A stretch of DNA of 33,701 bases, taken from Planctomycetota bacterium. GTDB lineage: Bacteria > Planctomycetota > Planctomycetia > Pirellulales > Pirellulaceae. The notes beneath the pieces are model-generated. The model was not told the origin of the DNA, made no database searches, and was given only the letters and a program-made list of their open reading frames with translations. Positions 1 to 33,701 of this stretch are shown here, piece after piece; the first letter of the stretch is position 1, and each line of letters starts with the position of its first letter. The DNA lies in assembly GCA_016872725.1 (NCBI GenBank), contig VGZC01000053.1, positions 1-33,701 of the forward strand, in the 5' to 3' direction. The translations under genes and the position numbers were made by a program.

Positions 1-1
1 G

Positions 2-232
2 CCGCTCAGCGCCTCGCAAATCGAGGCGCGGCGGAACGGCCGAATTCCGGCCGATCCGAGGAGCGCCGAGTCGATCCTCGGGCGGGCCAGGAAGCTGCGG
101 GCCGAGGGAAAGACCATCGCGGCGCGCTACGCATACGAATCGGCCCTGCGGCGCGCTCCATCGAGCTCGCGCGCCGCGATCGCGCGCGAGCTCGACGAGC
201 TGAACGCGGCTTCAGCCTATTGGATCCGGTAG
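2..232 (+). CDS. C-terminal end of an unidentified protein (partial)
   Basis: Frame 2 is open from the window edge to a TAG at 230-232, giving about 76 residues with no start inside the window. The tail reads like real protein: alternating charged and small residues such as LRAEGKTIAARYAYESALRR followed by ARELDELNAASAYWIR. This resembles the helical end of a TPR-like or other alpha-helical protein, but no family can be named from so little. Its last 16 bases overlap the 3' end of the convergent VIT-vWA gene on the other strand, a tight tail-to-tail arrangement. Function is unknown. Confidence 0.6.
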   Translation, partial: PLSASQIEARRNGRIPADPRSAESILGRARKLRAEGKTIAARYAYESALRRAPSSSRAAIARELDELNAASAYWIR

Positions 233-2547
233 ACCTGACCTCTCAGCCGAATCAGCAGTTCCTCGCCCTCCATCTGCGACGCAAGCACGCTGTTCTCGTC
301 GGGCGAATTGTCGGCGACCAGCCGGAAGTACGCGTCGCTGAACCGCGCGACGTCCTGGATCCGGTCCTTGTGCTTCTCGACATCGATCTCTCGGGCGTTC
401 GACGCAATCCATAGTTGACCTTGTTTGTACAGCGTCGTGTTGCCGACCTGCCTCAAGGCATTCACGACGATCGCTTCGCCCGTGTCCAGATCGCGCAGAG
501 CCATGCCGGCGGATCCATCCGCCACGCCGAATCCGCCGCCTCCCGCCGGCATCGGGGCGGCCTGCGCGTTCTTGAATTCCTGCTTGGCCGCCCGCTGAGC
601 GAAACCGGACCGCCCTTCCGTTTCGGCGAGCCTGCCGAGATTGTCCCGGACCCGCTCGTTCAAACCGGACGCGTCCGCCAGATCGGCGCGGCGCGTCTCG
701 TCGGCGAGGAACGACGTGTACGGAGTCAGGATGCCGTGCGTCGTCGAAAGGGCGACCAACTCCTTGATCAACTCGTCGTTCTTCCCGCTCAGGTCCAGCT
801 CGTCGATGATCTCGCCGATCCGCCGCGTCGCCCAAAGACGCTCGACGAATCCGTTCGACTGGTCCGCGCTGTGTTCGACAAGTTTCGCCGGGAAATCGAA
901 TTGTTTCGAGTCCGCGCCGATCCGGCCGCGGATCGTGACCTTGCCGTCGCCGGGCTTGCGGTATCGGCCCACGAGCACAATCTGCTCGCCGGCGAACAGG
1001 TCGTTCATCCGCTTGGGATAGACGCGGTTCACCGACGATCCGTCCTCGGCGGAAGCGCCCTCGACGTCGATCGCGAACGAGACGTTGGTCATCAACGGCG
1101 CCGAAATGCGGTTGTAGAACGCGCTGACATGCTGTTCGATGTCCTCGTCCGGACGCACGTATTCCCCGACGCCGTTGTTCTCGTAGACGATCCGGTCGAG
1201 CAGCCGGCTGTTGACGTCGTATCCGACGCCGAACGTCATGATCCGAGCCTTGATCTTGTTGTTCGCCGCCGCGTTCGCGACGATCTTCGCCTCATTGCGC
1301 TCCCCGACGGTCGGGAGTCCGTCGGTCAGGAACAGGACGTACGTCGGTTGGCTGTCGTCGTTGAGCATGGCCAGCGACGTCGTGAGCGCCTGATTGATGT
1401 TCGTGCTGCCTCCCGCGTAGATGCCCTCGACGAAACCGATCGCCTCCTTGCGCGTCGCGTCGCCGTAACGCTGCAATTCCGGACGGAACGACTCGACGTC
1501 GCTGTCATACGCCACGATGTTGAAGAGGTCGCCTTCGCGGAGGTTGTTGAGCACGAACCGAAGGGCGTCCTTGGCCTGCTCGATCTTCTTGCCGCTCATG
1601 CTGCCCGATCGGTCGACGACGAGCACGACCGTCTTGCGGGCGATCTGTTCGCTCGACGCCTGGAACTCGGGGCTGGCGAGCAACAGGAAATAGCCGTCCT
1701 CCCCGCGTTCGGGCCGATAGCTGACGAGGCTCGCGCCAAGCGGGCTCGCGTCGACGTCGTAGAACAACCGCAGGTCGGTCGCCGGGACGATCCCCTCGGC
1801 CGAATACGTCACCAGGGCATGCCCCGCATCCGAACGCCGCACGTTGATCGGCACGGTCGGACTGTAGACGCTCTTGATCGGCTCCGCGCTCTCGATAGCG
1901 ATTTCGAACGCGAGCTTTTCGATGGGCGACGCCGTGTATTTCGCGGTGGAAAGCGGAAACAGGAAGTCGACGAGTCGGCCCTGTCGGCGAAGCAACTGGT
2001 TATAGCGCAGCGTCACCTTGCGCTCGGCGCCCGGCGGAACCGGAAAGACGCTCGTTCGGAACATGCCGAATCCGACCCATTCGAGCAGCGCGGGATCCTG
2101 GTTGCGCCGCACATGACCTTCGTAGATCGCCCGCGCCTCGCCGGCCGGCAGCAATTTGGCCTCGATTTCCTGGCCGTCGACCAGAAACGTCAACCGATCG
2201 ACGGCTCCGTCGTAGGGGAGCGGAAAGACGAAACTCGCCTCCATCGGCGCGCTGCCCGTGTTGACGAACGACTGCGTGACCTGAACGCGCGCGACCTGGT
2301 CGGCGACCTTGGCCTGGACCGAGAGTTCCTTGATGCGGTAGCTGATCGGCGGTTCGGGCCGCGGCGGCCCGGGCCGCGGCGGCCTGGGATGGGGCGGCGG
2401 CCAGGGGCGGGGCAGGGGAACGGGATGGGGATGGTTCACGATGATGAGCACGCCCTGTCCGCGCGCCGCGCCGGTCCAGAACCATCCGATCGCCGCGATC
2501 AGAGCCCAAACGACCCACGATTTGCCGTTCCGAAGTCTTGCGAACAT
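217..2547 (-). CDS. Secreted VIT domain / von Willebrand factor A domain protein
   Basis: 776 residues. The ATG at 2545-2547 was chosen because it begins a good signal peptide (hydrophobic residues 10-25, likely cut near residue 30) and has a purine-rich AAGGGG upstream; the frame is open further upstream but that part is not protein-like. After the signal comes a proline/histidine-rich stretch (about 38-67), a VIT domain (about 68-190), then a vWA domain (about 305-480) with an intact metal site: DRSGS at 312-316, Thr382 in GGSTN and Asp409 in LTDG. The C-terminal 150 residues contain a Gly-rich linker and a conserved-looking end. VIT-vWA proteins are common in planctomycetes and resemble inter-alpha-trypsin inhibitor heavy chains. 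An extracytoplasmic, divalent-metal-dependent adhesion or binding role is inferred; the ligand is unknown. It is divergent from the exchanger gene at 2838. Confidence 0.9.
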   Translation of the reverse strand: MFARLRNGKSWVVWALIAAIGWFWTGAARGQGVLIIVNHPHPVPLPRPWPPPHPRPPRPGPPRPEPPISYRIKELSVQAKVADQVARVQVTQSFVNTGSAPMEASFVFPLPYDGAVDRLTFLVDGQEIEAKLLPAGEARAIYEGHVRRNQDPALLEWVGFGMFRTSVFPVPPGAERKVTLRYNQLLRRQGRLVDFLFPLSTAKYTASPIEKLAFEIAIESAEPIKSVYSPTVPINVRRSDAGHALVTYSAEGIVPATDLRLFYDVDASPLGASLVSYRPERGEDGYFLLLASPEFQASSEQIARKTVVLVVDRSGSMSGKKIEQAKDALRFVLNNLREGDLFNIVAYDSDVESFRPELQRYGDATRKEAIGFVEGIYAGGSTNINQALTTSLAMLNDDSQPTYVLFLTDGLPTVGERNEAKIVANAAANNKIKARIMTFGVGYDVNSRLLDRIVYENNGVGEYVRPDEDIEQHVSAFYNRISAPLMTNVSFAIDVEGASAEDGSSVNRVYPKRMNDLFAGEQIVLVGRYRKPGDGKVTIRGRIGADSKQFDFPAKLVEHSADQSNGFVERLWATRRIGEIIDELDLSGKNDELIKELVALSTTHGILTPYTSFLADETRRADLADASGLNERVRDNLGRLAETEGRSGFAQRAAKQEFKNAQAAPMPAGGGGFGVADGSAGMALRDLDTGEAIVVNALRQVGNTTLYKQGQLWIASNAREIDVEKHKDRIQDVARFSDAYFRLVADNSPDENSVLASQMEGEELLIRLRGQVYRIQ

Positions 2548-2837
2548 GAGCTCGGTCCCCTTGTCTTCCCGCGAATACTCGATGGCGCCCGCGGGTCCCG
2601 CCATTCCCGCTTCCACGTCCTTATGACGATTCGGATCGCCTCGCGGATTCCAACCCCGCCGTCCTTCACGCCCCATCGCTTCGGTCCGAGCTCCGAGCCC
2701 CGAGGTCCGGGCGCGCAGGCAAGTCCCCAAGCCCCATAGTTGCCGGACGAAACATGTGACAAGATACGAAGCCGGGCTTGGCTCCCCGGATGGTCCGCGG
2801 AGCCGCCGGTGGCCCGGTCGCTCCGATCGGTGGGAAC

Positions 2838-3932
2838 ATGCCCGCGTTCCTCGCTTTCGCACTCGGACTCCCGCTGCTTGTCGGTGGCGCCGAGTTCCTT
2901 GTTCGGGGCGCCTCGGCCGTCGCGCGGGCCGCCGGAATCTCCGCATTGGTCGTCGGCCTGACGGTCGTCGCCTACGGCACGAGCGCGCCGGAACTCGCCG
3001 TTTCACTCGGCGCCGCGCTCGCCCAACAACCCGACATCGCGGTGGGCAATGTGGTCGGAAGCAACATCGCCAACATCCTGCTCGTGATCGGTTTTTCAGC
3101 ACTCTTGAACACGCTCGTCGTCGACCGCGCGGTCATCCGCTACAACCTGCCGCTCACACTCGCCGTGTCGCTCCTTCTCGTTTGGCTCAGTCGCGACGGG
3201 ACATTGGATCGAATCGACGGAATCGTACTCGTGGTGGGCGGCGTACTGTACACGGTCGCCGCGATCCGTTCGAGCCGCAAGGCGACCCGTTTGCTCCGGC
3301 AACAGCTTGGAGAGCCGGAACCTGTCAGGATCCGGGCGGCGGAGTGGATCTGGCGCGGCGTTCAGATCGTGATCGGTTTGGCGGCATTGGTCGTCGGCGC
3401 GAACTGGCTGGTCGACGGCGCGACCCGATTCGCAACATGGCTCGGCGTCAGCGAACTCGTCATCGGACTGACGATCGTCGCCGTGGGCACGTCGCTCCCC
3501 GAACTGGCCACCTCGATGGTCGCCGCGCTCCGCGGCGAACGCGACTTGGCCGTGGGCAATGCGATAGGCAGCAACATCTTCAATATCCTCATCGTACTCG
3601 GCGTCGCTGTGATCGCCGCGCCCGACGGAATGGCCGTTGGTTCCCACGTTCTGGATTTCGACCTTCCGATTATGGTGGCCGTCGTCGTTCTGGCGATCCC
3701 GATCTTTGTACTGGGCTCGGACGTTTCGCGTTGGGAGGGTTTCTTGTTCACCGTCTATTTCGCGGCCTACAACATCGTGCTCTACCGACAGGCCGAGCAC
3801 GGGGACGGCGGGAGTACGCGAACATTCGTTCTCGCCGTCGCCATTCCGCTCGCCATCGTACTCCTCAGCTTCGCGCAATCGTGGATCGCAGGGAAAAGAG
3901 GTTCCGCGGGAAATCCGATCGAAAAGCGATGA
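2838..3932 (+). CDS. Calcium/sodium antiporter (CaCA family, YrbG-like)
   Basis: 364-residue integral membrane protein with about ten hydrophobic segments. It has both alpha repeats of the Ca2+/cation antiporter superfamily: GTSAPE at 47-52 with GNVVGSN at 70-76, and GTSLPE near 218-223 with GNAIGSN at 240-246. In this family the paired acidic residues and the GNxxGSN helices form the ion site that exchanges Na+ (or H+) for Ca2+ across the inner membrane. The ATG at 2838 is preferred over an in-frame codon 60 bases upstream because it starts directly at the first membrane helix and follows GGTGGGAAC. Length is slightly above the usual 320-350. The next gene begins 106 bases downstream, after two hairpins. 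Confidence 0.92.
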   Translation: MPAFLAFALGLPLLVGGAEFLVRGASAVARAAGISALVVGLTVVAYGTSAPELAVSLGAALAQQPDIAVGNVVGSNIANILLVIGFSALLNTLVVDRAVIRYNLPLTLAVSLLLVWLSRDGTLDRIDGIVLVVGGVLYTVAAIRSSRKATRLLRQQLGEPEPVRIRAAEWIWRGVQIVIGLAALVVGANWLVDGATRFATWLGVSELVIGLTIVAVGTSLPELATSMVAALRGERDLAVGNAIGSNIFNILIVLGVAVIAAPDGMAVGSHVLDFDLPIMVAVVVLAIPIFVLGSDVSRWEGFLFTVYFAAYNIVLYRQAEHGDGGSTRTFVLAVAIPLAIVLLSFAQSWIAGKRGSAGNPIEKR

Positions 3933-3949
3933 CCGTCTCCGTCGCCGTA

Positions 3950-4000
3950 GCCACCGTCGCCAGACGGTGGCCCCCTTCCACCACGCTCGGGCGAGCGTGG
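3950..4000. repeat. Two adjacent palindromes (repeat cluster A)
   Basis: Two perfect inverted repeats lie between the exchanger and the isomerase-like gene. The first (3950-3971) has 9-base arms GCCACCGTC and GACGGTGGC with a GCCA loop. The second (3981-4000) has 9-base arms CCACGCTCG and CGAGCGTGG. Neither is followed by a T-run, so they are unlikely to be ordinary intrinsic terminators. They resemble REP-like dispersed intergenic repeats. Confidence 0.75.
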
Positions 4001-4038
4001 CTGCGCCCACTTCCGACCACGAAGGGAGAACCCATTCG

Positions 4039-5016
4039 ATGCATGCCCGTATCCACCGGCGCGATTGGCTTCGCGCGGGAGCCGGCCTTGCTGCGCTCGC
4101 GTCGACCGCGGATGTCGTGGCCGGCGACTCGGAAGGCGATGCGGCGCGGCGGGAATCGACCGTTGATGCGCGTCCCGAGTTCCGCTTCTGCCTGAACACG
4201 AGTACGATCCGCGGTCAGAATTTGTCTCTGCTCGAACAGATCGACGTCGTGACGAAGGCCGGATACGACGGCATCGAACCGTGGATGCGCGACATCGAGG
4301 CATTTGTTCAAGGCGGCGGAAAACTCGACGACGCCCGCAAGAAGATCGCCGACGCGGGGCTTGTCGTCCCCAGCGCGATCGGGTTCGCCTCGTGGATCGT
4401 GGACGACGACGCGAAACGCGCGGAAGGGCTCGCCGCCGCTCGGCATGACATGGAACAACTCGCCGCGATCGGAGGCGTTCGGCTCGCCGCGCCCCCCGTC
4501 GGCGCGACCCAACAGGCCGGGATGGACCTTCAACGCGTCGCCGAGCGTTATCGAGCTCTGCTCGAAATCGGCGATCGGACGGGCGTCGTTCCCGAGCTGG
4601 AATTGTGGGGGTTCTCACGAACACTCAGTCGCTTGGGCGAACTGGCGTTCGTCGCGGCCGAGTGCGGCCACCCCGGCGTCTGCCTGTTGCCCGACGTGTA
4701 TCACATCCACAAGGGCGGTTCGGATTTTGAAGGCTTGCGGCTCATCAATGGGCGAGTCATCCATGTCTTTCACATGAACGATTACCCGGCCGAGCCGACC
4801 AGGGAGTCGATCCAGGACGCGCACCGCGTCTATCCGGGCGACGGCGTCGCGCCGCTCTCCACAATCCTCCGCATCCTCCATGAAACGGGCTGCCGCGCGA
4901 TGCTCTCGCTCGAACTCTTCAATCCCGAATACTGGAAACGGGACGCGTTCGACGTCGCGCGCACGGGCCTCGAGAAGATGCGCACCGCGGTCGCCAAAGC
5001 ATTTGATGGCGATTAG
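4039..5016 (+). CDS. Tat-exported sugar phosphate isomerase/epimerase-like TIM-barrel protein
   Basis: 325 residues. The ATG at 4039 follows GAAGGGAG at 4021-4028. The N terminus has a twin-arginine signal (RRDWLRAG, then a short Ala-rich hydrophobic segment), so export folded through the Tat system is predicted. The mature part fits the xylose isomerase-like TIM barrel / AP endonuclease 2 superfamily: it opens with FCLNTSTIRGQ, then GYDGIEPWM, ELELWGFSRTL, LLPDVYHIHKGG, HVFHMNDYP and ALLSLELFN-like strands carrying Glu, Asp and His residues in the usual metal-site positions. Family members isomerise or epimerise sugars or inositols, or are oxidoreductase partners. The substrate here cannot be read. 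Planctomycetes carry many such exported paralogues. The stop overlaps the convergent small gene by 4 bases. Confidence 0.88.
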   Translation: MHARIHRRDWLRAGAGLAALASTADVVAGDSEGDAARRESTVDARPEFRFCLNTSTIRGQNLSLLEQIDVVTKAGYDGIEPWMRDIEAFVQGGGKLDDARKKIADAGLVVPSAIGFASWIVDDDAKRAEGLAAARHDMEQLAAIGGVRLAAPPVGATQQAGMDLQRVAERYRALLEIGDRTGVVPELELWGFSRTLSRLGELAFVAAECGHPGVCLLPDVYHIHKGGSDFEGLRLINGRVIHVFHMNDYPAEPTRESIQDAHRVYPGDGVAPLSTILRILHETGCRAMLSLELFNPEYWKRDAFDVARTGLEKMRTAVAKAFDGD

Positions 5017-5252
5017 CGCGCGGTGAGCCACTTCAGATAGGCGAGCAGGATTGCGAATGAGCCGACGATCATGAGCCATCCGAGCGCGCTGCGCCAACCG
5101 CGCCGCAGACCCACGATGGCGCGTCGGCAATGCGGGCAAACGGAAGGAATAGGGCGATCGAGCTCGGCGCCGCACGCGCAGACCGCTCGCCGCCGCCGCG
5201 AGGCGCGACGATGGACTCCGGTCGATCCGTTCGGCGCGGAAGGAGATCCCAT
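5013..5252 (-). CDS. Small zinc-ribbon protein with a C-terminal membrane segment
   Basis: 79 residues. An Arg-rich N terminus is followed by a compact Cys pattern (CACG, then CPHC fourteen residues on) that could bind one Zn2+, and then a single hydrophobic segment (WLMIVGSFAILLAYL) at the C terminus. This suggests a cytoplasmic zinc ribbon tethered by a tail anchor. It starts 3 bases after the stop of the upstream gene; its likely ribosome site AGGAA overlaps that stop codon, so the two genes are probably translated together. Function is unknown. The conserved motif, hydrophobic tail and operon-like spacing support a real gene. Confidence 0.7.
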   Translation of the reverse strand: MGSPSAPNGSTGVHRRASRRRRAVCACGAELDRPIPSVCPHCRRAIVGLRRGWRSALGWLMIVGSFAILLAYLKWLTAR

Positions 5253-5255
5253 TTC

Positions 5256-6119
5256 CTACTTGGGCGTCGTCTCGCTCGGCGGCGGATTGCCGGGAGCCGG
5301 CGCATCGCCCTTCGGCTGTTCATCGGCCTTCTTCCCACCGGCCGGCGCATCGCCCTTCGGCTGTTCATCGGCCTTCTTCCCACCGGCCGGCGCATCGCCC
5401 TTCGGCTGTTCATCGGCCTTCTTCCCACCGGCCGGCGCATCGCCCTTCGGCTGTTCATCGGCCTTCTTCCCACCGGCCGGCGCATCATTGGCCGGTGGGG
5501 TGTCGATCCCGGGCGCGTTGCCGCTCGGCGGCGCCTCGCCGGGGGGCGCGGGCGTTTCACCCGGAGGTCCGTCCTTGCCAGGTCCCTCCTTGCCCTTCGG
5601 ATCGCGACTCCGGCGTCCGCCGCCACCGCTCGCGCCGGCCGCGACCGGTTCGGCGGGAGGCGGCGCGTCGATGCGCGGCGAGACATAGTCCGGATCCGCT
5701 TCGATGGGTAGTTCCTCGTTCAGGAAATGCAGGTCGAAGATCGGCTTCTTGTTGTCCTTGATGCTCTTTTCCTCGAGCGGCGAATAGGCGACCCAAATCC
5801 AATACTGCTTCCACGGAAGGCCGGCCGTCCAGGCGTACTTCTCGACGTACTTGTTCGGGCCCATCTTCTTATACGCGGGATCCTTACCCACGATCGCGCG
5901 GATGTCGTCGCTGTTGAGCGGGGGCAGCGGCGAGGCGGTGCGTTCATTGACCGCATTCTCGATATTCTCGTAGGCGAGTTCCGCCGCGGGCCTCGCCATC
6001 TTGCGGTCGTACGCGAACGCGCCGATGAGCACGATGAGGAGGATGAACAAGGCCAACTGACGGAGTACGGTCGATTTGCCGGAGGAAGGGGAAGTCGGCG
6101 GACGTTCGTGCGAGGACAT
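5256..6119 (-). CDS. Membrane-anchored protein with a tandem-repeat tail, unknown function
   Basis: 287 residues. The ATG at 6117-6119 follows AGGGTGG. A short polar N terminus is followed by one membrane helix (about 20-40: LRQLALFILLIVLIGAFAY). Residues 41-150 look globular, rich in aromatic residues near LPWKQYWIWVAYSPLEE. The remainder is Pro/Gly/Lys/Glu-rich and low in complexity, including four copies of a 15-residue unit DAPAGGKKADEQPKG. It is probably an extracytoplasmic domain with an unstructured tail. No family is recognised. It probably forms a two-gene operon with the zinc-ribbon gene just downstream. Confidence 0.8.
   Translation of the reverse strand: MSSHERPPTSPSSGKSTVLRQLALFILLIVLIGAFAYDRKMARPAAELAYENIENAVNERTASPLPPLNSDDIRAIVGKDPAYKKMGPNKYVEKYAWTAGLPWKQYWIWVAYSPLEEKSIKDNKKPIFDLHFLNEELPIEADPDYVSPRIDAPPPAEPVAAGASGGGGRRSRDPKGKEGPGKDGPPGETPAPPGEAPPSGNAPGIDTPPANDAPAGGKKADEQPKGDAPAGGKKADEQPKGDAPAGGKKADEQPKGDAPAGGKKADEQPKGDAPAPGNPPPSETTPK
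5296..5487. repeat. Coding 45-bp tandem repeat, four identical units plus a partial one
   Basis: Units begin at 5296, 5341, 5386 and 5431, each 45 bp and identical at every base read; a fifth copy starts at 5476 and breaks off after about 12 bases. The period is a multiple of three, so the unit encodes a 15-residue repeat and keeps the reading frame. Perfect identity, including third codon positions, suggests recent expansion and likely copy-number variation between strains. Confidence 0.95.
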
Positions 6120-6257
6120 GGCACCACCCTGAAACGAAAGAGGAGGATTGCGCGGACGATTCCCGCCTTAGTCTATCGAACGGGCCACGGCATTTCCAGC
6201 AAGCGCGCGAGCCGCGAAAACTCCCATGCCGTTTTCGCGATGGCGGCACTGCCGTCT

Positions 6258-6359
6258 TGTGGGTGGGGCAGGCATCTTGCCTGCCGCCGTGCCCTCGTCT
6301 GACTCGTCGAGCCACGCCCACGCTGTGGGTGGGGTAGGCACCTTGCCTGCCGCCGTGCC
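6258..6359. repeat. Two copies of a 36-bp palindromic repeat (cluster B)
   Basis: Copies lie at 6258-6293 and 6324-6359, in the same orientation, starting TGTGGGTGGGG and ending GCCGCCGTGCC. Each contains a hairpin: GGCAGGCA-TCT-TGCCTGCC in the first; the second has two changes (T for C in the left arm, C for T in the loop) that weaken one arm. The second copy ends inside the transketolase stop codon. This type is familiar as a dispersed intergenic element that produces false reading frames of the form AGKMPAPPT. Confidence 0.85.
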
Positions 6360-8431
6360 TAGGCGCGGACGAGCTCGCGAGCGGCCGCGACGATGCGATC
6401 GGCCGTGACGCCGAAGTGCGCGTAGAGCGACTGGAAGGGGGCCGACGCGCCGAAGGTAGCCATTCCGATGAATGAGCCTTGCGCACCGAGGTAGCGATCC
6501 CAACCGAGCCGCACGCCCGCCTCGACGCCGATGCGGGCCGTGACGGCCGCCGGGAGGACGGACTCGCGATACGCCGCATCCTGCCGGTCAAACAGCTCGA
6601 AGCTCGGCATGCTGACCACACGCGCCCGAATCCCTTCGTCCGCGAGCGCCGATTGCGCGTCGAGGCAAAGGTGGACCTCGCTGCCGGTGCCGATGAGCAT
6701 CACATCGGGCGCGGCGCCGCCGAGATCGCGCACGACGTACGCGCCCCGCGCCAATCCTCCGGCCGCGCCGCATCGCGATCGATCGAGGGTCGGCACGTTT
6801 TGCCGGGTCAACACCAACACGACCGGTTGCCGAGGATGGCTCATCGCGAACCGATAGGACTCGGAAACCTCGTTCGCGTCGGCCGGGCGCAGCACGACGA
6901 GCCCCGGAACCGCGCGGCACGCCGCGAGGTGCTCGACGGGCTGATGCGTCGGTCCATCCTCGCCCAATCCGATCGAATCATGCGTGAATACGAACAAGCC
7001 GCCGACGCGCATGAGGGCGGCGAGCCTCAAGGCGGGACGCAGGTAGTCGGTGAAGACGAAGAACGTCGCGCCGTAGGGACGCAGGCCGCAAAGCGCCATG
7101 CCGTTCACCGCCGCTCCCATCGCATGTTCGCGGATTCCGAAATGCAGATTGCGGCCCGCTCGGTTCTCCGCCGAGAAATCGGACTCCCCGTCAATGCGCG
7201 TCATGGTCGACGGCGCCAGATCGGCCGCGCCGCCGATCAACCAGGGAATGCGGCTCGCGAGCGCGTTGAGCACCTTACCGGACGAGATGCGGGTCGCAAG
7301 ACCCTTGGCGTCGGCGGGAAACAGGGGCAATCCGGCTTCCCAACCCGGCGGCAGATCGCCCTTCCAAATGCGGTCCAACTCGGCCGCCGCTTCGGGATGG
7401 ATCGCGCGGTACGATTCGAACGCCGATTGCCACGCGTCGCGCGCCGCCTTGCCTCGCGCGCCGATTCCGTTCGAAAAATGCGCTCGCACGGCATCCGGCA
7501 CGAGGAACTCGGCGTCCTCCGGCCATCCGTACGCGCGTTTCGTCAAACGGACCTCGTCGGCGCCCAGAGGCGCGCCGTGCGCCGCGTGCGAGTTGGCCTT
7601 GTTCGGCGAGCCGTAGCCGATCGTGCTCCGAACGATCATCAATGTCGGACGGCCGTCGCCCGCGGGCACGGATCCCCCGCCGGGCGCGAACGACTCGAAG
7701 GCGCGGCGCAGCGCGCCCAGGTCGTTCGCGTCGCTGACGCGCAGCACGCGCCATCCGAGTCCCTCGAATCGGAGGGCCGCGTCCTCGCTGAAGGCGAGGT
7801 CGGTCCCTCCCTCGATCGTGATCTTGTTGTCGTCGTAGATCCAGCACAGGTTCGCGAGGCGGAGATGGCCGGCAAGCGACGCCGCCTCGTACGCGACGCC
7901 CTCCATCAGGTCGCCGTCGCCGCACATCGCGTAGACCCGAAACGCGAACGACGGAAACCCCTCCCGGTCGTATCGAGCCGCGATCCACCGCGATGCGAGG
8001 GCCATCCCCACGCTCGTCGCCACGCCTTGGCCGAGCGGCCCGGTTGTCGTCTCGATGCCCGCGACCTCGCCGTACTCCGGGTGCCCCGCGCACGGATGAC
8101 CGAGTTGGCGGAAGTTCTTGAGGTCATCGAGCGTCACGGCCGGACCGGGCCGCGGCGTTCCGTCCGCATCGATCGCTCGGACGTCCGCCAAGTGCAGGAT
8201 GGAGTACAAGAGCATCGACGCGTGACCGCATGACAAGACGAACCGGTCCCGGACGGGCCATCGAGGATGCGCCGGATCGAAGCGGAGCCATTCATTCCAC
8301 AGTGCGCACGCGACGGGCGCCAGGGCCATCGGTGTTCCCGGATGTCCGCTGTTGGCGCGTTGCACCCCGTCCATCGACAACGTGCGGATCGTGTCGATCG
8401 CCAGCCGCTCGATGTCGGCCTCCGCCGCCAT
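6359..8431 (-). CDS. tkt: Transketolase
   Basis: 690 residues, the normal length for the family. Thiamine-diphosphate enzyme of the non-oxidative pentose phosphate pathway (cytoplasmic), moving two-carbon units between ketose and aldose phosphates. Visible motifs are SGHPGTP with His30, SCGHAS with His70, the diphosphate/Mg2+ motif GDGDLMEG at 171-178 with DN at 201-202, the catalytic glutamate in GIREHAMG (Glu435), and DSIGLGEDGPTHQPVEHLA in the pyrimidine-binding domain. The ATG at 8429-8431 is chosen because GGAGGCGGAGG lies just upstream; the open frame runs 23 codons further but only into repeat C. It is bracketed by two repeat clusters: B touches its stop codon and C ends 24 bases before its start. 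Confidence 0.96.
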   Translation of the reverse strand: MAAEADIERLAIDTIRTLSMDGVQRANSGHPGTPMALAPVACALWNEWLRFDPAHPRWPVRDRFVLSCGHASMLLYSILHLADVRAIDADGTPRPGPAVTLDDLKNFRQLGHPCAGHPEYGEVAGIETTTGPLGQGVATSVGMALASRWIAARYDREGFPSFAFRVYAMCGDGDLMEGVAYEAASLAGHLRLANLCWIYDDNKITIEGGTDLAFSEDAALRFEGLGWRVLRVSDANDLGALRRAFESFAPGGGSVPAGDGRPTLMIVRSTIGYGSPNKANSHAAHGAPLGADEVRLTKRAYGWPEDAEFLVPDAVRAHFSNGIGARGKAARDAWQSAFESYRAIHPEAAAELDRIWKGDLPPGWEAGLPLFPADAKGLATRISSGKVLNALASRIPWLIGGAADLAPSTMTRIDGESDFSAENRAGRNLHFGIREHAMGAAVNGMALCGLRPYGATFFVFTDYLRPALRLAALMRVGGLFVFTHDSIGLGEDGPTHQPVEHLAACRAVPGLVVLRPADANEVSESYRFAMSHPRQPVVLVLTRQNVPTLDRSRCGAAGGLARGAYVVRDLGGAAPDVMLIGTGSEVHLCLDAQSALADEGIRARVVSMPSFELFDRQDAAYRESVLPAAVTARIGVEAGVRLGWDRYLGAQGSFIGMATFGASAPFQSLYAHFGVTADRIVAAARELVRA

Positions 8432-8454
8432 AATGCCTCCGCCTCCGAATGGGT

Positions 8455-8623
8455 CCAATGTCGCACGCCGCTCCGCGGCGTGTGCACCGCTACCGACCAT
8501 CTACCGTCGCGAGGCGCGGCACGGAGTGCCGTGCGACATTGTCGCACGCCGCTCCGCGGCGTGTGCACCGCTACCGACCATCTACCGTCGCGAGGCACGG
8601 CACGGAGTGCCGTGCGACATTGG
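8455..8623. repeat. 169-bp element with 13-bp terminal inverted repeats (cluster C)
   Basis: Two 80-bp units (8459-8538 and 8540-8619) differ at one base and are separated by a single T. Each begins with a hairpin (CACGCCG-CTC-CGGCGTG type) and ends with another (GGCAC-GGA-GTGCC type), joined by an unpaired middle ACCGCTACCGACCATCTACC. The whole element is bounded by perfect inverted repeats CCAATGTCGCACG (8455-8467) and CGTGCGACATTGG (8611-8623). No coding capacity is credible. It occupies the upstream region of tkt. Confidence 0.85.
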
Positions 8624-8658
8624 CTCGAACGGCCAGTGTATCGGACGGTGTTGGAGGG

Positions 8659-9027
8659 TCAAGGCAGGAGCCCGACGAACTCGCACGCGACGATGAACCG
8701 CCGCATCGGGTCGTCGTAGTCCCGCTCGCAGCGCGTTACGCGGGCGAGCATCTGGACGGGCGCGCCTTCCGTGCCGAGCCGCAGGACGATCGGCCGATCG
8801 GCGGGGGCCGTGGCGGCGCAAAACGAGATGCCCTGCTGCGATAGATCGCGCGTCTCGACGGTCTCGAACACGCTCGGAACGGCCGCCCCGTCGTGCGACG
8901 CCGCGTTGACCGGAACGACTGCCGTGTATTCGACGCGCGGACTCTTGCGCTGGTCAAGCCAGACGGGAATCCCCGCACGCGGAGCATGCTCGAGCGATTG
9001 CAGGTACGGTTGGGCGTTCGCGGACAT
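8659..9027 (-). CDS. PilZ domain protein
   Basis: 122 residues. The PilZ signature is present: RKSPRVEY (the RxxxR c-di-GMP-binding motif) near residues 27-34 and DLSQQGISF (the D/NxSxxG motif) near residue 63, followed by beta strands ending in RVTRCE and FIVACEFVGLL. It is a stand-alone PilZ domain, so it is probably a small cytoplasmic c-di-GMP receptor acting on a partner protein. The ATG at 9025-9027 is preferred over an in-frame TTG at 9060, though neither has a strong ribosome site. It lies between a response regulator and tkt on the same strand. The GGDEF protein at 30905 could supply c-di-GMP, but no link is shown. Confidence 0.85.
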   Translation of the reverse strand: MSANAQPYLQSLEHAPRAGIPVWLDQRKSPRVEYTAVVPVNAASHDGAAVPSVFETVETRDLSQQGISFCAATAPADRPIVLRLGTEGAPVQMLARVTRCERDYDDPMRRFIVACEFVGLLP

Positions 9028-9114
9028 GGTCGGTACCCATCGAAGTGGCGGCGATGACAAACGAACGGCGCGTGGTGCGGGGCCGCCGTGTCGGCGAGGC
9101 CGGCGAGGGCGGCG

Positions 9115-9585
9115 TTAACGGCAAGCCGTGTCCTGTTCGAACCAGGGACGGCTCGCCGGTTCGGGAATCCCCGACGCGCGCCGCAGACGGCTGTTGACGA
9201 GGTGGGGCATCCAGAGCGCCTTGTTGACCAGCTCGATCAGCACATCCGGATCAAACGGTTTGCGCAAATAGTAGGCTCCGCCCGCGTCGTGCGTGCGGCG
9301 CACAATATCGGGAAGCTGCGACGAGGATACGAACATGAGCGGCACGTCCTCGAGACCCGGCATCGTGCGCAATTCGCGGCACAGTTCCAGGCCGCTCAAT
9401 CCGTTCAGATTGACGTCGCAGAGGATCAGATCGAGGGGCAATTCGGATGCGGCCTTCCGCGCGGCGGTCGTGTCCCGCGCGCAGTGGCATTCGTAGCCCT
9501 GCATGTCCAAGACGGCCGCGACGGCGGTCATGGTCAACGGGTCCGGATCGATGATCAGAATCACGGCTTGGCGATTCGCGGTCAT
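9115..9585 (-). CDS. Single-domain response regulator (CheY-like receiver)
   Basis: 156 residues. A strong ribosome site GGAGGAGG lies 8 bases before the ATG at 9583-9585. One receiver domain (about 6-125) has the acidic pair Asp13/Asp15 in IIDPD, the phosphorylated Asp57 in CDVNLNG, the switch Ser87 in FVSSSQ and Lys109 in LRKPFD, so all catalytic positions are intact. A roughly 30-residue polar tail follows with no DNA-binding domain. It probably signals by protein-protein contact, like CheY or a phosphorelay intermediate. No histidine kinase is encoded nearby, so its partner is elsewhere. Confidence 0.93.
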   Translation of the reverse strand: MTANRQAVILIIDPDPLTMTAVAAVLDMQGYECHCARDTTAARKAASELPLDLILCDVNLNGLSGLELCRELRTMPGLEDVPLMFVSSSQLPDIVRRTHDAGGAYYLRKPFDPDVLIELVNKALWMPHLVNSRLRRASGIPEPASRPWFEQDTACR

Positions 9586-9807
9586 GCGACGGCCTCCTCC
9601 GGCGGGACGGCTTTGGGCGGCGAGCTCGACGCGGGCTCGACGACGCCCGGTCTCGATCGTCCGGATCGGCGAAGAGTCCGGACCCGGGCAATCATAGCTC
9701 GCAAGCAGTCTTCGGCCCGCCACGCGGTCGAGCGTGACCGAAGATTCGCGAGGCCGCGCGTCGCGACGAGCCGTTTCGACCGCCAGAACCGGCAGGACCC
9801 GACCGGA

Positions 9808-11298
9808 TCACGCCGACGCGGGAGCGGGAAGGGCCGAGCATCCCATGAGGAACTCGTCGATCGCTCGGGCCGCCGACCGGCCCTCTTGGATGGCCCAGAC
9901 AACGAGCGACTGACCGCGACGGCAATCCCCGGCCGCGAAGACGCGAGGCACATTCGTCGCATGGCGGCCCGGCGCCGCGCGGTAGTTCGATCGTTCGTCG
10001 CATTCCAGTTGAAGGCGATCCGCGACGTAACGCTCCGGGCCGAGGAATCCGAGCGCGAGCAGAACCAGATCGGCCTTCCATTCGCGCTCGGTGCCCGGCA
10101 ACTCGCGCGGGATCATGCGGCCTCCCTCGCGCGCCCATTCGACCTCGATCGTCCGTACGCCGGCGACCCGTCCGTTGCCGTCGTCGAGGAACGCCTTGGT
10201 CAGCAGGCGGTAGACGCGGGGATCGTCGCCGAACCGCTCGGTGACTTCCGCGTGGCCATAATCGACTCGGAGAATCCGCGGCCACTGCGGCCAGGGATTA
10301 TCATCCGAGCGAAGGCTCGGCGGTTTGGAAAGCAACTCGAAATTCACGACGCTGCGGCAACCTTGCCGCAGGGAAGTCGCGAGGCAGTCGGTCCCCGTAT
10401 CGCCGCCGCCGATCACGATGACATCGCGGTCTCGCGCCGACGGAATCCCATCTCCGTCGAGCCGGGCCCGATCGGGGCCACCGTCGAGCAACCGGCGCGT
10501 GTTGCCGGTCAGGAACTCCATCGCGAATCGGATCCCGTCCAATTCGCGGCCCGGCACCGCGAGATCGCGCGGCTGTGTCGCGCCCGTCGCGAGCAGCACG
10601 GCATCGTGCTCCGCCACGATTCCGTCCGGATCCACGTTGACGCCCACGTCGGATCGCGTTCGGAACTCGATCCCCTCGTCGCGCAGCAGATCGAGTCGGC
10701 GCCGGACGACCCCCTTGTCGAGCTTCATGTTGGGGATGCCGTACATCAGCAATCCGCCGACGCGGTCCGCCCGCTCAAACACGGTCACGGCGTGTCCGAC
10801 CTTGTTGAGCTGATCGGCGGCCGCGAGCCCGGCGGGTCCCGAGCCGATGATCGCGACGCGCTTTCCCGTGCGCCGCGCCGGCGGCGACGCCTTCACCCAG
10901 CCCTCGGCGAACGCGCGGTCGACGATCGCTTGTTCCAGATTCTTGATCGTGATCGGATCGTCGTTGACTCCCGCCACGCACGAGCCCTCGCACGGCGCCG
11001 GACAGACGCGTCCCGTGAACTCGGGAAAGTTGTTCGTCTTGTGGAGCCGATCGATGGCGTCGCGCCATCGGCCTCGATAGACGAGGTCGTTCCATTCGGG
11101 GATCAGGTTGTCGATCGGACACCCCGTCGCCGACTGGCAAAAGGGAACCCCGCAGTCCATGCACCGCGCGCCCTGCGACCGGAGATGGTCGTCGGACGGC
11201 GCCGAGTAGATTTCGAGGAAATCGTCGAGCCGGTCGACCGGATCGCGGTACGGCACGGTTTTTCGGGGGAATTCCAGGAATCCGGTCGGTTTTCCCAT
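9808..11298 (-). CDS. gltD: Glutamate synthase (NADPH) small subunit
   Basis: 496 residues. Cytoplasmic beta subunit of glutamate synthase; it takes electrons from NADPH through FAD and passes them to GltB. The N-terminal iron-sulfur domain has the expected Cys sets (CMDCGVPFC with a following GCP at 46-61, and CPAPCEGSC at 99-107) for [4Fe-4S] clusters. The FAD-binding Rossmann motif is [15 protein letters not shown] (150-164); a second dinucleotide fold has [11 protein letters not shown] near residue 290; the FAD-closing motif is [18 protein letters not shown] near the end. The ATG at 11296-11298 is preferred to the TTG codon immediately before it; AGGATC lies about 10 bases upstream. It follows gltB by 49 bases and is the last gene of that operon. 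Confidence 0.97.
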
Positions 11299-11347
11299 CA
11301 ATCAATGATCCTATTCGGGTTTCGGAGCGGAAACGGGCGCCGCGCGC

Positions 11348-15955
<4,608 letters not shown>

Positions 15956-15981
15956 GACGCGCGCATTCCCTCCGCCTGGAT

Positions 15982-16947
15982 TCATTCCGCACCACCGGAG
16001 ACCGCAAGGGGCGGCGCGGGCGCCGCCGCCGTGACGGACGCCGAGGCCGCTGGGCCTGATGGACTCGCGGGATACTCCCGAAGCAATTGCATGAAACGAC
16101 GCGCGGCCGTTCCCAGTTCCTTCCCCCGGCGATAGACGATGCCGATCGGCCGCACCAATGTCTCGTTCGCGAGCGGACGAACCACCAACGATCCCAATTG
16201 GACCTCGCGCACGACCGTCGGCTCCGGCAAGAGACTCACGCCGGCGTTGATCTCGATCGCCCGCTTCAAGGTCTCGATGTTGTCGAACGCCATCACCACC
16301 TGCGTCTCGGCGTGGTGCCGAGCGAGCGCCCGATCGACGACGCGGCGGATCTTGAGCCCCGCGTCGAACGCCACCATGCTCGCGCCGTGCAACTCCTCGA
16401 GCCGGATCGGACCCGGCTGAGCCAACGGGTGCTGGGGTGAACAGACGAAGACCATCGGCTCCTCCCGCCACGCCAACGCCACGATGTTGCGCGAACCCTT
16501 GGGGAAACTGACGAGCCCCAATTCGATCTGGTCCCCCTCGACCAGTTCATACACGCGAGCCGGATGCTCGTAGTCCAATCGGATGTTCGCCTTCGGATAA
16601 AGGCCCATGAAGTACTGGATGAAGTCGTTCATGTGGCTCAGGCCGATCGAGTAGATCGACGCGACCCGAACTCGGCCCGCCACCTCCTGACGCAACATGC
16701 GGACCTGCTCCTCGAGCGCGACATACCGCTGGACAATCGCCCGACACCCCTCGTAAAAAACGTCCCCCTCCGCCGTCAGTACGAGCGGCCGCTTGGACCG
16801 ATCGATCAGCTTGACCCCAAGCCTCGCCTCAAGCTGGTGCACGACCTGGCTCGCCGCCGACTGCGACAAGCCGTTTCCCGCCGCCGCCCGCGAAAAACTG
16901 CGCCGGTTCGCCACGTCGCAAAAGACCTTGAGCGACTTCAAATGCAC
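15982..16947 (-). CDS. LysR-family transcriptional regulator, probably of gltBD
   Basis: 321 residues. GTG start at 16945-16947 preceded by GGGAGCGGGAC. The N-terminal winged helix-turn-helix (about 1-60) reads [19 protein letters not shown] then [18 protein letters not shown], classic LysR. The C-terminal co-inducer domain (about 90-295) has the usual [13 protein letters not shown] and LLPEPTVV segments, then an Ala/Pro-rich tail. Its stop overlaps or nearly touches the gltB start. LysR proteins such as Bacillus GltC control gltAB but are normally divergent; here the regulator leads the operon on the same strand. Regulation of gltBD is inferred from this position only. The effector could be 2-oxoglutarate or glutamate, by analogy with GltC. 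Confidence 0.93.
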
Positions 16948-16991
16948 GTCCCGCTCCCAACGCCCCGCATACCTCGCCTAACGCGACTACT

Positions 16992-17006
16992 ATTAGCAAA
17001 TCAAAT
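16992..17006. promoter_or_regulatory. Candidate LysR-type binding site upstream of the lysR-gltBD operon
   Basis: ATTAGCAAATCAAAT fits the T-N11-A rule with imperfect dyad symmetry (ATTAG / CAAAT, four of five positions matching as an inverted repeat). It sits 45-59 bases upstream of the LysR start in an AT-rich patch that stands out from the GC-rich surroundings. Autoregulation is a plausible role. No convincing -35/-10 pair could be fixed. Confidence 0.35.
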
Positions 17007-17272
17007 AAAAGAAACGGCCCAGAATTAGCCCGCAAGATGCCAGCCTAGCCGTTTCCTGGGGAATGTCAATATTCCTCGTGCGCACGTGCCGCTCGTTCCG
17101 GTCCCATGCGGCGCCCGGCTTTGTGTCGACCCGCGGCGCCGTGCAGGAGCGTGGCTCCGATTCGGTCTATGGCCAACCGGTGTCCCTGGACGCGCGTATT
17201 GGTTTAATTACGAAGAGGGCGCCATGCGGTTGAGCCGCTCGTGCGCGCGGAACGAGCCGTCGGCGGACGGGG

Positions 17273-17809
17273 TTAGGCGCGCCACCAGGCGCGAAACCGG
17301 CCAAAGACCGAATGGGGCGCGCGATCGTCGCGGGATTCGCCGTTCGAAGCCGCCGGTCTGGTCGCGGGCGCCGGAGACGGAACGTCGGGTTGGCCCTTCG
17401 AGGGGCCGGGCTTCGCGTTCTTCGTGGCCGCCGTCGGTTGGGCTGGAGGCGAGGCCGTTTTTTCGCGAACACGATAGACGGCCGTCACCTCGCGATCGCA
17501 CGAGAGGCAAACGGTGGGCGGTTTGTCGACGCGCGCTCCGCAGTAAGGGCACTTGAAGTACGACGCGGAGCGCTGGGCCGCTTCGAGGAGTCCGTTGACT
17601 TCACTGGCGGGCACCCACTGCGAGTCGTCCTTGCGAACGGGCGTGTCCTTGTGGACTTCGCCCGAGCGGATCTTCGCGAGGATCTCCGCCGACGAAAACG
17701 GACCGAAGCTGCGGCCTTCGATCTCGTAGAACCACTCGGAGGGCTCAACGGTCGTTGGCCGTCGGCGAATGAGGTGGTCGTCGGAATTGGACGGGTTCAC
17801 CAGCGACAC
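17273..17809 (-). CDS. GYF_2 domain protein with a zinc ribbon, unknown function
   Basis: 178 residues. The GTG at 17807-17809 is chosen because GGAG lies 7 bases upstream and the coding character starts there; the frame is open to 17965 but that part is Arg/Ser-rich and unconvincing. Residues about 25-80 form a GYF_2-like domain (EWFYEIEGRSFGPFSSAEI, then GEVHKDTPVRK and QWVPASEV). It is followed by a zinc ribbon with CPYC and CLSC, and a Pro/Ala/Lys-rich tail. GYF_2 domains are common in planctomycetes, often at the N terminus of membrane proteins, and are thought to mediate protein contacts. No membrane helix is present here. About 230 bases separate it from the cyclophilin gene upstream. 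Confidence 0.72.
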   Translation of the reverse strand: MSLVNPSNSDDHLIRRRPTTVEPSEWFYEIEGRSFGPFSSAEILAKIRSGEVHKDTPVRKDDSQWVPASEVNGLLEAAQRSASYFKCPYCGARVDKPPTVCLSCDREVTAVYRVREKTASPPAQPTAATKNAKPGPSKGQPDVPSPAPATRPAASNGESRDDRAPHSVFGRFRAWWRA

Positions 17810-18042
17810 AAGCGAACTCCGAACGGAGGTCGGCCTCGATGAAGTCGACCGACGGGAATAGGAGCCCCGGTTGGTCCCGTACCGGCTCCAATCACCGTTC
17901 GATTGTACGCGAAGCGGCGCGCCGGGTCCAACCACTCGCGGGGATTTCCACCGCGCCGTCCCCACGCCCCGGTCGCCGCGCCCCTATTGGTGAGCACGTA
18001 TTCGGCCGGGCGTTCATACGGGTCGGACGGAAAAAAAACCCG

Positions 18043-19221
18043 CTACCCGCCCGTTTTCTTGGGGAGATACTCGTGAGCCCGTTTTCGAACGACCACGGCT
18101 TCGAGGAGCTTGTCGGGTTCGGGCGCGTCGGGGCTGGTCGGATCGCGGCGCCGGATTTTTTCCAGCACTTCGATGCCGCTGATGATGCGACCGAAGACCG
18201 TATGGCGGCTGTTGAGATGGGGCGTCGGTCGGAAGGTGAGGAAGAACTGGCTTCCGCCCGAATTCGGGGTTTCGGTCTTCGCCATGCTCAGCGTCCCTCG
18301 AAAGTGCATCCGGGCATCCTCGCGGCCGAACTCGTCGAGGATCTCATACCCGGGTCCGCCCGATCCATCGCCGACGGGGCAGCCGACCTGGGCCATGAAG
18401 TTGGGCAGAACACGATGGAAGTTCAGGCCGCTATAAAAGCCCTTTTCCACGAGGCTCACGAAATTCCCCACGGTATCGGGCGCTTGGTCCTCGAAGAGTT
18501 CGACGACGATTTCCCCTTGGGTCGTCGCGATGCGTACGCGGGGCAGATCGTCCTTTTGCGATTCGGCGTCGCGCAGCGCTTTTTCTTTTTCCCACAGGGC
18601 CTTGTACGATCCGACATCGAGCAGCACTTGCGAACCCGTTTCGCTGATCGAACCCGCGGCCTGGGCTTCCTTGAGGTACTGCTCGGCCGCGTCGAACTGA
18701 TCGAGGGCGAACGCGGCTTGTCCCGCGATGTCGTAGACCTCCTTGGATTCCGACTTGTGATCGATCAGCGGCTTGGAGGTCCTCATTGCGAGTTCATACT
18801 GATCGGCCGCTTGGTAGTCCTTGGCGAGGTCGATCAAGAACCGGGTGATTTGGCGATCCGTTTCGGGCGCGCCCTCGTAGGCCTTGATTGCGGCTTCGCG
18901 CAATCGAGGCAGGACGGTATGGCCCTTGGCGACCAGGGCGGACCACTGATCGACCATGGGTTGCGCTTCCGCCGGGGGCGCGACGAGGAACCGCGTGCGT
19001 AGGTCGCGCATTTCCTTCAAAAGGGTCTTCCATTCCTCGAATACGGTCGCGAAGTCCTCGGCGGGCGGCGGATTCGCCGCGTTCTCCCGCGCGGGTGCCG
19101 CCGGTGGTTGGGCCGGCGCGGCCTCCTGAGCGGCCGATCGCGGGGCGAACCCCGCGCCGACCGTGCACAGAACCGTCGCGCCGACCAAGATCGCCTTCAA
19201 TCGCGTCCGCAAAGATCTCAT
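18043..19221 (-). CDS. Secreted cyclophilin-type peptidyl-prolyl isomerase with N-terminal helical region
   Basis: 392 residues. The ATG at 19219-19221 has GGAGGT 8 bases upstream. A signal peptide covers residues 1 to about 31 (ending in RSAAQ), so the protein is probably periplasmic. Residues about 35-215 are alpha-helical with TPR-like character (IDLAKDYQAADQYELAMR, AFALDQFDAAEQYLKEA). The C-terminal cyclophilin domain (about 225-385) has VRIATTQGEIVVELFEDQAP, FYSGLNFHRVLPNFMAQVG (catalytic Arg in FHRV), SMAKTETPNSGGSQFFLT and LNSRHTVFGRI. It would catalyse proline cis-trans isomerisation of exported proteins, with the helical part as a possible client or partner platform. It is divergent from rsmD across 191 bases. 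Confidence 0.93.
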   Translation of the reverse strand: MRSLRTRLKAILVGATVLCTVGAGFAPRSAAQEAAPAQPPAAPARENAANPPPAEDFATVFEEWKTLLKEMRDLRTRFLVAPPAEAQPMVDQWSALVAKGHTVLPRLREAAIKAYEGAPETDRQITRFLIDLAKDYQAADQYELAMRTSKPLIDHKSESKEVYDIAGQAAFALDQFDAAEQYLKEAQAAGSISETGSQVLLDVGSYKALWEKEKALRDAESQKDDLPRVRIATTQGEIVVELFEDQAPDTVGNFVSLVEKGFYSGLNFHRVLPNFMAQVGCPVGDGSGGPGYEILDEFGREDARMHFRGTLSMAKTETPNSGGSQFFLTFRPTPHLNSRHTVFGRIISGIEVLEKIRRRDPTSPDAPEPDKLLEAVVVRKRAHEYLPKKTGG

Positions 19222-19412
19222 GATGGGCTACCTCCAGCCGCGCACGTTCGGGCGCGCGGCTTGCTTCGTTGGGCCTACTCGGGGACTCATTCGGCAATCG
19301 GAAAACGTCCGGACGAATTTCAATCTCCGTAGATTAGCAAACCTCCGAGTCGAGAGGAAAGGGACCGCGCGGCACCCGGTCTCCTGTCCAGGCCACCGGC
19401 CGGGTTGGTACG

Positions 19413-20069
19413 ATGGCCGGAATGGCGAGACCACCGGGCAAACGAGCGACGGGAAAACCCCCAAAGGCGGAGCGGAGCGAGGATTCCGACCGATCCGAGC
19501 CTCGGATCCGCATCATTGGCGGGTCGCTTCGCGGTCGTTCGGTCCCGTACCTGGGCGACCCTCGGACGCGGCCAATGAAGGACCGCGTCCGCGAATCGGT
19601 CTTCGATCTCTTGGCTGACAGCGTGGTCGGGCAGGAAGTCATCGACCTGTTCGCCGGAACGGGCGCGATCGGCCTTGAAGCGATGAGCCGGGGCGCCTCG
19701 GGGGCGACGTTCATCGAGCGTCATGTGCCGACGGCGCGGCGCATCCGCGCGATCTTGGCGGAGTGGGGGCTCGAAGCCCGCGCCCGCGTCGTAACGGCCG
19801 ACTCGTTTTTTTGGCTCCGGCACGATTGGAAACCGTCCTCGACACCCACCCTCCTTTTCTGCTCGCCCCCCTACGCCAGCTATGAATCGCAGCGCGCCGC
19901 GCTTTGCGGCCTACTGACCGATTTCGGGTCGAGATCGGCGCCGGGGAGTCGCATTGTCGCGGAATCGGACGAGCGGTTCGACGCGACGGTATCCCTGCCC
20001 GGATTCGCATGGCGCGTCCGCGCCTATCCTCCGGCCATCCTCGCCATCGGCTCACCCATCCGATCCTAA
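19413..20069 (+). CDS. rsmD: 16S rRNA (guanine-N2)-methyltransferase, RsmD family
   Basis: 218 residues. SAM-dependent methyltransferase matching RsmD, which modifies G966 of 16S rRNA. After a roughly 30-residue basic extension come RIIGGSLRGRSV, TRPMKDRVRESVFDLL (the family's RNA-contact segment), motif I DLFAGTGAIGLEAMSRGA (78-95), the acidic ER after motif I, and motif IV at 150-154. Motif IV reads CSPPY where RsmD usually has DPPY/F; serine is allowed in the wider D/N/S-PP-Y/F/W class but is uncommon here. The ATG at 19413 or the one at 19422 (with GGCCGGA before it) could be used. A repeat cluster follows 16 bases after the stop. Confidence 0.85.
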   Translation: MAGMARPPGKRATGKPPKAERSEDSDRSEPRIRIIGGSLRGRSVPYLGDPRTRPMKDRVRESVFDLLADSVVGQEVIDLFAGTGAIGLEAMSRGASGATFIERHVPTARRIRAILAEWGLEARARVVTADSFFWLRHDWKPSSTPTLLFCSPPYASYESQRAALCGLLTDFGSRSAPGSRIVAESDERFDATVSLPGFAWRVRAYPPAILAIGSPIRS

Positions 20070-20084
20070 GCGGCCTGTCCCGCC

Positions 20085-20211
20085 CATCGTCGCACGCCTC
20101 TCCGAGGCGTGTTTTCCGAGTCAACGCGTATCTCCGAGGCGTGTCAGCCCATTCATCGTCGCACGCCTCTCCGAGGCGTGTTTTCCGAGTCAGCACGCCT
20201 CTCCGAGGCAT
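20085..20211. repeat. Two ~69-bp units carrying four palindromic cores (cluster D)
   Basis: Units begin at 20085 and 20154, each starting CATCGTCGCACGCCTC. Perfect hairpins CACGCCTC-TCC-GAGGCGTG lie at 20093-20111 and 20162-20180. A degenerate copy sits at about 20123-20141 and another, with one mismatch, at 20194-20211. The core and leading bases match the element at 25012, so clusters D and E belong to one family. It is intergenic, between rsmD and the 882-residue gene; the remaining 190 bases up to 20401 show no gene or clear promoter. Confidence 0.85.
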
Positions 20212-20401
20212 ACGGCAGCTCATTCCGGCAAGCCGGAATCTTGCCCCACGGAAAATGGCCGGTTTGGGCGCTATGTGCCGATCGGCTCGTCGGAATCGGT
20301 CGGTCGCCTAAGTTTCGACTCGAACATCCGTTTTCTCCGATCCTAACGTAGAAGCCGCCTGTAGGGGCGGCCGTCGAAGGAGCGTGCGCGGAGGAGCGCG
20401 G

Positions 20402-23050
20402 ATGGCGAGGAAACCGGCCCAGAGAATCGGGCCGTATCCCGTGGTCTTGAGCGGGCTGTTTGTCTTGAGTTGTCTCGCCATCCACACGTGGCGGATCGAA
20501 CGGGCCGCTCCGCGCGGCGCCGAGGCCTATCCGTATCACGGCGCCGACGAGCGACTCGGGGCGCGGGCCGACGAGATGTTCCGAGTTCCGCCCCAATCGC
20601 GCGCCAACGCCGACGTCCCCGCCGACCGAGCGTCCCGCGCCCGGTCCGAGAACGCGGCGTCGCCGTCGCTCGGTTCGGATCGGGACACCGTGGTCCTCGA
20701 CGTCGATCGGGACGCGGGCGACATCACCGAAGGGTGGGCTCCCGAACCGCGTCCGATCGACGTGTCGCTGCTCGATGCCCTGGCGCCGCCGGGGATTCGG
20801 TCCCGGATTGCTCCGCCGGTTGCGGACCGCGTGGTGATCGGCGCGGACCTGCTCGAACCGCTCGACATGCCGCCTCCGCCGGACGTATTCGACGACGGGG
20901 ATCGGATCGCATCGCGGGATCGGCGCCGCGCGCCGTGGTTCGAGCCCGGAGAGATTCCGCCCGCATTGCCGCGACAAGAACCGTCCATCGGCTACCGCGA
21001 TCGGCCAACGTGGCCCCGAGCCGCGACGCTCGTCGCGCAGTTCGAGTCCCTCATGGTCGACATCGACCACGGACCGGTCCGCGCCTGGTCGCGACGCGTG
21101 ATCGACTTGCTCGCGAAACTGGAGTCGACGGCGGTGATCGGTTCGAGCGAATCGGCCGGGGTCCTGGAACAGCTCGCGGGCGCCGTGTCGGAGCGTCCCG
21201 CGGACGGCGCGGAGCTTCCGGCGCCGGACGCGAGCCGCGTGAGCCGCGCCCGGTACGCGCTCGAGCGGCGGCTAGCGGTCTGGCGCGGCGTGCAGAAGGC
21301 CGTGAGTGAAGAGCCGGAATTCCGCGTGTCGATCGCGAGCGGCGGCGTTGCGGCAAGCCTCGAAGGCGTGGATCGCCGTTTGCGGCCGATGGACGCCGCG
21401 CGGGGATGGCGCGAGTACCTGCTCGTCGATGTCCTGCGCCTGGTCGTGGAGCCCGGGTCGGGCGACGACGCCGCGCGCCGCGAACTCGCTCGACGCCTCC
21501 TGCAACGCATGGTGAACCCCAACCTCACCGCCGAACAGCGCGCGTTCCTCGACGGAACCGAATTCGTGCGCCTCGGTGACCACCTGCGGCGATGGGCCTA
21601 CGAGCCGATCGACTACGGGGAACTGCTCGGCCAATTGGAAATGCTCGAGGACGGCAATGTGCCGAGTGAGCCGGAACTCAATGCGCTGTGGCGCGTCCTG
21701 CGCTGGTCTCCGTGGTCGCAGACGACGGAACTCGCCCAATCGATCGACACGCATTACCGCAATGCGAACATCCGGATCGCCGTTTCGGGTGAGTTCATCA
21801 ACCGGATGCTTCCGTCGGTGCAGACGATCGAGGAAGACGTCGACGATCAGATCCTGGGAACGCCCGTTACGGGCCGAAGCACGACGATGGCCAAGCTGTT
21901 TGTCGAACTGATTCCGGACGGCATGCGGTGGAGGATGGGGTTGGTCGCGCGCGGGAACATCGATTCGGAGACCCGGAGCGACAAGGGTCCGGTCACGCTC
22001 TTCACGACCGGAGCCACGCGGTACCACGCGCGCAAGTTGCTGACGATCGATCGAGGCGGCGTGTTATTCCATCGCGCGGAGGCGGAAGCGGCGAACAACG
22101 CGGAACTGACGAATGTGGCGACCGACTTCGATGGCATGCCGCTGCTCGGCGCCTGGCTCCGGTCGCTCGCGCGGCGCGGCCACGCCGACCGGGTCGGCGA
22201 CGCGAACGCGGAAGTCGAATCAAAAATCGGTTATCGGGTGGCCCAGCGGCTGGACGAGGAAGTCGCGTCGCGGATCCAAAACGCCGAGGAACGGTACCGC
22301 GAACGGTTGCTCAAGCCGCTTCGCGGACTCGGCCTCAACGCCGTTCCCACCGACATGCGGACGACCGAGACGCGGCTCATCGCCCGGTATCGGCTCGCGA
22401 CCGACAGGCAACTCGGATCGCACACGCCGCGTCCGATGGCGCCCGGCGACAGCATGTTGAGCGTTCAGATCCACGAATCGGCGATCAACAATATCGTCGG
22501 CCAATTGGCGCTCGACGGTCGCCAGATCACGTTCGTGGACCTCTATAAGGAACTGGGTTCCGCGTTCGGCCTCGAAGCGAATCCTCCGGACGACGTGCCG
22601 GACAGCATCCAATTCGCGTTCGCCGAGCGGGACGCGGTGCGGATCGCGTTCCGCGAGGGCCGCGCCGAGCTGACGATGCGGTTCCGCGCGATGCGGGCGG
22701 GCGACAATTTGTGGGAGGATTTCGAGGTCTTCACGCGATTCTCGCCGATCGCCTCGGGACGGACGGCCTACCTGGTGCGGGACGATACGATCGAACTGCG
22801 GGGGCGCCTCGGATTCCGCGATCGCCTTCCGATGCGGGCCGTCTTCACGGCCATGCTGGCCCGGGAACGCAAACTCCCCCTGCTCGATCCCCAGCTCATG
22901 AACGACGACAGGCTCGAAGGCGTCCGCGTTTCGCAGTGCGAGATCGTCGATGGGTGGATCGGCGTGGCGCTGAGCCCGCCGGAGAAGGTCGCGGCGAGGC
23001 GTCCGCCCGCCCGCGCGTCGCTCTCCGACCGCTTCCGCCGCCGATTCTGA
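20402..23050 (+). CDS. Large membrane-anchored protein of unknown function
   Basis: 882 residues. The ATG at 20402 follows GGAGGAG at a normal distance; an in-frame codon 18 bases upstream is less likely. One N-terminal membrane helix (about 12-30, VVLSGLFVLSCLAI) with a basic N terminus suggests a signal anchor with the bulk outside the cytoplasm. Residues about 40-200 are charged and Pro-rich, likely a disordered linker. From about 210 the sequence becomes a mixed alpha/beta globular protein with amphipathic helices and conserved-looking aromatic segments (WREYLLVDVLRLVVE, ITFVDLYKELGSAFGL, MRFRAMRAGDNLWEDFEVF). No catalytic motif or known family is recognised. It is plausibly a planctomycete-specific envelope protein. 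It stands alone, with repeats upstream. Confidence 0.85.
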   Translation: MARKPAQRIGPYPVVLSGLFVLSCLAIHTWRIERAAPRGAEAYPYHGADERLGARADEMFRVPPQSRANADVPADRASRARSENAASPSLGSDRDTVVLDVDRDAGDITEGWAPEPRPIDVSLLDALAPPGIRSRIAPPVADRVVIGADLLEPLDMPPPPDVFDDGDRIASRDRRRAPWFEPGEIPPALPRQEPSIGYRDRPTWPRAATLVAQFESLMVDIDHGPVRAWSRRVIDLLAKLESTAVIGSSESAGVLEQLAGAVSERPADGAELPAPDASRVSRARYALERRLAVWRGVQKAVSEEPEFRVSIASGGVAASLEGVDRRLRPMDAARGWREYLLVDVLRLVVEPGSGDDAARRELARRLLQRMVNPNLTAEQRAFLDGTEFVRLGDHLRRWAYEPIDYGELLGQLEMLEDGNVPSEPELNALWRVLRWSPWSQTTELAQSIDTHYRNANIRIAVSGEFINRMLPSVQTIEEDVDDQILGTPVTGRSTTMAKLFVELIPDGMRWRMGLVARGNIDSETRSDKGPVTLFTTGATRYHARKLLTIDRGGVLFHRAEAEAANNAELTNVATDFDGMPLLGAWLRSLARRGHADRVGDANAEVESKIGYRVAQRLDEEVASRIQNAEERYRERLLKPLRGLGLNAVPTDMRTTETRLIARYRLATDRQLGSHTPRPMAPGDSMLSVQIHESAINNIVGQLALDGRQITFVDLYKELGSAFGLEANPPDDVPDSIQFAFAERDAVRIAFREGRAELTMRFRAMRAGDNLWEDFEVFTRFSPIASGRTAYLVRDDTIELRGRLGFRDRLPMRAVFTAMLARERKLPLLDPQLMNDDRLEGVRVSQCEIVDGWIGVALSPPEKVAARRPPARASLSDRFRRRF

Positions 23051-23076
23051 TCGACGTGTCCTTCAGGCAAGGAACG

Positions 23077-23157
23077 TCAACGCTGGTGCTCGACGACCGC
23101 GATCCTCGCGGCCATCGCACAGAGCGCCAGGAACATCACGCTGATCGCCGCGTTCAT
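23077..23157 (-). CDS. Possible 26-residue membrane peptide
   Basis: The ORF reads MNAAISVMFLALCAMAARI then AVVEHQR, a single hydrophobic helix with a charged end. GGAGG lies 11 bases before the ATG at 23155-23157. It lies in an otherwise empty 378-base gap between two plus-strand genes, on the opposite strand. Length, spacing and topology fit small bacterial membrane peptides, but so short a frame can occur by chance. Low confidence. Confidence 0.3.
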   Translation of the reverse strand: MNAAISVMFLALCAMAARIAVVEHQR

Positions 23158-23428
23158 CGTCGAAGGGTCCTCCAACGCATGGCATCGACGCGGAGGTCGT
23201 TCGGGAGTGAGATTCGCCGCCGGGCGCGGTAGGATCGTTGCACGGCGGGGACTCTTCGCCGCCGTCGCAATCGGCATGGACGGCACGATCGCGCGGCGGC
23301 CGACTTCCTCCCGACGGCCGTACGGCCCGCCCGACTCGGTGGGAGCGTGGCCGCGGCCCGCGCGGGAATTAAGATGGATGGGAACGCGGCCCATGCGAAC
23401 CGGAACGTAATCAGGAAAGACACTGCGT
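23158..23428. other. Intergenic stretch before the Hsp70 gene
   Basis: No credible gene on either strand. Open frames here have no recognisable domains and run into neighbouring genes in the wrong frame. The AGGAAAG at about 23412-23418 is the probable ribosome site of the Hsp70 gene. No heat-shock-type inverted repeat (CIRCE-like) was seen. Confidence 0.5.
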
Positions 23429-25000
23429 ATGCGGAAACAGGGAGCACCGGCCGTCGGCATCGATCTGGGAACCACCTATTCGGTCGCCGCCGCGCTCGAT
23501 GCGTCGGGTCGGCCAAGGACCTTGACGAACGCCGAGGGCGACATCCTGACGCCGAGCGTGGTGCGGTTCGACGGATACGATGTCGCGGTGGGACGGCCCG
23601 CGCTCGATGCCATGCTCACCGACATGCCGAACGTCGCCGAATGCCCGAAACGCGAATTGGGCCAGCGGGTCTTCCCGAAAATGATCGGAGGACGCCAGTA
23701 TCCGCCCGAGGCGCTCGAGGCGTGGGTGCTCAACAAGATAAGGCTCGACGCCGCCCGCCATGTGGGCGATATCGAAAAGGTCGTCATTACCGTGCCGGCG
23801 TATTTCGACGAGGTCCGTCGCAAGGCCACGATGGATGCGGGATACATGGCGGGCTTCGACGTGATGGACATCATCAACGAACCGACGGCGGCCGCCGTCG
23901 CGTTCGGATTCCACGAGGGGTTCCTTCGCGGCGACGGCGCGGCGCACGGGTCCACGTCCCCCTCGTCGAGCCAAAACGTGTTGGTCTACGATCTCGGCGG
24001 AGGCACGTTCGACGTCACGGTCATGGAGATCCGCGGCCACGACTTCCTGACGCTCGCCACCGACGGGGACATGCGGTTGGGCGGCCGCGATTGGGACCAG
24101 CGGCTCGTGGATTATGTGGCCGAGGAGTTCATTCGGACGTACGGCGTCGATCCCCGCGAGGACCCCCACGCGTTCGGCCGTTTGCTGCGCGCGTGCGAAC
24201 TGGCCAAGCGGCGCCTGTCGAGCGAGCCGTCGGCGACGATTGTGTTCGAGTACGAGGGATGCCCGAATCGAACCGAAGTCACCAGGGCCCTCTTCGAGGA
24301 ACTCACCGTCGATCTGCTCGAACGGACCCTGCTGACCACGCGCCAGACATTGGAGGCGGCCGGCATCGCGTGGCGCGACGTGGACCGCATCTTGATGGTC
24401 GGCGGATCGACCCACATGCCGGCCGTGCCCCGGATGTTGGAACACCTTTCGGGACGCGCTCCCGATCGGTCGGTATCGCCCGAGGAAGCGGTGGCCCAGG
24501 GCGCGGCGCTGCACGCCGGCCTGTTGCTTTCGCTGCACGCCGGCGCGGCGCCTCCTTTTTCGATCCGCAACGTCAATTCGCACAGTCTCGGCGTCGTCGC
24601 CCAGGATGCGAAGACGCACGAGGAACGGAACGCGATCCTCATCCCCCGCAATACGCCGATCCCCGCGGACGCCCGGCGCGTCTTTCGAACGCGGCACGCG
24701 AACCAGGCGTCGATCCGCATCGAAATCATTGAAGGCGAAAGTTCGTCGCCGGCCGATTGTTCGTTCGTCGGCAAATGTTCGGTGCGGCCTCTGCCGCCGA
24801 ACCTCCCCGCGAAGACGCCGATCGAAGTCCGCTTCCACTACGAGGAGAACGGCCGGTTGAATGTGCGTGTCGGACTCCCCGGCGAGCCGACCCTCCTGCA
24901 CCACGAACTCACGCGGGAGAATTCGCTCTCGCAGGAGCACCTCGATCGATGGCGTCACTACATCTCGCAGGTCCCGCCGCCCGGCCACGAAACGGCCTGA
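23429..25000 (+). CDS. Hsp70-family chaperone lacking most of the C-terminal lid
   Basis: 523 residues against about 640 for DnaK. The ATG at 23429 follows AGGAAAG by about 10 bases. The ATPase domain is complete: phosphate loop 1 GIDLGTTYS (10-18), INEPTAAAVAFG (149-160), phosphate loop 2 VYDLGGGTFDVTV (186-198) and the adenosine motif LMVGGSTHMPAV. A beta-sandwich substrate domain follows (FSIRNVNSHSLGVVAQD, then FRTRHANQASIRIEIIEGE). The helical lid is reduced to a short tail ending VPPPGHETA. No DnaJ or GrpE gene is adjacent, so this is probably an auxiliary Hsp70 like those multiplied in planctomycetes and not the housekeeping DnaK. The stop lies 11 bases before the repeat array. Confidence 0.92.
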   Translation: MRKQGAPAVGIDLGTTYSVAAALDASGRPRTLTNAEGDILTPSVVRFDGYDVAVGRPALDAMLTDMPNVAECPKRELGQRVFPKMIGGRQYPPEALEAWVLNKIRLDAARHVGDIEKVVITVPAYFDEVRRKATMDAGYMAGFDVMDIINEPTAAAVAFGFHEGFLRGDGAAHGSTSPSSSQNVLVYDLGGGTFDVTVMEIRGHDFLTLATDGDMRLGGRDWDQRLVDYVAEEFIRTYGVDPREDPHAFGRLLRACELAKRRLSSEPSATIVFEYEGCPNRTEVTRALFEELTVDLLERTLLTTRQTLEAAGIAWRDVDRILMVGGSTHMPAVPRMLEHLSGRAPDRSVSPEEAVAQGAALHAGLLLSLHAGAAPPFSIRNVNSHSLGVVAQDAKTHEERNAILIPRNTPIPADARRVFRTRHANQASIRIEIIEGESSSPADCSFVGKCSVRPLPPNLPAKTPIEVRFHYEENGRLNVRVGLPGEPTLLHHELTRENSLSQEHLDRWRHYISQVPPPGHETA

Positions 25001-25011
25001 GCGGACAATTG

Positions 25012-25568
25012 TCGCACGCCTCTCCGAGGCGTGTTGTGCCGGAGAAAGGCTTTGGGGTAGGAAGCCTCGCCTCGGAGAGGCGAGCGACGAACCGAGGCGT
25101 GTTGTGCCGGAGAAAGGCTTTGGGGTAGGAAGCCTCGCCTCGGAGAGGCGAGCGACGAACCGAGGCGTGTTGTGCCGGAGAAAGGCTTTGGGGTAGGAAG
25201 CCTCGCCTCGGAGAGGCGAGCGACGAACCGAGGCGTGTTGTGCCGGAGAAAGGCTTTGGGATAGGAAGCCTCGCCTCGGAGAGGCGAGCGACGAACCGAG
25301 GCGTGTTGCGCCGGAGAAAGGCTTTGGGATAGGAAGCCTCGCCTCGGAGAGGCGAGCGACGAACCGAGGCGTGTTGCGCCGGAGAAAGGCTTTGGGATAG
25401 GAAGCCTCGCCTCGGAGAGGCGAGCGACGAACCGAGGCGTGTTGCGCCGGAGAAAGGCTTTGGGATAGGAAGCCTCGCCTCGGAGAGGCGAGCGACGAAC
25501 CGAGGCGTGTTGCGCCGGATGGCGGCTTTGGGATAGGAAGCCTCGCCTCGGAGAGGCGAGCGACGAAC
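25012..25568. repeat. Eight-unit 68-bp palindromic tandem array (cluster E)
   Basis: A leading core GTCGCACGCCTCTCCGAGGC at 25012 is followed by eight 68-bp units starting at 25026, 25094, 25162, 25230, 25298, 25366, 25434 and 25502. Each unit carries a long-loop stem (GGCTT...AAGCC) and a tight hairpin TCGCCTC-GGA-GAGGCGA, which is the core of cluster D in the opposite orientation. Variants are ordered: units 1-4 read GTGTTGTGCC and 5-8 GTGTTGCGCC; units 1-3 read GGGGTAGG and 4-8 GGGATAGG; only unit 8 has GGATGGCGG. The array fills the gap between the Hsp70 stop and the sigma-fragment stop, ending 3 bases from the latter. Confidence 0.95.
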
Positions 25569-25571
25569 GCC

Positions 25572-26060
25572 TCACGCGGGTGGAAAACGGCGATCGAGGG
25601 CCGAGCGGCAATAGGCGTGCAGGCCGAGTTCGATGACTTCGCGCTCGAGCGCGTCTCGGCTTGGGCATGCCGTTCCCAGCATGCGGGCCACCTCGTCGAG
25701 AAGCAGGTCGGAAAACCGCATGCGGGCACGCTGGAGCGTCTTCCTAAGGGCCGCCGGAGAAAGGACCGATTGTCCCGAACGGCGCCGGGACAGCGCCTCG
25801 GCGAGCTGTTCCGTTGTGGAATCGGGGTTTCGAGTGCGTTCCTCGAGCAGCGCGTAGTAGGGTTGCCCCATATCGCATTCGTGTTTCCGCAGCGCCGACC
25901 AGGCGTTGGCAAGCATCTCGTCGCGGCAACTGGCCACGAAGTCCGCGCCCTCGACTTCATCAAACGCCTCGGAGGCCACAGTCTTCGTCCATCGCACGCT
26001 CGAATTCAGATATTTGGCGAATCGAGTCACAGTTGAAATCGGCCGGCTATTGGGGAATAG
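25572..26060 (-). pseudogene. N-terminally truncated planctomycete ECF-type sigma factor
   Basis: The frame is open from a TAA at 26061-26063 to the stop at 25572-25574, with only a GTG at 26028-26030 as a possible start (152 residues). The sequence matches the end of a planctomycete sigma-70 family: RFAKYLNSSVRW (like the end of region 2), then FVASCRDEMLANAWSALR, a region-4-like helix-turn-helix (STTEQLAEAL ... AALRKTLQRARMRFSDLL) and the typical tail LLLDEVARMLG ... LGLHAYCRSALDRR. Most of region 2, needed for core binding and -10 recognition, is absent. It is most likely a remnant. A regulatory fragment is possible but less likely, because the neighbouring kinase gene is also broken. Confidence 0.75.
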
Positions 26061-26117
26061 TTACGGTTCAACGCGGACCGGATCCAGCACGCTCACGGCT
26101 ATCCGGCGGTTATTGCG

Positions 26118-26775
26118 ATGTCGGAAATCAAAGTCTGTCCCGATGCGGAACAAATGCGCCGATTCGTCTTGGACGGGCTCGATCCCGCCGAACGGGATCG
26201 CTTTGCCCGTCATCTGAGCGACTGCGAGGCGTGCCGCCAAGAGGTCGACTCGATTTCCCGCGCGATCACCCATCGCGGCGGCGAGGAAGATACGCAGGTC
26301 GTCCGACGATCGCCGTCGGTGGACGAACTTCGATCGCGGCCCGACGGCGTCGAGTCGGAGAAAAAGCGGACCTATTCAGTCTGGGCGCGACGCTCTTCCA
26401 TCTGCTCACCGGCGGCCCTCCTGTGAAATCCTCGCACGCGCTCTCACCGATCCAACGATTGATGGCGCGCGAGACCAAGCCGGTCCCTCCTCTTTCGGAA
26501 CACTGCCCATCCGCGCCGCCCGAGCTGTCCCAACTTGTCAGCCGGAAGCTCGACCACGACCCGAACTCGCGGCCCTCGTCGGCCCGCGAAAGCGGCGAGG
26601 CGCTCGTCCCGTGTCAACGCGGTGGATGGTCGGACGCATCGCGTCCTGCGAGGCCATGCCGCGCGCATCAACGGCGTGGCGGTCGAACCCGGTGGACGGC
26701 GATTCGCGACGTGCGGCGACGACCGAGTGCTCAATGTCTGGGACATGGATTTCGGCGAGCGGATTTGGACGGCCG
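26118..26775 (+). pseudogene. Collapsed zinc finger / Ser-Thr kinase / WD40 gene
   Basis: Three pieces in order on one strand. First, from ATG 26118, a zinc-finger segment (RFARHLSDCEACRQEV, an HxxxCxxC pattern as in anti-sigma factors and planctomycete kinases). Second, after a frame change near 26350, the C-lobe of a Ser/Thr kinase (EKADLFSLGATLFHLLTGG then PPELSQLVSRKLDHDPNSRP and SSARE); the N-lobe, catalytic loop and DFG are missing. Third, after a second frame change near 26610, a single WD40 repeat (HRVLRGHAARINGVAVEPGG then FATCGDDRVLNVWDM). Intact planctomycete proteins of this design are over 1000 residues. Deletions and frameshifts have reduced it to about 650 bases, ending at the stop codon of the convergent sigma gene. 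Confidence 0.8.
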
Positions 26776-27375
26776 TCAATCGGCCGCGATCCGTTCGCGC
26801 AGGCCCTTGAGACCCCGATGCAGGAGTCCGCCGACCGCCGCCGAGCTGCGGTCGAGGTGGTTCGCGATGTCAGCCAGTTTCCAGCCGTGCCAGTAGTGCA
26901 GCTCCAACGCGACGCGCTGGTCGTCCGGCAAGCCGGCCATCGCTTCAGCAATCCGCAACGATCGCTCGTTGCGGTCCGCGATTTCCGAAGGTGTCTCGCC
27001 GTCCGCCGCGATCCACCGCTCCAGTCGAACCGATGACGCGTCAAGCTGCTGCTGGAGCGACCGCTCGCGGCGCACATCCCGCTTGTCGCGGTGGAGATCG
27101 CGCGTCGCGTGCGCGAGGTTTCTGGCCAGGATCTGCCGAAGCCACGCGGCCATCTGAGCGCTGTTTTCGCCTCGGTGATCAGGCAGGCCGCGATGCGCCT
27201 GCAGCATCGTCTGCTGGATGATGTCCGAAGGACCGAGCTTGGACTGCAGTCGGTGGTCGAACTGCGCCCTCGCCAGAAACTCCAGGTAGGGACGAAACCG
27301 TTCGAGCTCGACCGATGCCGGCTCGACGGATTTCCTCCGTTCCACCGCCTCGACGTCTTTCGTAGACCTCGCCAC
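26776..27375 (-). CDS. ECF-subfamily RNA polymerase sigma factor
   Basis: 199 residues. GTG start at 27373-27375 with GGGGA upstream. Region 2 covers about 25-100 (ERFRPYLEFLARAQFDHRLQ, SDIIQQTMLQAHRGL, AWLRQILARNLAHATRDLHR). Region 4 covers about 140-195 (MAGLPDDQRVALELHYWHGW, KLADIANHLDRSSAAVGGLL, HRGLKGLRERI). Both domains appear complete. It would direct core polymerase to a small alternative regulon. Such sigma genes in planctomycetes often neighbour zinc finger-kinase-WD40 genes, and the remnant of one converges on its stop codon here. If that kinase was its controller, the sigma may now be orphaned or redundant. Confidence 0.9.
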   Translation of the reverse strand: MARSTKDVEAVERRKSVEPASVELERFRPYLEFLARAQFDHRLQSKLGPSDIIQQTMLQAHRGLPDHRGENSAQMAAWLRQILARNLAHATRDLHRDKRDVRRERSLQQQLDASSVRLERWIAADGETPSEIADRNERSLRIAEAMAGLPDDQRVALELHYWHGWKLADIANHLDRSSAAVGGLLHRGLKGLRERIAAD

Positions 27376-27800
27376 AGCGCGTCCCCAACCCCCTGGATAC
27401 CCACTGGAACCGTCCCCGTTCGCTGGATCATACTTCCCGGAGACGCTTCAATCCAATCCAGGCCGTGTTTTTCGTCGCCGGCGTTATTTCTTCGAGCGAG
27501 CCTCCCCATACCCTCGCAACGTTCGCGGTCCCAAAGGCTCTCTTGGAGTGGGAGACGCCCGCAGACCGGCACAGGGAACCCATCCGTGACCGTTTTTTGG
27601 ATCATTCTGACGGTCTTGATCCGGGCCTTGATCGGTCATGTGATCTTCCTCGGGATCGCGCCCTATTCCAGTTTCTCGCCGGGGCCTCGACCCCGAGCAA
27701 GAGGCGAGGCGTGTCCGACGCGCCCTGGCGGCACGGTCCTTCGATCGTCGCGCCTTTGCGGGCCATGCCGCCACGCGAAGTCACCGCGCCGCCCGCCGCC
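27376..27800. other. 425-base stretch without a convincing gene
   Basis: It holds the upstream region of the sigma gene and the downstream end of the thioesterase gene. Open frames on both strands are Arg/Pro-rich with no domains. One plus-strand frame from GTG 27586 encodes a hydrophobic stretch (see rejected items). No terminator with a T-run or clear promoter pair was found. Confidence 0.5.
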
Positions 27801-28250
27801 TCACACGGCGCCCTGTTCGAACGCGCGGATCGCGGCCCGCACGTCGTCGGGAATCGAGCGCGGCGCGTTCGCCGCGTAATCGAACATCACGATCACCGAA
27901 TCGCCCTCGGCGGAAACCGCGTCCTGACGCTCGCTCCAGACCGCGTGCGCCATCGTCAGGCTCGTGTTGCCCAGCTTCGTGATCTTCGCGCCGATCCAAC
28001 TCGTGTCGGGATAGCGCACCTGGCGCCGGTAATCGCAGCGGACGGCGGCGAGGATCGGTCCGAGGCCGGCCGCGGCGAGCAGCGGGTTGATTCCCGAGTG
28101 TTCGAAATACGCGATCCGCGACGATTCGAACCAACGGATCGAGACCGTGTTGTTCACGTGACCGAATGCGTCCTGGTCGCCCCACTGGACCGGGAGACGG
28201 ATCACGCTGTGGTATCCGAGGGCTTTGAGCGGGTCGTGCGGTTGGTTCAT
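27801..28250 (-). CDS. Acyl-CoA thioesterase, YbgC/FadM-like hotdog fold
   Basis: 149 residues, typical length. The hotdog 4HBT signature is clear near the N terminus: VQWGDQDAFGHVNNTVSIRW then FESSRIAYFE; by alignment to 4-hydroxybenzoyl-CoA thioesterase, Asp27 is the likely catalytic residue. Later strands ILAAVRCDYRRQVRYPD and IVMFDYAANAPRSIPDD complete the fold. It would hydrolyse a small or medium acyl-CoA in the cytoplasm; the substrate is not evident. The ATG at 28248-28250 has AAGGA 12 bases upstream. It lies 43 bases after the oxidoreductase gene on the same strand, so co-transcription is likely. Confidence 0.9.
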   Translation of the reverse strand: MNQPHDPLKALGYHSVIRLPVQWGDQDAFGHVNNTVSIRWFESSRIAYFEHSGINPLLAAAGLGPILAAVRCDYRRQVRYPDTSWIGAKITKLGNTSLTMAHAVWSERQDAVSAEGDSVIVMFDYAANAPRSIPDDVRAAIRAFEQGAV

Positions 28251-28293
28251 CGAACAAACGGGTCCTTTTGGGCACGGAGCGAATCCGACCCGC

Positions 28294-28920
28294 TCATCGT
28301 CGGACGATCTGGATCGCGCATCGGGATCCCCAGCCGTTCATCGCCAGATGGATATAGAGCATGGCGAGGGGTTCGAGGAGCCTGGCATGCGCGAGGGGCC
28401 CGGAATCGACGGGGAAGAATCCGATCGCGTTGGCCAGATCGGCCACGATCCGTTTCGCGTCCGTGTCGTCGCCGCAGTGGAAGAGCGTCGCGGGCGTACC
28501 GGCGTACGACGGATCGGCCATCGTCGCCGAACTCACCGTGTTGAACGCCTTCACGACGCGCGATCGCGGGCAGCGACTCGCGATTTCCTCGGCCGCCGAC
28601 GCTGTGAAGCCGAGATCGAGCCCCGAGAAGGTCGCGTTCAGCGGATTGACGCAATCGATGACGACCTTGTTCGCCATTCGGTCGGCCAGTTCATCGCAGA
28701 TGTCCAGCACGCCCGGCCACGGAATGGCCAACACGATGGCGTCAGCGCCTTCGACGGCGTCGGCGTGCGCCGCCGAGCGCGCTCCCGTTTCGCTTGCCAG
28801 CGCGGCGACGCGCGGATGCGCCGGGTCGCGCGTCCCGAACATAACCTCGTGGCCGGCGTCCATCCAGCGCCGTCCCAACGTTCCGCCGACTCTCCCCGTT
28901 CCCAACACGGCGATCTTCAC
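28294..28920 (-). CDS. NADP oxidoreductase, coenzyme F420-dependent type
   Basis: 208 residues, the size of F420H2:NADP+ oxidoreductase. The GTG at 28918-28920 is chosen because it starts exactly at the Rossmann strand (VKIAVLGTGRVGGTLGRRW, GxGxxG at residues 7-12) and has AGGA 8 bases upstream; the longer frame adds an unlikely leader. Further motifs are HEVMFGTRDP (an arginine that may bind the NADP phosphate), ADAIVLAIPW, VVIDCVNPLN, VVKAFNTVSS and TLFHCGDD. Family members move hydride between NADP(H) and F420, or are uncharacterised NADP-binding reductases. No F420 biosynthesis gene is in view, so F420 use is not established. Confidence 0.88.
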   Translation of the reverse strand: MKIAVLGTGRVGGTLGRRWMDAGHEVMFGTRDPAHPRVAALASETGARSAAHADAVEGADAIVLAIPWPGVLDICDELADRMANKVVIDCVNPLNATFSGLDLGFTASAAEEIASRCPRSRVVKAFNTVSSATMADPSYAGTPATLFHCGDDTDAKRIVADLANAIGFFPVDSGPLAHARLLEPLAMLYIHLAMNGWGSRCAIQIVRR

Positions 28921-29180
28921 ACATCGTTCCTCATCACGCCACACAAGCCACTCGACGTACCCGCGTCGACCGCCGGGCGCGTGTTCCACACGTCACGTTC
29001 GCGCCGTCATCGAATCGGGTTCTGTTCGAATGCCCGGCGAGCCGGTACCTTCTTGGAGATCCGTTTCGCATTACGCACGGAAACCCCACCCACGACTTCC
29101 GGGTCAGCCCGGGACCTGGGCGGCGATTGGATGACCTCGCGCCGCGAACCGATCGGCAACCGACGGGAAGCCGTAGTATC

Positions 29181-30560
29181 ATGTCGAACCAAGCCAACGG
29201 CAAGGTGAAGGCGCCGCTCCTCGCCTTCCTGCTCGAAAACTCGCTCTTCCTGATCGCGGGCGCCGTCGGCGCGCTCGTCTGGGCGAACGTGGACGAGGCG
29301 ACGTACCACCACTTCATTCACTTCGATATGCGGCGGCTGTTCGTGGAGCCCTCCGACGAACCGCACGCCGAACGGCATACCGAACCCGCGCGGCCATCGG
29401 AGAATGCCCATTCGGGCGGGTCGCCGCGCGGGCCGGTGGGCGACCCGGGCGACACGAAGGCGGTGAAGCCGGGCCATCCGTCGCTGACGATCCATTTCCT
29501 CGTGAATGACGTCTTGATGGCCCTCTTCTTCGCGATCGCGGCGAAAGAGGTTTGGGAATCGCTTCTGCCGGGCGGCGCGCTATCGAATTTCCGAAAGGCG
29601 GCTACGCCGCTGCTCGCCACGGCGGGCGGCGTCGTGGGACCCGCGATCATCTACGCCTCGGGAGCCTTCCTCCTCGGTGAATGGGCGTCGCTCGGACGCG
29701 GTTGGGCGATCCCCTGCGCGACCGATATCGCGTTCAGCTACCTGGTGGCCCGACTGGTTTTCGGAAACGGCCATCCGGCGATCGCCTTCCTGCTGCTGCT
29801 CGCGATCGCCGACGACGCGGCCGGGCTCGTGATCCTCGCCGTCTTCTATCCGAGCGCGACGATGGTCTTGAGCTGGTTGCTGCTCGCCGCCGCCGCGATC
29901 GGGCTCTGCTTCGTGCTGCGCGCGTTCCGCTTGCACAGTTTTTGGTGGTATCTGGTCATTCCGGGAACGATGAGCTGGATTTCGTTTTATCTTGCCGGTG
30001 TTCATCCCGCTCTGGGCCTGGTGCCGATCATCCCGTGCATGCCCCACGCGCACACCGATCTGGGCGCCTACGCGCGCGGGGAATTGGGGCGGCTTGATAC
30101 GCTGAGCGAATTCCAGCGATGGTGGAAGAACCCGGTCGAACTAATCCTGGGCCTTTTTGGTTTGGTCAATGCGGGCGTCGTTTTCAGCAGTATCGGGCAT
30201 GGAACATGGCTCGTCATGTGCGGCCTGCTGATCGGCAAGCCGGTCGGCATCACGCTGCTCACGTGGTTCGCCGAAAGAGGGCTGAAGACCGAGATTCCGG
30301 CGGGCATGACGTACCGGCATGTCGTCAGTTTGGGCTGCGTTGCGGCGATCGGGTTCACGGTCGCCCTGTTTGTTTCGACGGCCGCCTTCCCGACGCCGGG
30401 CCCCGTTCAGGACTCGGTGAAGATGGGCGCATTGTTCAGTTTCTCGGCGGCCATTCTCTCGTTTATCGTCGCGCGCATTCTGGGCGTGCGGCCCGAGGGT
30501 CGGCCATCGCCGTTCGAAGATGTGGGCGACGAGGCAACGCTCGACGACGCCGCGCGCTGA
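29181..30560 (+). CDS. nhaA: Na+/H+ antiporter NhaA
   Basis: 459 residues, against about 390 in E. coli. Inner-membrane antiporter that expels Na+ in exchange for H+. The key residues are present: ATDIAF at 180-185 (counterpart of Asp133) and the ion-binding pair Asp211-Asp212 in AIADDAAG (counterparts of Asp163-164), with about twelve hydrophobic segments. Between the first helix and the NDVLMALFF helix is an insert of about 45 polar residues (58-100) rich in His, Pro, Glu and Gly, which explains much of the extra length. The ATG at 29181 starts the first conserved segment and follows GGGAAG by 12 bases. It is divergent from the oxidoreductase gene. Confidence 0.94.
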   Translation: MSNQANGKVKAPLLAFLLENSLFLIAGAVGALVWANVDEATYHHFIHFDMRRLFVEPSDEPHAERHTEPARPSENAHSGGSPRGPVGDPGDTKAVKPGHPSLTIHFLVNDVLMALFFAIAAKEVWESLLPGGALSNFRKAATPLLATAGGVVGPAIIYASGAFLLGEWASLGRGWAIPCATDIAFSYLVARLVFGNGHPAIAFLLLLAIADDAAGLVILAVFYPSATMVLSWLLLAAAAIGLCFVLRAFRLHSFWWYLVIPGTMSWISFYLAGVHPALGLVPIIPCMPHAHTDLGAYARGELGRLDTLSEFQRWWKNPVELILGLFGLVNAGVVFSSIGHGTWLVMCGLLIGKPVGITLLTWFAERGLKTEIPAGMTYRHVVSLGCVAAIGFTVALFVSTAAFPTPGPVQDSVKMGALFSFSAAILSFIVARILGVRPEGRPSPFEDVGDEATLDDAAR

Positions 30561-30904
30561 CGGCGCGAGCCGGATTCGCGGCGAGTCGCGGGGCACCCGA
30601 TCTGGACGCGCCAGCAGTCATGCCCGGCACCCGTCGTCGGTCGATTGCGCGCATCGTAGGGAACGCGCCGGTTTTCCGGACGCGTCGCCGAACCTGGGCT
30701 CGCGGTTCGCCCGTCGCGGTACTCGCCATGCGTTGACTTTCCCAGCGCGGCGACCTATGGACCTATGGGTAGGGGGGATTCGACGCCCAAGGTCGCCACG
30801 GGACCGCGCGGAGCGTCGAGTCGCGCACGGAACCGGTTACGTGAATCATCGCGAAATGGGCCGGGCGGCGGGCAGCGGTCGGTCGGAGTCGGGGAGATCG
30901 CCGA
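30561..30904. other. 344-base stretch without a gene
   Basis: Between nhaA and the GGDEF gene. No frame shows domain or codon character beyond chance, and no T-run terminator follows nhaA. GGGGAG at about 30891-30896 is the ribosome site of the next gene. Nothing else is seen. Confidence 0.5.
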
Positions 30905-32533
30905 GTGAGCGTCGTTCTGGATATCTTGACGGTGGGTACGGCCGCGGCGACAGGCTGCGGCGCCGGTTGGTGGCTGCGCGGCGGGACGGGTCCGAGCTCG
31001 GCGCCTGCGGGCGATTCCGGTGAATCCGAAGCGCTCCGCAAGAAGGTGGCCGAGTCGCAGGCCGCGGCGGCCACCGCGCAGCGGGACGCGCAGACCGCGC
31101 GGAGTCAAGCGCTCGATGCGGCGCGCGATGCCGCCGCGCACAAGTTCGAAGCGGCTCAGGCCCGAACCGAAGTCGCGCGAGCCCGCGAGGAGGCGCAGGA
31201 AGCGCACCGCGCCGTCGCTCAGATGCAGGAAATCGCGGCGCGCATGGCCGCCGACGTCGATCAGCACAACAGCCGCGTCCAGGAGATCAACGCGGAAATC
31301 GGTGAGAGCGGCGCGACGGGCCTCGGCGCCGACGCCATCGCCAAACTCATCGAAGCCAACAACAAGATGCAGGAACAACTCCAGTCGGCCGAGAAGAAAC
31401 TCGAAGAACAGGAAAAGGCGCTCGAGGAGCAGATCGCCGCGGCCCGCACCGATACGCTCACCAAGCTCGGTAACCGCCGCGCGTTCGACGCGAAACTCGC
31501 CGAACTCGAAGGCCTCTTCCGCCAACAACAGCGGCCGTCGAGCGTCATGATGATCGACGTCGACCACTTCAAGAAATTCAACGATACGTACGGACACCAG
31601 GCGGGCGACGAGGTTCTGCGCAGCGTCGCCCGCGTGCTCCGCGACAACGTCTCGTCGAACGCCATGGTCTGCCGGTACGGCGGCGAGGAATTCGCGATCA
31701 TCTTCGGAGGCTGCGACCTGACCATCGCCAGCCCGGCCGCCGAACGGGCGCGGGCCGCCATCGCCGACAGCGTCGTCGAATTCGAGGGAAAACAGCTTCG
31801 CGTCTCCGCGAGCGGCGGAATCGCCCAGTTCCGACCGAACGAGACGGTCGAGGCGATGGTCAAACGGGCCGACGACGCGCTCTACGTCTGCAAGGAGGCC
31901 GGACGCAATTGCGGACATTGGCACGACGGCGAAACGTCGCACCCGATCACCGAACGGTTCAAGAAGAAAGCCGAGCCCGGCGCATCCGAGGAATCGTCCG
32001 AGCCGAAGGCCGTTCCCGCGAACCGCGACCCGCTCACCGGACTCTCCGCCCGCGCTCCGTTCCTCGAAGACGTCGATCGGCGCCTGGCCGAATGGCGCTG
32101 CGGCGGACCCGACGTGTCGATGATCGCCGTCGAAATCGATAAGTTCGACCGGTTGACCAAGGCGTTCGGCGAATCGGCCGGCGAAACGATGCTCAAGGCC
32201 ACCGCCCAGTTCCTCAAAGCGACCATGCGCGACATGGATCACGTGGCCCGCGTGAGCGACCGGCAATTCGCGCTGACGCTGCCCGGCGCCTCGGTCGAGG
32301 ACGCCGCGGCCGTCGCGGAACGGATCCGAACGGCCATCGAGAACTGCAAATTGCCGGTCAAGGGCGGCGTGCTCCAATTCACGATCAGCTCGGGCGCGGC
32401 TCAGATGATCATGAACGACACGACCGCGTCGTTCGTCGAACGGGCGAACCGGTTCCTGAAAACGGCCGCCGATCAGGGAGGCAACCGGTGCGTGTCCTGC
32501 GAGGAACCGGAGCAGATCGCCGTCACGGGATGA
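30905..32533 (+). CDS. Diguanylate cyclase with tandem GGDEF domains, the second degenerate
   Basis: 542 residues. GTG start at 30905 preceded by GGGGAG. A short hydrophobic N terminus (about 3-24) could anchor or export it. A long Ala/Glu/Arg-rich coiled coil (about 40-180) follows, then a first GGDEF domain (about 182-340) with TLTKLGNRRAFD, MMIDVDHFKKFNDTYGHQAG and an intact active site RYGGEEF (GGEEF at 259-263). No RxxD inhibitory site is present at the expected position just upstream. A second GGDEF-like domain (about 372-530) keeps the fold (DPLTGLSARAPFLEDVDRRL, GIAVEIDKFDRL-like strand) but has VSDRQF at 450-455 in place of GGDEF, so it should be inactive in catalysis and may regulate or bind nucleotide. 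Confidence 0.93.
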   Translation: MSVVLDILTVGTAAATGCGAGWWLRGGTGPSSAPAGDSGESEALRKKVAESQAAAATAQRDAQTARSQALDAARDAAAHKFEAAQARTEVARAREEAQEAHRAVAQMQEIAARMAADVDQHNSRVQEINAEIGESGATGLGADAIAKLIEANNKMQEQLQSAEKKLEEQEKALEEQIAAARTDTLTKLGNRRAFDAKLAELEGLFRQQQRPSSVMMIDVDHFKKFNDTYGHQAGDEVLRSVARVLRDNVSSNAMVCRYGGEEFAIIFGGCDLTIASPAAERARAAIADSVVEFEGKQLRVSASGGIAQFRPNETVEAMVKRADDALYVCKEAGRNCGHWHDGETSHPITERFKKKAEPGASEESSEPKAVPANRDPLTGLSARAPFLEDVDRRLAEWRCGGPDVSMIAVEIDKFDRLTKAFGESAGETMLKATAQFLKATMRDMDHVARVSDRQFALTLPGASVEDAAAVAERIRTAIENCKLPVKGGVLQFTISSGAAQMIMNDTTASFVERANRFLKTAADQGGNRCVSCEEPEQIAVTG

Positions 32534-32575
32534 CCCGCTCGGAGCCGCGCGACCGCACCAAGTCGTCCAAGAAAC

Positions 32576-32615
32576 AAAAAAAGCCCCCGGATACTAACGG
32601 GTCCCAGGGGGGCTT
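32576..32615 (-). terminator. Intrinsic terminator, minus strand
   Basis: On the minus strand, AAGCCCCC and GGGGGCTT form an 8-bp stem around an 18-20 base loop, followed at once by seven T residues (the A-run at 32576-32582). On the plus strand no T-run follows, so it does not serve the GGDEF gene ending at 32533. It would stop minus-strand transcripts coming from the recombinase region about 400 bases upstream. Confidence 0.8.
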
Positions 32616-33012
32616 AGGACTCCGCGCGGATTCCGGGAGCGATTGGTCGGTGAGTTACCACAACGTCCTGTACGGGCGCGTCACCCATCAACGGCGGGAA
32701 CGACGGAACGATTGACGAGGGACCGACAGCCTCCATGCCGACGGTTTGCCCCGCGGTCGCAGGACCGGATCGAATCCGGCCCCCGTGCGGACACTTCGTT
32801 CATCGCATCCCCTGGAACGGCACGCATCGAAGGACGTGTCATCCATCCTCCATCCCCTCCGGCGCCTCCGTTGCCGTTGATGAGGCGGGAGAATAGGCCA
32901 TTCGCTAAATCGGGTCAATAGCGTTTTTTCTTGCCCGGTGCAGGTCCATTCGTTGCATCCTGGCCGATAGAGATAGCGGGTTCGTTCCGCGACCGGCAGT
33001 AGGCGCGCCTTG
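32616..33012. other. 397 bases between the recombinase fragment and the terminator
   Basis: No recognised gene. Two overlapping minus-strand frames (32688-33038 and 32915-33154) have no known domain; either could be a small protein or the continuation of the upstream gene after a frameshift. Base composition, especially at 32880-33060, is less GC-rich than the rest of the window. Confidence 0.4.
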
Positions 33013-33701
33013 TCACCCGCAACTTCCAGTGTTTCCACTCCTGGGATTCTTCAAGGCACCAAGATTGGCAATTGCACATCCCGTCCGAATCGGGTGCCGA
33101 ATCGCCGTTCCAATTCCGATTCCGGTCCGAATCGGATGCCGAATGATGAACCAACCACCTTTGACCACACCAACCGAGGCGTCTCCATACCTGCGAAAGA
33201 CATCGCCTACACCCCGCCAGTAGCCGCCCTCGTTGTCATCGCAGCTACCACCTTCCGACATCGTGTCACTGCTGAAGCCGCCACCCCCAGGAGGTATCCC
33301 CGGCTTTCCACGCCGCCAGGCGCCGTCGTCTGGCCTGCCGTTCTCACGAACGCCTATTCGACGATCCATGATCGTCCGTCGATTGTACGGCGGGTCGTCG
33401 TCCGCGCTGTCGCATGCGATCGGGGAATCCGCGGTGCAAGCGGGCTCGGCGCCGAGCGGGGAACCCGGTTCGCGGAACAGGCGGGCCGGATGCGTCCGCT
33501 CGCGCACCTCCCGCAACTTGGTGATCGACACGTGCGTGTAGATCTGCGTGGTCGACAGGCGTGTATGGCCGAGGAGCGCCTGGATATACCGGACGTCGGC
33601 GCCCCCTTCGAGCATCAACGTGGCCGCCGTGTGCCGGAACAGATGGCACGCGCCGGGTTTCGCGACGCCCGCCCCGCGCAGATAGGCCCGCACGATCTGC
33701 G
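33013..33701 (-). CDS. Tyrosine recombinase C-terminal part with an unusual in-frame extension (partial)
   Basis: The frame is open from the window edge (33701) to a TGA at 33013-33015. The first 75 or so residues are the catalytic end of an XerC/D-like integrase: [20 protein letters not shown] (the HxxR motif), [18 protein letters not shown] (the second His and the nucleophile Tyr) and [14 protein letters not shown], where such proteins usually end. Here no stop follows; about 150 more residues continue, Gly/Asp-rich, then [20 protein letters not shown] and two copies of RHPIRTG. This last part is reminiscent of linker segments seen before toxin domains in RHS-like proteins, which is inference from pattern only. 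A separate gene starting at ATG 33369 is possible. Confidence 0.7.

Follow-up and report, generated by a model that had tools for sequence, protein, structure and literature searches.

An array of hairpin-forming units fills the gap between the converging ends of two genes in a contig of a Planctomycetota bacterium (family Pirellulaceae; VGZC01000053.1, positions 1 to 33,701, the whole stretch analyzed and hereafter the window), and raises the question of what such an array is, how it came to be there and whether an enzyme of the same genome acts on it.

Layout of the array and its neighbors

Tandem Repeats Finder reported 8.0 copies of a 68-bp period at 25024-25568, with 98% matches and 0 indels, which bears out the eight units at exact spacing given in a preliminary description of this DNA. 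The array stands, as described there, between two stop codons. Upstream is a gene for a 523-aa Hsp70-family protein (23429..25000, forward strand; stop at 24998-25000), and a 152-aa ORF on the reverse strand (25572..26030; stop at 25572-25574) converges on the array, whose last base, 25568, indeed lies 3 bases from that stop. A family match was sought for the 152-aa ORF and none was found; to judge from its sequence, it may contain a sigma region 4-like helix-turn-helix.

The hairpins belong to the two main REP types of this genome, y (stem CACGCCTC) and z (stem CTCGCCTC). The array is headed by the core in the opposite orientation, as first described: a complete forward y-type hairpin at 25011..25033, with tag GTCG, stem CACGCCTC/GAGGCGTG and loop TCC. 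The body (25024..25567, forward strand) consists of eight tandem units, each made of the 3' half of a y REP (CCGAGGCGTG), a 32-nt spacer, a full inverted z REP and GAA. The z REPs (tag GTCG, stem CTCGCCTC/GAGGCGAG) are all on the reverse strand, at 25066..25088, 25134..25156, 25202..25224, 25270..25292, 25338..25360, 25406..25428, 25474..25496 and 25542..25564 in units 1 to 8. Of the two stems ascribed to each unit, one therefore stands as a tagged REP hairpin (8-bp stem, TCC loop), and the second REP is present as its 3' half only.

When the units are aligned, units 1-3 are identical, unit 4 is changed at position 34 (G to A, between units 3 and 4), and units 5-7 are changed at position 14 too (T to C, between units 4 and 5); a four-base block at unit positions 21-24 is found in unit 8 alone. 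The three shared markers that had been reported, each switching once, are thus three switches, of which the 21-24 block is not shared because it is private to unit 8.

Further copies lie elsewhere in the window. Two more complete y-type REPs occupy 20089-20111 and 20158-20180 on the forward strand (span 20089..20180), with partial copies between and after them, and two tandem REPINs (pairs of inverted REPs) with the stem variant CACGCCGC/CACGGCAC and an unchanged GTCG tag and TCC loop span 8460..8618 (y REPs at 8460-8482 and 8541-8563, inverted partners at 8515-8537 and 8596-8618). The window contains 15 GTCGC-N7-TCC hairpins, compared with a mean of 0.005 per window in 200 base shuffles; the hairpin array is not a chance product. 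A separate 45-bp repeat at 5296-5486 (4.2 copies, 100% identical), amid overlapping long ORFs, is probably a 15-aa protein repeat.

Dispersed copies and hairpin pairing

Among the readings first offered for the array was a non-autonomous mobile repeat, against which a genome holding this one array alone would speak. A search of the genome (5.24 Mb, 100 contigs) for the core gave 36 exact copies over 15 contigs, and the 23-mer core with up to 3 mismatches occurs at 178 places (0 for the reversed-pattern control). The tagged hairpin is found genome-wide in single, paired and array forms with differing spacers, and the periods of the other clusters include 48, 57, 63, 70, 79 and 98-99 bp. These dispersed copies and other arrays exclude the single-array case. 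Being a short, dispersed palindrome in high copy, the core has the character of REP, REPIN and BIME elements, and its dispersal, together with its tie to a RAYT gene (see below), supports the mobile-repeat reading. Some REP clusters lie at contig ends (C21, C59, C60, C62, C67 and C95), so that the count of copies is probably too low; REP arrays seem to be points where the assembly breaks.

At 34 loci of this genome, the TCC-loop hairpins carry the tags GTCG (164), GACT (5), GTTG (4) and TTCG (4). The canonical GT[A/G]G tag does not occur among them, GTAG and GTGG both being at 0, and exact matches to a relaxed pattern in this genome gave GTTG 4, GTAG 0 and GTGG 0. With GTCG as its own tag instead of GT[A/G]G, the element is therefore a variant of the REP/REPIN class, not a canonical member.

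Folding a complete forward-inverted pair (88 nt) gives a single long hairpin (-31.5 kcal/mol, z -7.3), and 0 of 200 shuffles folded equally well; a lone 68-nt unit folds far less strongly, with z -2.1 on one strand and -2.8 on the other. The orientation is head-in, a forward REP followed by an inverted one; of the 42 adjacent pairs of this kind at the 34 loci of this genome, 35 have a gap of 29-34 nt. Two inverted REPs at a fixed distance thus form the unit, as in REPINs and BIMEs. The spacers vary in sequence between loci of this genome, so distance is kept more than sequence. Stem variants (CGCGCCTC, CTCGACTC, CACGCCGC, CACGGCAC, CTCGCCCC and others) stay paired, with compensation, and the GTCG tag and TCC loop are unchanged.

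A RAYT gene between GTCG REPs

The genome has 3 matches to Y1_Tnp. One is the gene of a REP-associated tyrosine transposase (RAYT) at C32:42710-43507, which scores 27.8 bits (cut-off 23) and has GTCG REPs on both sides: it lies between REP clusters, and one REP extends into its 3' end. A RAYT flanked by the same REPs is the arrangement of a REPtron. Its best NCBIfam match is REP_Tyr_transpos (NF047646) at 46.8 bits, under the cut-off of 80 that would make it an equivalog, and the NCBIfam IS200 model gives 14.3 bits (cut-off 55). The protein has the motifs NHVH and YIEENP, and H166, H168, W205, R214, Y225 and N229 are invariant in a set of 71 sequences. No solved structure matched in a structure search with the single sequence; a profile of 71 relatives matches 4er8 (E 7.8e-8). 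The predicted model (pLDDT 88.9) likewise has 4er8, the structure of a RAYT in complex with its REP hairpin, as its top structural match (Z 13.5, rmsd 2.9, 135 residues), with Z about 10-11 for IS608 chains. The protein therefore has the HUH and Tyr motifs and, according to the predicted model, the fold of TnpA-REP. From this homology, we infer that the REPs may be mobilized by the enzyme.

A second RAYT-like gene of the same genome, at C4:39696-40322 (L142), is 38% identical and interrupted by one in-frame TGA; GTCG REPs were absent in the 3 kb examined there. The two remaining Y1_Tnp matches are small proteins, L031 (on C2) and L032 (on C12), with Y...Q..HH motifs, the signature of subclass 1.2 (PMC6006769), and a search of their loci for GTCGC-N7-TCC hairpins found none. 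Of the papers cited here by PMC number, PMC2817692 is Nunvar 2010, PMC6006769 Corneloup 2018, PMC8266576 Corneloup 2021 and PMC3116915 Bertels & Rainey 2011.

Growth of the arrays and alternative explanations

The units are 98% alike at exact spacing and their markers switch in blocks, as would be expected of an ordinary minisatellite, a local tandem repeat made by slippage and of no mobile origin. Slippage accounts for the growth of the array and not for the element itself; the same tagged hairpin occurs genome-wide, singly, paired and in arrays with different spacers, and beside a RAYT. Because of these dispersed copies, the minisatellite is refuted as a full explanation, and we give it almost no credence. 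Growth was compared across the junctions of 15 clusters. In 7 of the 15 (the window array, the first C32 cluster, C29, C11, C21, C28 and C58), an internal junction has at least 4 bases in common with the DNA after the last unit; in the window, these bases are GAAC. At C28, the junction bases are also present before the first unit, so that they may be a short match instead of flank. The junctions of 5 of the 15 clusters (C2, C18, C20, C49 and the second C32 cluster) share 0-2 bases, and C3, C59 and C62 gave no junction judgement. At the window, C32, C2, C18 and C62, the repeated unit begins midway through the first hairpin, with its 3' half, which places one breakpoint at or near the hairpin apex. 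Since several junctions contain locus-specific flank bases, those arrays grew in place, and the stepwise duplication proposed earlier is supported in a local form, because the window junctions carry flank bases; the block order of the markers fits. These observations support duplication in place after insertion, and slippage or unequal exchange would be its route.

It is also conceivable that the array is kept for a role in the host between convergent genes, as 3'-end hairpins, a transcription block or a gyrase or nucleoid-protein site. The array does lie between converging stops, a REPIN folds strongly on either strand, and such functions are known for REPs in other bacteria (PMC6006769). Against this, no intrinsic-terminator match was found in 24900-25700, nor any Rfam match. 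The loci of 34 Hsp70 relatives held one GTNG-TCC hairpin altogether and therefore give no sign of a conserved position; these relatives have protein identities of at most 69%, too distant for nucleotide junctions to be compared. We consider a host role unlikely as the reason for the array. Still less probable, and by a wide step, is a membership in the second superfamily of Di Nocera 2013, the CGTC-tagged REPs, for which no dedicated transposase had been reported. The z REPs of the window array are preceded by C, giving CGTCGC, and TGTC is accepted for CGTC (PMC3733652), with C or T before GTC in 111 of 164 REPs. The base before GTCG varies, however (C 61, A 53, T 50 in the 164 REPs), and the REPs of this genome have 8-bp stems and a 3-base loop, whereas CGTC REPs are described with loops of 4-5 bases, AT pairs at the base of the stem and, for the most part, a CCA tail (PMC3733652). 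In addition, GTNG is kept at 18 of 18 near-identical places in other genomes. We rejected this assignment on the variable preceding base, the 3-base loop and a CCA tail that is outside the eight commonest ones.

Tag variants in the phylum and the family

At the E-value limits applied, searches for relatives of the RAYT gave matches in 58 of 392 genomes of the phylum and in 109 of 241 of the family, a family set that includes no second genome of the same genus. We surveyed hairpins at 119 RAYT loci, taking perfect 7-bp stems and reading the tag 8 bases before the loop. GTNG tags were found at 198 of 302 TCC-loop hairpins (GTCG 131, GTAG 32, GTGG 23, GTTG 12) and at 0 of 304 complementary GGA-loop controls; the other tags include GGAG (16), GTAA (12) and some that are displaced by one base. 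The tag rule left 36 of the 119 loci without a clear tag, and the 83 callable ones were GTCG (34), GTAG (31), GTGG (12), GTTG (3) and GGAG (3). Examples of the rarer kinds are L057 (1-1110), a RAYT locus with GGAG-tagged TCC-loop hairpins, and L129 and L130, with GTTG-tagged ones.

On the RAYT tree, GTCG occurs in one large clade, inside which there are one GTGG and one GTAG call; it is also found in the clade of this genome (L053, L113 and L114) and as isolated cases in L141 and L132. When up to 1 mismatch is allowed, the 23-mer occurs in 6 further family genomes, and 18 of 18 places there differ from it at tag base 3. Among the matches listed for the relaxed pattern, genome G540 has GTAG at 48 of 48 places, G535 has GTAG 6, GTGG 2 and GTCG 4, and G539 has GTAA 9, GTTG 1 and GTGG 1. 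The RAYTs of G542 (L119, 48% identical) and G543 (L115, 52%) belong to the sister clade of that of this genome.

If the tag acts as a guide, its third base would pair with the cut site, and the expected flanks are CT, CC, CG and CA for GTAG, GTGG, GTCG and GTTG, respectively. In the 6 nt on the 3' side of the REPs, CG is more frequent with GTCG (0.63 vs 0.17-0.44), with an overall permutation value of 53/500. The upstream flanks gave no signal between tag base 3 and dinucleotide (permutation 217/500).

A candidate specificity residue

In a scan of 217 alignment columns, residue 42 leads an uncorrected ranking with a normalized mutual information of 0.62, the next column having 0.34. It lies before the PHW motif, just N-terminal of strand beta-1. 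Arg or Lys is found at this position at 33 of 34 GTCG loci, and Leu or Met at 30 of 31 GTAG, 11 of 12 GTGG and 3 of 3 GTTG loci.

The overall concordance of residue and tag is 104 of 109 loci, a set without the tagged locus L082, whose protein is short. For a held-out set, the tag rule was applied without change to 39 further loci drawn from that family list, of which 12 had no clear tag and 27 were callable; the residue was read by motif pattern, not alignment column, and the loci are phylogenetically dependent on the first set. Concordance there was 25 of 27, with Arg accompanying GTCG in 9 of 10 cases and Leu, Met or Phe accompanying other tags in 16 of 17 (Fisher p 2e-5, relatedness ignored). 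Parsimony puts the number of changes at 3 for the residue class and at 6 for the tag class. When the tag was simulated on the tree, 4 of 5000 runs reached the residue-42 correlation; corrected for the choice of column over 2446 column features, 40 of 1000 did so (p about 0.04, marginal), these simulations being restricted to runs with 20-89 of 109 tips GTCG.

The exceptions are L132 and L232 (GTCG with Leu), L220 and L227 (GTGG with Arg) and L189 (weak GTAG with Lys), and they are partly clustered, as L220 and L227 both have 'TCRPHW' with GTGG. Three uncalled loci lean the contrary way: L225 (Arg; GTGG 3, GGAG 2), L195 (Arg; GTTG 3, GTAG 2) and L120 (Leu; GTAG 2, GTCG 2). A second candidate residue, the Gln after Trp at the E. 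coli Q95 position, is absent at 10 of 42 scorable GTCG, 2 of 45 GTAG and 2 of 15 GTGG loci. On these sequence correlations, residue 42 is a good candidate for reading the third tag base, at least in part.

For comparison, the tag acts in cut-site choice, contacts to the tag in E. coli are found around beta-1, beta-4 and the C-terminus, and with the Stenotrophomonas enzyme a third-base change to a GTTG tag abolished cleavage (PMC8266576). We tentatively propose, at somewhat less than even confidence, that the family holds a natural REP/RAYT series whose third guide base can vary freely (GTAG, GTGG, GTCG, GTTG) and in which the enzyme is retuned largely by one residue, Leu/Met or Arg/Lys before PHW, in three changes, with the hairpin constant near this genome. 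Such a series would amount to a single-strand transposase whose specificity is switched in nature.

Proposed mechanism and comparison with known systems

The array very probably consists of REPINs (inverted pairs of REP hairpins, or BIMEs) in tandem that belong to a REPtron (REPs and their RAYT), mobilized by the RAYT and then duplicated in place. During replication, a REP would fold on single-stranded DNA; the HUH/Tyr nuclease encoded on C32 would bind the hairpin and its 5' tag GTCG, cut alongside and mobilize the two-hairpin unit into new sites. After insertion, tandem duplication in place, by slippage or unequal exchange and with one breakpoint at the first hairpin's apex, would produce the 68-bp array. 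Residue 42 of the RAYT may, at least in part, read the third tag base, with Arg/Lys for GTCG and Leu/Met for GTAG, GTGG and GTTG, and lineages of the family would have changed both.

The present set bears on how a RAYT reads its conserved tetranucleotide, and on how an enzyme can change specificity in step with hundreds of dispersed sites. It supplies natural tag variants, a hairpin that recurs with one base changed and a candidate residue, and therefore reduces the question to one point mutant and four oligonucleotides. Searches for REPs that are limited to GT[A/G]G have reason for a wider scope.

We found no description of GTCG REPs with a RAYT in the open-licence literature, and the term GTCG is absent from the available text of PMC2817692, PMC3733652, PMC6006769, PMC8266576 and PMC3116915. 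In an earlier survey, the REPs found all had GT(A/G)G heads, and the RAYTs fitting the criteria were confined to gammaproteobacteria (PMC2817692); another REP search was based on GTAG/GTGG, the feet of class 3 and subclass 2.6 being atypical (PMC6006769).

IS200/IS605 transposases such as those of IS608 and ISDra2 share the fold (Z as above) and the HUH-Y1 motifs; the hairpins here, in contrast, are dispersed without the gene, and an IS200/IS605 element is not supported as their source, as the NCBIfam IS200 model is below its cut-off. The two superfamilies GTAG and CGTC, the latter without a dedicated transposase, resemble the present REPs in their head-in dimers, heterodimers and clusters and, for GTAG, in the RAYT link, and GTAG repeats had been recorded in the superphylum to which Planctomycetes belong; GTCG, however, matches neither consensus (PMC3733652). 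REPtrons 2.5, 2.7 and group 3 likewise have a perfect hairpin (a short one in 2.5) with a tetranucleotide at its foot, and the motif rows of subclass 2.7 (NHVH, W, YIxxNP) resemble this RAYT, but their tag is GT[A/G]G, whereas natural GTCG and GTTG systems are found here (PMC6006769, PMC8266576). There is also a close likeness in layout to Pseudomonas fluorescens SBW25, where REPINs and ordered tandem clusters are described: its REPIN/BIME clusters also have an inverted pair at fixed distance, ordered clusters with flank bases and an adjoining RAYT, and differ from ours in that here the tag is GTCG and one REP per unit is a 3' half (PMC3116915). The kind of array is already known; what is new is the non-canonical GTCG tag of a REP/RAYT system and a candidate specificity switch.
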